Shown here: positions 1-64,000 of the stretch, piece after piece | Layout: each line of letters starts with the position of its first letter | Numbering within the stretch: the first letter of the stretch is position 1 | Assembly: GCF_004102025.1 (NCBI RefSeq) | Contig: NZ_CP025228.1 | Coordinates: forward strand, 868,001-932,000 | DNA length: 64,000 nucleotides | Source: Actinomyces qiguomingii | Lineage (GTDB): Bacteria; Actinomycetota; Actinomycetes; Actinomycetales; Actinomycetaceae | Reading direction: 5' to 3' | Position numbers and translations under genes: made by a program | Notes under the pieces: generated by a model | Told to the model about the DNA's origin: nothing | What the model saw: only the letters and a program-made list of their open reading frames with translations | Databases searched by the model: none

Positions 1-470
1 TCGGTGTTGATATTCGCGTCCAGTCGGGTGCCCGGCTGCCAGTCGCCCGTGGTGCTCAGCGCGGCCAGTTCGTGGGAGCTGGTGCCGACTGGGGAGGAGT
101 ATGAGGTGCAGAACGGGATCACAGTCTTGGTGGTGAAGTCGTTGTTCTTCACGAAGTCGTTCAGAACCCAGCAGGCCTCGCCCCACCAGATGGGGTATCC
201 GATGAGCACGATGTGATAGTCGGTGAAGCTCTCCGGAGTGTTCTGCACCAGGGTGATATGGCGCAGGCTGTGATCGACGTGCTCGCGTGAGACCCGGCTG
301 TGCGGGTCGTTGTAGTCCAGGTCGGGTTCGGAGTAGGGAGCGGCTGGCGTGAGTACGAAGGTGTCGGCGCCCAGCGCCCGGGTGATGGTCTCGGCCACAC
401 GACGGGTGTGCCCATGGGCCGAATAGTGGACGACGAGGATCTTCGAATCCGTGAGTTTGTGAGCGGTCAT
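1..470 (-). CDS. Flavodoxin-family protein, 3' end cut by window edge
   Basis: Open frame from ATG at 470 running off the left edge, about 156 codons visible. It begins MTAHKLTDSKILVVHYSAHG followed by HTRRVAETI, the beta1/phosphate-loop pattern of flavodoxins (here S-A-H-G-H-T-R). Further on come VLIGYPIWWGEACW and TVIPFCTSYSSPVGTS, the aromatic FMN-binding region and third strand typical of the Flavodoxin_4-like group. A likely role is FMN-dependent electron transfer or quinone reduction in the cytoplasm. GGGGAG lies about nine bases before the ATG. The C-terminus is not in the window, so length and exact subfamily cannot be judged. Confidence 0.8.
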   Translation of the reverse strand, partial: MTAHKLTDSKILVVHYSAHGHTRRVAETITRALGADTFVLTPAAPYSEPDLDYNDPHSRVSREHVDHSLRHITLVQNTPESFTDYHIVLIGYPIWWGEACWVLNDFVKNNDFTTKTVIPFCTSYSSPVGTSSHELAALSTTGDWQPGTRLDANINT

Positions 471-605
471 GGCGTGGGCTCCCCATAGAGTGCGGTATGC
501 GGTACGAAGTAACGATACCGGTTCGCCAGCATGCCGTAACTCGGAAGCAGGGCGGTTAAGCGGCTCTTCCGGTTTGAGGCGTTGCGGGTGGATGTGGGCC
601 CAGGT

Positions 606-732
606 GGCTGCTGGCCTCGTACTTGGACCGGGTCTCTGCGCTTGGACCGGGTCTCTGCGCTTGGACCGCGCTACTGCGCTTGGACCATCTGAGAGTGCGT
701 TTCAGGCAGTCCAACGGCAGTCAGGCAGTCCA
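606..732 (+). repeat. Family-C dispersed repeat, copy 1
   Basis: A GGCTGCTGGCCTCGTACTTG start is followed by three spaced GCGCTTGGACC or similar blocks, then CTGAGAGTGCGTTTCAGGC and GTCCAACGGC. The same series of blocks recurs in reverse orientation at 62545-62653, and in shortened form at 43810-43853. TTGGACC and GGTCCAA blocks can pair, so the unit can form hairpins. No protein is supported here. Confidence 0.7.
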
Positions 733-862
733 TCCGCAGCCAGGGGTCCAACGGCAGCCGGGCAGTCCAGTCCCAGCCGATCGGACCCGGGGAGCCCGGC
801 CGACACCCGGACGCCCTAGCCTGCCCGCCACACCAGGACGGTAGGCCAGTACCGAAGAGACA

Positions 863-988
863 AAGTGTCCAGAATCGGCACAAACACCCCGCCCCGCCCG
901 GCACAGGCCCTCAAAATCGTTGGAACCATGCGGACCTGGTGGGCGGCGCCGGGCGGGGGAACATCGTGTGCCCCGAATCCGGATACTT
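863..988 (+). mobile_element. MITE-like family-B element, uninterrupted copy
   Basis: About 126 bp with imperfect inverted ends: left AAGTGTCCAGAATCGGCACA (863-882) and right ending GTGTGCCCCGAATCCGGATACTT. The interior carries GTTGGAACCATGCGGACCTG. The same unit, inverted and split by an IS110 element, lies at 29525-31106, which supports a discrete mobile unit rather than chance similarity. Too short to encode a transposase. Confidence 0.65.
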
Positions 989-1012
989 CCCCCACCCTGC
1001 CAGCCCCACCAA

Positions 1013-1067
1013 CCGAACTCGATGGTCATATCTACCGATTTCGATGGTTATAACGACCGAACTCGGC
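1013..1067 (-). repeat. Family-D 22-bp-period array (2.5 units)
   Basis: On the minus strand GAGTTCGGTCGTTATAACC, GAAATCGGTAGATATGACC and GAGTTCGGTTGG start at 22-bp intervals. As at 29406-29505, the array runs directly into a family-B element, and the junction sequence (GGTTGGTGGGGC) is shared between the two loci. Confidence 0.7.
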
Positions 1068-1175
1068 GAACACACCCTCAAACCGGAAGAGCCGGTTAAG
1101 CGCGCAAGGGTGCCGTCGTCCCACATGTCGGGGACGACGACACCCGCGTCGCAGAAGCGAGTGAGCTGCCTCGAC

Positions 1176-2501
1176 TCAGCTCTTGGGCTCGGGGGAGACG
1201 GTGAAGTCCACGCCGGCCTCTTCGGCTGCGGCCACATCCGCCTCCGCATGGTGCTCGACGGCGAACTCGTTACGCTGCTTGCCGTGGAAGCCCCAGATGG
1301 CGAAGGCGTAACCGATAATCGCGAAACTCACCAGGACCATATAGGCCACGCGCGGGCTCAAGTTCATCAGTGAGGGGGTGACGGAGGCCGCCAGGGCGGC
1401 GACGATCCGGGCCGCGAACACAATATTGCCCTGGGCGGTGGCACGTACCAGGGTGGGGAAGGACTCCTGTGTCCAGACTTTCATGATGCCCTCGAATGCG
1501 AAGGCGCCCCCGAAACCATTGATCAGGGACACGGCGATGTAGCTCCACACGTGGAAGCCGCCGATGATGTAGATGAAGTATGAGCCGGCGTAGCAGGCGG
1601 CGCCGAGGTAGAAGTAGGTCATGCGCTTGGGTGTGTCCACGATCCGCATGAACCAGATGCCCCAGATGAAGCCGAGTGGCATCATTGCCAGGCCGATCTG
1701 GTTGGAGAAGGCGATGTCCATGCCGATGATGTTGTGGTTGATCCAGGTGGTGAACTGACCGCCGGTGTTGGCGGGGATGTTGACCAGTGCGTAGAAGACG
1801 ACCAGTGCGATGAAAGGCTTGAAGTAGGGCGGCTTGAGCAGGGTGCCGATGGTGACTCGCTCAGATCGCACGGTGCCGCCGCCTAACTGGCGTTCACGGC
1901 GCGCCGCCAGCCAGACCTCGGATTCGGGGATGGGCAGGCGCAGTAGCAGGGTGACCAGCGCCACCACCAGGACCTGGCCGTACATGACCTGGCCGCCCAG
2001 GCGGCCCCAGTTGCCTACCACAGATCCGGCGACAACCGCCCCGAGGATGCCTCCGGTCCATAGCATGTTGGACAGGCCGATGATCTTGCCGCGGTTGTCA
2101 TCCGTGGCGGACTCGGCGATGGTCGCCAGGGAGACCGGCAGATCCGCGCCGGTGCCGAGGCCGACGAGTATGGTGCCGGCAAGCAGGATCGGGAAGCTGG
2201 GGGCGAAGACCTGGCAGGTAGCGCCCACAACGATCATGAGCATCGTGGCGGAGAAGACGTGTTTGCGGCCAAAGCGGTCGCCCAGCGGCCCGCCGAACAA
2301 GGCGCCGAAGGCGATGCCGAGTGTTAGCGCCGAAGACGCCAGGCCGACCTGACTGTCGGCGATGCCGAGCGCATCCTGGTAGATGACCAGGGCGGTTGAG
2401 TTGGAGACGATGGCGCAGGCGTCGATGTAGGACGCCATGCCGGAGACGACTCCTACGAACCACGGGTTAGGCGGCTTGTGTGTGTGGGTTGTTGTGGACA
2501 C
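1176..2501 (-). CDS. MFS transporter, sugar/metabolite porter type
   Basis: About 441 residues with roughly 12 hydrophobic segments, an inner-membrane solute:proton symporter or uniporter. After the second segment it carries the MFS signature GGPLGDRFGRKH, and at the end of the sixth the PESEVWL motif of sugar-porter-like proteins. GTG at 2501 is preferred over an ATG 16 codons upstream because AAAGGAG sits five bases before it. A LacI-type regulator lies divergently 440 bp away, so substrate-induced control is likely. The substrate cannot be read from the sequence. The tail after the last membrane segment is acidic. Confidence 0.85.
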   Translation of the reverse strand: MSTTTHTHKPPNPWFVGVVSGMASYIDACAIVSNSTALVIYQDALGIADSQVGLASSALTLGIAFGALFGGPLGDRFGRKHVFSATMLMIVVGATCQVFAPSFPILLAGTILVGLGTGADLPVSLATIAESATDDNRGKIIGLSNMLWTGGILGAVVAGSVVGNWGRLGGQVMYGQVLVVALVTLLLRLPIPESEVWLAARRERQLGGGTVRSERVTIGTLLKPPYFKPFIALVVFYALVNIPANTGGQFTTWINHNIIGMDIAFSNQIGLAMMPLGFIWGIWFMRIVDTPKRMTYFYLGAACYAGSYFIYIIGGFHVWSYIAVSLINGFGGAFAFEGIMKVWTQESFPTLVRATAQGNIVFAARIVAALAASVTPSLMNLSPRVAYMVLVSFAIIGYAFAIWGFHGKQRNEFAVEHHAEADVAAAEEAGVDFTVSPEPKS

Positions 2502-2943
2502 TGGTTCTCCTTTGAACGAGTCGGACCGGCCCGGGCCGCCGTATGGCACGACATGCCCGGGAACGGCTGATGCGGGCGATCAGCCTCCGGCGTGAAACGA
2601 ATCAACTCGTGAAACAGTAGCAGTTTGAGGGGTGTCGGGCAAGTGTGAGCATGTGAAGTGAATCGATTAAAGCCGCGTTGCCGATGTGTGCGGGAAGGAA
2701 CTTGGAAGCCTTGCGCCCGGGAACGGTCATGGCGGCCGTATCACTCGTTGCTGCCGGGCGACATGGGGAAAGGGTTGCAATGCCGCGCCTACCCGGGGTT
2801 CCGGAGGTATCTGCGCCACGGACCTGGAATGATGGGCCTGCGAAACCGCCTGGTATCCGCGCGGAAGGAGCAGCGACCGGTGTTGTGGAACCGTTCGGCG
2901 GCATCGGCGAGAAGAAGATCCCGGCAGCAGAAGGAGCGATGAC
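2502..2943. promoter_or_regulatory. Divergent control region with candidate LacI operators
   Basis: 440 bp between an MFS gene and a LacI gene, without a credible ORF. TGAATCGATTAA at 2659-2670 is a near-palindrome of the kind bound by LacI proteins in actinobacteria. CGTGAAAC occurs twice at 2591 and 2608, 17 bp apart, with GAATCAAC between. These are candidate operators by pattern only. Confidence 0.4.
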
Positions 2944-3954
2944 ATGGCACGGCCCTCGGTACGTGACGTCGCCGAACGGGCGGGGGTGTCGGTGGGCACC
3001 GTCTCTCACGTCCTGAACCATCCCGAACGCGTCGCCCGATCCACCCGCGATCGTGTGCGCGCCGCCATCGACGATCTCGGTTTTGTGCGTTCCGAGACCG
3101 CTCGCCGCCTGCGCCACGGCGGATCATCGCTAGTGGGCGTGCTCGTTCACGACATCTCCAACCCCTTCTTCACCGAGGCCGCCCGCGGCATTGAGGATCG
3201 ACTGCGTGAAGACGGTCGCGTGCCCATGCTCGGTTCCACCGACTCCGATCCCGAGCGTGAACGCGAACTTATGAGCCTGCTAGCGGGCATGGATGTCCGC
3301 GGGGTGATCGTCACCCCGTCCGCCTCCACCCTTGACAACCTGGCCGTCCTGGCTGGGCGGGGGATACGGGTGGTACTCATGGACCACCCGCCGATCTCGG
3401 CGGAGTTGCCCACTGTCTCCGGCGACGACGTAGTCGGAGCGCGGGCGGCGGCAACCCACCTGATCGAGCTCGGTCATCGCCGTATCGGGTTCGTCAATGG
3501 TCCGCTGACGGTGCGGCAGGCAAGTGATCGGCGCGACGGCGTCGTCGGAGCCCTGAAGGAGGCGGGCCTGGACCCGGCGGAGGTGCTGCTCGAGATCGAG
3601 GCGGTGAGCGGAGGACAGGGCTTCACCGCGGATGCCGGAGCGGTCGGGGCCGCCGCGCTCCTTGGCGACGACTCGCCGCCGACGGCGCTCCTATGCGCCA
3701 ACGACCAGATAGCTATTGGCGCCATGCGCGAGATTCGTCGCCGCGGCCTGAGGATTCCCGAGGACGTCGCCATTGTCGGCTACGACGACATCTCCGTCGC
3801 CGCTGAGCTCATCACCCCGCTCACCAGTGTGCGACAGCCCATGCGTGAGATGGGCGCTGCGGCCGCCGACATGCTGCTGTCCGCCGACGGCGCGGTCCGG
3901 CACATCACCTTCCCGCCGATGCTGGTGGTGCGCGAGTCCACTATCGGTAGGTAG
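2944..3954 (+). CDS. LacI-family transcriptional regulator
   Basis: 336 residues. Residues 3-25 (PSVRDVAERAGVSVGTVSHV) are the LacI helix-turn-helix, followed by LNHPERVARSTRDRV and the hinge helix. The rest is a periplasmic-binding-protein-like effector domain with typical landmarks DISNPFF, a GHRRIGFV strand, LCANDQIAIGAM and DVAIVGYDD. AGAAGGAG lies seven bases before the ATG. It is divergent from the MFS gene at 1176-2501 and probably represses it and itself, released by a sugar or sugar phosphate. The effector is unknown. Confidence 0.92.
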   Translation: MARPSVRDVAERAGVSVGTVSHVLNHPERVARSTRDRVRAAIDDLGFVRSETARRLRHGGSSLVGVLVHDISNPFFTEAARGIEDRLREDGRVPMLGSTDSDPERERELMSLLAGMDVRGVIVTPSASTLDNLAVLAGRGIRVVLMDHPPISAELPTVSGDDVVGARAAATHLIELGHRRIGFVNGPLTVRQASDRRDGVVGALKEAGLDPAEVLLEIEAVSGGQGFTADAGAVGAAALLGDDSPPTALLCANDQIAIGAMREIRRRGLRIPEDVAIVGYDDISVAAELITPLTSVRQPMREMGAAAADMLLSADGAVRHITFPPMLVVRESTIGR

Positions 3955-3989
3955 ATCCGGTCTTGGCGTGTGGCGGTTTGTTGGAAAAA

Positions 3990-4029
3990 CCTCATATCCG
4001 CGGCTGCGTATGCAGCCGCGGATATGAGG
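3990..4029 (-). terminator. Perfect 18-bp hairpin followed by T5 on the minus strand
   Basis: CTCATATCCGCGGCTGC pairs perfectly with its complement across a 4-base loop (GTAT, 4008-4011). On the minus strand the stem is followed by TTTTT, so it is a classic intrinsic terminator for the YbjQ-like gene ending at 4038. It can also block transcription coming from the LacI gene that ends at 3954. Confidence 0.9.
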
Positions 4030-4037
4030 TGACAGGT

Positions 4038-4370
4038 TCAGTTGGAGAAACGAACTGCGGTGCCGGAAGCGGTCACCATCAGCATGCTGCCCTTCTCGCT
4101 GGTCAGCGTCTCATAGTCGAAGTCAATGCCAACCACTCCCTGCGCGCCGAGCTCCTGAGCCCGCTGAACCAGTTCGGACAGTGCGGACTCTCGGGCCTGG
4201 ATCAACTCCTTCTCATAGGACTGGGACCGGCCACCGACCACATTGCGGAAACCTGCGGCGATGTCCTTGAGCATGTTGACACCCGCGATCGTCTCCCCGT
4301 ACACGATACCGAGGTATTCGGCTACGGGGCGCCCCTCGACGGTGGGGGTGGTGGTGACGATCAATGACAT
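4038..4370 (-). CDS. YbjQ/UPF0145-family protein
   Basis: 110 residues, the usual size of the YbjQ (UPF0145) family of small pentameric cytoplasmic proteins of unclear function. Family landmarks are [19 protein letters not shown] near the start, [27 protein letters not shown] and [14 protein letters not shown]. The reading frame extends upstream, but ATG at 4370 is preceded by a perfect AGGAGGT eight bases away. It stands alone between an SprT-like gene and the 3990-4029 terminator. Confidence 0.88.
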
Positions 4371-4576
4371 TTGGTGATACCTCCTGGAGGAACGAATAGT
4401 GCGGCGGATCGGAACCGCCTGAACGATCCTCCGGCAGGCGGCAGTGTCCGCGTTCATTCCCGTGGACGATTTCCCCATCGTCAGGCGGTAGTAGATGCCG
4501 CTTCGGGACTTCATACCCGCCAACGCCGCAAAGCCAGGTGATGGCAGGGGCGCACCCGCCGGCAATCCCCTGCGTA

Positions 4577-5086
4577 CTACACCGAGGCGCCGGCCAGCGC
4601 CCGGGCGTAAGCGGGGCCAATCTGTTGCGGGCTGACCGGCACGCCGTCATAGGACCAACTCAACAGGTGCTCGGGGCTGAAGTCTGGAGCGCATCGCGAA
4701 CAGGAGCTGGGCCGCGTTGGACGACACATGCGGTCCACGGTGTGACCGGCGGGGCAGGTGCCCACCCAGCGTCCCGGTACGCGGGGCATCTGGCTGCTCA
4801 CCAGGCGCTCGCCGCTGGCGCCGAGTCGGCGAGCCTCCGCACGCCATACCGAGTCGTGGCCGTGGGCGGCGCCCACCCGGGCATGGGCGATCTCATGCAG
4901 GACCGTCTCGCGCACCTGGGACTCGTCGTACAGCGCCATGAGCTGGCGTGACAGGGTGATGCGTTTGCGGGAATGATCCGTCTGGCCGGCGCGCCGCCGT
5001 GCTCGATCGAAGCACACCGACCAATCGCCAACGCCGTGCTCCTCCATGAGGAGGCGAGCTAGCGGTAACACATCGGGCAGATTCAT
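4577..5086 (-). CDS. SprT-like zinc metalloprotease domain protein
   Basis: 169 residues. HEIAH at about 64-68 followed by a further histidine in GHDSVW (about 77-81) matches the HExxH...H zinc site of SprT-like/WSS1-related peptidases. A C-terminal zinc-ribbon-like cysteine set follows (CPAGH, CRP, CSRC). Eukaryotic relatives degrade DNA-protein crosslinks; the role of bacterial members is less clear. Cytoplasmic, no signal peptide. It stands alone, divergent from the gene at 5189. Confidence 0.85.
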
Positions 5087-5188
5087 GCCTGTGAGCGTAG
5101 ACGATCTACTCAGCGCGGCGGTTCCCTCACCGGAAGTTGCTTGGCGGGAAGTGCCTCAACGGCGTAGACCTGTGGCAGCATTGCTACG

Positions 5189-6241
5189 ATGCCACGCCCC
5201 GCCGACCGGCCGACGCGCCGTTCCCCGCATAACCACACACGCCACACCGCCTCCGATCAGCGGACAGCAACGAGTCGTCGGCGCGCGTCGGCCTCGGCTC
5301 GCGGCACCCGGCTGGCCAAGGCTGCACGTGCCGGATCTCGTCGACCCGGTTCCCGCCGGGGTGGCCGCTCAAGAAGGCGGCGTCGTCCCCGTCAGCTCGG
5401 CTCGGTCGGCCTATTCATGGTCTCCTTCCTGGTTACCCTGCTGCTCGGCCTGCATGTCATGAACACCCTGGACACAGCCCCGGCGTCACCCACTCCCGCC
5501 GTGTACAGCGAACCCGCCGCCATCAATCCCGATATGACCGGCTTCGACGCCGAGCGCATCATCGACGACGAGGTCTTCTACGACTCCACCACCATGACCG
5601 CCGCGGAGATCACCTCATTCATTAACACGGTGAACGAGGATTGCCAGACCGGCGCGGACGGGACCCCGTGCCTGGCCGAAGCCGCCTTCGACACCGAGGA
5701 CCGCGAGGCTACCACCGCCTGCCCCGGCGGATACGCCGCCGCACGGGCTGAGACGGCCGCCCAGATCATCTCCCAGGTGGCCACTTCCTGCGACATCAAC
5801 CCGCGCGTGCTACTCGTTCTGCTGCACAAGGAACAGGGACTCCTCACCGCCTCGGGCGCATCCCTGACGGCGCGACGCTATGAGGCAGCCACCGGTTACG
5901 CCTGTCCCGACGGGCAGGAATGCGACGCCGAGTACGCCGGCTTCTTCCGCCAGGTATACGGCGCCGCCTCCCAGTTCCAGAACTATCGACTCGACCCGGA
6001 CGGATTCCAGGTGGTGGCCGGTACGACGACTCGGCTGGCCTATTCGCCCAACTCCATGTGCGGGGACGGAGAGCTGACGGTCGCCAACCAGGCGACGGCA
6101 GGCCTATACAACTACACGCCCTTCCAGGCCAATGCGGCGGCCGCCTCCGGTGGTGACGAATGCACCAGCTGGGGCAACTGGAACTTCTACGGCTACTACC
6201 GCGCGCTCTTCGGCGACCCGACGCCGTCGACCGCAGATTAA
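5189..6241 (+). CDS. Membrane-anchored wall-hydrolase-like protein (hemagglutinin-like annotation)
   Basis: 350 residues. A long Arg/Ser-rich cytoplasmic start (about 1-70) is followed by one membrane segment (about 71-92), and the rest is exported. The outer part contains LLHKEQGLLTA near residue 213, then ATGYACPDG, FFRQVYGAASQFQNYRLDP and WGNWNFYGYYRALFG. This pattern occurs in actinobacterial surface proteins often labelled hemagglutinin and looks like a lysozyme-like fold with a glutamate after HK. Several cysteines may form disulfides outside the cell. There is no strong ribosome site before the ATG. Enzymatic activity is not established. Confidence 0.65.
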   Translation: MPRPADRPTRRSPHNHTRHTASDQRTATSRRRASASARGTRLAKAARAGSRRPGSRRGGRSRRRRRPRQLGSVGLFMVSFLVTLLLGLHVMNTLDTAPASPTPAVYSEPAAINPDMTGFDAERIIDDEVFYDSTTMTAAEITSFINTVNEDCQTGADGTPCLAEAAFDTEDREATTACPGGYAAARAETAAQIISQVATSCDINPRVLLVLLHKEQGLLTASGASLTARRYEAATGYACPDGQECDAEYAGFFRQVYGAASQFQNYRLDPDGFQVVAGTTTRLAYSPNSMCGDGELTVANQATAGLYNYTPFQANAAAASGGDECTSWGNWNFYGYYRALFGDPTPSTAD

Positions 6242-6433
6242 TGCCGCGGTCCCGGTGGTGAAGCGGAGGGGACCGCAGGAGTCGGCCTGGGAGACTCCAC
6301 CAGGGGACTCCAAAGGTGTCGGCCCAGCCGCATCCGGGGGCGTGGCTGGGTGGTGTTAGGGATAAGAACATATCGGATCGCGTGCGTTTGCCGCCGCCTG
6401 CGCGACGTCTGGCCTTGTACCCGGTGAGGACGT

Positions 6434-7966
6434 GTGAGGATTACCTTCATGGAGTGGCATCCGGCGCTGACGACTGTGTGGGTCGTCTTGGAGTACGTGA
6501 TCAAGTTCGTGGCTCTGGGAACCGTTCCCGAGAATCGCCGTCCGTCGTCATCAACCGCCTGGCTGCTGCTGATTTTCCTGCTCCCCGTCATCGGACTGCC
6601 GCTATACGTGTTCCTGGGCAGTCCCCGCGTGCACGGCAAGCGCTACCAGCAGCAGCTCGTGGCCAACGCCACCGTCAACGAGTTCACCGCGGACATGCCC
6701 GCGGCCCCCGCAGGGGCCCGGCCCTCACCCCACCTCGGCTCGGTGCTGCACATGAACCGCAAACTCACCGGCCTGCCGTGTGTCACCGGTGAGGTTGTGG
6801 CCCTGCACGCGCATGCCGCTCAGACCTACGCCGCCATGGCTCGTGTCATAGACACGGCCAAACATCATGTGCATGTCGAGTTCTACATCCAGAGCTGGGA
6901 TGAGGTAACCGATGTCTTCTACTCCGCGCTCGCCCGTGCCGCCGCCCGGGGGGTGACGGTCCGTCTGCTGGTGGACCACCTCGGATCACGAAAATATCCC
7001 GGTTGGAAGGACTTCGGGAGGCGACTGTCCGACGCGGGCATCCGGTGGCGGCTCATGATGCCGCTGCTGCCGCATAAGCGGCGCTTCCGCAGACCCGATC
7101 TGCGTAATCACCGCAAGGTTCTGGTGGTAGATGGAGAGCGTGCCTTCATCGGCTCCCACAACATTATCGACCCCACCTACAGGCTGCGCTCCAACCTGCG
7201 AGCCGGACGCGTCTGGGCGGACCTTTCCGTGGAAGTCACCGGGGACATCGTGATTGAGGCCGAAACGATTTTTGCGATGGACTGGTTCTTCGAGTCCGGC
7301 GAAATCCTCCGGGTGCAAGACGCCCTCCCAGGCGCTCCCGATGTGCATGAGCTGCTGGCCCGCCGTCCCTCGGTCGGCACTCCGGCGCCGCAGCCGGGCC
7401 GTCCCGACGCCGTCGTCAACGCCATGCAGCTGGTGCCTTCCGGCCCCGGCTACCCCACCGAGCCGAATCTGCGCATGTTCCTATCCCTAATCGAGAACGC
7501 CACTCGGCGCGTGTCAATCACGAGCCCATACTTCGTTCCAGACGAGGCGCTGCTGGCCGCCATGACCACTGCCGCCTACCGTGGCGTAGACGTGGAGCTG
7601 TTCGTCGGCAAGGAGTCCGACCACCTGATCGTCAACCACGCGCAGCGCTCCTATTACAGCGCCCTGCTTGCTGCCGGCGTGCGTATCTATCGTTATCCGG
7701 CTCCCACCGTACTGCATGCCAAGTACATGACTGTCGACGGTGACGTGGCGGTGATCGGCAGCGCGAATATGGACTTCCGATCCTTCGCCCTGAACTACGA
7801 GATGATGCTGCTCGCCTTCGGCGGCGATCTGGATGACCTGCTGCGGGAGAATGATGCCTACTACCGCCGCGTGTCCACCGAACTCACCGCCGAGGAGTGG
7901 GCTAAGGAGCCCTGGTGGCGGCGGTACGTGGACAATGTCTGTCGGCTGGTCTCCGCCGTTCTGTGA
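6434..7966 (+). CDS. cls: Cardiolipin synthase (phospholipase D family)
   Basis: 510 residues. Two N-terminal membrane segments (about 10-30 and 42-62) precede two phospholipase-D HKD motifs: H226-x-K228-x4-D233 (HRKVLVVD) and H428-x-K430-x4-D435 (HAKYMTVD), each followed by IGS.N. This is the architecture of ClsA-type cardiolipin synthase, which joins two phosphatidylglycerols at the membrane; some actinobacterial members use CDP-diacylglycerol instead. GTG at 6434 has GGTGAGGA before it; ATG at 6449 (GAGGA ten bases before) is an equally plausible start. The gene is followed by a 22-bp-period repeat array. Confidence 0.9.
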   Translation: MRITFMEWHPALTTVWVVLEYVIKFVALGTVPENRRPSSSTAWLLLIFLLPVIGLPLYVFLGSPRVHGKRYQQQLVANATVNEFTADMPAAPAGARPSPHLGSVLHMNRKLTGLPCVTGEVVALHAHAAQTYAAMARVIDTAKHHVHVEFYIQSWDEVTDVFYSALARAAARGVTVRLLVDHLGSRKYPGWKDFGRRLSDAGIRWRLMMPLLPHKRRFRRPDLRNHRKVLVVDGERAFIGSHNIIDPTYRLRSNLRAGRVWADLSVEVTGDIVIEAETIFAMDWFFESGEILRVQDALPGAPDVHELLARRPSVGTPAPQPGRPDAVVNAMQLVPSGPGYPTEPNLRMFLSLIENATRRVSITSPYFVPDEALLAAMTTAAYRGVDVELFVGKESDHLIVNHAQRSYYSALLAAGVRIYRYPAPTVLHAKYMTVDGDVAVIGSANMDFRSFALNYEMMLLAFGGDLDDLLRENDAYYRRVSTELTAEEWAKEPWWRRYVDNVCRLVSAVL

Positions 7967-8014
7967 CGGTCGCCCACGCCCCCTCCCGGCACCCCTCCCC
8001 GCGCCCCTCTCCGC

Positions 8015-8114
8015 GAGTTCGGTCGATATGACTGCCGAGTTCGGTCGATATGACTGCCGAGTTCGGTCGGAATGACTGCCGAGTTCGGTCGGAATGACTG
8101 CCGAGTTCGGTCGG
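8015..8114 (+). repeat. Family-D 22-bp-period array (4.5 units)
   Basis: Units start at 8015, 8037, 8059, 8081 and 8103. Each begins GAGTTCGGTCG and goes on with ATATGACTGCC (first two) or GAATGACTGCC (next two). The core CCGAGTTCGG is a near-palindrome. The array fills the gap between the convergent cls gene and response-regulator gene. It is not a CRISPR array because no unique spacers separate the units. Confidence 0.9.
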
Positions 8115-8118
8115 CGGC

Positions 8119-8904
8119 TCACGCCCGAGCGCGCAGCCAGGTCAGGACGGCGCGCACGCGCCGGTTGCCCTCCTCGGGCGGCAGGTCCAGCTTGGCGAAA
8201 ATACTCGCGACGTGCTTGGCCACCGCGCCGTCGGACACCACCAGGCGCTCGGCCACCTGCGAGTTGGACAGTCCCTCGGCCATGAGGGCGAGCACCTCCT
8301 GCTCACGCGGGGTCAGGCGCGCCAGCGCCGTGCCTTCCACGTCCCGGCCGCCTCCGTCCGCTCTGTCCGCAAGCCCTGCGCGCCGTCCATCGGCGGCATG
8401 CGTGGCCCCCTGCGCGGGCTCGAGGCCACCACGCCCGGCGAAGTTCGAGGACGAGCCCGCACGCATGAGCCGCGCCAGCACCTCCGGGTCGACCACCACC
8501 CCGCCCGCGGCCACGACGTCCAGGCTGTGCAGGAAGTCGCTGACCCGGCCGACGCGCTCCTTGAGCAGATAGCCGGCCCCACCCGCACCGGCGTCGGGGC
8601 CATCCAGCAGCTCACGCAGATACGGTCCGGCCACGTAGGCGGAAAGGACGACGACGGGCAGCCCCGGATAAGCGGCACGCAGGTCGATGGCGGCGCGCAG
8701 ACCGTCATCGGTGCCGGTGGGCGGCATGCGCACATCCGTGACGACCACGTCGGGCGGCGCCCCCGCCATGGCCAGCCGCTCGACCTCCTCCCGTAGCGCA
8801 TCGGCGTCCGCCACCTGCGCCACCACCTCGTATCCCGCCGCCGCGAGCAGCCCGGCCAGGCCCTCGCGCAGGAGGGCGGCGTCGTCGGCCAGCACGATTC
8901 TCAT
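8119..8904 (-). CDS. LuxR-type (NarL/FixJ) response regulator
   Basis: 261 residues from ATG 8904, which has AGGATG nine bases upstream; ATG 8913 is the alternative. The receiver domain has the acidic pair in VLADDA, the phosphoacceptor Asp57 in VVVTDVRMP, and a conserved lysine in YLLKERVG. The C-terminal LuxR helix-turn-helix starts at LTPREQEVLALMAEGLSN. The linker between them is unusually long (about 45 residues, Gly/Ala/Asp-rich). The sensor kinase lies 99 bp upstream on the same strand, so the two form a two-component pair. Confidence 0.92.
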   Translation of the reverse strand: MRIVLADDAALLREGLAGLLAAAGYEVVAQVADADALREEVERLAMAGAPPDVVVTDVRMPPTGTDDGLRAAIDLRAAYPGLPVVVLSAYVAGPYLRELLDGPDAGAGGAGYLLKERVGRVSDFLHSLDVVAAGGVVVDPEVLARLMRAGSSSNFAGRGGLEPAQGATHAADGRRAGLADRADGGGRDVEGTALARLTPREQEVLALMAEGLSNSQVAERLVVSDGAVAKHVASIFAKLDLPPEEGNRRVRAVLTWLRARA

Positions 8905-9003
8905 GTGACACATCCTGCCGCAACCTCAACGACGTCGGGCCTCGCCGGAAGGACGAGGGGTGCGGGACGGGCACGCGCCCGCACCCGGATGCCGCCGGGC
9001 CGC

Positions 9004-10347
9004 TCACTCGCGGGCCCACGGCGGGGTCAGTGGGGCGGTCAGTGTCAACCTGGTGCCGCCTCCCGGGGGCGAGTCGATCAGCAGGCGCCCGCCGATGGAT
9101 TCCACGCGCTGCGTCATACCCGCCAGGCCGGTGGCTCCGGGGGAGTGCGGATCGGCGCCGCCCGCCCCGTCGTCGCCGACGATCACGGTCAGCCCGCCGG
9201 CGGTCACGGACATCTCCACCCGGGCCCGCGCCGTGGGTCCGGCGTACTTGGCGGCGTTGGTGAGCGCCTCGGCGACCGCGAAGTAGACGGTGGTCGTCAC
9301 CGGCGAGGTGACGGCACCAAGATCGTCGTCCTCACCGCTGACGGTCACGATGGTGGGCAGGGGCGCCCGCCCGGCGAGGTCCTGCAGCGCCGGGGCCAGG
9401 CCGCGCTCGGTCAGAATCGCCGGACGGATGCCGTGCACTGTCTCCCGCAGACTGCGCAGGGAGGCCTCGACCTCCTCCTGCGCGGACCGCACCTGCGCGC
9501 GCAGGGCCGCAAGCGACTCGGCCCTACGGGCGGCGGAATCGGGTATGACGCCGGCGTCCGCCTCACGACCGCCGGGTGGGTCGATCTCCGCCAGTCGACC
9601 GGCGTGAAGCTCGGCCGTGCCCAGGTGCATGGCCGCCGCCACCAGCCGTTGCTGTGCGCCGTCGTGCAGTTCACGCTCGATACGCGCGCGTTCGGCGTCG
9701 AAGGCGTCCACCAGTGTGGCCCGGCCGCTGGCCAGGTGGCCGACCTCAGCGGTCAGAGCGGCCAGGCGGGCCTCCGCGTCGGGGCGGGACAGGGCCGCGG
9801 TCATGCGGCAACGCAGGTGCCCCATGGCCAACAACAGGCCCAACAGGACGATGAGACCGGCCAGCGCGATCGGCTCCAGCCACCAGACCTGACCGAAGGA
9901 GGTGGCCGTGTACGACCAGCCGACGAGGTCGCGCAGGCTGACTTCCAGCGGCTGCTCGGGCGAGGCGATGAAGGGACCGACGGCCAGAATCCCGACCACA
10001 ATGCCGCCCACGCCGGCGACGAAGAAATCGATCACACTGAACACCGCGCCGCCCAGAACCAGGGGAACGTCCTGCTTCCAGAAGTCGGCCTGGACCACAC
10101 GGCCCCACAACCACGCCCACCGCCTCTTTCCGGGCGGCGCGGCGCTCGGGGCATCCGCTCCGGTGAAACGCGCCAAGCCCCGGCTGGCCTCGGCCAACAG
10201 CGGGAGAGTCAGATGGAAGGCCAGCAGCAGAGGAATCGCGGCGACCACCAGGGGCAGGAATGCCACGGCGTGAAGGAGTTCAATGAGCACCAGCATGCCG
10301 CGGCGCCCCCACCGGTGGGCGCGACCGGCGTCGGCTTGGACAGGCAT
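9004..10347 (-). CDS. Sensor histidine kinase (HisKA_3/NarL partner)
   Basis: 447 residues from ATG 10347, the first start that keeps the divergent promoter gap. There are about four hydrophobic segments (20-50, 95-125, 157-176), then a coiled coil and the HisKA_3 box ERARIERELHDGAQQRL with His228 as phosphorylation site. The ATPase domain shows AVAEALTNAAKYA (N box), GDDGAGGA (D box) and GLAGMTQRVESIGG. It phosphorylates the regulator encoded just downstream. The ABC transporter genes on the other strand, 141 bp away, are the likeliest target, as in bacitracin-type or lantibiotic-sensing modules; the signal is unknown. Confidence 0.88.
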   Translation of the reverse strand: MPVQADAGRAHRWGRRGMLVLIELLHAVAFLPLVVAAIPLLLAFHLTLPLLAEASRGLARFTGADAPSAAPPGKRRWAWLWGRVVQADFWKQDVPLVLGGAVFSVIDFFVAGVGGIVVGILAVGPFIASPEQPLEVSLRDLVGWSYTATSFGQVWWLEPIALAGLIVLLGLLLAMGHLRCRMTAALSRPDAEARLAALTAEVGHLASGRATLVDAFDAERARIERELHDGAQQRLVAAAMHLGTAELHAGRLAEIDPPGGREADAGVIPDSAARRAESLAALRAQVRSAQEEVEASLRSLRETVHGIRPAILTERGLAPALQDLAGRAPLPTIVTVSGEDDDLGAVTSPVTTTVYFAVAEALTNAAKYAGPTARARVEMSVTAGGLTVIVGDDGAGGADPHSPGATGLAGMTQRVESIGGRLLIDSPPGGGTRLTLTAPLTPPWARE

Positions 10348-10488
10348 GTGGCAGACCCTACGAGTCGGCGCCGCGCCGAGCACGGGTGCCAGCGCCCACA
10401 CGGGGTGGTTCTGGCACCACCGGGCGGCCCGCAGGACGGGTGCCGGCGCCAGTGACCGGACCCGGGCAACTCGGGTTTCCTGATTGCC

Positions 10489-11361
10489 ATGGCAGCCTCT
10501 CCATCCCGAACCGACCCGGAACCGACGCAACTCGCACCGGCGGTGCAGACAGCGGCGCGTGGCCCCGCAGCCGCCCCGCTCACCGGCCCGCCCGGCGGAC
10601 CGGCAATCCGGCACGAGGCGCCGGCAATCGACGTGGCCGCACTCCGGCGCGTATTCACGCTGCCCGGGCGGCGTCGTGCGGCCGTCACCGCCGTCGACGA
10701 CGTCGCCCTAAACTTGCAGGCGGGGAGTTTCACCGCCCTGGTCGGGGCCTCCGGTTGCGGGAAGTCGACGCTGCTGCAGTGCATCGCGGGACTGGACCGG
10801 CCCACCTCCGGGACGGTGCGGCTCCTCGGCACCGAAACCACCGCCCTGCGCCCCCGCGACGCCGCCCGCTTCCGAGCCGATCACGTCGGCTTCATCTTCC
10901 AGGACGACAACCTCGTCTCGGCCCTGTCCGCCAGGGACAACGTCGCCCTGCCCGGGCGGCTGCGGCGGCGCCCACTGCCGCGCACCGCCGTCGATGCGGC
11001 GCTGGAACGACTGGGGCTGACCGGCCAGGCCCACCACCTGCCCCACGAACTCAGCGGCGGGGAACGGCAGCGGGTCGCCATCGCCCGGGTCCTGGCCTCC
11101 CGGCCGGCGCTCGTGTTCGCCGACGAGCCCACCGCGGCACTCGACGTCGCCGCGGGCGCGGAGGTGCTGGACTGGCTGGGCGAGTTGAGCGCCCTGGGAA
11201 CGACGGTGCTCATGGTCACGCACGACGCCTCAGCCGCGGCGCGCGCCGACGAAGTCCTGGTAATGGCAGCGGGTCGCCTCATGACCGAGATGCCGGGCGG
11301 TGACGCCGACGCCATCGCCAGGGCCGTTCTGCACACCCGTGGGGCGGGTGAGGTGCGATGA
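10489..11361 (+). CDS. ABC transporter ATP-binding protein (MacB/LolD type)
   Basis: 290 residues. Walker A GASGCGKST at about 86-94, signature LSGGERQRV, Walker B ALVFADEPTAALD and an H-loop MVTHDAS are all intact. About 45 Pro/Ala-rich residues precede the domain, so a later start is possible. It overlaps the permease gene by four bases (ATGA), which indicates a translationally coupled pair. This exporter class pairs with FtsX-like permeases and handles lipids, peptides or antibiotics by a mechanical mechanism. Probably controlled by the divergent two-component system. Confidence 0.92.
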   Translation: MAASPSRTDPEPTQLAPAVQTAARGPAAAPLTGPPGGPAIRHEAPAIDVAALRRVFTLPGRRRAAVTAVDDVALNLQAGSFTALVGASGCGKSTLLQCIAGLDRPTSGTVRLLGTETTALRPRDAARFRADHVGFIFQDDNLVSALSARDNVALPGRLRRRPLPRTAVDAALERLGLTGQAHHLPHELSGGERQRVAIARVLASRPALVFADEPTAALDVAAGAEVLDWLGELSALGTTVLMVTHDASAAARADEVLVMAAGRLMTEMPGGDADAIARAVLHTRGAGEVR

Positions 11362-12740
11362 CGCATCTGCTGCTCGCCGACCTGCGGGGCCACGCCTCCT
11401 CCTGGACCTGGGCCTGCGTATTCGCGGTGGTGGCCGGGGCGTGCGTATCCGGCCAATTCATGGTCATGCACGGCGCGCTGCACACGGCGTCCGCGGCCAC
11501 CGGCGTCAACAAGTGGGGTATTCCCATCCGCACCGACATGACCGACACCGCCCACACGGTGACTGCCTTCATCATCGTCTCCGTGGTGCTGGCGATGGCG
11601 GCGGTGCTCACTTCGACGGCCGCGCTCGTGATCGCTCAGCAGCAGCGGGACCATGGACTGTGGCGGGCGTTGGGGATGCGTCCGGGGACGCTGCGCGCGA
11701 TTCTCCTCGGACAGCTGGCCGTCGTCGGCGCCGTCGGCTCCCTCGGCGGCGGTGCGCTCGGCTGGCCGGTCGCCCGCGTGATGGTGTCGCTGCTCATCGA
11801 CCAGGAGGCGGCACTGCCCGGGACAACGCCGCAGTGGGAGGCGGGGGATCTGATCTGGACCGCAGTGGCAGTCGCAGGGGCCGAGATGGTCGGCGGCTGG
11901 GGGCCCGCGCGGCGGGCCGCCCGGGCGACGGAAATGGAACTGCTTGCCGGCCGAGGCGGCGCCGGGAAGGCATGGAGTCTGCGGCGACTGCTCGGGATGC
12001 TGACCCGATTCGCTCTGGCCGGCGGGCTGGCAGCCGGGATGGTTGCCGCGGCAGCGGCCCTGCACCGCTCCGGGACGATGACCGAGGACGCCGTCAATGC
12101 GGCGATGCTGGGTTCCTTCGCCGCGCTGGGGCTGGTGTGTGTGCTGACGCCCGGCCTGGTTCCTCTCCTTGAGCGGCTGCTCGGGCTGCTGCCGGCCCGC
12201 GGCCCCGCCTGGCTGGTGGCCACCAGGACGGCTGCGCTGCAGTCGCGCCGCTCGGCCACCACGGTGCTGCCGTTCCTGGTGGCGATCGGCCTGGTGGCCG
12301 TCATGTTCGGTGCCGTGCACGCCGGCATCGGCTCTATGCGCTTGTCCGGCTTCCTGTCCGTCTGCGGGCTGGCGCTGGTGACCGCCTGGAGTGGCGGTGT
12401 CGCGGTGATCGCCATGAGCGCCAGCAGTCGACGCCGCGACGCGGCACTGTTGGAGGCCGCCGGTGCCCGGGAGCGCACGGTGCTCGCGGCGCAGGTGTTG
12501 GAGGGGACGCTGCACGCCGGCGTCGCCGTAATACTCGGGATGTTCGTCTCGGTGGCTACCAGCGTCTTCATGGCGGCCGTATCCGGGGAGGGAGTGTTGG
12601 CAACAGTGGCCCGTGGTCCGTGGGGAGAACTCGGCGTGGTGGGCGGGCTTACGCTGGTCACGACCTGCCTGGCCGTCGTGCTCTCGGCACGGGCGGGAGA
12701 CCGGGGGAGCGTAGGCGAGGTTCTACGAGCGCGGGAGTAG
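11358..12740 (+). CDS. FtsX-like ABC permease
   Basis: 460 residues with about eight hydrophobic segments and two FtsX-like halves: VTAFIIVSVVLAMAAVLTS with the family-typical ALVIAQQQRDHGLWRALGMRPGTLR stretch just after it, and a second half from ARGPAWLVATRTAALQSRRS containing RDAALLEAAGARERTV. It forms the membrane part of the transporter whose ATPase gene overlaps it by four bases. The large extracellular loop of MacB-type exporters is reduced here, resembling BceB-like or LolCE-related two-half permeases. Substrate unknown. Confidence 0.88.
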   Translation: MTHLLLADLRGHASSWTWACVFAVVAGACVSGQFMVMHGALHTASAATGVNKWGIPIRTDMTDTAHTVTAFIIVSVVLAMAAVLTSTAALVIAQQQRDHGLWRALGMRPGTLRAILLGQLAVVGAVGSLGGGALGWPVARVMVSLLIDQEAALPGTTPQWEAGDLIWTAVAVAGAEMVGGWGPARRAARATEMELLAGRGGAGKAWSLRRLLGMLTRFALAGGLAAGMVAAAAALHRSGTMTEDAVNAAMLGSFAALGLVCVLTPGLVPLLERLLGLLPARGPAWLVATRTAALQSRRSATTVLPFLVAIGLVAVMFGAVHAGIGSMRLSGFLSVCGLALVTAWSGGVAVIAMSASSRRRDAALLEAAGARERTVLAAQVLEGTLHAGVAVILGMFVSVATSVFMAAVSGEGVLATVARGPWGELGVVGGLTLVTTCLAVVLSARAGDRGSVGEVLRARE

Positions 12741-13100
12741 CGGACATGTTCGATTCGCTTCGGTGTTTGTGTCCGGTCGGGGGCTGAGGGGCAGAGCGCA
12801 TGGGCATGATCCTGGAGACGCCCTTTTAGGAGAGCATGCGATGTGCAGTGATGCTGACACCGCGAAGGGTTGTAGGCGCCGGGCCATGTCTAGAGCAACG
12901 CGGATTCGCGCCACCACGCACGAGACCCGTCCGGGTTCCCGCATCGGTGTCACAAAATGCAGCACTTTGAGCACTGGCCCTGGCCGTGCTGCCCGACGCA
13001 ACCGCGGAGTCATGCGGTTCACAACGATGCCTGTGAGGCAGGGCGGATGAAAGTGCTGCATTTTGTGACAGCTCCGCACCTTCATCGGTCCGGCCCCATT
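12741..13100. other. Gene-free stretch after the ABC operon
   Basis: No credible coding region. The one clear structure is the pair of 21-bp inverted repeats at 12948-13070 described separately; the rest is unremarkable. Confidence 0.6.
12948..13070. repeat. Perfect 21-bp inverted repeat around 81 bp
   Basis: TGTCACAAAATGCAGCACTT+T at 12948-12968 is repeated exactly in inverse orientation at 13050-13070. The arms are clearly AT-richer than their surroundings. The 81-bp interior holds a smaller AACCGC/GCGGTT inverted pair. The size (123 bp) suits a MITE or a pair of binding sites for one regulator; no second copy was seen in the window. Confidence 0.85.
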
Positions 13101-13400
13101 ACCGGTTCTTCCGGTTTGAGGGTGTGATGCCGGGACAGTGCTCCGGTGTGCCATGTGGAGCTCGTTGCACATCGGAGCGATGTCACCGGATTTGGGTAGA
13201 GAAGCAGTTTCCTCGTGTTTGCAGGGGAAACCGGGGTTCGGGCGAGCCGGTACAGGTTGGTTCGAGGACGCGGGTTGGCCCGCGACGACGGGGCCCGGCC
13301 CGCCGCCCGACACCTACCCCATCGACCCGAAAACGTCCTCCCGCCCCCGACGCCACGGCCCGAACAGGAACCACCACACCCTGAAGCCGGAAGAGCTAGT
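13101..13400. mobile_element. Small element bounded by inverted family-A ends (locus 2)
   Basis: Left end 13101-13126 (ACCGGTTCTTCCGGTTTGAG...) and right end 13375-13400 (CACACCCTGAAGCCGGAAGA...) are inverted copies with a few mismatches. The ~300 bp segment has no credible gene. Its right end lies 15 bp past the premature stop of a toxin gene, whose normal C-terminus is missing, as if the element had replaced or interrupted it. Confidence 0.6.
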
Positions 13401-13415
13401 TCAGCTCCCGGGCAA

Positions 13416-13589
13416 TCACTCCAGCAGGCGTCCCGAGGGGGCGGCACAGATCATCAACCAACTGCGGGGATCGTCCTCGTCGTCGAGAGCACGGGAGTAG
13501 AGGACATGTTCCGCTGCGTAGCGGATGCCGTCATCGTTGAGGCGATCTCGTCGGTAGTGCTTGCGTGCGGTGCGGTGGATGTCAGGCAA
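13416..13589 (-). pseudogene. Toxin-gene remnant of a toxin-antitoxin pair, 3' end lost
   Basis: Frame from TTG 13589, overlapping the antitoxin stop: it reads LPDIHRTARKHYRRDRLNDD, then GIRYAAEHVLYSRALDDEDD and PRSWLMICAAPSGRLLE before TGA, 57 residues. The pattern resembles small toxins of about 85 residues encoded next to CopG-type antitoxins, which normally continue after LLE with a hydrophobic strand and an IHAMKAR-like end. That part is missing and the family-A element begins just beyond. The start codon is uncertain. Family assignment is from memory of the pattern, not a search. Confidence 0.6.
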
Positions 13590-13851
13590 CGCGTGCCCAC
13601 TCGCGCACGGCGGCGCGGATAGCCTCCGAGCGTGTGGTGATTCCCTCTGCCTCGGCTGGTGCGGTCAGGGCGGCGATCGTCTTGGCGTCCAGGCGCACAG
13701 TCAGAACCGAAGTGGGTCCGCTGCCCAGTGGCGGACGCCCACGCCGTGGAGCCGGAAGCTTGGATAAATCGTAGCCGGCCTCGGCCTAGTCGGCCCAGGC
13801 CTGGATCTGGTCATCACTGACGGGCTCGCCATGCAACAGGTGCTTATCCAC
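13582..13851 (-). pseudogene. CopG/ribbon-helix-helix antitoxin with an internal stop
   Basis: From GTG 13851 the frame reads VDKHLLHGEPVSDDQIQAWA D then TAG at codon 22 (13786-13788), and continues AEAGYDLSKLPAPRRGRPPL, GSGPTSVLTVRLDAKTIAAL and SEAIRAAVREWARVA to TGA at 13582. The second half is a ribbon-helix-helix DNA-binding domain. One base change (for example GAG to TAG) explains the stop. Its stop overlaps the toxin remnant, the usual antitoxin-first order. Both genes are broken, so the module is almost certainly dead. Confidence 0.75.
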
Positions 13852-13957
13852 ATCTTTATTGTATACGAAATTACGGGTGTGGGTGTCGTCGGTATGCGTT
13901 TCCGGTTGGGAGCGCGTCCCGAAGCCGTTCGGTAGTGTTCCGCTAGGCTGCGCTGCT

Positions 13958-14437
13958 ATGAGTGACGCTCCACGTACCGGCCTGTTCTCCTGGCTCTTCG
14001 GACGCGACAAGTCCAAGGCCACGTCGGCGCCCGCGACAGCGGCCGACCCAGCCACGGGGAACACCGCTGCCGCGAACGCTCCCGCCGGGGCGGGCGCCGG
14101 CATCGGAACAGTCGAAGTTTCAGCCGAAGAACTGGATCTCATTACCCGTGATCAGTCGATTGCAGCGATCAAGGCCTATCGCGAGCGCACCGGCGTGGGC
14201 CTGAAGGCCGCCAAGACCGCGATTGACGCGGCGGCCGCCGAACTCGCGGCGGGCCGCGCCCCGGCCGTCGCCTCCCCAGCTGCCGGACCTGCCTCCTCTT
14301 TCCCGCCGCCGAACCCGGAGGAGATCGAGTTGGTCACTTCTGGGCGGCTGATTGTGGCGATCAAGGCCTACCGCGGCCGCACCGGTGCCGACCTGAAGAC
14401 CGCCAAGGCCGTCATGGATGCGATCGGTGCCAACTGA
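13958..14437 (+). CDS. Protein with two ribosomal L7/L12 C-terminal-like modules
   Basis: 159 residues. The first ~45 residues are Ala/Pro-rich and start MSDAPRTGLFSWLFGRDKSK. Two copies of an L7/L12-like helix motif follow: residues about 58-90 (LITRDQSIAAIKAYRERTGV then GLKAAKTAID) and about 123-155 (LVTSGRLIVAIKAYRGRTGA then DLKTAKAVMD). In ribosomal L7/L12 this surface binds translation factors. The protein lacks the L7/L12 N-terminal dimerization domain, so it is not the ribosomal protein. Function unknown; no neighbour helps. Confidence 0.7.
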   Translation: MSDAPRTGLFSWLFGRDKSKATSAPATAADPATGNTAAANAPAGAGAGIGTVEVSAEELDLITRDQSIAAIKAYRERTGVGLKAAKTAIDAAAAELAAGRAPAVASPAAGPASSFPPPNPEEIELVTSGRLIVAIKAYRGRTGADLKTAKAVMDAIGAN

Positions 14438-14557
14438 ACGCGCGAACTCGTGTCCGCGGAGGCTGCGTGCGGACGCCCGTGCTGTACCGGCGTTGGCAGG
14501 CTGAACGTCGGAGCTGTAAGGGACATGGTCAGAGTCATCTGAAGCGTCCGGATGACT

Positions 14558-14677
14558 TCAGACCTTGGCGAGCAGTTTGCTGATGCGCTGCACGCTGACC
14601 TTGCGGGCGGTGCGGAGCGTCTGCGCGAATAGGCTCACGCGCAGCTCCTCAATCAGCCAGTGCGCCTCGGTCAGCAC
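14558..14677 (-). repeat. Duplicated 3' end of hrpA (left flank of island)
   Basis: 120 bp matching 19583-19702, the last codons of hrpA, at 116 of 120 positions by hand count (four substitutions, no gaps). It still encodes the hrpA C-terminal peptide EELRVSLFAQTL and the hrpA stop. Beyond 14677 the similarity ends abruptly. The copies flank the 14.7-19.5 kb island as direct repeats, like an attachment site or a recombination scar. Confidence 0.9.
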
Positions 14678-14773
14678 CGCCTGCCAGCCGAAGTCTGGAA
14701 ATGGCCCGACGATCTGGATCAGGACGCTGCTGTGCTGACCCCGAGACTTGTGAGGAGAGCAACATAAACTGGC

Positions 14774-14802
14774 TTGACGCATACCTGACACGGTGGTAGC
14801 TT
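14774..14802 (+). promoter_or_regulatory. Candidate sigma-70-type promoter of the island operon
   Basis: TTGACG (14774-14779), a 17-bp spacer, and TAGCTT (14797-14802). It lies 52 bp before the ATG at 14854 and in the proper orientation for the six-gene island operon. The -10 box is only a partial match. Confidence 0.4.
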
Positions 14803-14853
14803 CCAATCTGCCTAGCGAGCTGCTTGGCCCCACATCCCATGATAAGGACTGTT

Positions 14854-16027
14854 ATGACGCAGTTTGCCCCCCCCAGCACCTGGTGACCAGACTGGCGTAG
14901 TCGACTACTTCAAGGAACTCGGGATCGAGCGCAGTGCCTCGATCGACGAGATCCAGGACAAACTCCGCCGCACCCGTGCCCAATGGGAGAAGCGTGCTTC
15001 ACTTGCCGGGAAGCGCGGCGATGCGATCCGGCAGCAGTTATCAATGATTGATGCTGCCAGCCAGGTGTTCGCCGATGAGGACTCCATGCTTCGTTATCGG
15101 AGGCAACTTGGCGCCGCACCCTCCTCTGAAGACGAGACGAAAGTAGATTGGGTTGCCAGGGCATGGAACTACTACTTCAGCGAAGATTACGGGCCGGCAA
15201 GCGTTTCCGCAAGAAAGGCGCGCCAGCACGATGGAGATGATCCAACCGCCTACGTTGTGTCTGCCTGGATCGAGATGGCCGATGGCGATTCCAGGCGCGC
15301 TGAGGAATACGCCTCGGAGGCCTACGTTCTTGACGAGCAGGGCGACGACACAGTTGAAGTGCACGAGGTGCGCGGCGCGACTTTCATCGCGAATGAGAAA
15401 TATGAGAAGGCGATCTCGAGTCTGGAGCGAGCGCTCAAACGTGCTCCTGAGCCTTACAAGCCCGAGATCTATGCTCGTATGGCGCAGGCGCAGATCGCCT
15501 TAGGAAACGCACAGAGTGGATGGAACTCCTGCCTCTCCGGGCTGTCCCTGCATGGGTTGAAGGCGCAGCCCGTAATACGCGAGCGACTGATTGGCTACGC
15601 GTGTAAGGCTGTTATCGTCATATACGCCGATAAAGACAACCAGGACGTGACTGGGTCGCTCAGCACGCTGAAGGAGCAGATCACCGAAAGCGAGGCTGAC
15701 TCTGCCGCGAAAATGACGATATTCAACTGTATCAACGAATGTCTTGAAGTCGTCAGCTTGGATAATGACACGAAGGAGAAGCCGGAAGAGCCCTGGGGAT
15801 TCCCGCTTAAGCTTTGCGGAGCAACCGTGATCGCCTGGATTGCGATGTTCGCCGCACCGAACACCGTTACCATATTACTTGCATTCGCAATTCTTGGGAT
15901 TCTCGGGGTCTGGTTCTACATGATGTCTCAGCAGAAGCAGGCGATCGAAGAGTACGGCGATAAGGTTCGTCGCTACAATGAGCTGCAGACAAAGCTCCAA
16001 CAGGAAGCCACGCGTGCGTTGAAGTAG
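14854..16027 (+). CDS. J-domain-like / repeat / two-TM membrane protein; frame broken at a C8 tract
   Basis: ATG at 14854 has AAGGA five bases upstream, but its frame ends at a TGA after ten codons. With one C less in the run of eight (14867-14874) it would read MTQFAPPAPGDQTGVVDYFK and join the long frame, about 390 residues. Otherwise only a poor TTG (14864) could start it. Residues about 12-80 resemble a J domain (VVDYFKELGIERSASIDEI, later FADEDSMLRYRRQLG) but lack HPD. A helical-repeat region (about 90-240) with TPR-like pairs follows, then two membrane segments (about 313-355) and a charged coiled tail. First gene of the island; probably the membrane anchor or scaffold of the neighbouring ATPase. 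Confidence 0.75.
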
Positions 16028-16054
16028 TCGACGCTGTCGCGAAAGGAGCGTTTT

Positions 16055-18400
16055 ATGCTTCGTGTATGCCGGAGGGTGAACTTGGGCGCCGGATCCGTGC
16101 CATTCATTGGTGCATCCAATGTTTGGGTCGATGACTCCCTCACGGACTCCAGCTCGATCGCATTTGTGCAGTTCTTGACTGCCGCCGCAATCCAGGGGAC
16201 AGCTGCTGGCCAGTTGGAGGTGATCGTATACGATGACGCGCTGTCGGGCATGGCGTCACCGTTCCAAGACATCAATAATGGGGGAGAAAAAATACTAAGA
16301 GTCGTGAATGACTCGAAGGAATTGTCACAAATACTTCGGTATCTGCGAGGACATATTCAAGGTGTCCAAAACGTGATCCAGGGGCGCACTCCTTCATTGA
16401 CGGAGTTCCGGGACGATGTGCAGTTCCCAATCGAGGGATATAAGCTTGTCGTGCTTGCTACCGACTTCGGATTACTAGACGAAGCTATACAGAATGAGGT
16501 TGTGACGCTCTCCAAGGTTGGTCCGCAGAATGGAGTCACGTTCCTGATCCATTCGATGGATCTCGGGGTGAACGAGTACATACTGGACTTGTTCGAACGC
16601 CTGAATGTCAACGGAAATGTTGTCCGCTCTGCCGGAGGGCACGTCTTGGGAAATTTCGCGCCAGAGAATGCGCAGTCCCTGATCGCAACGGCTCGTCGTA
16701 TAAGCGCTGAAGTGGCGAGGCAGTCGGTTGCGGTCGTGCCGTTCAGTGATATCGAGCCCGCCGACGAGACCTGGCGGTATTCGTCCGCTGAGGGGATAAC
16801 GTTCACAATCGGCCGGTACGGGCTTGCGCCTATATCTATCACGCTTGGTGACGAGGTAAATCAACGTCACAACGCGTTGATTACAGGTGCCGTTGGACAG
16901 GGAAAATCGAATCTCATCTCGGTGATAGTGCACTCCTTGTGTGGTCGGTACTCACCCGAAGAACTGCAGTTGTATCTCCTTGACTTCAAAGAAGGTGTCA
17001 CTCTTCAGAGGTTCGCGGGTGAGGGGAATGGAGAATTTCTCCCCCATGCTAGAGTAATCGGTTTGGAAGCAGATCGTGAATTTGGCCTGTCGGTGCTGCA
17101 GCACCTATTCGCCGTGTATGTCGAACGGATGCGGACATTTAAGTCCGTTGGCGTGCAGAGCATTCGCGAGTATCGTCGTGTGCCTCGGAGCGTTGCGATG
17201 CCGCGTATACTACTTATAGTAGATGAATTCCAGATGATGTTCGCGGAACGTGATCGCGTCTCCGATGAGATAGCCGATCTTCTTCAAAAGGCGGTACGGC
17301 TGTTTCGTGCCGCCGGTATACACATCATACTGGCATCTCAAACTATAGGTGGAAACGCCTCGCTGATGGGCGCCGCCGCGGAGGGGCTGTTCGGTCAGGT
17401 CCCGGTACGAATTGCGCTAAAAAATTCATTGGCTGAGTCGCACGCTACTCTGGGCGCGAACAATTCGGCTGCGTCATACTTGCGCAGCAGGGAGGCAGTT
17501 GTCAATCTTGATTACGGTGAACCCGCGGCAAATAAGAAGATCGCAATTGCGTTTGCCGACGAGGCTGTGCTCAAGCCGAGGCGACATGAATGGTTATCTC
17601 TGTTTCAGGGGCAGCGCAGGCCGTATGTGTTTCGGGGTGAGGAGGCTCGTTCTCTGGTTGACGATTGGGGACTGGCAGAGCATACGGTACATGAGGACTC
17701 TCTTCCAACTGCATGGATAGGCCAACAGCTCGATGTCGACGGCACTTGTGTCCAGGCCGACATGTCTCGCGGTCTAGGACGCAATATTGCGCTTGTCGGT
17801 CCTACGGATGCGGTCGTGCCGCTGCTATCCATCGTCACCTCATTGGTGCTAACGGCACGTAAGGATTGCCCTCCTGAGGTCGCCATCCTCGATCTGTCGA
17901 ATTCGATGCACGACACTGTTGGGGATGATGAGAACTGGGTGGAGGACCTACGTTCTTGTGGTGCCGTTGTCCATGCAATAGATGGTAGCGGCGTTGAAGT
18001 TTATCTAGAGGAATTGATTCGCACTGTGAGTTCAGGGGGTGCAGGGGAGCGCGAGGTATATGTTGTCGGAATTGGGATGGAACGTTTGAGGTCTTCCGCG
18101 ACCTTTGAGTCGCTCATTGCGGAAGGTCCGCTCCGAGGTATTCATTTCGTTTGTTGGTGGTCGAAGTTCGGGGCCTTTCAGGATTTGGTCGGATTTGGTG
18201 GTGCTGCACATTTCGACGTCAAGCTCGGATATGGCTTGGATAGGCAGTCCGCGCGCCGTTTGTTCGATGACCCGCTGCTCGAATGGAGCCCTCGCGATAA
18301 TCGAATGCTCGCATGGGATGCCTTAGGTATGTCGCAGCCGTGTGCAATTATTCCGTATACGGCCGCCCCATCCTTTGAGCAACTTTGTTCAGGCATATAG
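16055..18400 (+). CDS. FtsK/SpoIIIE (HerA-superfamily) ATPase of the island
   Basis: 781 residues without membrane segments. The N-terminal ~240 residues are non-catalytic. The motor has Walker A GAVGQGKS at 278-285, Walker B ILLIVDEF with Asp390-Glu391, and the sensor-like stretch HIILASQTIGG. A second module after about residue 570 keeps the fold pattern (NIALVGPTDAV) but has lost Walker A lysine and the acidic pair, as in degenerate modules of EccC/EssC. AAAGGAG lies seven bases before the ATG. Base composition is visibly AT-richer than the rest of the window. FtsK-like motors move DNA or, in type VII secretion, protein; which applies here is unknown. Confidence 0.85.
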   Translation: MLRVCRRVNLGAGSVPFIGASNVWVDDSLTDSSSIAFVQFLTAAAIQGTAAGQLEVIVYDDALSGMASPFQDINNGGEKILRVVNDSKELSQILRYLRGHIQGVQNVIQGRTPSLTEFRDDVQFPIEGYKLVVLATDFGLLDEAIQNEVVTLSKVGPQNGVTFLIHSMDLGVNEYILDLFERLNVNGNVVRSAGGHVLGNFAPENAQSLIATARRISAEVARQSVAVVPFSDIEPADETWRYSSAEGITFTIGRYGLAPISITLGDEVNQRHNALITGAVGQGKSNLISVIVHSLCGRYSPEELQLYLLDFKEGVTLQRFAGEGNGEFLPHARVIGLEADREFGLSVLQHLFAVYVERMRTFKSVGVQSIREYRRVPRSVAMPRILLIVDEFQMMFAERDRVSDEIADLLQKAVRLFRAAGIHIILASQTIGGNASLMGAAAEGLFGQVPVRIALKNSLAESHATLGANNSAASYLRSREAVVNLDYGEPAANKKIAIAFADEAVLKPRRHEWLSLFQGQRRPYVFRGEEARSLVDDWGLAEHTVHEDSLPTAWIGQQLDVDGTCVQADMSRGLGRNIALVGPTDAVVPLLSIVTSLVLTARKDCPPEVAILDLSNSMHDTVGDDENWVEDLRSCGAVVHAIDGSGVEVYLEELIRTVSSGGAGEREVYVVGIGMERLRSSATFESLIAEGPLRGIHFVCWWSKFGAFQDLVGFGGAAHFDVKLGYGLDRQSARRLFDDPLLEWSPRDNRMLAWDALGMSQPCAIIPYTAAPSFEQLCSGI

Positions 18401-18425
18401 CGATCGTGTATAGGAGGGTAAAGCG

Positions 18426-18683
18426 ATGTCGCTGCTGCAACAGGCCATCGCGCAGGTGTCCCATCTGCGTAGGCAGCTTGATGACCAAGAGGTTCTGATT
18501 AATGGGTTTCTTCGACGTAATTCTGAGCAAATGCGTCAGGTTCGGGATGCGTTGAGCGGAAGTAATACGGGATATGACCGTAGAATGATGACCGCGCTGC
18601 AGCAGGCGGATGACTCGCTAAAGAAGTCTCTGCAACAGGTGAGGCGTGCTAAGGATGCGCTCTTCCGCATTGAGCAGCTATGA
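18426..18683 (+). CDS. Small helical-hairpin protein 1 of the island
   Basis: 85 residues, predicted almost wholly helical: a helix from SLLQQAIAQVSHLRRQLDDQ, a turn at GSNTG (about 45-49), and a second helix with ALQQADDSLKKSLQQVRRAK. Size and helix-turn-helix layout resemble WXG100/ESAT-6 secretion substrates, but the WXG turn is replaced by GSNTG and no YxxxD/E tail is present. AGGAGG lies eight bases before the ATG, 25 bp after the ATPase gene. No signal peptide. Function unknown. Confidence 0.7.
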   Translation: MSLLQQAIAQVSHLRRQLDDQEVLINGFLRRNSEQMRQVRDALSGSNTGYDRRMMTALQQADDSLKKSLQQVRRAKDALFRIEQL

Positions 18684-18697
18684 AGGAGGTATAATTC

Positions 18698-18958
18698 GTG
18701 CAGTCGATTCAGGACGTGGTCGATGCCGTCTATCGCGTCAGCACTGATGCCCAGGATGTGGTAACGCGTTCGGTGATTTGTGCAGACGCGCTCGGAAAGC
18801 ATTCTCGATCGCTGATGGCGGTGGTTCGAGGATCGAAGACCGGTGAGCAAGCGGTCGCCGAGATCGACTCGGCTCAACGGGCGGTTAGGGATGGTGCGGC
18901 GAGGCTACAGGGACTCATCTCCGTTAGCGAGCTGTTCATCGCTGACGTGACGAAGTGA
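18698..18958 (+). CDS. Small helical-hairpin protein 2 of the island
   Basis: 86 residues from GTG, with AAGGAGGT seven bases upstream. Two helices (DVVDAVYRVSTDAQDVVTRS and AEIDSAQRAVRDGAARLQGL) flank a GSKTG turn (about 44-48) at the same position as GSNTG in the preceding protein, so the two look like distant paralogues. No cysteine pairs, no signal peptide, one Cys. Like its neighbour it resembles a WXG100 hairpin in shape only. Probably acts with the ATPase, as substrate, adaptor or subunit. Confidence 0.7.
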   Translation: MQSIQDVVDAVYRVSTDAQDVVTRSVICADALGKHSRSLMAVVRGSKTGEQAVAEIDSAQRAVRDGAARLQGLISVSELFIADVTK

Positions 18959-18964
18959 GCTGTT

Positions 18965-19279
18965 ATGGGATGGGAAGTCGATCCTGTGCGAGAACGGCTT
19001 CGCAAAGAGGCTTGCGATGGCTTGTTGGTTGCGCACGACATGCTCACTGTGCTCGGCCGTCAGTGCACGGACCTTTGTGTTAGTATTCAGGCGGCGGTTG
19101 GTGGCACGCCTGGTGGCGAAGAGATGTATGGTGCCGCGTCTCGGGCGGCGGCTCAGATCCATAATTGCTCAACGTTTTGCGGAGATGCGGCAAGTGGCGC
19201 TTCCCGGATTAGCGTGTTGAGGTGGGTGCCTGACGCTGAGGTCGGTAATGATCCGGGTGGTGGTCCCAGTGGGCGTTGA
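18965..19279 (+). CDS. Small cysteine-containing protein 3 of the island
   Basis: 104 residues, six bases after the preceding stop, with a weak ribosome site. It begins MGWEVDPVRERLRKEACDGL and is largely helical with a Gly-rich break AVGGTPGGEEMYG in the middle. Four cysteines (about 17, 34, 38 and in HNCSTFCG) could bind a metal or form disulfides. The tail is Gly/Pro-rich. It overlaps the next frame by 32 bases. Not recognised; its place in the operon suggests a shared complex with the ATPase. Confidence 0.6.
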   Translation: MGWEVDPVRERLRKEACDGLLVAHDMLTVLGRQCTDLCVSIQAAVGGTPGGEEMYGAASRAAAQIHNCSTFCGDAASGASRISVLRWVPDAEVGNDPGGGPSGR

Positions 19280-19535
19280 TTTCGCAGCTGTAGGCGACAG
19301 TCTCCGTGCGATTGAGGCGAGCGCGGGTGATTCGCAGGGTATCGCTCGGGGGCTGTTTAGTGTATTTGGTGTGTTGGACGGCGCCGAGCGTGCTCTTGTC
19401 GCTCTTTCTGGCGACGATGAGGCCGACAGCGCGAGGCTACTGATGGAGCGCACGGGCCGCGAACTCGAAAGTGCCATGGCGGAGGTTGATCGTGTTGTCC
19501 GGATGGCGCGCGAACTCAGACAGCGCATCGAATAA
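19248..19535 (+). CDS. Small helical protein 4 of the island
   Basis: 95 residues from ATG 19248 (GAGGT upstream), overlapping the previous gene by 32 bases; GTG 19269 is an alternative start. It reads MIRVVVPVGVDFAAVGDSLR, then helical stretches with SGDDEAD near the middle and ELESAMAEVDRVVRMARELR at the end. Similar in size and helical hairpin layout to proteins 1 and 2. It is the last island gene; 47 bp later hrpA ends on the other strand. Not recognised. Confidence 0.6.
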   Translation: MIRVVVPVGVDFAAVGDSLRAIEASAGDSQGIARGLFSVFGVLDGAERALVALSGDDEADSARLLMERTGRELESAMAEVDRVVRMARELRQRIE

Positions 19536-19582
19536 GCCCCTTGTTTTGGCTGATCCTCCGGTGGCGGTAACCCGAATACCAC

Positions 19583-22500
19583 TCAGACCTTGGCGAGCAG
19601 CTTGCTGATGCGTTGCACGCTGACCTTGCGGGCGGTGCCGAGCGTCTGCGCGAACAGGCTCACGCGCAGCTCCTCAATCAGCCAGTGCGCCTCGGTCAGC
19701 ACGGCTTCCCGTTCGGGGTCCGCCGGTAGCGCCGCGGCCCGGGCCTTGGCGTCGGATAGAAGCCGCTCCGCCTGCTCCACCTGGTAGGCGAGCGCCGCAT
19801 CCTGGCTGGGGGAGGACTCCGCCTTTACCACCCGCATCGCCAGCGCCTGCAGATACCGGGGCAGGTGCGGGAGCTGCTCCGGCGGGGTGGCGGCGATGAA
19901 GCCGTCCTTCACCAGCGCCGCCGCATGCTCGCGCACCTGCTGCAGCGTATTCAGCAGCGCCAGCGAGGTGTGGGCCGACACCTCCCGCTCCACCTCCCGC
20001 TGCGCGGCCAGCGTCTTGGCGGCGATCTGCACAATCCGATAGACCTCATCCTCCAGCTCCCGGCGCATGACGGCCACCAGTTCCTCGAACACGGATTGCT
20101 CGCGCACGCCGGCCAGGGGCGTGCGCCGCGCCACAGCCCACCGGTCGGCTACTACCCGGGCGGCCGCCAGCTGAATGTCCTCCACCAGCGCCTCGGTGCT
20201 CCGGTATGGGCTTGCCGCCAAAGTCAGCGTCTCGGTGGGATTCCACCGGGAGGTGATGCGGGCCGTGGGAAGGGCGGTGCGCGCCAGGGCCAGCGCCGTC
20301 ACTCCGTCACCGTGCGCGCGCTCCTGGGCGACGGCGTCGGGCAGGATCCGCAGGTCTGCGCGGCGCGCACCGGTCGCCACCAGGGCCGGGTAACCGCGCA
20401 CCACCAGACCGGCCGTGCCCGGGGTCTCGATCGTGGCCGGAATAGTGGAGCGCTCCGCGCCCTCCAGGCCGGTGACGCCCTTGGGCCAGTCCGTCAGTCC
20501 CGCACGCTCGGCCAAGGCCTGCCCGACGCCGCGCATCTTCTTCGCACCACCGCTCGCCGCTCCCGCGGCGTGACCGTCGGCGCCGCCCCTGCTGCCCCCC
20601 GGTGCAACCGCGCCCGCACCGCGCCGCTTGCCGCGCCCGCCGCGGCGTCGGCCCTGCGCCCGTTGCGCGTCGGCCATGGCCTGCGCGATCGCCCCATGTA
20701 CGGCGTCGCGCACGGCCTCCTCGGTGCGGCCCGCCTGACGGCGCTGCAACACCACCAGGTCCTTGTCCCGGTCCAGCTCCCGACCGGCGCCGTCCACGGC
20801 CACGAAGGCTATGCGCAGGTGGTCGGGCAGTCGCTCGGCCGCCTCCTCCCAGTCGGCCTCACTGATCTCCACCTGCCGCAGGCGCCGCACCGCATCCGCG
20901 AAGGCCTCCCGGAAGGGGACCTGCGGCGCCGACGGCGCCCCCGCACCCCCGGCCGCGCCGGGGACGTCCCGGCGGATCGCCTCCCACACCTGCGCCCCGA
21001 CGTCGGGCGCGGGCACCAGCGCCCGACGCACCCGCTTGGGCAGGGCGCGGATGGTGGCCACCGCCAGCTCGGGCCGCAGCCCGGGAACCAGCCAGTCAAA
21101 GCCGACCGGCTCCAGGCGCCCCAGTACCTCCACTGGAACCAGCACACTCACGCCGTCGTCCGGGTCGCCCGGCTCGAACACGTAGTCCAGGCCGAGGGTG
21201 AGGTCCCCCTGCACCCAGGCATCCGGGTAGCCAGCGGTGTCATCCCCGCCGGGCAGCAGCAGCTCGCGGGTGAAGTCGAACAGGCCGGGACGGTTGCGGC
21301 GCTCCCGCTTCCACCAGACGTCGAAGTCGTTCGCGCCGTAGATGTCATCGGGCAGGCGGTCATCGTAGAAGTCGAACAGGGCCTCGTCGCTGGCCAGCAG
21401 CCCGTGCTCGCGGCGCCGCTGCTCTACGTCGGCCAGCTCCTCCAACAGCTCCCGGTTACGCCCCACGAAGCCGTGCCGGGCGTGCCAGCCGCCCTCCACC
21501 AGCCCGGAGCGGATGAACATCTCCCGCGCCAACTCGCGCGCATCGGCCGTGCCGACCGAGGCGAGCGTGGCCGGGCGGTCGGCCACCAGGGTCATCCCGT
21601 ACAGCAGCAGCTTCTCGTGCACCATGGCGGCGCCGCGGCGCGTGGACCAGTACGGCTCCCCGTACACCCGGTGCAGCAGCCCGGCCGCCCCGGCCGCCTC
21701 CTCGATCCAGCGGGCATCCACCTTGGCGACGGTGCGGGCGAACAGCCGGGAGGTCTCCACCAGCTCCGCCGTCATCACCCAGTCGTAGCTCTTGCGCCGC
21801 AGCCCCGAGCCCGGCCAGATCACGAAGTGACTGCCGCGGGCGCCCGCATATTCGCGGCGGCGCTCGTCCCAGGTACCCACGTTGGAAAGCAGCCCCACCA
21901 GCAGGGAGCGGTGGATGGCGTCGGCGCTGGGCGTGTCCGCACTGCGCCCCAGGGCGACTACGGCGGCCGCCACGTCCCCGTGGGCGATGGTGGCCGCCTG
22001 CGTGCCCGGCGCCAGGCCGGCGGCGGCCGCGCGCACGGCGCTCGCGGTGGGCAGGTCCACGGGGGCGGCGGCCAGCCCCAGCGGGCGGGCCAGTTGCCGC
22101 AGCTGGTTGTACACGTCCTGCCACTCGCGCACTCGCAGGTAATGGAGGAACTCGGAGCGGCACATGCGTCGGAAGGCGGAGCCGGACAGGTCGCGCTGCT
22201 GGGTGCGCAGGTAGCGCCACAGGTTCAGGTAGGTCAGGAAGTCACTGGTCGGTTCGGCGAAGCGCCGGTGCAGGGCGTCGGCGGCCTCCTGATGCTCGGC
22301 CGGGCGCTCGCGCACGTCCTGCATGGACAGCGCCGCCACAATCACCATGACCTCGCTGACGCAGCCGAGCTCACCGGCCTGAAGCAGCATGCGTCCCAGC
22401 CGCGGGTCGATGGGCAGGCGGGCCAGGTGCCGACCCACCCCGGTCAGTCGTGGCCCGCCGACGCCGTCGCCCCGCCCGCTCCGACGCCGCCCCGAGCCCT

Positions 22501-24052
22501 CGCGCCCGGAAGTCTCAATGGCGCCGATCTCGCCCAGCAGCTGGATGCCGTCGCGTACGGCGCGGGCGTCGGGGGCATCCAGGAAGGGGAAGTCCTGCAC
22601 ATCCCCCAGGCCGAGTGCGGCCATTTGCAGGATGACCGAGGCCAGGGAGGTGCGCAGGATCTCCGGTTCGGTGTACTCCGGGCGCGCTTCGAAGTCGGAC
22701 TGGGAGTACAGGCGGATGGCGATGCCGTCGGCGACGCGTCCGCAGCGCCCGGAGCGCTGGTTGGCGCTGGCGCGGCTGACCGGCTCGATCGGCAGGCGCT
22801 GCACCTTGGTGCGGTTGGAGTAGCGGGAGATGCGTGCCAGCCCGGGGTCGATGACGTAGCGGATGCCGGGCACGGTCAGGGAGGTCTCGGCCACGTTGGT
22901 GGCCAGCACGATGCGGCGGCAGGTGTGCGCCTCGAAGACGCGGTGCTGCTCGGCGGTGGACAGACGGGAGAACAACGGCACCACCTCGACCGCGCCGGGC
23001 GTGGAGGTGCGCCCGTGGGGGGTGTAGCGCGAACCCAGATGGTCGATGAGGGCCGACTCGGTGTCGCGAATGTCCCGCTCACCGGCCAGGAAGACCAGGA
23101 TGTCGCCGCTGCCGGCGGCCATGAGCTCGTCGACGGCGTCGAGGATGCCGGTGACCTGGTCGCGCTCTGTCTCCGGCGTGGGGGGCGTCGCCTCGGTGCC
23201 CTGTCGGCCCCGGGCAGTGGGGGAGGAGCCGGCTGCAGTGGGGGAGAATCCGGCGGCGTCGGGGCCGTCGGGGTCCATGGGGTCGGGGACGAGTGGCCGG
23301 TAGCGGATCTCCACCGGGTAGGTGCGCCCTGACACCTCGATCACGGGAGCAGCGGAGCCCTGGCCGAAATGGGCGGCGAAGCGCTCGGAGTCGATGGTGG
23401 CGGAGGTGATGATGACCTTCAGGTCCGGGCGCTGGGGGAGGAGCCGGGCCAGGTAACCGAGGATGAAGTCGATGTTCAGGCTGCGCTCATGCGCCTCGTC
23501 CACGATGATGGTGTCGTAGCGGCGCAGCAGCGGGTCGGACTGGATCTCCGCCAGCAGGATGCCGTCGGTCATGAGTTTGACCAGCGTGCCCGGGCCGGTC
23601 TCCTCGGTGAAGCGCACCTGGTAGCCGACCACGCCGTCCGGGCCGATGGGGGTGGACAGCTCGTAGGCGATGCGTTCGGCCACCGAGCGGGCGGCGATGC
23701 GCCGCGGCTGGGTATGACCGATCATACCGGTGATGCCGCGGCCCAACTCCAGGCAGATCTTGGGCAGCTGGGTGGTTTTGCCGGAGCCGGTCTCCCCGGC
23801 CACGATCACCACCTGGTTGTCGCGGATGGCGGCGGCGATCTCCTCCCGGCGGGCACTGACGGGCAGCTCCTCGGGGTAGGTGATCACCGGGACGGCGGTG
23901 CGGCGGGATTCAACCTGCTCGGGGGTGAAGCCCCGCCACTGGCGCCGACCGCGCTGGGGGCGCGATCGGCGGGGGCGGCGTCCCCGCCTGCCATCGCCGT
24001 TTCCGGTTTCGGGGTGGCCCGCACGCCGGGTAGGTCGCTTGTTGTCACTCAT
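19583..24052 (-). CDS. hrpA: ATP-dependent RNA helicase HrpA (DEAH box)
   Basis: 1489 residues. Motor motifs in order: GETGSGKTTQLP (I), HTQPRRIAA (Ia), DEAHERS (II), ITSATIDSE (III), NVAETSLTVPG (V), NQRSGRCGR (VI). HA2 and OB-fold regions and the long DUF3418 C-terminal part follow, as in E. coli HrpA (about 1300 residues). It probably resolves stalled ribosomes or structured RNA in the cytoplasm. An Arg/Gly-rich start and an inserted RRGGRGKRRG-like patch (about residue 1140) add length. Its last 120 bp are duplicated at 14558-14677. Confidence 0.95.
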   Translation of the reverse strand: MSDNKRPTRRAGHPETGNGDGRRGRRPRRSRPQRGRRQWRGFTPEQVESRRTAVPVITYPEELPVSARREEIAAAIRDNQVVIVAGETGSGKTTQLPKICLELGRGITGMIGHTQPRRIAARSVAERIAYELSTPIGPDGVVGYQVRFTEETGPGTLVKLMTDGILLAEIQSDPLLRRYDTIIVDEAHERSLNIDFILGYLARLLPQRPDLKVIITSATIDSERFAAHFGQGSAAPVIEVSGRTYPVEIRYRPLVPDPMDPDGPDAAGFSPTAAGSSPTARGRQGTEATPPTPETERDQVTGILDAVDELMAAGSGDILVFLAGERDIRDTESALIDHLGSRYTPHGRTSTPGAVEVVPLFSRLSTAEQHRVFEAHTCRRIVLATNVAETSLTVPGIRYVIDPGLARISRYSNRTKVQRLPIEPVSRASANQRSGRCGRVADGIAIRLYSQSDFEARPEYTEPEILRTSLASVILQMAALGLGDVQDFPFLDAPDARAVRDGIQLLGEIGAIETSGREGSGRRRSGRGDGVGGPRLTGVGRHLARLPIDPRLGRMLLQAGELGCVSEVMVIVAALSMQDVRERPAEHQEAADALHRRFAEPTSDFLTYLNLWRYLRTQQRDLSGSAFRRMCRSEFLHYLRVREWQDVYNQLRQLARPLGLAAAPVDLPTASAVRAAAAGLAPGTQAATIAHGDVAAAVVALGRSADTPSADAIHRSLLVGLLSNVGTWDERRREYAGARGSHFVIWPGSGLRRKSYDWVMTAELVETSRLFARTVAKVDARWIEEAAGAAGLLHRVYGEPYWSTRRGAAMVHEKLLLYGMTLVADRPATLASVGTADARELAREMFIRSGLVEGGWHARHGFVGRNRELLEELADVEQRRREHGLLASDEALFDFYDDRLPDDIYGANDFDVWWKRERRNRPGLFDFTRELLLPGGDDTAGYPDAWVQGDLTLGLDYVFEPGDPDDGVSVLVPVEVLGRLEPVGFDWLVPGLRPELAVATIRALPKRVRRALVPAPDVGAQVWEAIRRDVPGAAGGAGAPSAPQVPFREAFADAVRRLRQVEISEADWEEAAERLPDHLRIAFVAVDGAGRELDRDKDLVVLQRRQAGRTEEAVRDAVHGAIAQAMADAQRAQGRRRGGRGKRRGAGAVAPGGSRGGADGHAAGAASGGAKKMRGVGQALAERAGLTDWPKGVTGLEGAERSTIPATIETPGTAGLVVRGYPALVATGARRADLRILPDAVAQERAHGDGVTALALARTALPTARITSRWNPTETLTLAASPYRSTEALVEDIQLAAARVVADRWAVARRTPLAGVREQSVFEELVAVMRRELEDEVYRIVQIAAKTLAAQREVEREVSAHTSLALLNTLQQVREHAAALVKDGFIAATPPEQLPHLPRYLQALAMRVVKAESSPSQDAALAYQVEQAERLLSDAKARAAALPADPEREAVLTEAHWLIEELRVSLFAQTLGTARKVSVQRISKLLAKV

Positions 24053-24114
24053 CAGGGGGCCTATTGTGGCCCATCCCCGTCCAGTCCCGGCTCGCCACGC
24101 GTAACATACAGGTC

Positions 24115-25110
24115 ATGCCCAGCCCCGTGACCCTATCCGATGTCGCCACTGCCGCCGGGGTGTCCTCCCAGACGGTCTCGCGGGTGCTCAACAACCATCC
24201 ATCGGTCCGGCCGGGGACTCGCCAGCGCGTCATGGCCGCCGTGACCGCACTCGGTTATGAGCCCAACCTGGCGGCGCGGTCCCTGGCCTCGGGGTCCTCG
24301 GGTGCCGTTGGCATCCTGTTGGCTGCGAGTCTGTCCCACGGCATGTCCGAGGTCTTTGCGGCATTGGCGCGCGCTGTGCGTGAGCACGGCAGTGAGTTTA
24401 TCCTCGCGACGGCCGACGGCACAGATCCCGCCTCGGTCACCGCGGCGCTTGCGCACCTGCGCGGGTACCGGGTCGACTCGATCGTGGTGCTCGCGCAGCG
24501 CGCCGATGTGCTCGCGGTGCTGTCGACCCAGCGCGACCAGGACCGCATCATCGTGGTTATTTCGGGACAGCACGCGTTCGCGTCGCTGCGGACAGTAGGC
24601 ATCGACCAGGCATTGGGCGAGCGCCTGGCCACGCAGCACGTCCTCGACCAGGGACGACGTCGTCTCCTGCACATTACGGGCGATCTCGCCTGGCAGGACG
24701 CAACCGAGCGCCTGTCCGCCTACCAGGCGGTGTGCGCTGAGGCGGGGGTCCCGGGGCGGTGGATCGGTACGGACGCGTGGACGGGTGAGACGGGGGCGCG
24801 CGTGGCCAGACGCCTGCTGGAGTCCGGGCTGCCCGACGCCATCCTTGCCGCCAATGACGACATTGCCCTCGGTGTGTGCCACGAGTTGCTCGCCGCGGGC
24901 GTGCGGGTGCCCGAGGACGTGGCCGTGGTGGGCTTCGACGACATACCGCAGGCTCGCTGGTCAACACCCTCTCTCAGCACGGTTATACAGGACTTTGACA
25001 TGCTTGGGCGCCAGGCCCTGGCGTTGACCGCCGAGGCTCTGGACGGTGGCTCCGCCGAATCGATGACACTGACGCCCGAGCTTGTTGTGCGCGACTCCTC
25101 GCGCTCTTGA
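24115..25110 (+). CDS. LacI-family regulator next to the fucose genes
   Basis: 331 residues from ATG 24115 (MPSPVTLSDVATAAGVSSQT). The helix-turn-helix VTLSDVATAAGVSSQTVSRV and the hinge NNHPSVRPGTRQRV are typical. The effector domain shows GVRVPEDVAVVGFDDIP and TPSLSTVIQDF. It is divergent from hrpA (62 bp) and convergent with fucP, whose stop is 88 bp away. Control of the L-fucose genes is an inference from position. It has no good Shine-Dalgarno site, so leaderless translation is possible. Confidence 0.9.
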   Translation: MPSPVTLSDVATAAGVSSQTVSRVLNNHPSVRPGTRQRVMAAVTALGYEPNLAARSLASGSSGAVGILLAASLSHGMSEVFAALARAVREHGSEFILATADGTDPASVTAALAHLRGYRVDSIVVLAQRADVLAVLSTQRDQDRIIVVISGQHAFASLRTVGIDQALGERLATQHVLDQGRRRLLHITGDLAWQDATERLSAYQAVCAEAGVPGRWIGTDAWTGETGARVARRLLESGLPDAILAANDDIALGVCHELLAAGVRVPEDVAVVGFDDIPQARWSTPSLSTVIQDFDMLGRQALALTAEALDGGSAESMTLTPELVVRDSSRS

Positions 25111-25198
25111 GCGCGCCGGCCCCGGTCCATCTCCTGTGGTGGGCAGCCAGTCCCGGCCCCTTGTTCCCAGCCCCCTGTGCGGCGGGTGGCCCGTACGC

Positions 25199-26539
25199 TC
25201 AGGCGGCGGACGGCGCGGGCTCCGGATCATCCAGACGCAGCGTGTAGAGGGCGTAGGCGGCGCACACGGCCAGGCAGACCGCTACCACCACGTACGAGAC
25301 AGCGGCGGACGAGCGATCCATAACCCATGATTGGACCAGCGGCATGGTGGCACCTCCGATAATGGCCATCACCAGGCCAGCGGCGCCGTACTTCGTGTCC
25401 TCCTCACCCATGCCCTTGAGGGCCTCGCCGTAGATGGTGGGGAACAGCAGGGAGATGCACGCCGAGAGCATCGCGACGGCGACGGCGCCGACGACGTTGA
25501 CGCTCACCGTGCTGAACAGCGCCAGACACACGCCGGTCACACAGGTGATGACCATGAGCCGACGGCCATCGTAACGGCCCATCAGCCACACCATGGCGAA
25601 GCGGCTAACGAGGAAGACGATGAGGGAGCACTGCAGCCAGTAGCCCGCGACAGTGTCCGATACGCCCAGGGCCTCGGTGACGTAGTGGAGCATATAGGTC
25701 CAGATGCAGGTCTGGGCGGAGATATTGAAGTACTGGGCGACAACACCGAAGCTGTAGCGCTTGTTGGCCAGCAGGCGCATGAACCGGCTCTGGGAGGTCG
25801 TGCGGCTAACGGTCTTGGGCGGGCGCTCGCGGACCTTGACGGTAGCGATGCTGATGGCGAGTAGGATGTACAGGCACGCGAGGACGACGTAGGGGCCCAT
25901 AACGGCCTGCAGCTCGTCGGAGCGGGTGGCTAGCAGCTCGGCCTCGGTCATCGCCTCGCGCTGCGCAGCGGTCGCCGGGTTGACGTTGGGCAGGATCAGG
26001 GTCGTGGCTAGCAGGACGCCGAGGTTCGAGCCGATAGGGTTGAAGGCTTGCGCGAAGTTCAGGCGCCTGGTGGCGTTGTGCTCCGGGCCCATGGCCATGA
26101 CGAAGGGGTTGGCGCTGGTCTCGAGGATCGACAGGCCGGAGGCGAGCGTGAACAGAGCCGCGAGGAACACCGAATAGGTCATCACGTGCGACGCCGGGAT
26201 GAACAGGAGGCCGCCGGTGGCGGCCAGTGAGAGCCCGATGAGGACCCCTCCCTTGTAACCCAGGCGCGAGTTGATCCACGCGGCCGGCAGCGCCAGGCAG
26301 AAGTAGGCGCCGTAGTAGGCGGATTGGACGAGTGAGGACTGGACGTTGTTCATCGAGAACACGGACCGGAAGACCTTGACGAGGGGATCCGTCATGTTCG
26401 CGGCCAGGCCCCAGGCGGCGAAACACGCCACCAGGAGGCCGAAGGGGATCGTCATCCCCGGGTGAAGGAACCCTCGTTCGGGAGCAGTGCTCGCGCCGGG
26501 GCCGGAATCGGTGGGGGTGGGGGATACTGCGGTTGACAT
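25199..26539 (-). CDS. fucP: L-fucose permease, FHS-type MFS carrier
   Basis: 446 residues, about 12 membrane segments, from ATG 26539 with GGAG seven bases upstream; the frame extends upstream without meaning. It matches the FucP/FHS family: FGLLVACFAAWGLAANMTDP in segment 1, where E. coli FucP has its substrate-site region, LSILETSANPFV (E and N conserved) and RLNFAQAFNPIGSN. It is a proton symporter for L-fucose. The gene follows the mutarotase and isomerase genes, which fits this substrate. Confidence 0.9.
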   Translation of the reverse strand: MSTAVSPTPTDSGPGASTAPERGFLHPGMTIPFGLLVACFAAWGLAANMTDPLVKVFRSVFSMNNVQSSLVQSAYYGAYFCLALPAAWINSRLGYKGGVLIGLSLAATGGLLFIPASHVMTYSVFLAALFTLASGLSILETSANPFVMAMGPEHNATRRLNFAQAFNPIGSNLGVLLATTLILPNVNPATAAQREAMTEAELLATRSDELQAVMGPYVVLACLYILLAISIATVKVRERPPKTVSRTTSQSRFMRLLANKRYSFGVVAQYFNISAQTCIWTYMLHYVTEALGVSDTVAGYWLQCSLIVFLVSRFAMVWLMGRYDGRRLMVITCVTGVCLALFSTVSVNVVGAVAVAMLSACISLLFPTIYGEALKGMGEEDTKYGAAGLVMAIIGGATMPLVQSWVMDRSSAAVSYVVVAVCLAVCAAYALYTLRLDDPEPAPSAA

Positions 26540-26615
26540 GGTTCTGCTCCGTTGCAGGGGAGAGTTCCCGGACGCAGCCGGGAGTGTTCGGGTCGAGTGC
26601 CCGCGACTGCGGGCT

Positions 26616-27044
26616 TTACAGGACTCCCTTCTTGAGGATGAGATTGCCGTACAGGGCGGTTTCTCCGGTGATGACCACCGCGGCGACGGACGGCGTGTGC
26701 TCGTAGAAGGCCATGCGCTCGATGGTGCGCACCGCGACCGGTCCGGCATCCTTCTCGGCCTCGGTCCAGATCTGCTCGTAGATGTCCCACACGGGCGGGC
26801 GCGGGTCGTCACCGACGGTCTCCATGAGGGCGACCTGGTAGTCGCTGTACCGGTCCAGCGGCATGAGCTGGAGAATCGAGCGCAGCAGGTCGGGAATGCC
26901 TAGGCCGTCCGCGCGCACCGTGACGGGGTGCAGGTGGTGGCCGGGGAAGTTGGCGTCGGCGAGGAGAATCTCGTCTCCGTGCCCCATTTCGAGCAGGATC
27001 TTGACCAGATCAGGAGACAGGTTGGCGGGTATGTTGCGGAGCAT
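26616..27044 (-). CDS. fucU: L-fucose mutarotase (RbsD/FucU family)
   Basis: 142 residues from ATG 27044 (AAAGGAG five bases before; an adjacent ATG at 27047 is too close). Family marks: LLEMGHGDEILLADANFPG near the start with the conserved His and Asp, and ETALYGNLILKKGVL at the end with the YGN active-site motif. It interconverts alpha and beta anomers of L-fucose in the cytoplasm. It lies between fucI and fucP. Confidence 0.92.
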   Translation of the reverse strand: MLRNIPANLSPDLVKILLEMGHGDEILLADANFPGHHLHPVTVRADGLGIPDLLRSILQLMPLDRYSDYQVALMETVGDDPRPPVWDIYEQIWTEAEKDAGPVAVRTIERMAFYEHTPSVAAVVITGETALYGNLILKKGVL

Positions 27045-27047
27045 CAT

Positions 27048-27303
27048 CGCTCCTTTCGTTGTGTGGTAGGGAGTATGTTCGGTGAGGAGCAGGCCGCGGT
27101 CGTGCAGTGCCGGCGTATCCTCCTCGGCTCAGGCCTGCCAGCACTCCTGGAGGAGTCAGATGCCGGTCAGGTTGCGCAGCAGACGCACTGCGTCGTCGGC
27201 GCGGACCGAACTCGAGCCGAGAGTCAGCGCGAGGGAGTCGTGCTGGCCGTTGTGCTTTGGCCCCTGGGGGCGTGCGTCGGTGCTCGTCGTCGTGGTGCGT
27301 CCA
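27048..27303 (-). other. 256-bp gap between fucI and fucU
   Basis: Unusually long for genes of one operon. No ORF of quality. It may hold a second promoter for fucU-fucP, but no clear -35/-10 pair was seen. Confidence 0.4.
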
Positions 27304-29073
27304 TCAGCGGTAGATGGGGCCGAAAGCGGCGCAGGCCCGGAAGTCAGCCCCTTCCAGGTCGGCGGTGCCGAAGGGGATCCAGGCCTTGGGGCGCAGGATG
27401 TGCTCTCGCGGGATGTTGTGCATGTACACGGGGATGCGCAGCATGGCGGCAAGGGTGAGCAGGTCGGCGCCGAAGTGGCCGTAGCCGGTCGCGGTGTGGT
27501 TCGCGCCCCAATTGGCCATCCAGTCGTAGACGCTGGTGTGGGCGCCCGCGCCGGTCAGGCGGGGCACGAAGAAGGTCGTCGGCCAGGTCGGGTCGGTGCG
27601 GTCCTCGATTGTGATGCGGACCTCGTCGGGCAGGCAGACGGTCCACCCCTCGGAGACCTGGAGGACCGGGCCCTGACCGGCAACGAAGTTGAGCCGCGCC
27701 GCCGTGACGGGCATGTCGCCGGCGGTGACGAAGTGCGTGGAGAACCCGCCGCCGGGGAAGTACTCGCGGGTGGCGGCGTGGAAGGTTGTGGCGGCCAGGT
27801 CATTGGCGATGTCCTCCTCGGTGATCTCCCACCACTGCTTGATGATGGGATGCCCCTGGGCGTCCCTTTCCTGGCCAGCGGCGTTGAGGGTGGTGGCGCC
27901 GGAGTTACGCAGGTCGATGAACCCGTCGGCGGCACGACCCTCAAGGGTGTAGCCGGTGATGCGCTTGACCGATGCGGGGCTCCAGTAGGTGCGCACATCG
28001 CTGAAGAGTTGGGGGCGGTGAGTGAGCACCGAGTTGAAGAGCATCGTGATGGCGTTGGCGGCGTCGGCCTCGGTGGCGAAGACCTTCTCGGGACGCCTAC
28101 CGTTCCAGTCGAAGGTCGTGTTGATCATGGTCTCCATGAGATCGCCATTGGGTTTGAAATCCGTCCACTGGCGCTGGCCCTGGAACCCTGCGGCGATGGC
28201 GTCGTGCCCGCCGGCCTCCTCGACGAAGCCCAGTTCGGCGAGCCTAGGGTTGCCCTCCATGAGGTCGCGTCCGATGAGGATCATCTTGACGCAGTACTCG
28301 AACTGGGCGTCGTACTCCTCCTGGGTGACACGGTTGTGCTCGGGGTTGTGGTTCTCACCGATGCGCAGGTTTTCTCGAGCCCAGTCCAGAGCCTTGTCAT
28401 ACTCCTGGTGATCGTAAATGCCCTGCTCGATGCGGCGGTCGATCTCGATCATGTCGATGTACTCGGTGCGCATGCCGAGGTAGTCGGCGAGGAACTGCTC
28501 GGGCGGGCGGCAGCCGGCGATGCCCATGGAGACGGTGCCGATGGACAGGTAGCTGCGTCCCTTCATGAGGCCGACGGCGAGGGCGGCACGGGCATAGCGC
28601 AGCAGGTTCTCGACGACGTCGTCGGTGAGTCCGGAGTCTTCGGCGTCCTGGACGTCATGACCGTAGATGCCGAAACAGGGTATGCCGAGCATGTTGTAGG
28701 CGCTGGCGGCGGCTGCCAAGGTGACTGCTCCCGGGCGTTCGGTGCCATTGAAGCCCCAGATGGCGTGGGGGATGGAGGAGTCGAGGTCGAGCACCTCGGT
28801 GATGTAGTTCCAGGAGGCGGTGACCGTGAGATCTGCGCAGACGTTCTCGGTGCGGAACTGCTCCTTGCAGGCGGCGGCTTCGCTGACACCACCGATGGTG
28901 GTGTTGGAGACAACGGTGCGTACGGGGGAGCCGTCGGGGTAGGTGAGATGGGAGGCGATGAGTTCGGCGACGTCGTTGGCGAGCTGCATCGTCTTGTCTT
29001 CGAGGGACTCGCGAATGCCCCGGCGTCCGTCGATGAGGGGACGGATACCGATGGCGGGATAGGTGGTGGACAT
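27304..29073 (-). CDS. fucI: L-fucose isomerase
   Basis: 589 residues, the length of E. coli FucI (591). It begins STTYPAIGIRPLIDGRRGIR, contains SNTTIGGVSEAAAC, the substrate stretch AIWGFNGTERPGAV and KGRSYLSIGTVSMGIAG, and ends GYGHFGADLLTLAAMLRIPV with the metal-ligand histidine region. It converts L-fucose to L-fuculose using Mn2+ in the cytoplasm. AAAGG precedes the ATG. No fuculokinase or fuculose-phosphate aldolase gene lies directly here. Confidence 0.95.
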   Translation of the reverse strand: MSTTYPAIGIRPLIDGRRGIRESLEDKTMQLANDVAELIASHLTYPDGSPVRTVVSNTTIGGVSEAAACKEQFRTENVCADLTVTASWNYITEVLDLDSSIPHAIWGFNGTERPGAVTLAAAASAYNMLGIPCFGIYGHDVQDAEDSGLTDDVVENLLRYARAALAVGLMKGRSYLSIGTVSMGIAGCRPPEQFLADYLGMRTEYIDMIEIDRRIEQGIYDHQEYDKALDWARENLRIGENHNPEHNRVTQEEYDAQFEYCVKMILIGRDLMEGNPRLAELGFVEEAGGHDAIAAGFQGQRQWTDFKPNGDLMETMINTTFDWNGRRPEKVFATEADAANAITMLFNSVLTHRPQLFSDVRTYWSPASVKRITGYTLEGRAADGFIDLRNSGATTLNAAGQERDAQGHPIIKQWWEITEEDIANDLAATTFHAATREYFPGGGFSTHFVTAGDMPVTAARLNFVAGQGPVLQVSEGWTVCLPDEVRITIEDRTDPTWPTTFFVPRLTGAGAHTSVYDWMANWGANHTATGYGHFGADLLTLAAMLRIPVYMHNIPREHILRPKAWIPFGTADLEGADFRACAAFGPIYR

Positions 29074-29133
29074 GGGCTACTGCCTTTCGCTGGGCGTCGG
29101 TGACCAGAGCGGCGCACCTCAATAAGAGCGCCA

Positions 29134-29167
29134 ACATAGTATGTGTGCTGCGCGTGAGCGATGTCAA
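29134..29167 (-). promoter_or_regulatory. Candidate fucI promoter and palindromic operator
   Basis: On the minus strand TTGACA (29167-29162) is followed 18-20 bp later by CATACT/TACTAT (29143-29136). The -10 area is overlapped by the palindrome ACATAGTATGT (29134-29144), which would suit repression. It lies about 60-90 bp before fucI. Confidence 0.5.
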
Positions 29168-29405
29168 GCAATAGCTTGCGATCTGCGGTGCTGTAGGCGT
29201 GAGAGCGCAAACATGGCATCCGGGTTGTGATGAGGTCTCGCGGCGGGACGCATCGCGGCGCCGCACCTGATGGAAGGGCACCCCCATGCTTCTTCAGCAC
29301 GCCGGCGAGCAGATCGCCAAGGCTTGCTCCCACCTGTCCGCAGACGGCCTCGGCGTAGGTGCGGTCGTCGCCGGCCTGGACTGGGTTCGCTTCCCTCCCC
29401 TCACC
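29168..29405. other. Gene-free stretch upstream of fucI
   Basis: No credible ORF or RNA gene. A CAAGC/GCTTG inverted pair lies close to 29165-29180 at the promoter edge. The stretch leads into the family-D array at 29406. Confidence 0.4.
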
Positions 29406-29505
29406 GAGTTCGGTCGATATAACCAACGAGTTCGGTCGATATGACGATCGAGTTCGGTCGAAATAACCAACGAGTTCGGTCGATATAACCAACGAGTTCG
29501 GTTGG
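29406..29505 (+). repeat. Family-D 22-bp-period array (4.5 units)
   Basis: GAGTTCGGTCGATATAACC and variants (ATATGACG, AAATAACC) begin at 29406, 29428, 29450, 29472 and 29494, exactly 22 bp apart. The last partial unit runs into GGTTGGTGGGGC and then the left end of a family-B element, the same junction as at 965-1020 in reverse. Confidence 0.9.
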
Positions 29506-29548
29506 TGGGGCCGGCGGGGCGGGGAAGTGTCCAGATTCGGCACAAACG

Positions 29549-29791
29549 AGGATCCCGTTACCTTGTTGGTGGTTCCGGGAAGTCCGGGGCCGGGCCAGCC
29601 GCTGTGGGCATGATGTCTTGCCCCTGTCGTTTGATGATCCGGGGGGTGTTGTCACCCATGGTGGCGGGCGGGTGGTGATCGCTGATTAGGGGAACGACCC
29701 GCCGCAGCGCGGCGATGTCTTTCGTAACGTGGGTGCGGGGCCGTCTGCCTGACAGGCTGACCCACCAACGCACGAGAGAGGCGCAGGAAAG
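29549..29791 (+). ncRNA. Possible IS110 bridge RNA region
   Basis: In the IS110 group the non-coding left end encodes a structured bridge RNA that pairs with target and donor DNA. This segment is the only long non-coding part of the element, and it contains short complementary stretches. The RNA itself was not folded here; the assignment rests on family knowledge and position. Confidence 0.35.
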
Positions 29792-30997
29792 GTGAACATC
29801 GAGGATGTGGAGGTCTTCGTCGGTATCGACGTGGGCAAGGCCGAGCACTGGGCCACGGCCCTGACCGACGACGGGAAGAAGATCTTCGACAAGGCCCTAC
29901 CCAACGACGAATCCAGGCTTAGGGACCTGTACGAGCGTCTGGGTGAGCATGGCCGGGTCCTGGTGGCTGTGGATCAGCCGGCAACGATCGGGGCCCTGGC
30001 GGTGGCGGTGGCTCAGGCGATGGGTATCACCGTGGGCTACCTACCCGGCCTGTCCATGCGCAGGATCGCCGACCTGACCCCGGGCAATGCCAAGACCGAC
30101 GCTCGCGATGCGGCGGTGATCGCGGATGCTGCCCGCACCATGCCCCACACGCTGCGAGCGATCGACGCCTCGGACAAGGACGCGGCCGCGTTGAGCATGC
30201 TCACAGGGTTTGACCTGGACCTGGCCCGCCAGGTCAATCAGACCGCTAACCGTATCCGGGGCCTGTACACCCAAATCCACCCAGCCCTGGAGACTGTGCT
30301 GGGCAAGTGGCTCGAACACGACCCAATACTGGAGGTGATCGCCGCCTGGCCCACCCCAGCCCACCTGCGCAAGGCCGGCCGGGCGCGGATTGACGCCAAG
30401 CTCAAATCCAAGGGCGCCAAGCGCCATGCCGCCTGGGCAAAAGCCATCACCGACGCCCTGAACAAGCAGACCGTCGTGGTCGCTGGTACCGACGCGGCCG
30501 GGGTGGTGCTGCCACACCTGGCCCGCCAGCTCATCGCCCTACACGCCCAACGCGACGATGTCGCCGCCCAGGTTGAGGCCCTGGTGGAGGCCCACCCTCT
30601 TTACCCGGTCCTGACCTCCATGCCCGGGGTGGGGGTCAGGACCGCCGCCGTCTTCCTGGCAGAGACCGCGGGCAAGACCTTTCCCTCCGGCGCCCACCTG
30701 GCCTCCTACGCCGGCCTGACACCAGTCACCCGGCGGTCGGGGTCCTCCATACGCGGCGAGTACGTCTCCCACGCGGGCAACAAGCGCCTCAAGAGAGCCA
30801 TGTTCCTGTCAGCCTTCGCCTCCCTCAGATCCGACCCCGCATCCCGGGCCTACTACGACCGCAAACGCGCCCAGGGCAAGCGACACAACCAAGCCATACT
30901 CGCACTCGCACACCGCCGCATACTCACCCTATACGCCATGATCCGAGACGGATCCCTCTACGACCCACCAGCCCAACAACTACCCGCCGCCGCTTGA
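29792..30997 (+). CDS. IS110-family transposase
   Basis: 401 residues from GTG with CAGGAAAG upstream. The N-terminal RuvC-like domain has FVGIDVGKAEHW with the first Asp, VAVDQPATIG, and KTDARDAAVIAD with the last acidic pair (DEDD type). The C-terminal Transposase_20 domain has SMPGVGVRTAAVFLAE, FPSGAHLASYAGLTPVTRRS and the serine-containing GEYVSHAGNKRLKRAMF. The frame is intact, so the enzyme may be active. IS110 enzymes act with a bridge RNA and leave no conventional inverted repeats. Confidence 0.93.
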   Translation: MNIEDVEVFVGIDVGKAEHWATALTDDGKKIFDKALPNDESRLRDLYERLGEHGRVLVAVDQPATIGALAVAVAQAMGITVGYLPGLSMRRIADLTPGNAKTDARDAAVIADAARTMPHTLRAIDASDKDAAALSMLTGFDLDLARQVNQTANRIRGLYTQIHPALETVLGKWLEHDPILEVIAAWPTPAHLRKAGRARIDAKLKSKGAKRHAAWAKAITDALNKQTVVVAGTDAAGVVLPHLARQLIALHAQRDDVAAQVEALVEAHPLYPVLTSMPGVGVRTAAVFLAETAGKTFPSGAHLASYAGLTPVTRRSGSSIRGEYVSHAGNKRLKRAMFLSAFASLRSDPASRAYYDRKRAQGKRHNQAILALAHRRILTLYAMIRDGSLYDPPAQQLPAAA

Positions 30998-31156
30998 CAA
31001 ACCACATAGGGGCACCCCCCGCCCGAAGCCGTGCACCAGATCCGCATGATTCCAACGAATCCGTGGGATCCTGCCGGCACAGGCGGGGTGTTCGTGCCGT
31101 ATCTGGTTCTTCCGGTTTGAGGGTGTGGCGGTTCGCCGGGTGTGTGCGGCTGGGTG

Positions 31157-31220
31157 AGGTAACACGCCGAGACCGGCACTTGTAACACACCGAGACCGGC
31201 ACTAATGACGTACCGAGGTG
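31157..31220 (+). repeat. Family-D-like array, 22-23 bp period
   Basis: GTAACACGCCGAGACCGGCA at 31157 and GTAACACACCGAGACCGGCA at 31180, then a degenerate GACGTACCGAGG. The core CCGAGACCGG is the complement of CCGGTCTCGG in the array at 38164. Confidence 0.6.
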
Positions 31221-31284
31221 GTAGTGCTTTGGTGTCGGCTTTGGAGTGGGCCTGACGGTTCGTTTGTTCTGGTCGGCGGTTCGT

Positions 31285-31335
31285 CACTTCCCGCGACGGT
31301 TCGGCAACTAGAGGCACGAACCGTCGTGGGAAGTG
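31285..31335. other. 19-bp hairpin with 13-base loop
   Basis: CACTTCCCGCGACGGTTCG (31285-31303) pairs with CGAACCGTCGTGGGAAGTG (31317-31335) with one G-T wobble. Related GACGGTTCG/CGAACCGTC words occur nearby at 31255 and 31377. No T-run follows, and no gene ends here. Confidence 0.7.
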
Positions 31336-31847
31336 CCGAAGCGTTGGTGCCAAGTGACGAATCGTCGCCGTTCATGACGAACCGTCGTGCGGGGCACACG
31401 GGCGGACACGCCCCAGGTCCGTGCCCCTCAGCGGCGCATGCGCGCCCGAGGCGCCTGGGGTCGCGGCATTATTAGCAAGCAGCGGAATCACTGTAAGTAC
31501 TGAGCGGTGCCGTCGACGGCCGCCGCTCCGGTCGGCGTTCGGATGGTCTCAACGGCCCTAACGAATCGTTCCCGCAAGGCCCTCCACCGCCGGCCCGACA
31601 ACATCCCCGTCGGCCGGAGAACGTCCCTGGTTCGGCGAAGACGTTCTCATCAGCCCGATAATGCCCTTACCGGCCCGAAACCCGCCCGAATGTGGAGGGT
31701 TTGGGGAGGAAGAGGTCGTCTGCGGCAGATCGACACCCATCGAAGACGACTTCCCACACCCGAAAACGACTTCCCACACCCGAAAACGACCACCACACCG
31801 CAGCCCCGGCCCCAACCACCACACCATCAAACCGGAAGAGCCGGTTT

Positions 31848-31906
31848 ACGACCTTGGGGGGCGTTTTACGACTACCCCGGGGTCGTAAAACGCCCCCCAA
31901 GGTCGT
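31848..31906. terminator. Perfect 25-bp hairpin after the PTS operon
   Basis: Arms 31848-31872 and 31882-31906 are exact complements (ACGACCTTGGGGGGCGTTTT and on) around a 9-base loop TACCCCGGG. It lies 62 bp beyond the stop of the PRD regulator (minus strand), the last gene of the PTS operon. No T-tract follows on either strand, so termination is plausible but not certain; it also directly abuts a family-A end. Confidence 0.6.
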
Positions 31907-31967
31907 GGATCGCATCCAAAGGCCGTGCCCGCCTCAGACGGCGAGGAACGCCGACGGGCTGCCCGAG

Positions 31968-33878
31968 TCACAGCACGTCAAGCATGGTGGCGACGAAGGC
32001 GTCGTAGGAGTCGGCCGCGGACAGACGGGCGACCTTGGCGGGATCCACCAGCGCCCTGATCACGGCGTCGAATACATCCCCGAAGGCATCGCGGCTATCG
32101 GCGGACAGGCACAGCATCGCCACCAAGGTGACTGGGGTGCCATCCCAGTCGATGGGACGGTCGGCAAGGCACACGGCAATCGCAGTGCGTGCGGCGGTCA
32201 TCTCGATTGTATGCGGGATCGCGGCGCCGGAGGCGAAGGCGGTGGTGGACAGCCGCTCGCGCTCCTTGACCTGATCCAGGAACTCCGGGCCGACGGCGTC
32301 AGCCCGGGCGAGCAGACCCGCCGCCATTTCCAGGGAGGCGTCGCGGTCCCGCCCTCCCGCGATGCGGGCGAACAACTCTGGCTCCATCACCGTGGTCAGC
32401 CATGCTGCGGCTTTGAACCACTTGTGGCCGGCGGCGATGTCAGCGGCCATCTCTCGAATCCGTTCCAGGTCGGCGTCCGTGAGCAGCAGTCCCGTACGCA
32501 CAACTGGAACATCAGGTGCGTTAGGCAACGGGACCGTGGTAACAATCAGGTCGGCGGTCAGTTCGGGCCCGACGGCGTCGACCTCCGTGATCACCCGGTC
32601 CACCCTTCCGGTTCCCGCCAACGCGATTTCCACTGCATGCATTAGGGAGACATGGACGTCGTAGTAGCGGGGGACGACGATGGCGACGGCGACCTGATCG
32701 TCCTGCGCATGCATGGACAGTAGGCGACCCCCCACATGGAAGGCAAGGAAGCCGATCTCGTCCTCGCTGACCTCAATGCCGGTCTCCAACTGGATCTGTC
32801 GGGCAATGAACACGGCCAGTTCATGTACCAGGGGGTGGGTGTTCTTAACGGACTGCCCCACCGGGATGCGGGCGGAGTCGTGGTATGCGGCCCGCTGCAC
32901 CAGGCTGCGCACATGCAGGGCCAGGAAGGCGATGAACCTGTCGTCCGCGAGGTCCACCAGATAGTTGGCGTTGAGCTTTGCGACGATCCGGGTAACCATA
33001 TCCAAGTAATGCTCGTCAAGGAATGCCCGGACCTCTGGGCTGGAGGCCTCCTCTGGATATGTGGGGGCGGCCTTGGTCAGGAGCAGCAGCGCCAGATAGG
33101 CGACCTCCCGCTCCGGCACCTGCACGCCGAAGACTCGTGCCACGAGTTCACTCACCGCGTGAGACACCGGTGCGAGGGCGTCGCCGGGAGGCAGCTGCGA
33201 ATCATGAACGGACCGACCCTGCCGCACCCGGTCGACCATGATGGCTATGTGGGCTACCAACTCGTCGGCCGTCCACTCGTTGATGGACAACTGAAAGTCA
33301 TTCAGCACCCCCCGCAGTTGCTTCTTGAAGCCCAGCAACTCCGGCTCGTCAAGGCGGCGGGCGACTTCCTCGACGTCGATGAATTGGCGCCGGCGCACGG
33401 CGGCCCCGGTCAGCAGGCGCCGCATGAGACGGCGCTGGGCCGCCTCATCCCCCTCAAGCGAGAGTCGCTCGTGATCGCGGTTGAGGCGCAGACCGAATTG
33501 CGCCGCCAGCGGCCGGGCCTTACCCAGGTCGGCCTCGATAGTGGAATCGGAGACGTGTAACTTCTCCGCCAAGTCGAATACACTGACCGGCTTCAGCGCA
33601 GATACAAGTATTTGCAGGATACGAGTAAGCCGGGCCTCGGGACCGTCATCGCCTAACCCGGCTTCTGGCTGCGCCAGTCGGGCTCTGGCCAAGGCAGTCG
33701 CATCAAGGCGGTAGCCGGCGTGGGAGGAAGACACCACACGTCCGTACCGGTTGTTGGCTGCGGCCACGTAGTTCCGGATCGTGCGGGCCGATACGGCCAG
33801 CCGGGTGGCCAACTCGGAGGAGGACAGTGTGCGGTTCTCCTCCTGGAGGATCTGCAACAGATCCTCGAAACTCGTCAT
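31968..33878 (-). CDS. PRD-containing PTS regulator (BglG/MtlR/LicR type)
   Basis: 636 residues. Order of domains: winged helix-turn-helix (about 5-60, SSSELATRLAVSARTIRNYV), a second helix-turn-helix (about 85-130), PRD1 and PRD2 (about 185-400, with histidines in LVAHIAIM, FLALHVRS, THPLVHELAVF and FLAFHVGG), an EIIB-like stretch (about 400-480), and an EIIA domain with phosphohistidine in GAAIPHTIEM. It is a DNA-binding activator controlled by PTS phosphorylation. It is the last gene of the PTS operon and starts three bases after the kinase gene. Confidence 0.92.
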   Translation of the reverse strand: MTSFEDLLQILQEENRTLSSSELATRLAVSARTIRNYVAAANNRYGRVVSSSHAGYRLDATALARARLAQPEAGLGDDGPEARLTRILQILVSALKPVSVFDLAEKLHVSDSTIEADLGKARPLAAQFGLRLNRDHERLSLEGDEAAQRRLMRRLLTGAAVRRRQFIDVEEVARRLDEPELLGFKKQLRGVLNDFQLSINEWTADELVAHIAIMVDRVRQGRSVHDSQLPPGDALAPVSHAVSELVARVFGVQVPEREVAYLALLLLTKAAPTYPEEASSPEVRAFLDEHYLDMVTRIVAKLNANYLVDLADDRFIAFLALHVRSLVQRAAYHDSARIPVGQSVKNTHPLVHELAVFIARQIQLETGIEVSEDEIGFLAFHVGGRLLSMHAQDDQVAVAIVVPRYYDVHVSLMHAVEIALAGTGRVDRVITEVDAVGPELTADLIVTTVPLPNAPDVPVVRTGLLLTDADLERIREMAADIAAGHKWFKAAAWLTTVMEPELFARIAGGRDRDASLEMAAGLLARADAVGPEFLDQVKERERLSTTAFASGAAIPHTIEMTAARTAIAVCLADRPIDWDGTPVTLVAMLCLSADSRDAFGDVFDAVIRALVDPAKVARLSAADSYDAFVATMLDVL

Positions 33879-33880
33879 GG

Positions 33881-34501
33881 CTACTCACTCCGGGCGGCGA
33901 TCCACTTCAGGATCGCCTCATGATCGACGGCGTCCAGATCCGTGGCGTCCACCTCCAGCAGGTCTCCGAGGCGGAAGGCGTCATAACCGCGCGTGGTGCA
34001 GCGACGGTAGAACTCCTCACGGGTCAGCAGCCCGGTGGCCGCGGTACGGTCCTTCAGCGTGTCGCCACGGTGATAGTGGTCGACGATATGACCCAAATGC
34101 CGTGAGGGATCCAAATCCCGCCGCTGCTGTCGTTCGAACAGCACTTCCAGGTCGGCTGTCAGCCGGATCGTCATCACGGTGGCCCGGTGTCGCTCGCACA
34201 GCGCCCGCAGCGTCGGTTCCTGCTTATCGCTGAAGGGGTAGTCTGACACCACCATGGCTGCGCTGTCATGGGCATGACCAAGGGCCGTGTCCAGATCAGA
34301 GAAGAACAGCCGCAGCGCCATGTCATCCAGTTCCCGTTTCTGAGCGGCGTCGTCGAAGCCGTACCGCTCCCAAAGCGCCTCTTTGACGACGTCGATCGAT
34401 ACCTGAGTGCAATTTGGGAAGCATGCCCTGATGCGTGAGCACAGGTGGGTCTTACCGGTGCCGGGCAGGCCGGCGAGCAATACGAGCACTGCGCCAGTCA
34501 T
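33881..34501 (-). CDS. P-loop kinase-like protein of the PTS operon
   Basis: 206 residues from ATG 34501, with GGAAGG eight bases upstream (ATG 34507 is two codons earlier). Walker A GLPGTGKTHLCSR lies at about 11-23, and VVSDYPFSDKQEPTL, RLTADLEVLFERQQRRD and HLGHIVDHYH follow. It resembles the AAA_33/zeta-toxin/chloramphenicol-phosphotransferase-like group of small kinases. The substrate is unknown; phosphorylation of a sugar or of an intermediate handled by the adjacent aldolase is a reasonable guess. It lies 25 bp after the aldolase gene and 2 bp before the regulator. Confidence 0.7.
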   Translation of the reverse strand: MTGAVLVLLAGLPGTGKTHLCSRIRACFPNCTQVSIDVVKEALWERYGFDDAAQKRELDDMALRLFFSDLDTALGHAHDSAAMVVSDYPFSDKQEPTLRALCERHRATVMTIRLTADLEVLFERQQRRDLDPSRHLGHIVDHYHRGDTLKDRTAATGLLTREEFYRRCTTRGYDAFRLGDLLEVDATDLDAVDHEAILKWIAARSE

Positions 34502-34526
34502 GGCCATCGCCTTCCAGGTCGTGGAC

Positions 34527-35372
34527 TCATTCGGGGCGGTGTCCCATGAACAACGCGATCTTGCGGGCGACGATGTCACCGACGACGTCGTTGCAGGGCA
34601 CGATGTTGTTGCGCAGCGAGGCATTGACCTTGGTGGCCCCGAAGGTCTCCTGTGCCTTGCGGGTCCAGCCAACCAGCAGTTCCGTGCCGACATTGAACTT
34701 GCGGATGCCCCGGGCGGTCAGCGCAGGGTAGTCGGACTCGTCCACGCCGGTGCCGCCGTGCACCACCAGGGGCACGGCGACGGCGTCGTCGATACGGCCG
34801 AGCAGGTCCAGGTCGATCTTGGTTTTCGACTTGAACTGGCCATGGTTGGTGCCGATGCTGACGGCGAGCGCGTCGCAGTCGACTTCGCTGAGGAACTGCT
34901 GGGCCTCCTCCGGCTGGGTGTACCTGCCCTCCCGGTTGCGGATGCCCTCCTCCGTACCGCCGATGGTGCCGATCTCCGTCTCCACGGAGACCCCGTGCTC
35001 ATGGGCGAAGGCGACCACGCGACGCGATTTGGCCACATTCTCGGTGAAGGGCAGCTGGGAGCCGTCGAACATTACTGAGGAGTATCCGGCCGTGACGGCG
35101 TCGCGGATATCGGTCAGGTCGGTGGCGTGGTCCAGGTGCAGGGCGACGTCGACGATCTCATCCTCGGCCATCGCCCGGCACACCGCCACCAGGTTCTTCA
35201 TGCCCACATAGCGGGCGGTGCCGGGTGAGGTCTGGATAATGATCGGGGATCCCAGGTCGCGGGCGGCGCGGATCATTGCCGGGACCATTTCCAGGTTGTG
35301 GGCGTTGAAAGCGCCGACGGTGTACCCGACGCGCCGGGCCTCGGCGAGTATGGGGGTGATTGGCAGATACAT
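34527..35372 (-). CDS. Class II fructose/tagatose-bisphosphate-type aldolase
   Basis: 281 residues. Class II marks: AFNAHNLEMVPAMI, HLDHATD with catalytic Asp81 and zinc ligand His82, VETEIGTIGG with the metal-binding glutamate, the zinc histidines in TNHGQF and VVHGGTGV, and FNVGTELL for phosphate binding. It cleaves a ketose (bis)phosphate into dihydroxyacetone phosphate and an aldehyde. The position in a PTS operon suggests it acts on the imported sugar phosphate, possibly after a second phosphorylation by the neighbouring kinase-like protein. Tagatose-, fructose- and other phosphates cannot be told apart. Confidence 0.88.
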   Translation of the reverse strand: MYLPITPILAEARRVGYTVGAFNAHNLEMVPAMIRAARDLGSPIIIQTSPGTARYVGMKNLVAVCRAMAEDEIVDVALHLDHATDLTDIRDAVTAGYSSVMFDGSQLPFTENVAKSRRVVAFAHEHGVSVETEIGTIGGTEEGIRNREGRYTQPEEAQQFLSEVDCDALAVSIGTNHGQFKSKTKIDLDLLGRIDDAVAVPLVVHGGTGVDESDYPALTARGIRKFNVGTELLVGWTRKAQETFGATKVNASLRNNIVPCNDVVGDIVARKIALFMGHRPE

Positions 35373-35481
35373 GGCTGATGGGTCCTTTCAATACGGGGAT
35401 TGAGGCCTATGCGGCCGACGACGCCGCTGCCGGCCTTCGGGTCGCGGCGCCCGGAGGGGTGGCATTTGGCGCAGTGGACGG

Positions 35482-35904
35482 TTAGAACTGTGAACGCATG
35501 ACTCGTTTGGAAAGTGCGGTCAGGCCGTCGAGCTTGGCCGTCCATTCTTCAATTGCGGCGTCATCGCGCGCCTTGGCGGCTGCCTTTAGGCGGTCGTTGT
35601 ACAGGGAGAGCAGGGCGCTGTAGGCCGGTCCGAACTGCTCGCGGATCGCCATGGAGGCCTCGTAGCTTTCGATGGCGGCGTCATAATCACCGAGTTGCTG
35701 GAGAAGGCCGCCGCGTTCGTTGAGTAGCCTGATGCGTTCCTCTGGATCGGTTAGTTCCTCCAGTTGAGCCGTGAGTGCCGAGGCACGTTCCCGTAGGGCC
35801 TCCTTGGTGGTGTGGTCCTGTGAGGCTTCGGGCTGGGCGACGGCGTCGGCGGCCTGGGCGGGCTGGTTCCCGCTCTGCTTGCGTCTTCTGTTGAATAGTC
35901 CCAT
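35482..35904 (-). CDS. Small TPR-like protein in the PTS operon
   Basis: 140 residues from ATG 35904 (GAGG six bases before), overlapping the end region of the EIIC gene. After a basic start (GLFNRRRKQSG) and a disordered stretch, helices with EERIRLLNERGGLLQQLGDY and DAAIESYEASMAIREQFGPA form one or two TPR-type repeats. No membrane segment. TPR proteins are adaptors; why one sits in a sugar-uptake operon is unclear. It also resembles a lone repeat unit found in many actinobacteria. Confidence 0.65.
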   Translation of the reverse strand: MGLFNRRRKQSGNQPAQAADAVAQPEASQDHTTKEALRERASALTAQLEELTDPEERIRLLNERGGLLQQLGDYDAAIESYEASMAIREQFGPAYSALLSLYNDRLKAAAKARDDAAIEEWTAKLDGLTALSKRVMRSQF

Positions 35905-35912
35905 GTCATGCC

Positions 35913-37205
35913 TCACAGCGCGTTCATGATGGGGCGGACGATGTAGGCGAACAGTAGGCCGGCGGTGATGGTGTCGACGTCGGTCGCGGACAGGTTGGGG
36001 AAGCCCAGGTTCATGAAGGTGGTTACCAGCAGCGCCGGAAGCAGTGTGATGAACAGGCCGTGCACTACACCTCCGATGATGGCGCCGCGACGCCCGCCCA
36101 CAGTGTTGCCGAAGATGCCGGCGGTGCCGCCAGCGAAGAAGTTTGTGAGCATGCCGGGCACGATCACGGCGAAGCCGACGGCGGGCAGCGCCACCATGGC
36201 GATCAGGGTGCCGATCGTGGTGGTGATGAAGCCGATGACCACCGCGTTGGGTGCGTAGGGGAACAGCACCGGGCAGTCCAACGCGGGCTTGGAGTCGGGC
36301 ACCAGTTTCATGGAGATGCCGCGGAAGGCGGGGACGATCTCTCCCAGCAGCAGCCTGACGCCGGCCATGAGGACGTAGACGCCGACGACGAACTGAATGG
36401 ACTGCAAGAAGGCGTACATCATGTAGTTCATGGTGCCGACGTCCTCAGCCACCGGCTCGGGCCCGGCTACGGCCGCGACCACGAGGAATAACGGGATCAT
36501 GACTACGGCCAGGGACATGTAGGTGTCTTGCAGGAACTCCAGCGAGCGGGGAAGCTTCAGATCCTCCGTGGAGGGCTGCTTGTCCACATTGCGCTTGCGT
36601 ACCAGCCAGGCGACTCCGGCTTCGACCATGTAGCCGATGGTGCAGAAGTGCCCTAGTGCGATCGCGTCGTTGCCGGTTATGCGGCGCACGATGGGCTGCG
36701 CCAGGGCGGGCATGGCCACGCAGAAGAATCCGCCCACCAGGCTGGCGGCCAGAATCAGCCAGGCGCCACGAAGCCCGGCGGCGTGGCCGAAGACGACGGT
36801 CATGGTGGACATCCACAGCAGTGCCTGACCGGTGAGGAAGATGTACTTCCAGGGAGTGAAGCGAGCCAGCAGGATGTTGACGATGAAAATACCCAGGAAG
36901 GCCAGGGCGATCTGTCCGCCTAGTCCCAGGTTGTTGGTGGCGTAGCCGTTGACGGCCTCAATGCTGGGCACGATCCCGGTGGTGTGGAAGGCCGCCTGGA
37001 ACATGACTCCGAAGTACGTCAGCGTGGTCACCAACACTGCTGATCCGGCCGAGAGCACGTAGAAGCCGAGAATGGTCTTGAACGTGCCGATCACTACTGC
37101 GCCCAGGCCCTTCTTTTGCAGGATCAGGCCGAGCATGGCGATCAGGCCGATAATGATCCCGGCCTGGGTGAGGACGTTGTTGATGATCCAGTTGATTACG
37201 CTCAT
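35913..37205 (-). CDS. PTS EIIC, ascorbate (UlaA/SgaT) family
   Basis: 430 residues with about ten membrane segments. Comparison with UlaA from memory: LQKKGLGAVVIGTFKTILGF near the start, STEDLKLPRSLEFLQD in the cytoplasmic loop (UlaA has SVEDLKLP), GEIVPAFRGISMKLVPDSKP, then LDCPVLFPYAPNAVVIGF, nearly the UlaA FAPNAVVWGF. It transports and phosphorylates L-ascorbate or a related sugar (pentitol). The gene starts within the EIIB stop (ATGA overlap). Substrate is open since no ascorbate-breakdown genes follow. Confidence 0.87.
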   Translation of the reverse strand: MSVINWIINNVLTQAGIIIGLIAMLGLILQKKGLGAVVIGTFKTILGFYVLSAGSAVLVTTLTYFGVMFQAAFHTTGIVPSIEAVNGYATNNLGLGGQIALAFLGIFIVNILLARFTPWKYIFLTGQALLWMSTMTVVFGHAAGLRGAWLILAASLVGGFFCVAMPALAQPIVRRITGNDAIALGHFCTIGYMVEAGVAWLVRKRNVDKQPSTEDLKLPRSLEFLQDTYMSLAVVMIPLFLVVAAVAGPEPVAEDVGTMNYMMYAFLQSIQFVVGVYVLMAGVRLLLGEIVPAFRGISMKLVPDSKPALDCPVLFPYAPNAVVIGFITTTIGTLIAMVALPAVGFAVIVPGMLTNFFAGGTAGIFGNTVGGRRGAIIGGVVHGLFITLLPALLVTTFMNLGFPNLSATDVDTITAGLLFAYIVRPIMNAL

Positions 37206-37510
37206 GCTTGAGCCTCCTTCTCCTGGACGACCGGGAGGAGCTTGGCGGCGATCTCGGTCTTGTCTACGATGTTCTTGAGGAATACGAATGCGATGTCCGG
37301 GTCGAGCTCGTACTTCTCGATCGTCGGCTTGAAGTTCTCGGCGGAGACAATGATGTCCGCGCGCACGCCCGGTATTCCGGAAATGGCCTCGTGTCCCAGA
37401 TTGGCGCGGATGCCGGCGGCGGCGAGGACCTCTTCCGCCTCCATTTGGCAGGCCAGGCTGCTGCCGAGTCCTGCTCCACAGATGAAGCAGATGTCAAGTG
37501 GTCTGGTCAT
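37202..37510 (-). CDS. PTS EIIB (lactose/cellobiose-like fold)
   Basis: 102 residues from ATG 37510, AAGGAG six bases before. It begins MTRPLDICFICGAGLGSSLA; Cys11 in CGAGLGSS is the phosphorylated residue, the P-loop-like motif of UlaB-type EIIB proteins. The rest (GIPGVRADIIVSAENFK, IVDKTEIAAKLLPVV) fits the fold. It passes phosphate from EIIA to the sugar on EIIC. The longer frame upstream of 37510 is not coding. Overlaps EIIC by four bases. Confidence 0.92.
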   Translation of the reverse strand: MTRPLDICFICGAGLGSSLACQMEAEEVLAAAGIRANLGHEAISGIPGVRADIIVSAENFKPTIEKYELDPDIAFVFLKNIVDKTEIAAKLLPVVQEKEAQA

Positions 37511-37581
37511 GGGATACTCCTTCGTGTCTGGACCGGTTTTGGCGACTTCGGGGACTCGGGCTTCGGAGGGAGCCCGGCGGC

Positions 37582-38037
37582 TCATTCCTCCCGGCGGAGG
37601 ATCCGTTGGAACTCCGCGACGGTGCCGGCGGCGACCAGGCGCTCCTGCAGGGGGCGGTCTCCCGCGATCGCCACGAATTCCTTGAGCGCCTGGATGTGGG
37701 AGTCGGCGTCGACGGCGGCCAGGCAGAACACGATGTCTACCGGGTCGTTCTCGGGATGGTTGAAGCTGATGGGATGTTTCAGGGTTAGAACACTCATTGC
37801 CTGTCGTTTCACCCCGGTGTCCGGGCGGGCGTGGGCGAGGACCAGGTGCGGGGATAGCACAATGTAGGGGCCGAAGCGGTCTACGGCTTCGATCATTGCC
37901 TTGACGTACTGGATGGTGATGGAGCCGTCGGCTAGGAGGGGTTCGGCGACGACGGCGATCGCCTGCTGCCAGGTGTCCACGTCCTTGTGAATGATGACGC
38001 GGTCGTCGGTGATCAGGTCGGTCAGTGCTGTACTCAT
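37582..38037 (-). CDS. PTS EIIA (fructose/mannitol type)
   Basis: 151 residues from ATG 38037 (GGAGGAG about eight bases before). VLAHARPDTG with His69 is the phosphorylation site of the EIIA-2/mannitol-fructose class, also seen in UlaC-like EIIA. Other marks: YVKAMIEAVDRFGPYIVLSP and DIVFCLAAVDADSHIQAL. First gene of the operon, phosphorylated by HPr. Its start lies downstream of a family-D array (38164-38226) that may include the promoter region. Confidence 0.92.
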   Translation of the reverse strand: MSTALTDLITDDRVIIHKDVDTWQQAIAVVAEPLLADGSITIQYVKAMIEAVDRFGPYIVLSPHLVLAHARPDTGVKRQAMSVLTLKHPISFNHPENDPVDIVFCLAAVDADSHIQALKEFVAIAGDRPLQERLVAAGTVAEFQRILRREE

Positions 38038-38163
38038 GCCTTCGCTCCTCCGTAGGCATGAGTATCGGGGGAAGGCGTGTGAGCTATCCAACAGAAGTTC
38101 TTCCGCCTGCTGGGGGCATTGAGGAAACTTGGTGGGGTGGACTGAGCTCGGCGTTCCTGCCGC

Positions 38164-38226
38164 TTCGACCGGTCTCGGTGGTGACGACGACCGGTCTCGG
38201 TGGTTATTTCAGCCGGTCTCGGTGGG
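38164..38226 (+). repeat. Family-D 22-bp-period array (3 units)
   Basis: TTCGACCGGTCTCGGTGG, GACGACCGGTCTCGGTGG and TTCAGCCGGTCTCGGTGG begin at 38164, 38186 and 38208. The array lies between the divergent/tandem minus-strand genes ending at 38232 and starting at 38037, so upstream of the PTS operon. Confidence 0.85.
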
Positions 38227-38231
38227 AGGGA

Positions 38232-39056
38232 TCAGCGTAGGCGGCGGGTTACCCACTCAGTGCTCAGGCGCGCAATCTCCTGTGCGGCCGCGTCCCCCTC
38301 GGTCTGTACTTGGTGCAGACGGCTGCCCTCGGGCAGCAGGGGGAATGCCTCCGCGGCTGCGGAGGCCGTGTCTGGGAGCTCCTCGCTCAGGGCTCCATGC
38401 AGCATGAGGATGGGCCAGGGCAGATCGGCCATGGTCCTGTCGGGCGATTGGAGGGAGACGTCCGCGAGAGTCTCTTTGCTCAGCACATCCCATCTACGCG
38501 GGTTTGGGTTGTCATCGGGCAGACGGGTGAGTCCGTGCCGATCGAGCTCGTCGAGCTGCTCGGAGGAGAATACGTTCTCCCACAGGATCGACTGTGGACC
38601 GACCACGGCTCCGGCGACCACGGCGGTGCGCACCTGCGCGGGTCGGGCCAAAAGCGCTGCGGTGGCGCCGAAGCCGTTGGCGTGGATGGCCTGGCGGACA
38701 TAGCCGCGGTTGGCGAGCCAGGCGGACACGGCCTGTAGGTCCTCGATCTCGCCCGCCAGGGTGATTACGTCGTCGTCGGATTCGCCCAGGCCGGAGAAGT
38801 CGAACTGGAGCGTGGCCAGACCTGCTCGGCGGTACTGCTCGGCGAGCTTGTCCAGACTGTGAGCCAGGCCATGACGGTCGGTGAGGAAATCGTGGGCGAG
38901 GATTACGATCCCCTCCTCACGCGTCGGGACGGCGTGACCAGAACCCACGGCTTCTTCATCGAAGGCGTCTGCGTCGAAGGGGGCGGCGCCGTCGGGCAAG
39001 TGCATCGTCGCGGCCAGATTCACGCCACGGGTGGTGTCGATGCGCAAGTTCGCCAT
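38232..39056 (-). CDS. Alpha/beta-hydrolase-fold protein lacking the catalytic serine and histidine
   Basis: 274 residues. The fold is clear: GIVILAHDFLTDRHGLAHSL, LATLQFDFSGLGESDDD, and the elbow region RQAIHANGFGATAALLARP. In active relatives the elbow is GxSxG; here the nucleophile position is Gly128 (N-G-F-G). Near the end, where a histidine is expected after a Gly-Ala-Asp strand, the sequence is QTEGDAAAQEI with no histidine. It is probably a pseudoenzyme or binding protein of the serine-aminopeptidase-like group. It stands alone. Confidence 0.75.
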   Translation of the reverse strand: MANLRIDTTRGVNLAATMHLPDGAAPFDADAFDEEAVGSGHAVPTREEGIVILAHDFLTDRHGLAHSLDKLAEQYRRAGLATLQFDFSGLGESDDDVITLAGEIEDLQAVSAWLANRGYVRQAIHANGFGATAALLARPAQVRTAVVAGAVVGPQSILWENVFSSEQLDELDRHGLTRLPDDNPNPRRWDVLSKETLADVSLQSPDRTMADLPWPILMLHGALSEELPDTASAAAEAFPLLPEGSRLHQVQTEGDAAAQEIARLSTEWVTRRLR

Positions 39057-39455
39057 GACTTCAAACTAGGTCACGGCCAGCCGCAAGTCACGGCGGTTGG
39101 CCCCGTGACCAGGGCAATTGCGCTGGCAGCGTGAAGGTGACGACCCGGTGTCAGCTGCGGTCTGGATAACCGACGCCAGGAGGCGGAGGTCTACGCGGTT
39201 GTCTTGTTGGATGTGGCTGACGGTGGTGGCCGATGGTGCAGGTGTGCCTGTAGCCAGCGGTTGAGGTGTCGTAGAGGATGCCCGCATGGGCGGGAGCAGG
39301 CCCGGCCGGGCCGCGAGCCTGGTTCATCGACTCATCGACCGGCATGTCCAAGCCGGCCGGGCCGGAGGCCGGGTCGGCGCCCACCCCATGGCCGGGGAGG
39401 GCGCCGACGGTGTCAGCGACGATACGGTCGCGGATGTTGACTTCCGTGTGTTGAC
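39057..39455. other. Gene-free stretch between hydrolase and pspA
   Basis: About 400 bp. Short minus-strand frames (for example one with ILYDTSTAGYRHTCTIGHH) might be debris of a lost gene but match nothing I recognise, and the codon pattern is not convincing. Confidence 0.4.
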
Positions 39456-40301
39456 TCAGTATGAGGACTGCTCGTCCTCGGCTGCTACGTCAGGTTGTGC
39501 GCCTTCGGCCTTGAGAGCCTCGAAGGCGGCATCAACGTCGCTGCCGGTGATCTGGGCCGGGGCGGAGGCCGCGGGAAGCGCGGAGTTGCCACCGGCCTTG
39601 AGAGCGGCCAGACGCGCCTCGGCCTCCAACTGCTGGTCCGCGGACTCCAACTCGGCGAACTGCGCCTCCAGGGACGCACCGGCGATCTCCATCTGCCCGG
39701 CGGCCTGCGCCTCGACTCGGCGCACCTGATCCTCGTAGCGGGACAGCTCGCTGGTGGGGTCCATGACATTGATCGAGCGAATGGCGCCCTGTACCTTCAC
39801 CTGAGCCTCGGCGGTCTTCTGGCGGGCGATCAACTGGTCGCGCTTGGACTGCAGTTCGCCAAGCTTGGCCTCCATCTGCTGCAGGCCGAGCTTGAGCTGG
39901 TCGACGACCTGCTGCTGGGAGGCGATCATCGGCTCGGCCTGCTTGGCCTCGTTCTCCGCCGTGATCTGCTTGGTCAGCGCGATCTTGGCCAGAGAGTCCC
40001 ACTTGTCGGCCCCGGCGGCGTCACCGCTGGCGCGCAGCTCATCGGCCTTGCGGGAGGCGGCCAGTGCCTTGTTGCCCCAGTCCTTGGCCTCGGCGACGTC
40101 AGCGTCGTGATCCTTCTCCGCCAGGCGCAGGTTGCCGATGGTCTGGGCTACGGCGTCGCGAGCCTCGGCGATGGAGGCCTTGTAATCGCGCACCAGCTGG
40201 TCGAGCATCTTCTCAGGGTCCTCGGCGCGGTCGATGAGGGCGTTGATATTGGCTCGGGTGAGCTGGGCGATGCGCCCCAGGATCGACTGCTTTTCAGCCA
40301 T
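39456..40301 (-). CDS. pspA: PspA/IM30-family phage-shock protein
   Basis: 281 residues from ATG 40301 (AAGGGAAAG upstream). It begins MAEKQSILGRIAQLTRANIN followed by ALIDRAEDPEKMLDQLVRDY, the characteristic amphipathic start of PspA/Vipp1, then a long coiled coil (about 25-215). The C-terminus after about 225 is Ala/Glu-rich and extended, as in actinobacterial PspA. It assembles into ESCRT-III-like rods on damaged membranes and protects the proton gradient. Next to it is a TPM protein gene, a combination seen in other bacteria. Confidence 0.9.
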   Translation of the reverse strand: MAEKQSILGRIAQLTRANINALIDRAEDPEKMLDQLVRDYKASIAEARDAVAQTIGNLRLAEKDHDADVAEAKDWGNKALAASRKADELRASGDAAGADKWDSLAKIALTKQITAENEAKQAEPMIASQQQVVDQLKLGLQQMEAKLGELQSKRDQLIARQKTAEAQVKVQGAIRSINVMDPTSELSRYEDQVRRVEAQAAGQMEIAGASLEAQFAELESADQQLEAEARLAALKAGGNSALPAASAPAQITGSDVDAAFEALKAEGAQPDVAAEDEQSSY

Positions 40302-40461
40302 GTGCTTTCCCTTCGTCGTGTTCGTCCGGCGGTCGCCGGGCGAGTGTACCGGGACCATAATTCCAGGTAACGGCCAGTCTTTCGCATATAACGGTCAGTT
40401 TCGCCGACGACGATCCTCGGCGTCGGGGCGTGGGTGGCCAGCGCCGTGTGGTGGTGGCGAC

Positions 40462-42663
40462 TCAGAAGCGGCCGCCTCCGCCGCCGAAACCGCCCCCGCG
40501 GCCCCCGCCGAAGCTGCCGCCTCCGCCGCCGAAACCGCCCCCGAAGCCGCCGCCTCGGGACCCGCCGAAGCCGCCGCCGCGGGACCCGCCGAAGCCGCCC
40601 CCGAAGCCGCCGCCGCGCGGCGGACGCGGGCCGCCGCCCCAGCCGCCGTAGTTGCGGCTACCGCCCAGCAGAATGCCGCCGAGCACGAGTGAGCCCAGGT
40701 CGATGCCTCCCTGTCCGGATGAGCCGCCCGAACCGGGGCCCCAGGAACCCGAGTTTCGGACATCCGCCTCCGCCAGGGCCTGCGCCTGCGCCACCAGGGA
40801 CTCTCCGGAGGTCACCTCCGCCAGGGCCGCCGTCGGGTCGGTGTTCTGCAGAGAGGTGGCGGCCGCCGCATGCCGGGCGGCCTCGGCCAGGGCGGTGCGT
40901 GCGGGGGAGCCCACAGCGCCGCGGTAGCTGGTGATGTAGGAGGTCACCGCCGAGATCTGGGAATTGAGCCGGCCCAGGCGCGAGACCAGGGAGGCCCGGG
41001 CGCGCGAGTCGTTCTCCTCCTTCGCCCGCGCCGGTGCCAGGGCGGCGTCGAGTGCGGACTCGGCGCGCTCCAGGTGGTCCAGGGCGGCCAGCGGGTCGCC
41101 GTCAGGATTTGAGGCGGCGCGTCCCTCGGCCACGGCCGCCTCGGCGTCGGCCACCAGCGGCTGCAGCGATGCCGCGGGCACCTGCCCCGCCAGCCGTCGG
41201 GCGTCCACTAGATCGGAGGAGATGGAGACGATAGCCGCCTCCAGATCTGCCTGGGCCCGTTCCAGCCGCTCACGTACGCCACTGACCTGCCCGGCCAGAT
41301 CGCCGGCCTGAGCGATCGAGGCCTGAGCGATGCGCACCTGCTCAACGGCCGTGGAGTGGTTGCCTGCCTCCACGCTGGAGCGGGCCTGGTCCAGGGCGGT
41401 CCGGCCCGCCTCCACCAGTTTGCGGGCGCGCGCGGGCGCCTCGGCGATGGAGCTGAGCGCCGTGGCGGGGTAGGTGGCGTGCAGGGTGACCAACAGCGTA
41501 TCCGCCGCGGTGACGGCCTGCTCGGCCTCGTCGGCGCGCTGGGCGGTCTCCGCTATGGAACGGGGCAGGTTCTCCTCAATGCCGCGCCGCTCCTTGAACG
41601 CCTCCTCCTGGACCTGGATGACCGCGGTGGCCTCGTTGCAGCGCATCAGAATCTCCTGGCACAGCTGCCGCTGCTGGGACTCGTCGGCGGCCCCGTCCAA
41701 CCGGCCGCGCAGCTCGAATGCCTGGGCGACATGCTCCTGGGCGGTGGTCAGCGCAGCGGTGAAGGCGTCGGTGGCGGACAGACCGAACTGGGCCTGCGCG
41801 TAAGAAAGTTCTTCGGCCGCCGAGCGCACGGCGTCGTCAGTGCTCACCAAGGTGGCGCCCGCGCGGGTGCGCAGCTGCTCCAGGGGCTCGGCAGGCTGGA
41901 CGGCCTGGCCGGTGCCGGTGTTTCGCTTGCGGCTGCGGCTGTAGGCGATGGCGCCCACGGCGCCCACACCGACGACGGTCAGGCCCACCCCCAGGGCGGC
42001 GCCGGAGCCGCCCGAGCCGGAGCCGGTGGCGTCGGCAATGGCGGCCACGGCGCCGTCGTAGTTCCCACTGCGCAGGGCCTGCTGGATATCGCTGCGTACG
42101 GAGGCCATCTTGGAGTCGGACCAGACGGAGTCGTAGGTCGAGCCGCCGAAAGCGAAGGTGTTGGTGCCGTCGGCGGGCATGTTGATAACCAGCAGCAGGT
42201 CGGTGGTGTCGAACCCGGATGCCTCCCAGGCCTTGGCGGCGTATTGCTCGGCGGTCTGGGAGGCGTCGCGCATGGTGACGATCCACAGGCCAATGCCGTC
42301 CTCGGCCAGTTTGTCTACGGCCGCCTGGGCGAGGTCGGCGTTGAGCAGGCCCGCGTCGTCGTTGATGTGGCCGGCAATACGCGTCGATACTTCTGCCGGC
42401 ACGATTGCGGCACTGGCGGTAGCTGTCAAGGAGGTCGCGGTGAAGGCGCCGGTCTCGGCGCCTGGCGCGGCACTCGCCGTCGGCACGGTTCCAGCGGCGG
42501 CTACGGCGCCGAGCAGCACGGCACCGATCGCGAAGCGGGCGATGCGCCGGGGCACGGGCAAGGACAACGCCGGTCCGTGAGCTCTGCAAGAACGGCAGGA
42601 CCTGGCGTAGGCAGTGGGGCCCGTGGAGGTGGGGCCCGTGGACGGGCGGGCAAATGATCGCAT
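40462..42663 (-). CDS. TPM-domain membrane protein with Gly/Arg-rich tail
   Basis: About 733 residues from ATG 42663 (ribosome site weak; ATG 42684 also possible). A signal peptide (IARFAIGAVLLGAVAAAGTV...ASAA) is followed by a TPM domain (RIAGHINDDAGLLNADLAQA, GIGLWIVTMRDASQTAEQYA, DLLLVINM), a membrane segment (about 225-245, LGVGLTVVGVGAVGAIAY), then about 400 mostly coiled-coil residues. The last ~65 residues are repeats of GGGFGGSRGG type. TPM proteins are linked to photosystem repair in plants and to envelope stress in bacteria. Its neighbour pspA supports a stress role. Confidence 0.8.
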   Translation of the reverse strand: MRSFARPSTGPTSTGPTAYARSCRSCRAHGPALSLPVPRRIARFAIGAVLLGAVAAAGTVPTASAAPGAETGAFTATSLTATASAAIVPAEVSTRIAGHINDDAGLLNADLAQAAVDKLAEDGIGLWIVTMRDASQTAEQYAAKAWEASGFDTTDLLLVINMPADGTNTFAFGGSTYDSVWSDSKMASVRSDIQQALRSGNYDGAVAAIADATGSGSGGSGAALGVGLTVVGVGAVGAIAYSRSRKRNTGTGQAVQPAEPLEQLRTRAGATLVSTDDAVRSAAEELSYAQAQFGLSATDAFTAALTTAQEHVAQAFELRGRLDGAADESQQRQLCQEILMRCNEATAVIQVQEEAFKERRGIEENLPRSIAETAQRADEAEQAVTAADTLLVTLHATYPATALSSIAEAPARARKLVEAGRTALDQARSSVEAGNHSTAVEQVRIAQASIAQAGDLAGQVSGVRERLERAQADLEAAIVSISSDLVDARRLAGQVPAASLQPLVADAEAAVAEGRAASNPDGDPLAALDHLERAESALDAALAPARAKEENDSRARASLVSRLGRLNSQISAVTSYITSYRGAVGSPARTALAEAARHAAAATSLQNTDPTAALAEVTSGESLVAQAQALAEADVRNSGSWGPGSGGSSGQGGIDLGSLVLGGILLGGSRNYGGWGGGPRPPRGGGFGGGFGGSRGGGFGGSRGGGFGGGFGGGGGSFGGGRGGGFGGGGGRF

Positions 42664-42724
42664 CAGGGGTAATCGTCCCTGCATAGGAGGGGGACGGCAA
42701 GCGTTTTCGCCGCTGGCACGTAAC

Positions 42725-42766
42725 TTCGACCGATCTCGGCGGTTATGTCGACAGGTCGCGGTGAGG
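42725..42766 (+). repeat. Family-D array, degenerate (2 units)
   Basis: TTCGACCGATCTCGGCGG at 42725 and GTCGACAGGTCGCGGTGAGG at 42747, 22 bp apart. It lies between the divergent TPM gene and amidotransferase gene. Confidence 0.65.
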
Positions 42767-42855
42767 GGTGGCCCGGGAGGGGTGGGGCCGTTGAGCGGCT
42801 CACAGCTGGTCCACCGGTCTTGCACTTGCGGCATGCGCCCCCATCAATAGTCCCC

Positions 42856-43764
42856 ATGACCGAACCCAACCGTCCCGCCGATATGGCAACTGTTCTACAC
42901 GCTGGCGGCCGCGCGGAGACGCTCATCACCGTGATCGAGCCCGAGCCGCAGGCGCCCCTGGGACGCCTGCGCGAGTGGCTGTCAGCCCAGAACCTCAGTG
43001 TGCGTATGGTGCGCCCCGAAGCCGGCGATCCACTACCGACTTTGAACGAGCTCGGCGATGGTCTGGTTGTGCTCGGCGGGCCTATGAGTGCCCATGATGA
43101 GGCTGGGCATCCCTGGATCACCCCGCTGCGCGATTTGCTGCGTGGTGTAGTGCAGACGCGACTGCCGGCTATCGCCATCTGCTTGGGCGCTCAAATTGCC
43201 GCCGAGGCCATCGGCGGAACCACTGCTGCCCCGTCACCGCACGGCACGGAGCGCGGCGTGGTGGAGTTGGAATTGACCCAGGCGGCGGGCACCGATCCGT
43301 TGTTCTCCGAGATCGTCGACGAATCCGTGCGCGCCGCCGTGCGTGCGGGCATCCCTACCCGCGACGGCACCCGCCTGCCGGTGCTTGTATCCCATGACGA
43401 CGGCGTGGTTACCCTGCCGGAGTCGGCCACCCTGCTGGCCTCATCCGCGGGCGCGCCGGTACAGGCTTGGCGTGCCGGCAGGCTCCTGGCCCTCCAACAC
43501 CACCCGGAATCCACGCCCGAGCGCCTGGAAATGGTGGAATCGCGTATCACCGCTTGGAAGATGGGGGCGGTCACCGATGAGGAGGAACTGAAAGCCCTCA
43601 CCGATGATGAGCTTCCCCTCCAGGCGGTCGCCGCAGGGCGACGCGTGCGCGCGGACGCGGAGCGGGCCGAGCCTGTGGTCCAGGCCTTCGGCCGCGCGCT
43701 GGCACGGGTTTTCGCCCGACAGGCCCGCGCTTACAGGCTGCACAAAGTGTCGACGAACTTCTGA
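42856..43764 (+). CDS. Class I glutamine amidotransferase-like protein
   Basis: 302 residues from ATG 42856; the frame upstream is not coding and no ribosome site precedes the ATG, so translation may be leaderless. The GATase fold shows GDGLVVLGGPMSAHDE, the nucleophile Cys109 in AIAICLGAQIAAEAIGG, and the His-x-Glu pair in LLALQHHPEST. It resembles GMP-synthase-type or GuaA-like stand-alone amidotransferases. The acceptor enzyme is unknown. About 60 C-terminal residues form an extra helical extension. Confidence 0.8.
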   Translation: MTEPNRPADMATVLHAGGRAETLITVIEPEPQAPLGRLREWLSAQNLSVRMVRPEAGDPLPTLNELGDGLVVLGGPMSAHDEAGHPWITPLRDLLRGVVQTRLPAIAICLGAQIAAEAIGGTTAAPSPHGTERGVVELELTQAAGTDPLFSEIVDESVRAAVRAGIPTRDGTRLPVLVSHDDGVVTLPESATLLASSAGAPVQAWRAGRLLALQHHPESTPERLEMVESRITAWKMGAVTDEEELKALTDDELPLQAVAAGRRVRADAERAEPVVQAFGRALARVFARQARAYRLHKVSTNF

Positions 43765-43809
43765 AGCGACGGCGGTCGGTTTTCCCTCAGCAGTATGGGA
43801 GTGGACCCC

Positions 43810-43853
43810 CTGGCTGCGGTTGGACCGCGGTCCAAGTACGAGGCCGGCAGTCG
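43810..43853 (-). repeat. Family-C repeat, shortened copy, with 16-bp palindrome
   Basis: TTGGACCGCGGTCCAA at 43820-43835 is a perfect palindrome, flanked by CTGGCTGCGG and GTACGAGGCCGGCAG, which match the ends of the longer copies at 606-732 and 62545-62653. The middle of the unit is deleted. It lies between two converging genes and may act as a terminator. Confidence 0.75.
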
Positions 43854-43860
43854 GCCGGGC

Positions 43861-45765
43861 TCACACCCAGGAGTTCAGCCACATGTGCCAGTGCCAGAAC
43901 GTGTAGGGCACACTCTGGCCCGTCCAGATCGGCCACCACGCGAATGTGAATACGATAGCCGCTATCAACAGACCGATAATCAGGGCCAGACCTTCTGCGC
44001 GGATACGCCAGGACGGCACCCCGGTCCACTGTTCGGGAAGGTGCAACCGGTTGGGGCGGATGCCGAAACCGAAGTATGAAGCGACACGGCCGCGCGGGTA
44101 GCTGCGGCCCGGCCCGATTACCCCTTCGTCAAGCAGCCGTTCCTCCTGCTGCTCGCCGGCGGACCCGGGAACAGGTCGAAGCATTCCGGAGACGTACCCG
44201 AGTGCGAGTACCAGGATCAAGACCACACAGGGCACGAATGCGACCGTGTAGAAGGTGAAAATGGTTCGCTTGGAGTAAAGGAACCACGGCAGGTACAGAC
44301 CGATGTACCCGATCAGCGGCACCCATACGCGCCAGTCGCGGTTGCGGATCGCGAGCACCACGAGGGCGAAGAGCAGCGCCACCAGCGCCGCCCACCAGAT
44401 CGGAATATTGCCGATCGACGTGATCGCCTGGATACAGCGGTCCGAATCACAGTCGGTGCCGACCATGTCCTCCGTGCCCTGCCAGTAGAACGATGTTGGG
44501 CGCCACTGCACCAGCCAGCCGATCGGCTTGGACATGTATGGGTGCTCCGAATCCAGAGCGACGTGGAAGTCGTACATCGTCAGGTGATACTCAAGCAGGT
44601 CATTGAGTGAATCCGGCAGCCAGGAGCGTGCCACCGTGCCCGTCGCGTCCCGCTGCGCCGCCGCCCAACCATGCTTGAAAGCGCCCTCATGAGAGAACCA
44701 AGAACCCCAACCCGCGCTGAGATACACGATGAAGGCGACTGGAACCAGCCGAATGAAGTCACCAACTCCACGGGCGACCGCCCCCTCAAGGAACCAGGCA
44801 CGCGCACCGACTCGGCGCAGCGCCAGTGTGTCCCAAACAACCACGAGAATCCCGACGGCGGCCAACAGGTAGGCGCCCGACCACTTCACCGAGCAGGCCA
44901 GTCCAATCGCGACCCCCGTCGCTATCAGCCAGGGACGCAGATGCGCCCGGGGCGCCAGGGGTGCGGGCGTCAAGGTATCGGTGGATGTACCGGCCATGTC
45001 TGCCGCCAAGCGAGCCCGGGACCACTCCCGATCGCGCACCAGGCAGTACAGTGCGACCGTAGCGAACAGGCTTATGAACCCGTCCAGCAGGCCGATCCTC
45101 GATTCGGTGATGCCGACCCCGTCTATCGCCAGCAGCAGGCCGGCCAGGCCGGCGAGCAGGGGTGAATGAGTCAGGCGCAGAGTCAAACGTGTCAGCACGA
45201 CGACCGTCAAGATGCCCGCCAGGGCGGGCATGATCCGCCACCCGAAGGACGAATCTGCGCCGAACAGCTGCATCCCCAAGCCAATAAGCCACTTGCCCAG
45301 CTGTGGGTGCACAACATAGCTGGCCTCGGATGTCAGCGCCGAGAAGTCCCCCTGGGCGAAGAGCTCATCGGCGCCCTCGGACCAGACCGACTCGTATCCG
45401 TTGCGCCACAGCGCGTAGCCCTCTTTGACGTAATAGATCTCGTCGAACATGAGCTTATGCGGGTGGCTAAGACCCACCAGCCGTGTCAGTGCGGCGACGA
45501 GCCCGGCCACCGCCGTGACGATCCACCCATTGACCCGCATCGCTTTGGGCATTTCGGTTCCGAGAGGCTCCAGCCCCAGCTGAGCGCGCAGCTGATTCTC
45601 GGTGCGCGGCTGCGTGGTTTGGTTCGGCGCCCAGCAAGCCGATGGGTCGCAGTGTGCGGCATCCTCCGCGGCGGCCTCCTCGGGCGGGAGGCCTTGTCCG
45701 CGAGGGTCGTCGGGACAGGGGGATACGTCAGTACCGTCCGCAGATGCAGCACAGGGCGAAGTCAC
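43861..45765 (-). CDS. pmt: Protein O-mannosyltransferase (PMT family, GT39)
   Basis: 634 residues with about eleven membrane segments. In the first extracellular loop LMFDEIYYVKEGYALWRNGY carries the DE pair typical of GT39. It contains HPQLGKWLIGLGMQLFG, SFGWRIMPALAGIL and YHLTMYDFHVALDSEHPYMS. It transfers mannose from polyprenyl-phosphate-mannose to secreted proteins at the outer face of the membrane, as Rv1002c does. About 80 soluble residues precede the first segment. It is divergent from rsmI with a 35-bp gap, as in mycobacteria. Confidence 0.92.
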   Translation of the reverse strand: MTSPCAASADGTDVSPCPDDPRGQGLPPEEAAAEDAAHCDPSACWAPNQTTQPRTENQLRAQLGLEPLGTEMPKAMRVNGWIVTAVAGLVAALTRLVGLSHPHKLMFDEIYYVKEGYALWRNGYESVWSEGADELFAQGDFSALTSEASYVVHPQLGKWLIGLGMQLFGADSSFGWRIMPALAGILTVVVLTRLTLRLTHSPLLAGLAGLLLAIDGVGITESRIGLLDGFISLFATVALYCLVRDREWSRARLAADMAGTSTDTLTPAPLAPRAHLRPWLIATGVAIGLACSVKWSGAYLLAAVGILVVVWDTLALRRVGARAWFLEGAVARGVGDFIRLVPVAFIVYLSAGWGSWFSHEGAFKHGWAAAQRDATGTVARSWLPDSLNDLLEYHLTMYDFHVALDSEHPYMSKPIGWLVQWRPTSFYWQGTEDMVGTDCDSDRCIQAITSIGNIPIWWAALVALLFALVVLAIRNRDWRVWVPLIGYIGLYLPWFLYSKRTIFTFYTVAFVPCVVLILVLALGYVSGMLRPVPGSAGEQQEERLLDEGVIGPGRSYPRGRVASYFGFGIRPNRLHLPEQWTGVPSWRIRAEGLALIIGLLIAAIVFTFAWWPIWTGQSVPYTFWHWHMWLNSWV

Positions 45766-45800
45766 ACTGGTGAGTCTAGGACGGACGTCATACTGGGGCT

Positions 45801-46736
45801 ATGAATGAGAACATGACTGACGCCACGTCCGCAGCCGAAGTCGATCACACGCCGGCCACGGGTGGGGCGTCAGCGGGGCAGGCTGTGCCGCGTCCGGGTG
45901 CCATCACCCTGGCCGCGACCCCGATCGGGAACACCGCCGACGCCTCTGCCCGCCTGCGCGCGGCGCTGACACACGCAGACGTCATCGCGGCGGAGGACAC
46001 TCGTCGCGTGTTCTCCCTGGCACGTCGCCTGGGATTGCAGGTCGGGGGGCGGGTGATGGCCTTCCACGAGCACAACGAGGCCGCCAGGGTTCCGGAGCTG
46101 CTCGCCCACGCCCGGGCGGGGGCCGCCGTTGTGGTCGTCTGCGACGCGGGCATGCCCGGTGTCTCCGACCCCGGCTACCGACTGGTGGCTGGCGCCGTCG
46201 ACGAGGGCGTTCCCGTTACCGTTGCGCCCGGGCCTTCGGCTGTGCTCACCGCCCTGGTGCTGTCAGGTCTGGCCAGCGACCGCTTCACCTTTGAGGGGTT
46301 CCTTCCGCGCAAGGCCGGGGAGCGTCGCCGCGCCCTGGACATGCTTGCGGACGAGCCGCGCACCATGGTGTTTCTGGAATCACCCCGCCGTACCCATGAG
46401 ACCCTGATGTCCATGGCGGAGGCCTTCGGGGCCGAGCGCCGCGCCGCACTGTGCCGGGAGCTGACCAAGATTCATGAACAGGTGCGGCGGGCGAGCCTGG
46501 GAGAACTGGCGCGGGAGACCGCCGCCGGCGTCCTGGGGGAGGTGGTGCTGGTGGTGGCCGGCGCGCCGCCACGCCTGGTCGACCTGGAAACGGTCGCCGC
46601 GCAGGCGCTGGCCCTCGCGGACACCGGCGTGCGGCTCAAGGCGGCCGCTGCCGAGGTGGCGCCGCAGGCGGGCGCGCGCCCGAACGAGGTGTATCGGGCT
46701 GCGCTCGCACTGCGCGCCGACCGCGGCGGCGCCTGA
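45801..46736 (+). CDS. rsmI: 16S rRNA 2'-O-ribose methyltransferase RsmI
   Basis: 311 residues. Marks of the family: [85 protein letters not shown] and [12 protein letters not shown]. It methylates C1402 of 16S rRNA (E. coli numbering) with S-adenosylmethionine. Only 35 bp separate it from pmt, and no clear ribosome site is seen; M5 is an alternative start. Confidence 0.96.
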
Positions 46737-46740
46737 AGGA

Positions 46741-47571
46741 TCAGGCGCCCTGCCCGCCATCCGGCGGGGGCAGTGGACGGTAGACCACCTGCTGCGGGGC
46801 CAGGCCGTAGCCGCCTTGCGGGGGCGCGCTCTGTTGCGGGCTCGACGCCGTCGTCGGCATCGCGGGGGCGGTGGGTTGGACCATCCCGTTAGGGCCGTAT
46901 GCCGCATACGGTGCGGGGACATACCCGGGCGCTGATCCTGGACTTGCGTAGGGTGCCGGGACGCCCGGCGGCGGGGAGCCGAGCAGACGGCTCATGACGA
47001 CGCGGGCGCGGCGGCGCCGACGCAGTGCCAGCCAGATCGCGCTTGCGGCGGTCGTGATCAAACCCAGCGCGCCGAAGAGGAAGGACGCCCTGAGCATTGC
47101 GTCTCCGCGTGTCCTCTCCGGGGACAGCAGCGCCCGATTGATGATGATCTTGTCATTGCCGTCACAGGAGACCGTGTAGCTGCCCGCCGTGGTGGAGCGG
47201 AATCCCAGCACCTGGGGATGTCCGTCACGCCGCTTGGCCCTGGAAGGATGCACGTCCAGCGTCTTGTCCGCGGGGTCAAAGACCTCGCAGGAGATACCGG
47301 TGTCGGACGAATACAGGCCGTACTCCGCGTCCTTGAGCAGCACCAGCACCACCGCGGTGCCGTCGTGTTTCACGGCGACGTCGTTCTGCGGGAGAACGGT
47401 CGGTGTGATCCGGAGCGCCGCGATGAACAGGCAGACGCCGACCGCAAGCGTCACCGCACCCGCGATCGTCATGACGAGCGGAACCTTCAGGGATGGAAGT
47501 CCGGCGGCGTCCTGGGCGTGAGGTGGTGTCGGTCCGCCGGGGGCCGATACGGGCTGATTCCACATTGTCAT
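46741..47571 (-). CDS. Two-TM membrane protein with Pro/Gly/Tyr tail
   Basis: 276 residues from ATG 47571. After about 25 residues a membrane segment (VPLVMTIAGAVTLAVGVCLF) is followed by an exported ~130-residue beta-rich domain with two cysteines (GISCEVFD, YTVSCDGND), a second membrane segment (FLFGALGLITTAASAIWLAL), and a cytoplasmic Pro/Gly/Tyr/Gln-rich tail. The gene at 47641 encodes a protein of the same layout. Function unknown. Confidence 0.75.
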   Translation of the reverse strand: MTMWNQPVSAPGGPTPPHAQDAAGLPSLKVPLVMTIAGAVTLAVGVCLFIAALRITPTVLPQNDVAVKHDGTAVVLVLLKDAEYGLYSSDTGISCEVFDPADKTLDVHPSRAKRRDGHPQVLGFRSTTAGSYTVSCDGNDKIIINRALLSPERTRGDAMLRASFLFGALGLITTAASAIWLALRRRRRARVVMSRLLGSPPPGVPAPYASPGSAPGYVPAPYAAYGPNGMVQPTAPAMPTTASSPQQSAPPQGGYGLAPQQVVYRPLPPPDGGQGA

Positions 47572-47640
47572 TGCATACCTGCTGTCGATTGCCAACTTCC
47601 CATCAGGGATGAGTGCGCGGCCACCTGGACTTCTCGCATC

Positions 47641-48297
47641 TCAGGCGACCGGCGGATAGCCGGGGCCGTATCCGTTCGTCTGCTGTGCGCGCCCGCCCGG
47701 AGGCGCTGCGGCCAAGGCGCGCCGCGCCTTGGCGTTGTTCGAGTTGCGCACCACCAGCCAGATGATTCCGATGACCGTGAGGGGAACGCCTACGATGAAC
47801 AGGCCTGTGACCGCGAAGATGCCGAATATGCCTCGGGCTACTGTCTGCCCATCGACAAGACGTCCGAGGTACACTCCCTCGCCGATCGGGGTGGTGGTGC
47901 AGGTGATGGTGTGCTCACCGGAAGTTTTCACGGTGATCTCGCCGAACATGCGATGATCATTGAAGGTGATCGTCGCTTCCGGTGGGATGACGTCAATATC
48001 TGTTCCATCCGGCCCCACCACCTGGCACTGCGAGCCGCCATTTCCGTACAGGCCGTAGACCTGCGCGGAGTTGAGGTTCAACGTGGTAGAACCGGTGGCA
48101 TCAATCGGATGGAAGTTATCTGTGACGCGGGCCGCGGAAGTGACCAGCAGCATCAGGACCGCCACCGCCGCCACGCATAGCCCCGCCCCGAACAGCAGCA
48201 GAATCAGCGGCCCCTTGATCCCCTTGGGCGTGGGCGGGGGCATGGACCCGTAGGGTGCGGTGGCGTAGGGGGAGCTCGGATACGGCGGATAGGCCAT
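47641..48297 (-). CDS. Two-TM membrane protein, paralogue of the downstream gene
   Basis: 218 residues. Cytoplasmic Pro/Tyr-rich start, membrane segment (PLILLLFGAGLCVAAVAVLM), exported domain with AQVYGLYGNGGSQCQVVGPD and GEHTITCTTTPIGEG, then a second membrane segment (GIFAVTGLFIVGVPLTVIGI) and a short tail. The paired cysteines, the xYGLY motif (EYGLYSSDTGISC in the neighbour) and layout show common origin with the gene at 46741-47571. The two lie in tandem, 69 bp apart. Function unknown. Confidence 0.75.
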   Translation of the reverse strand: MAYPPYPSSPYATAPYGSMPPPTPKGIKGPLILLLFGAGLCVAAVAVLMLLVTSAARVTDNFHPIDATGSTTLNLNSAQVYGLYGNGGSQCQVVGPDGTDIDVIPPEATITFNDHRMFGEITVKTSGEHTITCTTTPIGEGVYLGRLVDGQTVARGIFGIFAVTGLFIVGVPLTVIGIIWLVVRNSNNAKARRALAAAPPGGRAQQTNGYGPGYPPVA

Positions 48298-48427
48298 CTG
48301 GATCCTTTCGGCGTGGTAGGGCTTAGGCCCGCATGGTCCACGATACGTGCCCTATAGCCTGGAAGTCGCCTATCGGAACCGGAGCCCAAGGCCGCTCCCG
48401 AGCGCCGGAGCGGATAGGCTGCCCCCT

Positions 48428-50278
48428 ATGAGCCGCATCCTCTCCGCCGTCGCCTGGCCCTACGCCAACGGTCCCCGCCACATCGGACACGTCGCCGGCT
48501 TCGGCGTCCCCTCCGACGTCTTCTCCCGCTACATGCGCATGGCCGGGCACGAGGTCCTGATGGTCTCCGGAACCGACGAGCACGGCACCCCCATCCTGGT
48601 GGCCGCCGATGAGGAGGGCGTCAGCCCCCGCGAGCTGGCCGACCGCAACAACCGGCTCATCGTCGAGGACCTGGTGGCCCTGGGACTGTCCTACGACCTG
48701 TTCACCCGCACCACCGCCGGCAACCACTACCGGGTGGTGCAAGACATGTTCGTCACCGTGCGCGACAACGGCTACATGACCCAGCAGGTGACCCGCTCCG
48801 CCATCTCCCCCTCCACCGGCCGCACCCTGCCCGACCGCTACATCGAGGGCACCTGCCCGATCTGCGGCTCCGCTGGCGCCCGTGGCGACCAGTGCGACAA
48901 CTGCGGCAACCAACTCGACCCCACCGACCTGATCGACCCCCGCTCCCGCATCAACGGGGAGACGCCTGAATTCGTCGAATCCGCCCACTGGTTCCTGGAC
49001 CTGCCCGCCCTGGCCGATGCGCTGGGTGCCTGGCTGGACGAGCGGGAGGCCTCCGGCGCGTGGCGGCCCAACGTCATCCGCTTCTCCAAGAACATCCTGG
49101 CCGAGATCCGCCCGCGCGCCATGACCCGCGACATCGACTGGGGCATCCCCATCCCCGGCTGGGAGGACCAGCCCAGCAAGCGCCTGTATGTGTGGTTCGA
49201 CGCCGTCATCGGTTACCTGTCCGCCTCCATCGAGTGGGCCCGCCGCACCGGCGACCCCGATGCCTGGCGCCAGTGGTGGAACGACCCGCAGGCCCTGTCC
49301 TACTACTTCATGGGCAAGGACAACATCGTCTTCCACTCCCAGATCTGGCCCGCCGAGCTGCTCGGTTACAACGGCCAGGGCGATCGCGGCGGCGAAAGCG
49401 GTGATATGGGCGTGCTGGATCTACCTACCGAGGTCGTCTCCAGCGAGTTCCTGACCATGGAGGGCCGCAAGTTCTCCTCCTCCCACGGCATCGTCATCTA
49501 TGTGCGTGACTTCCTGTCCCGCTACCAGGCCGACGCCCTGCGCTACTTCATCTGCGCCGCCGGCCCGGAGACCGCCGACGCAGACTTCACCTGGGCGGAG
49601 TTCGTACGCCGCACCAACGGCGAACTGGTGGCCGGCTGGGGAAACCTGGTCAACCGCACCGCCGCCATGATTCACAAGCGCTTCGGTGCCATCCCCGCCC
49701 CCGACGAGCTGCAGGACGTGGACCGGGAACTCCTGGACGCCGTCGCCGCGGGCTTCGAAACGGTCGGTGACCTGATCCGCCACCACCGGCAGAAGGCGGC
49801 GCTCGCGGAGGCCATGCGGCTGGTGGGGGAGGCCAACAAGTACATCGCCGACACCCAGCCCTTCAAACTCAAGGGGGAGGAGGGCAGCCCCGCCCACCGG
49901 CGCCTGGCCACCGTGCTGCACACGCTCGCCCAGGTCGTGTCCGACCTGAACCTCATGCTCTCCCCGTTCCTGCCGCACGCCGCCAACGACGTCGACCGCG
50001 TCATGGGCGGGAACGGCACCCTCGCCCCCATGCCCCGCATCGAGGAGGTGGACGAGCTAGACCCGCAGGTGCTGCCCGAGGACTTCGCCGGACGGACCGG
50101 CTACCCGATCATCACCGGTGACTACACCGGCGTGCCCACATGGGAGCGTCACGCCGTGGTGGTCGGCACCCCGATCGCCAAGCCCAGGCCCGTCTTCGTC
50201 AAGCTCGATGAGGGCATCGTGGAGGAGGAACTGGCCCGCTACGCCGGCTCCCAGCCCGACGACGTCACCGGCGCCTGA
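48428..50278 (+). CDS. metG: Methionyl-tRNA synthetase
   Basis: 616 residues from ATG 48428. The HIGH motif is at about 18-21 (PRHIGH), the zinc knuckle [18 protein letters not shown] at about 143-160, and KFSSS at about 346-350 in place of KMSKS ([10 protein letters not shown]), a variant known in MetRS. The anticodon-binding helical domain follows, and there is no C-terminal tRNA-binding domain of the EMAP type. It charges initiator and elongator tRNA-Met in the cytoplasm. It is followed by tatD in the actinobacterial order. Confidence 0.96.
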
Positions 50279-50303
50279 GCCGTAAGCATCGTTAGCAAGC
50301 ACC

Positions 50304-51233
50304 GTGAGTAAGCACCGTGACCGCTCCTGGCCGCCCGCCGACGCCGTCGCACCCCTAGCGGGGCCCGTCACCGACAACCACACCCACCTGCCCGTTCCTG
50401 GGGAGGCGCCCACCGGACCCGGCTCCGACGCGCCGCTGGACGCCGCCGAACTGGTCACCCGGGCGGCCGCCGTCGGCGTCACCGGCATCATCACCTCCGC
50501 CTGCGAAACCACCGCCTGGGCGCCCAGCCTCGCCCTGGCCCGCGAGCTTCCCGCAGTGCGGGTCGCCCTGGCCATTCACCCCAATGAGGCGGTCGCCCAC
50601 GCCGGGGTGCGCGAGATCGGCCCCGACGGCCTGGAGCCCAGACACCAGCCCCACCACGACGAGCCCCTGGATGAGGCCATGAGCCGCCTGGAGGCGCTAG
50701 TGCGCGAGCACCGGGACGTCGTCGTCGCCGTCGGGGAGACCGGCATGGATCTGTTCCGCACCGGCCCGCGCGGCGCCGCCGTTCAGCGTGAGGCCTTCCG
50801 CGACCACATCGCCTTGGCGAAGGAGCTGGACCTGCCGCTGCAGATCCACGACCGCGACGCCCATGCCGAATGCGTAGAGGTTTTGGAGGCCGACGGCGCC
50901 CCCGAACGAACCGTCTTCCACTGCTTCAGCGGGGGTGGGGCGCTGGCGCAGGCCTGCGCCGCGCACGGCTGGTACGCATCCGTCGCGGGCCCGATCACAT
51001 ACCCGGCCAATGAGGAGCTGCGCTCCGCGCTGGCGGCTGTCCCCGACGAGCTGCTGCTGGTGGAGACCGACGCCCCCTACCTGCCTCCGGGGCGTTGGCG
51101 CGGCCGCCCCAACGGCTCCTACCTGATGCCCGACATCGTCCGTTTTCTAGCTCAACAGCGGGGTTTGGGGGAGGCTGAGACGTGTGGATTGCTCGCTCGC
51201 AACACCGAGCGGGTCTACGGCACATGGTTGTGA
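50304..51233 (+). CDS. tatD: TatD-family metal-dependent deoxyribonuclease
   Basis: 309 residues from GTG 50304. Metal-binding marks: DNHTHLPVP, the glutamate in VGETGMDLF, the histidines in LPLQIHDRDAH and FHCFSGG, and ETDAPYLPP. TatD is a 3'-5' exonuclease and AP-endonuclease-like enzyme of DNA repair. An insertion of about 25 residues (VREIGPDGLEPRHQPHHDEP) follows LAIHPNEAV. Located between metG and G5-domain genes, as in many actinobacteria. Confidence 0.94.
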   Translation: MSKHRDRSWPPADAVAPLAGPVTDNHTHLPVPGEAPTGPGSDAPLDAAELVTRAAAVGVTGIITSACETTAWAPSLALARELPAVRVALAIHPNEAVAHAGVREIGPDGLEPRHQPHHDEPLDEAMSRLEALVREHRDVVVAVGETGMDLFRTGPRGAAVQREAFRDHIALAKELDLPLQIHDRDAHAECVEVLEADGAPERTVFHCFSGGGALAQACAAHGWYASVAGPITYPANEELRSALAAVPDELLLVETDAPYLPPGRWRGRPNGSYLMPDIVRFLAQQRGLGEAETCGLLARNTERVYGTWL

Positions 51234-51313
51234 AATGTGCCAGGACATGTTGCTTAGGTGACGAGTAGTCGGTTAGCGTGTCCGGAAGTCGTCTACCGAT
51301 AGGAAGATTCCCC

Positions 51314-52282
51314 GTGGGTCGTCACTCCCAGAGCAGTTCCTTGAGTACAACGCTGGTTGAGCTCGGGGCGCTCGCCTCGAAGAGCATCGCCAGTACTTCC
51401 TCCGCCGCACACGGGCGTCGTCGAGCCGATGGCCCGGCGAAGACCTCGATCTCCCCGGCCATGTACCGGGCGGGAGGCGTGGCTGCCACCCTGTCTCTGG
51501 CGGTCTCCGGCGGCGCCTACGCCGCTACGCAGTTTGGCGAAACCGACATAGCGCCCCTGACCGAGTCCCAGGCGCGTCTGGAGGCCATCTCGGCCTCCGG
51601 CAGGGACACCACCGACGCCGTGGTTGTGGGTGGTGATGTGGCTGAGGTGTTGTCGGTTTCTGAGGATGTGACCGATGCGTTTGAGCGGGTGGAGCGGCAG
51701 ACCGATGCGTTGGCCGAGGGTGAGACCGAGGTTGAGACTGAGGGTGTTGATGGGGTTACTCGGGTGGTTTACCGGGTGATCAGTGTGGATGGTCGGGAGA
51801 CTGCGCGTGAGGTGGTTTCTCGGGTGGTGGTTAGTGAGCGGGTTGATGAGGTGGTGCTGGTTGGTACTGGTGCCGGTTCTGGGTCCGGTTCCTCGGGCGG
51901 TTCCGGTTCGGGGGATGCGGGTGATTCCGGAACCTCCACCACCACGACAACCACAACCGCCTCCGGCGACGGCACCACTCCCTCCTCTGCCCAGGCCATC
52001 GCCAAAGCGATGATGTCCTCCTACGGTTGGGACGACTCCCAGTTCACGTGCCTGGTGAATCTGTGGAACCGCGAGTCCGGTTGGAACTACCTGGCTCAGA
52101 ATCCGTCCTCCGGCGCCTACGGCATCCCGCAGGCCCTGCCCGGCTCCAAGATGAGCTCGGTGGCTTCCGACTGGGCCACCAACCCCACCACCCAGATCAC
52201 CTGGGGTCTGGGCTACATTTCCGGACGTTATGGCACGCCTTGCTCGGCCTGGGCCCACTCGGAGTCCACCGGCTGGTACTGA
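51314..52282 (+). CDS. Secreted G5-domain protein with lysozyme-like C-terminal domain
   Basis: 322 residues from GTG 51314 (AGGAAG seven bases before; an upstream GTG at 51278 lacks one). A signal-type segment (AGGVAATLSLAVSGGAYAAT) is followed by a G5 domain (about 130-205, VTDAFERVERQTDALAEGET to VVVSERVDEVVLVGTG), a Gly/Ser/Thr linker, and a transglycosylase-like end with CLVNLWNRESGWNYLAQNPS and GAYGIPQALPGSKM (glutamate in NRESGWN). It likely binds and cuts peptidoglycan. 324 bp of its G5 region are nearly identical to the next gene. Confidence 0.85.
   Translation: MGRHSQSSSLSTTLVELGALASKSIASTSSAAHGRRRADGPAKTSISPAMYRAGGVAATLSLAVSGGAYAATQFGETDIAPLTESQARLEAISASGRDTTDAVVVGGDVAEVLSVSEDVTDAFERVERQTDALAEGETEVETEGVDGVTRVVYRVISVDGRETAREVVSRVVVSERVDEVVLVGTGAGSGSGSSGGSGSGDAGDSGTSTTTTTTTASGDGTTPSSAQAIAKAMMSSYGWDDSQFTCLVNLWNRESGWNYLAQNPSSGAYGIPQALPGSKMSSVASDWATNPTTQITWGLGYISGRYGTPCSAWAHSESTGWY
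51621..51944 (+). repeat. G5-coding direct repeat, copy 1
   Basis: 324 bp repeated at 52556-52879 with only two substitutions seen. Its codons end in G/T far more often than those of the flanking sequence (for example GTGGTTGTGGGTGGTGATGT). The edges are sharp on both sides. Confidence 0.9.
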
Positions 52283-52300
52283 GCGTCGTCGCCCGCAGCC

Positions 52301-52340
52301 ATATCGACCGAACTCGAGCGTTACTTCGACCGAACTCGGT
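52301..52340 (-). repeat. Family-D array (2 units) in the leader of the Rpf gene
   Basis: ATCGACCGAACTCGAGCG and TTCGACCGAACTCGGTGAG are 22 bp apart; the second runs directly into the ribosome site GAAAGGA of the gene at 52354. Confidence 0.8.
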
Positions 52341-52353
52341 GAGAAAGGACCCC

Positions 52354-53163
52354 ATGACTCCCATTAACGACCTGCTCAAACCCGGAATGCTCCGTGCTGG
52401 AGGTGCCGCCGCGGTCCTGGCGCTGTCGGTATCGGGCGGGGCCTATGCCGGCGTGCAGGCCGCCGCTCCGGGTGGGGACGCCGAAAGACTCCCGGAGACC
52501 GCGGTGGTGGCCTCGGCCGCATCCGCCAACGGTGCCGCGAGCGAGACCACGGACCTGGTTGTGGGTGGTGATGTGGCTGAGGTGTTGTCGGTTTCTGAGG
52601 ATGTGACCGATGCGTTTGAGCGGGTGGAGCGGCAGACCGATGCGTTGGCCGAGGGTGAGACCGAGGTTGAGACTGAGGGTGTTGATGGGGTTACGCGGGT
52701 GGTTTACCGGGTGATCAGTGTGGATGGTCGGGAGACTGCGCGTGAGGTGGTTTCTCGGGTGGTGGTTAGTGAGCGGGTTGATGAGGTGGTGCTGGTTGGT
52801 ACTGGTGCCGGTTCTGGTTCCGGTTCCTCGGGCGGTTCCGGTTCGGGGGATGCGGGTGATTCCGGAACCTCCACCACCGAGAATACGGGCAGCGAAACCC
52901 CCTCCTCCGGTGCCTCCGCCGCGGACGACTCGGTTTGGGCCGCCCTGGCCCAGTGCGAGTCCGGTGGCAACCCGGCCACCAACACCGGTAACGGCTTCTA
53001 CGGCATGTACCAGTTCTCCCTGCCCACCTGGCAGGCCATGGGAGGCACCGGCTACCCGCATGAGGCCGACGCCGCCACCCAAACCGCCATGGCCAAGAAG
53101 CTGCAGGCCCAGGCGGGCTGGGGGCAGTGGCCGCACTGCGCCGCCCAGCTCGGCCTGCTCTGA
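52354..53163 (+). CDS. rpfB: Resuscitation-promoting factor, RpfB-like (G5 + Rpf domain)
   Basis: 269 residues from ATG 52354 with GAAAGGA six bases before. Signal-type segment (GGAAAVLALSVSGGAYAGVQ), G5 domain (about 75-150) nearly identical to the previous gene, Gly/Ser linker, and a C-terminal Rpf domain: VWAALAQCESGGNPATNTGN with the catalytic glutamate, GFYGMYQFSLPTWQAMGG and the second cysteine in WPHCAAQLGL. Rpf enzymes cleave peptidoglycan and wake dormant cells. Order tatD-rpfB-ksgA-ispE as in Mycobacterium. It lacks the DUF348 repeats of mycobacterial RpfB. Confidence 0.92.
   Translation: MTPINDLLKPGMLRAGGAAAVLALSVSGGAYAGVQAAAPGGDAERLPETAVVASAASANGAASETTDLVVGGDVAEVLSVSEDVTDAFERVERQTDALAEGETEVETEGVDGVTRVVYRVISVDGRETAREVVSRVVVSERVDEVVLVGTGAGSGSGSSGGSGSGDAGDSGTSTTENTGSETPSSGASAADDSVWAALAQCESGGNPATNTGNGFYGMYQFSLPTWQAMGGTGYPHEADAATQTAMAKKLQAQAGWGQWPHCAAQLGLL
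52556..52879 (+). repeat. G5-coding direct repeat, copy 2
   Basis: Second copy of the 324-bp block of 51621-51944, 935 bp downstream; differences seen are ACT/ACG and GGG/GGT at two codons. Confidence 0.9.
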
Positions 53164-53217
53164 AAGCTGTAAGGAGCCGCCCTCGTGACAACCGCACCGC
53201 TGGCATAGGCTGAGCGC

Positions 53218-54171
53218 GTGCCCCAGCCCGACACCCGCCAGACCGTCCCCGAACTCCTTGGGCCAGCCGATATCAGGGCACTGGCGCGGACCCTGAACCT
53301 GCGTCCCTCCAAGGCGCGCGGCCAGAACTTCGTCCATGACGCCGGCACCGTCCGCCGCATCGTGCGCCTGGCAGGCGTCGCCCCCGGTGAGACCGTCCTT
53401 GAGATCGGACCGGGGCTCGGCTCCTTGACGCTGGCCCTGCTGCAGGTTGGCGCCCGGGTGATCGCTGTAGAAATCGATCCCGTGCTCGCTCACGCGCTGC
53501 CGGTCACCGTCGCCGACCGCCTGCCCGATGCCGCGGGCCGACTGACTGTGCTTACCGCCGACGCCATGAGCCTGACCGGGCCGCAATCCCTTCCCGCCCC
53601 CTCGCCCACCCGCCTGGTGGCCAATCTGCCCTACAACGTGGCCGTGCCCGTCCTGCTCAACGCGCTTGCCGCCCTTCCCAGCCTGAGCACGGCCACCATC
53701 ATGGTTCAGGCCGAAGTCGCTGACCGGCTCGCGGCCACACCCGGTTCACGCACCTACGGGGTGCCCAGCGTCAAGGCCGCCTGGTTCGGCGCGATCCGCC
53801 GCGACGCCCGCATAGGACGCACCGTATTCTGGCCCGCACCCAACGTCGACTCCGCCGTCCTCACCCTCACCCGCCGCGAACCCCCGCAAACTGCTGCGAG
53901 CCGTGCCCAGGTGTTCGCCGTCGTCGACGCGGCCTTCGCGCAACGCCGCAAGACCTTGCGCAGGTCTCTGGCCCCGCTCGCAGGCGGCCCCGCACGGGTG
54001 GAGCAGGCGGCCCGCGCCGTCGGCATTGATCCGGGTGCACGCGGTGAGAGCCTGGATGTTAACGCATTCGCCGCCCTGGCGCAGGCCCTGGTGGATGCTG
54101 ACGCCCTGACCACCAGCACACTCCGGCCGACGGGCGCGGCCAGCACTCAGCCGGAAAAGAGGCAGTCATGA
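53218..54171 (+). CDS. ksgA: 16S rRNA dimethyladenosine transferase KsgA/RsmA
   Basis: 317 residues from GTG 53218. S-adenosylmethionine site [16 protein letters not shown], then [11 protein letters not shown] and the catalytic [12 protein letters not shown] motif. The family's FxPxPxVDS-like motif is here [14 protein letters not shown]. It dimethylates A1518 and A1519 of 16S rRNA (E. coli numbering). Its stop overlaps the ispE start (ATGA). Confidence 0.96.
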
Positions 54172-55133
54172 CTCCACTGCACGCCGTCCCCGGGGACGCT
54201 CCGCAGCCGTCCCGCTCCGGATCTTTGACCCAGGTGCGTGTGGAGGCGCCCGGTAAGGTCAACCTGTTCCTGTCCGCGGGCGCCCCCGGCGCAGACGGCT
54301 ACCACCCACTGACCACCGTTTTCCAGGCGGTCCGCCTCATTGAGACCGTCACCGCCCGCCGCCAGGCCGCCGATCTGCATGGAACCATAACCCTGACCCT
54401 GACCGAGCCCGACCCGTCCGTTCCCACCGACGCCACCAACCTGGCGGTGCGCGCCGCCGCCCTGCTGGCCGAGGCCACCGGCGTGAACGACGGCGTGGAC
54501 CTGCTGCTGCGCAAGCGTGTACCGGTTGCGGGCGGCATGGCGGGAGGGTCCGCCGATGCCGCCGCCACCCTGGTCGCCTGCAATACCCTGTGGGGTACGG
54601 GACTGAGCCAGGCCGAACTGGTTGGTCTCGCCGCAGAACTGGGGGCGGATGTGCCCTTCCCGTTGCGTGGAGCCACCGCCGTGGGTCACGGCCGCGGCGA
54701 CCGGTTGACTCCCCTGATAGCCCGCGGCACCTACCACTGGGTGTTTGCCACCGCCGCGCAGGGGCTGTCCACGCCCGCCGTCTTCCGGCGCTTCGATGAA
54801 ATCGCTCCGGCCCCCGCGGCGCCGGTGGATGTGCCAGCCGCCCTGACCACCGCGCTGCGCGACGGTGATACCGCCGCCCTGGCGGCCTGCCTGCACAACG
54901 ACCTGCAAGCGGCGGTCCTGGACCTGCGCCCGCAGTTGACCGAAGTCATCGAGCTGGCAGAGTCGGCCGGCGCCCTGCGCGCCATCGTCTCCGGAGCCGG
55001 CCCCACCATTGCCGCACTGGCCCCCGACCCGGCTGTCGCCGTGCGCGTGGCCAACGCCCTGAATGCCTCCGATCTGGTTGCTGGCGCCCTGCGCGCCGAC
55101 GCGCCCGTCGCCGGTGCCCGGATGGTGGGCTGA
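54168..55133 (+). CDS. ispE: 4-diphosphocytidyl-2-C-methyl-D-erythritol kinase
   Basis: 321 residues. GHMP kinase motifs: [20 protein letters not shown] near the start, [20 protein letters not shown] (ATP loop) and [15 protein letters not shown] near the end. It phosphorylates CDP-methylerythritol in the MEP pathway to isoprenoids, so this organism makes isoprenoids that way. Overlaps ksgA by four bases and the ABC-F gene by one (TGATG). Confidence 0.95.
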
Positions 55134-56971
55134 TGGCGCATCTGCTCGGCGTTGAATCCGTCCGCGCGACCGTAGGCCCGCGCATACTGCTTGACGGGGT
55201 CAACCTTGGTATTGAGGACGGCGAGCGCATCGGTGTTCTCGGCCCCAACGGCGCGGGCAAGTCCACCCTGCTGTCGCTGCTGGCCGGCAACCGCGTACCC
55301 GACGGCGGGCGCATCACTCGCGCCGGGGACATGCGTGCTGTCATGCTCACCCAGGCCGACCGGTTCAGCCCGGGAGTCCGCGTGCGCACCGCCGTGCACG
55401 GCGCAGCTCCCGAGCACGAATGGGCCTCCAACCCCGCGGTGCGTGACATCCATGCCGGGCTCCTGCCCGACCTGGACCTCAACGCGGATATTGCCTCCCT
55501 GTCCGGTGGGCAGCGCCGACGGGTGGCCCTGGCCGCCGTCCTGACCGCCGACGCCGAGCTCGTCATCCTTGATGAGCCCACCAACCACCTGGATGTCGAG
55601 GGCGTCGACTGGCTCGCCCGCCACCTGGCCGAACGCTTCTCCCGCCGTCGCGCCCCCGGCGCCCTGATAACCGTCACCCACGACCGCTGGTTCCTGGACG
55701 CCGTGTGCACCCATGTGTGGGAGGTGGTGCCCGGCGTCGACCCCGGCGGCAGCAGGCCCCAGATCCCCGGGCGGGTGGAGACCTACGACGGCGGTTACGC
55801 CGCCTACGTGCTGGCCCGCGCCGAGCGGGCCCGGCAGGCGGCGGCCGCCGCCACCAAACGCGAGAATCTGCTGCGTAAGGAGCTGGCCTGGCTACGCCGA
55901 GGCGCCCCCGCCCGCACGTCCAAACCCCGCTTCCGCATTGACGCCGCCGAGGCCCTCATCGCCGATGTGCCGCCGCCGCGGGACACCGTGGAGCTGACCG
56001 CCATGGCCACCGCTCGGCTGGGTAAGCGGGTCATCGACCTGGAGGATGTGAGCGTTGAGTTCCCGGGGTCTGCCGGCGAAGACGGGCGGCAGGTGCTCGA
56101 TGGTGTCACCTGGCGGCTCGCACCGGGTGAGCGTGTGGGCGTGGTCGGCGTCAACGGTGCCGGCAAGACCACCCTGCTGCGGCTGCTCGAGGGCGCCCTG
56201 CAGCCCACCCGCGGGCGGGTGGTGCGTGGTAAGACGGCTGTGGTGGCCACCCTGTCGCAGAACACGCATGAGCTCGATCCCCTCAAGGACCTGCGGGTGG
56301 TTGACGCCGTGGCCGCAGTGGGTGAGCGCGTCATGGTGGGTGGGAAAGAACTGACCGCGGCCCAGCTGGTGGAGCGGCTCGGCTTCACCCGCTCGCGTGC
56401 CTGGACCCGGGTGGGGGAGATCTCCGGAGGGGAGCGGCGCCGCCTGCAACTGCTGCGCCTGTTGATGGGCCGACCCAATGTGCTGCTGCTGGATGAGCCC
56501 ACAAACGATCTGGACACCGACACGCTGACCGCCGTCGAGGACCTGCTCGACTCCTTCGCCGGGACGCTGGTGGTCGTCTCCCACGACCGTTACCTGCTTG
56601 AGCGTGTCACCGACCACCAGATCGCCCTGCTCGGTGACGGCAGTGTCCGCGATCTGCCCGGGGGAGTGGACCAGTACCTACGCCTACGCCGGGAGGGGTC
56701 CGCGCAGGCGGCCCCTCGCGCCGCCGAACCCGCGCGAGAGCGCTCCGGCGCCGCGCTGCATGCCGCTCGCAAGCGGCTGGCCAGCATTGAGCGTCGCCTG
56801 GACAAGGCCACGGCCCGCATAGACGAATTGCATCTGCGCATGGAACAGGCCTCCGCGCAGCTCGATGTGCAGGAGCTGACCGAGCTCGGCAGGCGACTGG
56901 CGCAGGCCGAGGCTGAACGCGATGATTTGGAGACCCAGTGGCTGCAGGCCGCCGAGCAGAGCGACGACTAG
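55133..56971 (+). CDS. ABC-F family ATPase (translation factor type)
   Basis: 612 residues, two ABC domains and no membrane segment. Walker A GPNGAGKST and GVNGAGKTT; signatures LSGGQRRRVALA and ISGGERRRLQLL; Walker B LVILDEPTNHLD and VLLLDEPTNDLD. A linker of about 80 residues contains the basic helix LLRKELAWLRRGAPARTSKP; a C-terminal coiled coil follows (about 545-610). Such proteins bind the ribosomal E site and are housekeeping or antibiotic-protection factors. Order ispE-abcF is conserved in actinobacteria. Confidence 0.93.
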   Translation: MAHLLGVESVRATVGPRILLDGVNLGIEDGERIGVLGPNGAGKSTLLSLLAGNRVPDGGRITRAGDMRAVMLTQADRFSPGVRVRTAVHGAAPEHEWASNPAVRDIHAGLLPDLDLNADIASLSGGQRRRVALAAVLTADAELVILDEPTNHLDVEGVDWLARHLAERFSRRRAPGALITVTHDRWFLDAVCTHVWEVVPGVDPGGSRPQIPGRVETYDGGYAAYVLARAERARQAAAAATKRENLLRKELAWLRRGAPARTSKPRFRIDAAEALIADVPPPRDTVELTAMATARLGKRVIDLEDVSVEFPGSAGEDGRQVLDGVTWRLAPGERVGVVGVNGAGKTTLLRLLEGALQPTRGRVVRGKTAVVATLSQNTHELDPLKDLRVVDAVAAVGERVMVGGKELTAAQLVERLGFTRSRAWTRVGEISGGERRRLQLLRLLMGRPNVLLLDEPTNDLDTDTLTAVEDLLDSFAGTLVVVSHDRYLLERVTDHQIALLGDGSVRDLPGGVDQYLRLRREGSAQAAPRAAEPARERSGAALHAARKRLASIERRLDKATARIDELHLRMEQASAQLDVQELTELGRRLAQAEAERDDLETQWLQAAEQSDD

Positions 56972-57015
56972 CCGGCGCTTAGCCGGCCCTCGCAACTCAG
57001 TTCCCGGCGGGCGAC

Positions 57016-57603
57016 TCAGTTCCCGGCGGGTCGGGGTATGGCGTCCACCGGAGCCACCGCGCCGCCCAGGGCGACCACATCATCCAGGGCCGAGGCAACC
57101 ACGGTCGGCGTCGCCTTCCATGCCCGCATCACCAGGTCGACCGGAACCGTCGGCAGCCCCGCCATCCGCAGGACTACCACCGCACTGGGGCGGCTAGTAG
57201 TACCGGCATCGGTGCTGTCGGAAACGGCTTGGAACCCCGCCATGGTCGGGGCGGGGCGCAGCCGCTGCGGCTGCACCGTGGTGGGCAGCAGATCAGCGAT
57301 CAGCCGTCGCTGAGTGGCGTGGCGCCCCTCCTTGCTGCCGTCGTCATGGGCGGTGACCAGGCTGAGGTCGACGGCGAAGATCTGGTGGCCGCCCTCGCCC
57401 ACGTGCAGCAGACGTGCCAGCGAGGTGCCTCTTTCGGTGCGGCGCAGCTCCTCTAGCAGGTTCTCGAAGGCGGAGCGCCATTGAGGGCCGGTCATGTCCA
57501 ATAGGCGACTGCGGGACTGCGCCTCCGTGCGTGCCCAGCCCGGCGGGGGGAACTCGGGGATGACGACCCAGCTGTCGGGTTCCGGGGTGACGGCGATCTG
57601 CAT
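57016..57603 (-). CDS. Hypothetical protein, about 195 residues
   Basis: AAAGGAG about seven bases before ATG 57603 supports the start. It begins MQIAVTPEPDSWVVIPEFPP and contains QWRSAFENLLEELRRTERGT, HQIFAVDLSLVTAH and, at the end, MRAWKATPTVVASALDDVVA. No signal peptide or membrane segment; a mixed alpha/beta cytoplasmic protein is likely. I do not recognise the family. The gene is convergent with the ABC-F gene and divergent from the RDD-FHA gene. Confidence 0.7.
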   Translation of the reverse strand: MQIAVTPEPDSWVVIPEFPPPGWARTEAQSRSRLLDMTGPQWRSAFENLLEELRRTERGTSLARLLHVGEGGHQIFAVDLSLVTAHDDGSKEGRHATQRRLIADLLPTTVQPQRLRPAPTMAGFQAVSDSTDAGTTSRPSAVVVLRMAGLPTVPVDLVMRAWKATPTVVASALDDVVALGGAVAPVDAIPRPAGN

Positions 57604-57665
57604 TGTGCTACTCCTTTAATAGGCCCGTGCAATATAGCCGATAGTGCAGGCCCTATGCTGTGCTC

Positions 57666-58394
57666 GTGGCATCATCTGCACCTTCTCCGCTTCCCGCCTC
57701 GCGGGTTCGGCGCGTGCTGGCCGGTTTCATAGACATCATGATGGTTGCGGCCATCGGGATCCTGGTTCCTCTGCCACCGGAGTGGCGACTGGTGGTTGGG
57801 ACGGGTTCGGCCGTGCTGATCACGATGCTCCAGGCGGTGACCGGGGCCAGCCCGGGACAGGTCCTGACAATGGTGCGGCTGCGGCGCGCGGTCCGCCCCA
57901 CCCAGGCGCCGGGGCGCGCAGCGCTCGGACGTGCGGCCCTGTTCGTTCTGGCGGCTCTGCCGACATTCGGGATCCTTCCCCTGGTCATGGTCGCGGGTGT
58001 AGACGACGGCGGTTGGCGACGCACCTGGTATGACCGCATGGCGGGGACGGTTGTTGTTGCCAAGGAACGGGGAAAGAACCCGGTGCAATTGGTGACCGCC
58101 AGCGGCAGGATGGTGAAGGTGACGGAGGCGTCGGTGCTTGGTCGCGCGCCGGATCCGGTCCCGGGGGGAGCGGATCGGCTCCTGCCCGCGTTTCATGACG
58201 ACCCCTCGGTGTCACGCACGCATGCACTGGTGGAGCCATTGCGCGAGGGTATCCGTGTCACCGATCTGAATTCGACCAATGGCACTCATGCCGAGGATGC
58301 TGACGGCATCCACAGGCTGGCGCCGGGACAGGCGATGACCGTGGAGCGGGGACGCCGGGTCTATTTCGGAGACACCGAGTGTTTGGTCCGGTGA
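57666..58394 (+). CDS. RDD-FHA membrane protein
   Basis: About 242 residues from GTG 57666 (GTG 57660 possible). The N-terminal RDD region has RVRRVLAGFIDIMMVAAIGI with the Arg-Asp pattern, GASPGQVLTMVRLRRAV and three membrane segments (about 18-40, 42-62, 95-120). The C-terminal FHA domain has VTEASVLGRAPD, SVSRTHALVEPL and VTDLNSTNGTHAE with phosphothreonine-binding Arg, Ser and Asn intact. It probably recruits phosphorylated partners of the nearby kinase to the membrane. A partial paralogue lies at 63018. Confidence 0.88.
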   Translation: MASSAPSPLPASRVRRVLAGFIDIMMVAAIGILVPLPPEWRLVVGTGSAVLITMLQAVTGASPGQVLTMVRLRRAVRPTQAPGRAALGRAALFVLAALPTFGILPLVMVAGVDDGGWRRTWYDRMAGTVVVAKERGKNPVQLVTASGRMVKVTEASVLGRAPDPVPGGADRLLPAFHDDPSVSRTHALVEPLREGIRVTDLNSTNGTHAEDADGIHRLAPGQAMTVERGRRVYFGDTECLVR

Positions 58395-58614
58395 CTCCGG
58401 CCGCCAGCGGCAACTGGGACGAGCCCGCCCGGGCCGCTCGCGCTGGAGTACGGACGTGCGAGCAACAGTCAGGGCCACATGTGAGTGGGTCAACTTGATA
58501 CAAACACAATCTGTCGCCCATTTGGACTGGAGGTTGATCTCATTCATGAGACACTTCCCAGTGGTGCAACGCTTGTGCGCGGCGCCATCAAGGATTTGTT
58601 GAAGGAGAAGACTC

Positions 58615-60060
58615 GTGACCGATGAGCACGGCAACCAGCGTGAAGCCATGTGGGCCGAGGGCACCTGGACCGCGGCAGTAACTCCGCGGGGCGTGCTGCT
58701 GCTGCCCACCGAGGTTCCTGAGGAGCTGGTGGTTGAGCTGTGGCGGCTCCTGCGCGCCCCGGAGGGCAGCCTGACCGCCATCCTCGACCGACTGGTCATG
58801 GGGACCGGTGGGCACCTGTCCCGCATCCCTGACTTCGCCCTTGTGCTCACCGGTGACTCGGGCACCCACCTGGCGCTGCGTGGCGCCCCCTCCTTGAGGA
58901 TCGACGGGCAGTCCTTCGATGCCAGCTCGGTGTCAACCTGGATGGAGGCCTTCCTCCCCGGAAGTCCCGCTGTAACACTGTCGGCTCCCGAACGGGCCGG
59001 GGCGGTGCTGCGTCCGGTGGCCGACGGCGTGGTTAGGGCGGCGCTCCTGCAGGTGGGAACCGAGGAAGACACCGTCGCCGCCTCGCCAGACGAGGCGCCG
59101 GCGGTTGAGCCCGAGCCCGTGCTCTCCGCGGTCGAGGCGCCGGCGGTCGAGCCCGAACCGGTACCCTCCGCGGTCGAGGCACCGGCGGTTGAGCCCGAGC
59201 CCGTGCTCTCCGCCGTCGAGGTGCCAGCGGTCGAGCCCGAACCGGAGCCGGCGCCCACCGCCGTCGAGACGCCGGCACTCGAAGACTCTGAGCCGTCCTC
59301 GCCTACCGAGGAGACCACCGACACCGATGCGCCTAGTACCACGCAGGTAACGGAATCCTCCTTGGAGACGATTGCCGTTCCGGACGCGAATCCTACTCCG
59401 CTGGATCAGGACTCCGCGGTGTCGGCGGCCAAGCAGGATGATCGCCCCGGCGACCACGATGGTTGGACGGTGGCGGATCTGCCGGATGACCTCGTCGAGG
59501 AACTCAGTGAAATGCTGCCGGAACATACCGGGCGGGACCTTGAGGCCCCTGCCGCTGCCAAGACAGCGGACACGCAGGTGCCCGACACGGAGGTCACGCG
59601 CATGGCACTGTCTGTCATCTGCCCCTCCGGCCACGCCAACCCCACCAACTATGTCACCTGCCGGGAATGCGGTGCCGAACTGACTCAGCCCGCCCGCATC
59701 ATCCCCTGCCCGCCTTTGGGAAGGGTACGGGTCTCTTCCGGCGGTGAGGTGGTCCTCGACCGGCCGGTCCTAGTGGGCCGCGAGCCCTCGGCCGCCAACG
59801 TCGTCGAACTGCACGAAAGCGCTCCGGCGCTGATAACCGTGCCCAGCCCCGAACAAGTCATCTCCCGCAACCACCTGCTCATTCAGCTGGACGAGTGGTC
59901 GGTGCTGGCGCGCAGCCTGTCCGCGAGCAACGGCACGGTGCTGCGCCGCGACGGCGTCTCCCCGATGCGTATGTCCTCCACTGAACCGGTTCTGCTGCGC
60001 AGCGGAGACGTTCTCGATCTGGGTGATGGGCAATCGCTCCTGCTGGAGGAGCTGCCGTGA
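58615..60060 (+). CDS. Zinc-ribbon/FHA protein with EPEP repeats
   Basis: 481 residues from GTG 58615 (AAGGAG eight bases before). An N-terminal domain (about 1-155) of unknown type is followed by about four copies of a 15-residue unit like EAPAVEPEPVLSAV (about 160-220), an acidic region, a four-cysteine/histidine ribbon CPSGHANPTNYVTCRECG (about 340-357) and a C-terminal FHA domain (about 385-478, VLVGREPSAANV, VISRNHLLIQL, ARSLSASNGTVL). Stop overlaps the kinase start (GTGA), so the two are coupled. The repeats can expand or shrink by slippage. Probably a substrate or partner of the kinase. Confidence 0.82.
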   Translation: MTDEHGNQREAMWAEGTWTAAVTPRGVLLLPTEVPEELVVELWRLLRAPEGSLTAILDRLVMGTGGHLSRIPDFALVLTGDSGTHLALRGAPSLRIDGQSFDASSVSTWMEAFLPGSPAVTLSAPERAGAVLRPVADGVVRAALLQVGTEEDTVAASPDEAPAVEPEPVLSAVEAPAVEPEPVPSAVEAPAVEPEPVLSAVEVPAVEPEPEPAPTAVETPALEDSEPSSPTEETTDTDAPSTTQVTESSLETIAVPDANPTPLDQDSAVSAAKQDDRPGDHDGWTVADLPDDLVEELSEMLPEHTGRDLEAPAAAKTADTQVPDTEVTRMALSVICPSGHANPTNYVTCRECGAELTQPARIIPCPPLGRVRVSSGGEVVLDRPVLVGREPSAANVVELHESAPALITVPSPEQVISRNHLLIQLDEWSVLARSLSASNGTVLRRDGVSPMRMSSTEPVLLRSGDVLDLGDGQSLLLEELP

Positions 60061-61508
60061 ACCTGGACCGCGAGGAGTCCCCGCCGTCGATCCCCGGTTT
60101 CACATACCTGCGGGACCTGGGGGCGGGCGGCTACTCGCGGGTATACCTCTACGAGCAGCACATGCCGCAACGCGAAGTTGCGGTAAAGGTGATGGACTGC
60201 GGAGTGGGTGGGGGACCTGCTGCGCGCTTCGAATCAGAGGCCAACCTCATGGCGCGGGTGTCTTCGCACCCGGCGATCCTGTCGATCTACGGGGCGGGCA
60301 CCTCCGCTGACGGGCGCCTGTTCCTAGTAATGGAGTACTGCCCGCCGCCCCAGCTGTCCAGTGCTCTGCGCCGCGGCCCGCTCAGCGTCGCGGAGGCGCT
60401 GAGAACAACCATCCAGATCGCCGGCGCCGTCGAGTCCGCCCACCGGGTCGGCATCGTGCATCGGGACATCAAGCCGGCCAACATTCTGTTCACCGCCTAC
60501 CGGCGCCCGGTGTTGTCAGACTTCGGGATCTCGGCGATGAGCGGCCCCCGGGATGAGGCCGCGGAGTTGCGTGGTATGAGCGTGCCGTGGGCGCCTCCGG
60601 AACAACTGGTGGGCTCCCACACGGCCGAGCCCACTTCCGACATCTACTCCCTGGCCGCGACGACCTACGCCATGCTCACCGGTCGCAGCCCGTTCGAAAT
60701 CCCGGATGCATCGGACTCGGTATATGAGATGTCGCGCCGGATCATCAAGGATCCGCTGCCGCCTCTGGGACGTCAGGATGCTCCCCCGTCCCTGTACCGG
60801 GTGCTGGCCGTAGCCATGTCCAAGGACCCGGCCCGCCGTTACCCCTCTGCGTTGGCCTTCGCGCGCGCACTGCAACAGGTCGAGGCTGAACTGGACCTGC
60901 CGATGACCGCCGTCGACCTGTTCCACGATGCAGGCGAGCCCGAGTATGCCGGCGACCTCGATGATGGCCCGACAGGCGATTCCAACGCCACCCGCCTGGG
61001 GGTGTTCGAACCGGTTGCGGAGCCAGTTGCCCACCGGACGGTGAACATTCCCGATGACACCGCGGAGGTTGATACCGGCACGCCGCGTTCACGCGTCCTC
61101 ATAGGGGCGCTGGCGGTGCTGGTCACCGTAGGTGTGGTGGTCACCGCTGTGGTCACCTCCCGAATATCTCAGCAGAATCGTCCGGTGGCGACCTTCGCCA
61201 CCCTCGCCCCCGCCAACAGCGCCAACCCCCTTGGCTCATCGGTGGCCCCGCCTCGCAACCTGTCCGGCTCAGTGTCGGAAGACGGAACCACCGTCACTTT
61301 CTCCTGGGAGGCCCCGGAGGGCGACTGGGACGGCAGCTTCCTATTCCGGGAGGATGTGGCAGGACAGAGCGATTCGGAGATGCACTCCACTCGGGGGACC
61401 ACCGCGCAGCTGCCGGCACGCTCCGGCAGCACCTGTGTAGAGGTCTACAGTGTGCGCTCGGACGGCAGGACCTCCGCGCCCGTGTCCGCATGCGTGCCGG
61501 TGGACTGA
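60057..61508 (+). CDS. Membrane Ser/Thr protein kinase (PknB-like)
   Basis: 483 residues from GTG 60057. Kinase domain about 14-275: LGAGGYSRVYLYEQ, Lys44 in EVAVKVMD, HRDIKPANIL with catalytic Asp137, SDFGIS (DFG), and MSVPWAPPEQL (APE region). A juxtamembrane region and one membrane segment (about 347-370) lead to an extracellular ~100-residue domain resembling a fibronectin type III fold (PRNLSGSVSEDGTTVTFSWE) with a cysteine pair. It lacks PASTA repeats. It is coupled to the FHA gene, suggesting a sensor kinase reading an outside signal. Confidence 0.92.
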   Translation: MNLDREESPPSIPGFTYLRDLGAGGYSRVYLYEQHMPQREVAVKVMDCGVGGGPAARFESEANLMARVSSHPAILSIYGAGTSADGRLFLVMEYCPPPQLSSALRRGPLSVAEALRTTIQIAGAVESAHRVGIVHRDIKPANILFTAYRRPVLSDFGISAMSGPRDEAAELRGMSVPWAPPEQLVGSHTAEPTSDIYSLAATTYAMLTGRSPFEIPDASDSVYEMSRRIIKDPLPPLGRQDAPPSLYRVLAVAMSKDPARRYPSALAFARALQQVEAELDLPMTAVDLFHDAGEPEYAGDLDDGPTGDSNATRLGVFEPVAEPVAHRTVNIPDDTAEVDTGTPRSRVLIGALAVLVTVGVVVTAVVTSRISQQNRPVATFATLAPANSANPLGSSVAPPRNLSGSVSEDGTTVTFSWEAPEGDWDGSFLFREDVAGQSDSEMHSTRGTTAQLPARSGSTCVEVYSVRSDGRTSAPVSACVPVD

Positions 61509-62544
61509 ACACCTGACCGCCGCACCGGAGGTGTCTGCGGGTTGTAAGGCACCGGGGTCACTGCGGTTGGGGTGGGGATGCGCTGGCATAGGGCCGTCCG
61601 GCAGCGGCCCAGTCCTTGCCATCGGCGATATCGGCCTGGGAGCACTGGGAGCAGCTGGCGGCCATCCGATCGATCCACTCGCGCACCATCGGGCTGCTCG
61701 GTCCCGGAGCAGCCGGGGCCACCATTAAGGTAACGAGTGCGGTGGTGGCTGTGGGTGTGGTGCCTGGTGTGCGGGGTTGGGGGCGCCCGCCGTGATGTTG
61801 TGCCGGTGCCGGGTCCGGTGTCGGTTCCGGTGTCGGTTCCGGGTGTTGTGTGTGGGTGCTCGAGGTGTCCAGTATCGGCGTAAGTGACTCTGGCCAAGCC
61901 GCTGGTCGTGGGTAGGGTGCTGGAGTCACGCGGTTTTAGAAATCGCCCCGGCGGTTGCTGGCGGCGTTTGTGCTGAATTTGGACCTTCGGCTCTGTGCCG
62001 GTGCGCCCGGACGCACCGCCCACCCCCGCTGGCGTCAGTCCGGCCGGCACGAAGCCCGCTGGCACGAAGCCCGCTGGCACTAGTCCCGCCGGCGTCACTC
62101 CGGCCGGCATGAAATCCGCTGGCGCTCTGTTCGCCGGGCGGCCCGTCGGGTCGTCAGCTCCCACCTAGCTCACAAGCGTCCTCAAACTGGGAGAACTGGT
62201 TGATGAGCTTGCTGGTGTTTGCGGGGCGGCGGTGTGCTGGTGGCCGTGGCCCGGGGGCGTCTACTACACCGGTTCGTGCTCTACTACTCCGGTTAGGCGT
62301 CCACTACGCCGGTTAGGTGTCTGCTGAAGGGTTCGGGAGCCTTCAACATAGGTCTAACAGGAGTAGTAGACGCCGAAGGGGCGTACCCAACGCCGGCCCC
62401 TGCACCGGCCCCGCACCGGCCCTGCACCGGGGACACCGACCCCGGACCGGCCCGGTGCTTCCGGTGCGTGCCTGACTTGCCACACCGCCCCAAGGGCCCG
62501 CGCACCCTATGCATCAATGCGCCAAGCCCCACTCACCCTGAGCC

Positions 62545-62653
62545 TGGACTGCCTGGCGGCGGTTGGACCGCCTGAAACGCGCTCTCAGACGGTCCAAGCG
62601 CAGTTGCCCGGTCCAAGCGCAGAAACGGGGTCCAAGTACGAGACCGGCGGCCA
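62545..62653 (-). repeat. Family-C dispersed repeat, copy 3
   Basis: Reverse complement of the 606-732 unit: TGGACTGCCTGGCGGCGGTT, CCTGAAACGCGCTCTCAGA, three GGTCCAAGCGCAG-like blocks, then GGTCCAAGTACGAGACCGGC. Blocks occur in the same order and spacing as copy 1 apart from small changes. Confidence 0.75.
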
Positions 62654-62776
62654 GCCGGACCGACGCCCACGACCAGCCGACGCCCACCACCGCCAACATC
62701 CGCCACCGCCAACATCCACCACACCCCAAACTCGGGGGAGTTCGGAGTCACTTGTACATCGGGGCCAGGCAGATCG

Positions 62777-62868
62777 GGCAGAGCTCTACCTGTGGGTGGG
62801 GTGTTGCGAGTCGGTGGGTGAGTGGGCAGTTGGCGTTGGCAGAGCTCTACCTGTGGGTGGGGTGTTGC
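62777..62868 (+). repeat. 31-bp direct repeat, 61-bp period
   Basis: GGCAGAGCTCTACCTGTGGG and the following eleven bases occur identically at 62777-62807 and 62838-62868. No third copy in the window. Confidence 0.9.
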
Positions 62869-63017
62869 ACGGCCCGCGGGTTCACCCGCGGATGCCAGGC
62901 ACCGCCCCGGAATAACCTCTCAGATCTTGCTCGTCCCGACTTCTCCGCACTACACCAGCGAAAACACCGGCCTTAAGCAATACGCCCATGCCGAAAACTC
63001 GCATCGGAAGAGCCGGG

Positions 63018-64000
63018 TCACTGCTCGATCCGGTAGGAGGCGCGCCCCAGAATGAGCACCGAGCCGACCGGTGCGGGAACCGGGACGTCCGGCTGCGCGG
63101 TTTGCCTGATGCCGTCCTTCTGGGTGACGCGCGTGCCGTTGGTGGAGTGCAGGTCCGTGACCCACAGCCCGCCCGGGACCGGGGCCACTGCCGCATGCGT
63201 CTTGGAGATTGAACGGCTCACATCCGGCAGGGCCACCCGGGTGGCGTCCGGATAGTCGGAGATGTTCTGCGGATCCCGCCCCAGCACTGCCGGAGTGGTC
63301 AGAAGAATCGGGGAGCCGCCGTCGGCGGGTACCAGGCGCACGCCGGTCGCATCAGAATCCGACTTGCGGTGGGATGTTGAGCGGCGCCGCCGCCGCGACC
63401 GGGTGTCACCCCGTTCAGGCGCAGGCTCGGCTGCGCGCGGCTGGTGGTTCTCGTATACGCCCGTGTCCGCAACGACAGCAGCGGCCTGAGGGGCGGACGG
63501 TGCGTCGTCGGTGGTGGAGTCCAGCGGGGTCGGCACCGCCGACCAGGGGACGGAGTCGATGATTGCCGATTTGGCGTTCATAGCCGGTGAAGTGGTGCTG
63601 GTAGTGTCCACGGTGTTGCCTACCTCGGTGATCGGACTGCCTGAGGCAGTGAAGGAAAGACGGCCGTCAGAGAAGGGACCCGGCCGCGGGTCGCGAGTGG
63701 GGGAGGGGCGGGAGGGTTGCGGCTCGGAGACGGGGCGCACTGAGACGACCTCGATGCCGGTGAGCCGGTCGTGCCAGCCGCGGCCTCGTGGATCGCGTGC
63801 CACGGTGCGCATGAGCACGATCGCGCCGATCCCGAGTGTCGGGACCACGCAGATGAAGGTCAGGTCCGCATGCAGGAACAGCTCGATCCCCGGAGCCCTG
63901 CCGGTGCGGGCGGAGAGCAGACGCACGCCTGCGATCTTGCCGCCAAGCGTCCATCCGGTGCGTGCTAGCAGCAGTTCGCGTACCGCCAGCACGATCGCGG
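63018..64000 (-). CDS. RDD-FHA membrane protein, 5' end cut by window edge
   Basis: About 327 codons visible, running off the right edge. The visible start (AIVLAVRELLLARTGWTLGG) is the middle of an RDD domain, followed by one membrane segment (ELFLHADLTFICVVPTLGIG) and GRGWHDRLTGIEVV, the usual RDD end. A long disordered linker (about 120 residues with a basic SRRRRRS patch) leads to a C-terminal FHA domain: LGRDPQNI, DVSRSISKTHAAVAPV, VTDLHSTNGTRV. Same architecture as 57666-58394, and in reverse orientation. Confidence 0.88.
   Translation of the reverse strand, partial: AIVLAVRELLLARTGWTLGGKIAGVRLLSARTGRAPGIELFLHADLTFICVVPTLGIGAIVLMRTVARDPRGRGWHDRLTGIEVVSVRPVSEPQPSRPSPTRDPRPGPFSDGRLSFTASGSPITEVGNTVDTTSTTSPAMNAKSAIIDSVPWSAVPTPLDSTTDDAPSAPQAAAVVADTGVYENHQPRAAEPAPERGDTRSRRRRRSTSHRKSDSDATGVRLVPADGGSPILLTTPAVLGRDPQNISDYPDATRVALPDVSRSISKTHAAVAPVPGGLWVTDLHSTNGTRVTQKDGIRQTAQPDVPVPAPVGSVLILGRASYRIEQ

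Follow-up and report, generated by a model that had tools for sequence, protein, structure and literature searches.

A conserved six-gene operon at the hrpA 3' end of Actinomyces qiguomingii, a candidate type-VII-like export system for polymorphic toxins

Introduction

The closest published system to the operon described here is the soluble EssC-like/WXG100 module of CoCoNuT loci, as presented in the available portion of PMC11090510. The ATPase linked to those loci has three modules, of which the middle one alone is predicted to be active, and has no membrane domains. It is accompanied by WXG100-type small proteins and a linked nuclease fusion, and the CoCoNuT authors infer secretion for such ATPases. 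The operon resembles this module in its single P-loop in the middle module (52 of 52 homologs), in its small, probably helical proteins, and in a motor that has no membrane domain. It differs in that the CoCoNuT module, as far as that portion describes it, contains an N-terminal coiled coil, WXG100 proteins with the motif, and vWA genes, whereas neither a coiled coil nor WXG is present here. Instead, a J-like/TPR/transmembrane protein, three or four small proteins, and, in sister operons, HSP70 and GrpE are found.

The type VII systems T7SSa to T7SSj are described, in the portion of the source available (PMC11217815), with a membrane-bound TsxC of four NTPase domains, a WXG100 protein (TsxA), and in most subtypes, not including T7SSd, a ubiquitin-like TsxB. 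In T7SSj, the TsjD protein is predicted to contain a tetratricopeptide domain. The likeness to the operon lies in an EccC-type motor, small helical partners, and candidate toxins, with candidate immunity genes, as substrates. None of the words DnaJ, J-domain, TPR, DnaK, Hsp70, and Actinomyces occurs in that portion of PMC11217815. Among the six genes there is no counterpart of the ubiquitin-like TsxB, and the motor is not membrane-bound (hydropathy at most 1.85 in 25 frames). Because its motor is soluble and it has neither a WXG100 nor a ubiquitin-like protein, the operon is not a member of the filed T7SS. A further published T7SS-like system also has an active middle domain alone, as here; it belongs to other phyla and has WXG, and the words 'hsp70' and 'dnaj' are absent from its main text as available.

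Two published systems include chaperones. In the tables on the Helicobacter pylori 'WXG100 secretion system' (PMC4978471), neighbouring clusters contain a DnaK homolog, the WXG100 family, FtsK/SpoIIIE, and an HNH/ENDO VII nuclease. The system differs in being of WXG100 type and epsilonproteobacterial, and its available text does not mention a J-like/TPR protein. The GAP1-N2 systems of Actinobacteria and Firmicutes (PMC7159879, available text) likewise have HSP70, GrpE, and DnaJ or TPR proteins, but GTPases and FNIII repeats are central to them and there is no FtsK motor. No GTPase or GAP1 partner is present among 10 proteins of loci L033, L036, L037, and L038. The conserved six-gene operon itself is not described in the literature searched.

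Results

Operon and Insertion Site

The window is the whole 64,000-nucleotide stretch analysed (Actinomyces qiguomingii, NZ_CP025228.1, positions 868,001 to 932,000, forward strand), and all coordinates count within it. Six tightly spaced open frames, all on the plus strand, occupy positions 14864 to 19535 in the ORF listing, in agreement with the six closely packed same-strand genes of an earlier sequence-only reading. The genes are real and conserved, as is their order. That reading had begun the operon at 14854, which does not hold: the ATG at 14854 lies in another frame, and the frame of the first gene opens with TTG at 14864.

The island has a G+C content of 55.6% (14864 to 19535) vs 72.6% for hrpA. 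The lowest-G+C stretch of 4,672 nucleotides in the window (14696 to 19367, 55.3%) overlaps the island, and the lowest such stretch clear of it has 63.1%. The low G+C content noted in the earlier reading is confirmed.

The operon forms an insertion of 5,025 bp at the 3' end of hrpA. The left copy, the last approximately 128 nucleotides of hrpA (14558 to 14685, minus strand), is identical at 121 of 128 nucleotides to the right copy (19583 to 19710, minus strand), which lies within the intact hrpA (19583 to 24052). The two copies form a direct repeat, 5,025 nucleotides from start to start. In eight relatives hrpA has a single end and nothing matches the operon; these are empty sites. They comprise the six closest loci and two others, taken from the genus genomes in which hrpA is matched, which number 48 when the window's own is counted. 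The operon was probably acquired by transfer, as the earlier reading had suggested.

No integrase was found among the six genes by Pfam scan. A viral origin was considered and rejected: viral_contigs gave four pattern matches with no relative among them, and none of the 176 phage records with a match covers 80% of the motor. The same coverage is reached by one of 272 matching plasmid records, on a Rhodococcus plasmid.

Motor ATPase

The second gene (16055 to 18400, plus strand) encodes an EccC/EssC-like FtsK-superfamily ATPase of 781 amino acids (PF01580, 63.8 bits). It has no membrane segment; peak 19-residue hydropathy is 1.85 across 25 ATPase frames, one of which is a fragment. A soluble FtsK-type ATPase had been proposed and is borne out, but the two modules assigned to it are in fact three: a degenerate module 1, an active module 2 with the P-loop at residue 278, and a degenerate module 3. 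The motif GxxxxGK[ST] occurs exactly once in 52 of 52 aligned homologs.

The structure model (pLDDT 88.8) begins directly with module 1 and has an EccC/EssC-type motor fold, with EccC 4nh0 as the top Foldseek match (E 4.5e-30). At 1e-10, all five PDB matches of the motor profile are T7SS ATPases. These results support the earlier remark that the locus recalls type VII secretion with EccB, EccD, EccE, mycosin, and WXG absent. The ATPase nevertheless falls below the cut-off of a known EccC; it scores 82.9 of 509 bits with the curated EccCa model, 56.8 of 347 with EccCb, and 56.8 of 778 with EssC. The FtsK model NF007615 gives 17.8 of 1566 bits. PADLOC returns partial matches, including SspH at 70.3 bits. 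At E<=1e-3 there are 2,470 homologs out of 7,995 scored, a count that takes in related motors.

J-like Protein and HSP70/GrpE Linkage

The first gene (14864 to 16027, plus strand) encodes a 387-amino-acid protein with a J-like N-terminus lacking HPD, followed by TPR repeats (TPR_2, 33.3 bits, cut-off 27) and a C-terminal hydrophobic peak from residue 335 (hydropathy 2.34). The HPD motif is the hallmark of the DnaJ J-domain; it is missing in all 19 loci whose loop is covered. PF00226 does not match the window protein at E<=1. Two homologs exceed the 27.8 cut-off (L037, 28.6; L084, 35.2) and one falls below it (L036, 23.4). The model is all-helical (pLDDT 84.1), and only TPR proteins and large assemblies appear among the 50 fold matches listed. 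A strong hydrophobic stretch is present in 18 of 23 J-like frames and not in the other five.

Sister operons, one of them on a plasmid of the soil bacterium Rhodococcus pseudokoreensis, also carry HSP70 and GrpE. HSP70 is present in nine and GrpE in eight of 27 loci (the 25-locus tally below plus L037 and L084). In 18 of the 27, window included, HSP70 was not found in the stretch examined.

Small Proteins s1 to s3

Three small genes follow on the plus strand: s1 (18426 to 18683, 85 amino acids, with a conserved central glycine turn), s2 (18698 to 18958, 86 amino acids, turn RGSxTG), and s3 (18965 to 19279, 104 amino acids, turn GGT). The first two are conserved across two phyla and s3 more weakly. 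In 21 of 25 loci from Actinomycetota and Bacillota they make up a separate triplet. The tally leaves out L015/L045 (near copy of L014), L009, L011, L012, and L048 (the same loci as L030, L047, L049, and L013), L016 (partial match), and the more distant motors L032, L033, L037, L038, L060, and L061. It keeps L008 and L010, which run into contig ends, and L072, whose motor is interrupted.

Profiles were split by phylum and built from hand-picked short members. They supersede earlier all-loci profiles, whose E-values were inflated because long overlapping frames and fusions had been included (for s2, L028, L029, L031, L070, and L071). Actinomycetota-only profiles of s1, s2, and s3 each find a counterpart in six of six Bacillota loci. 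With Bacillota-only profiles, 15 of 16 Actinomycetota loci (close type or L036) have an s1 match and all 16 an s2 match, with window values of 1.3e-15 and 9.7e-13, respectively. The Bacillota-only s3 profile has an own-place match in five of 16, the window not among these. The small frames, which might have proved unconserved, are conserved from s1 to s4, with s4 the least so.

All four small proteins are probably helical hairpins. The absence of WXG stands as previously noted: PF06013 is not matched by s1 to s4 at E<=1, and none of them is among the matches of an own-genome PF06013 scan. Five of 17 s1-type members match it weakly (best 0.0022), and ESAT-6 appears at E 0.18, among coiled coils. 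Membership in WXG100 is unsupported; a remote kinship may exist, judging from these weak matches.

Fourth Slot and Candidate Toxin Fusions

The last gene, s4 (19248 to 19535, plus strand), is listed at 95 amino acids. By eye from relatives, its start may be an internal GTG giving about 88. In relatives this slot holds fusions of the s4 domain to candidate toxins. The Actinomycetota s4 profile aligns with the N-termini of the fusions at an hhalign probability of 96.2 (E 2.3e-9), and the A5 profile finds the three Actinomycetota s4 that had not gone into it. The s4 genes of L027 and L030 were found by profile, being missing from the first ORF list. A lone protein of about 85 residues fills the slot in 16 of 20 readable close-type loci, window included. 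The other four, all of the window's genus, have the s4 domain with a long C-terminal part. No such fusion is present in the window or in the five readable Bacillota loci.

In one search, 67 proteins share the N-terminus, and their C-termini fall into seven clusters and three singletons. Three of these groups are named toxin families, some of which we take to be intercellular polymorphic toxins; no toxin family is matched by seven of 10 scanned tag proteins. The L031 fusion scores 23.9 bits with EndoU, under the cut-off of 25.3, and no Pfam toxin is matched by the fusions of L026, L028, L029, and L064 or by a Rhodococcus 272-amino-acid protein. Behind the L026 fusion lies a DUF6301 gene above cut-off, presumably with an immunity role. 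Among other immunity candidates, MafI is under cut-off, and the gene after the L028 fusion has no match over cut-off.

A single tag family holds only within lineages, because tags and s4 do not match between them: the Actinomyces fusion tag has a probability of 0.1 against the sister-clade tag and 0.6 against Bacillota s4, and Actinomycetota s4 reaches 6.9 against Bacillota s4. In the window's own genome there is no other s4-like match; the five matches were rows of the profile itself, so only the absence elsewhere is informative. The island contains no toxin domain or immunity gene. The polymorphic toxin layout, a constant N-terminus with a variable toxin C-terminus, is seen in relatives only and not in the window.

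Discussion

We propose, with a probability of roughly 0.7, that the operon encodes a protein export system of type-VII-like kind that handles polymorphic toxins, a reading drawn from computation. The EccC-like ATPase, without a membrane anchor, would probably be hexameric and hydrolyse ATP by its middle module alone. The J-like/TPR/transmembrane protein would hold it at the membrane and replace the usual membrane parts. The small proteins may pair as helical hairpins that act as partners in export and as tags for recognition. The s4 protein would be the cargo handle, co-exported or acting as a plug when alone; when fused, it would carry a polymorphic, putatively antibacterial toxin, followed by a gene for immunity. 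Since the J/TPR protein is accompanied by HSP70 and GrpE in sister operons, a dedicated chaperone probably keeps cargo export-ready. No cell-wall-spanning part was seen among these components.

Of the three functions offered by the sequence-only reading, toxin export draws strong support from relatives, and DNA processing or anti-phage defence and a stress machine gain little. An intracellular anti-phage or abortive complex, formed upon infection by the motor and the helical proteins and freeing or switching on a fused nuclease or deaminase within the cell, is improbable. The motor has no membrane segment and partially matches SspH of PADLOC, which would suit such a complex, yet for the other five proteins the only PADLOC match is PDC-S02 (E 0.03, for s1). 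The hydrophobic stretch of most J-like frames, the presumed intercellular toxin families, and the presumed immunity role of DUF6301 also argue against it. The nearest published ATPase architecture does come from CoCoNuT conflict loci, although there too, in the available text, secretion is inferred (PMC11090510). A DNA-moving system for conjugation, segregation, or plasmid coupling is very improbable: the FtsK score is far below cut-off, no relaxase was found among the six genes, and the PDB profile matches at 1e-10 are all to T7SS. It would also leave the toxin fusions unexplained, as would a cytosolic stress or chaperone machine whose ATPase pulls out proteins with the aid of J/HSP70. The latter fits the HSP70 and GrpE linkage and the HSP70/GrpE/DnaJ-TPR conflict systems described in the available text of PMC7159879, but two thirds of the loci, window included, showed no HSP70 in the stretch examined; we give it equally little credence.

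Compatible with export is the possibility that the window copy is an orphan remnant, having lost its toxin and being idle or only protective. The missing toxin and immunity genes, the absence of another s4-like match in the genome, and the uncertain start of the first gene speak for it. All six frames are open, however, the ATPase and J-like protein are 85% and 82% identical to those of Actinomyces sp. 594, and toxin-less copies are usual among close-type loci. We regard a remnant as unlikely, if less so than the preceding alternatives.

Within the export reading, a more specific and tentative proposal is a distinct chaperone-coupled secretion system. In its ancestral form it would combine HSP70 and GrpE, a J-like/TPR/membrane anchor, a soluble three-module motor, and paralogous non-WXG hairpins. 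It might export interchangeable antibacterial toxins in Actinomycetota and Bacillota along a membrane path around the J/TPR protein rather than Ecc, Ess, or Tsx parts.

If the export reading is true, neither WXG100 proteins nor a motor built into the membrane would be needed for type-VII-like toxin export, and an HSP70/J module could support it. Many proteins currently annotated as 'FtsK/SpoIIIE domain-containing' or hypothetical would then gain a function (the homologs at E<=1e-3 number 2,470), and the tag sequence could be used to search oral and gut bacteria for antibacterial toxins.

Structure and insertion of the island

Six co-directional frames occupy 14864–19535: the J-like protein gene (14864–16027), an EccC/EssC-like ATPase gene (16055–18400) and the small-protein genes s1 to s4 (18426–19535). 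The first frame opens at the TTG at 14864. The sequence-only reading had placed the start at the ATG at 14854, which has a good ribosome site and is in a different reading frame from the J-like gene. The stretch 14854–14886 contains a run of eight C (14867–14874), the sole such run in the window; shuffles give a mean of 10.66. The J-like protein of Actinomyces sp. 594 is annotated from the residue equivalent to the TTG. The actual start codon is uncertain.

The AT-rich composition described earlier is borne out: G+C is 55.6% in the island versus 72.6% in hrpA, and the lowest-G+C stretch of island size in the window (14696–19367) overlaps it. The operon is inserted at the 3’ end of hrpA, because this end is doubled in the window and single and operon-free in eight relatives. 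The terminal 128 nucleotides of hrpA occur at 14558–14685 and 19583–19710, 5,025 nucleotides apart and identical at 121 of 128 positions. The eight genus relatives, drawn from 48 genomes with a hrpA match (own genome counted), have one hrpA end and no operon match anywhere in a stretch of about 10 kb. In four (L117, L118, L119 and L120) the match to the flanking L7/L12-like gene stops about 70–230 nucleotides from the hrpA end, that of L119 covering just 64 nucleotides; the other four have no match to this gene in the ~10-kb stretch. No integrase was found within the island. The upstream L7/L12-C-terminal-domain gene (14158–14422) contains an internal duplication of 73 nucleotides at 79%.

Small proteins

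Iterated profile searches detect s2 and s3 in all 25 loci and s1 in 24. A separate s1-s2-s3 triplet is present in 21, since a single protein is hit by two or more of the profiles in L036, L064, L070 and L071. Profiles built from Actinomycetota only find s1, s2 and s3 each in 6/6 Bacillota loci. Bacillota-only profiles find s1 in 15/16 and s2 in 16/16 Actinomycetota loci, and s3 in 5/16, the window s3 not among them.

Profile-profile probabilities are 97.5 for s1 against the sister small protein, 94.4 and 77.8 for s2 and s1 against Bacillota s4, and 61.3, 24.3 and 21.2 for s1-s3, s1-s2 and s2-s3. Actinomycetota s4 gives 4.4, 36.8 and 2.8 against s1, s2 and s3. These mixed values suggest that s1 to s3 and Bacillota s4 are likely of common descent, with Actinomycetota s4 set apart by sequence. 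Kinship of s1 to s4 with WXG100 is weak and unproven.

Putative toxin fusions in the fourth slot

The fourth slot is readable in 20 close-type loci and holds a lone small protein in 16 and a longer protein in four (L026, L028, L029 and L031; 269–396 residues), all in the window’s genus. The lone Actinomycetota s4 (n = 9) matches the N-termini of these fusions with a probability of 96.2% (E 2.3e-9, profile-profile). Residues 1–95 of the L031 fusion retrieve 67 proteins, whose N-termini form one BLAST cluster and whose C-termini form seven clusters and three singletons. Named toxin domains exceed the cut-off in three of ten scanned tag proteins (EndoU, SsdA_C and Tox-REase-5), and none was found in the other seven. 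Two of the 67 share a longest-contig figure with an ATPase homolog (62129, P0142/P0068; 100276, P0156/P0103), a hint that tag proteins and ATPase homologs are linked. Behind the fusions lie a DUF6301 protein (L026), a MafI-like protein with a match below cut-off (L031) and a 193-residue protein without a family match (L028). No toxin is present in the window’s copy.

The last small-protein domain is also fused in all three sister loci, to an ADP-ribosyltransferase (L070), a calpain-like protease (L071) and a part with no recognised domain (L064). The Actinomyces and sister tags fail to match by profile (probability 0.1). The two lineages have the same slot and design, and a single tag family is not proven.

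A second J-like gene or fragment follows the fusion and presumed immunity gene at L028 4295–5689, L029 5451–5729 and L031 6190–6375, as if cassettes had recombined between J-gene copies.

J-like protein and HSP70/GrpE

A TPR region is certain in the J-like protein. The window copy has no J-domain score; sister-operon homologs pass PF00226 (L037, 28.6; L084, 35.2; cut-off 27.8). HPD is missing in all 19 loci where the loop is covered. Of 23 J-like frames, 18 (that of the window among them) reach a hydropathy of at least 1.9 over 19 residues, and five do not.

Of 27 loci, a tally to which L037 and L084 were added, nine carry HSP70 and eight carry GrpE within the stretch examined. Rhodococcus pseudokoreensis plasmid NZ_CP070617.1 carries, in series, Hsp70, TPR (J), GrpE, FtsK and proteins of 203, 86, 272 and 134 residues. 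The start of the 272-residue protein matches the sister fusion profile (1.4e-9); its C-terminus matched no Pfam family. By tblastn, the HSP70 gene of L071 (4395–5898) is broken into three segments, of which the central one runs in reverse orientation; either an assembly error or an inversion within the gene would account for this.

Distribution

At E ≤ 1e-60, seeds counted, the motor is matched in 9 of 213 genomes of the window’s family, seven of close type, and in 3 of 396 in a phylum sample. Families picked because one member already had a match gave 5/300 and 1/299 (two Clostridia families) and 11/198 (the family to which a Propionibacteriaceae MAG belongs). These figures fit horizontal transfer. 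The s4/tag profile has no match in 43 genus genomes without a close-type ATPase; its five matches are sequences already in it, and it missed ATPase-bearing G035, where a longer frame matched at 2.6e-4.

Neighbouring genes and other systems

A protein of about 100 residues follows the small-protein genes at L007 4226–4537, L065 11583–11897 and L071 12563–12856. That of L007 matches an elongation factor Tu stretch at 43.7 bits, far below the cut-off of 452; those of L065 and L071 resemble each other by eye. A response regulator and kinase-like gene lie directly upstream of the operon at L026 4034–7194 (Response_reg and GerE over cut-off) and, by eye, at L028 12784–15817 and L030 11549–15124; the window has no such pair directly upstream. 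The ATPase gene of L072 (7654–11311, G1215) is split in two, with about 1.3 kb between the pieces, perhaps by an insertion.

Distant ATPase homologs lie on a Helicobacter plasmid (L085, 2404–6806), alongside SMI1/KNR4, a WHH/colicin-DNase protein and a weak match to WXG100, and on a Caballeronia plasmid (L086, 838–10672), beside vWA, WXG100, PP2C and kinase genes. Conventional T7SS probably coexist in the window’s genome, since WXG100 matches and EccC-like frames of 1384–1385 residues occur elsewhere in it (G000:C1:602266–608899 and 151743–169600).

Proposed function

The operon would be T7SS-like in working, yet it is not filed as a T7SS because it lacks some of the defining features looked for. 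Among the matches listed from open-licence PMC literature, no paper on a J/TPR/HSP70-linked EccC-like toxin export operon was found. The motor architecture is already known from other settings, and the whole gene combination appears new. Because of the toxin link, the operon is best read as one that would export tagged polymorphic toxins, with a probability of about 0.7.
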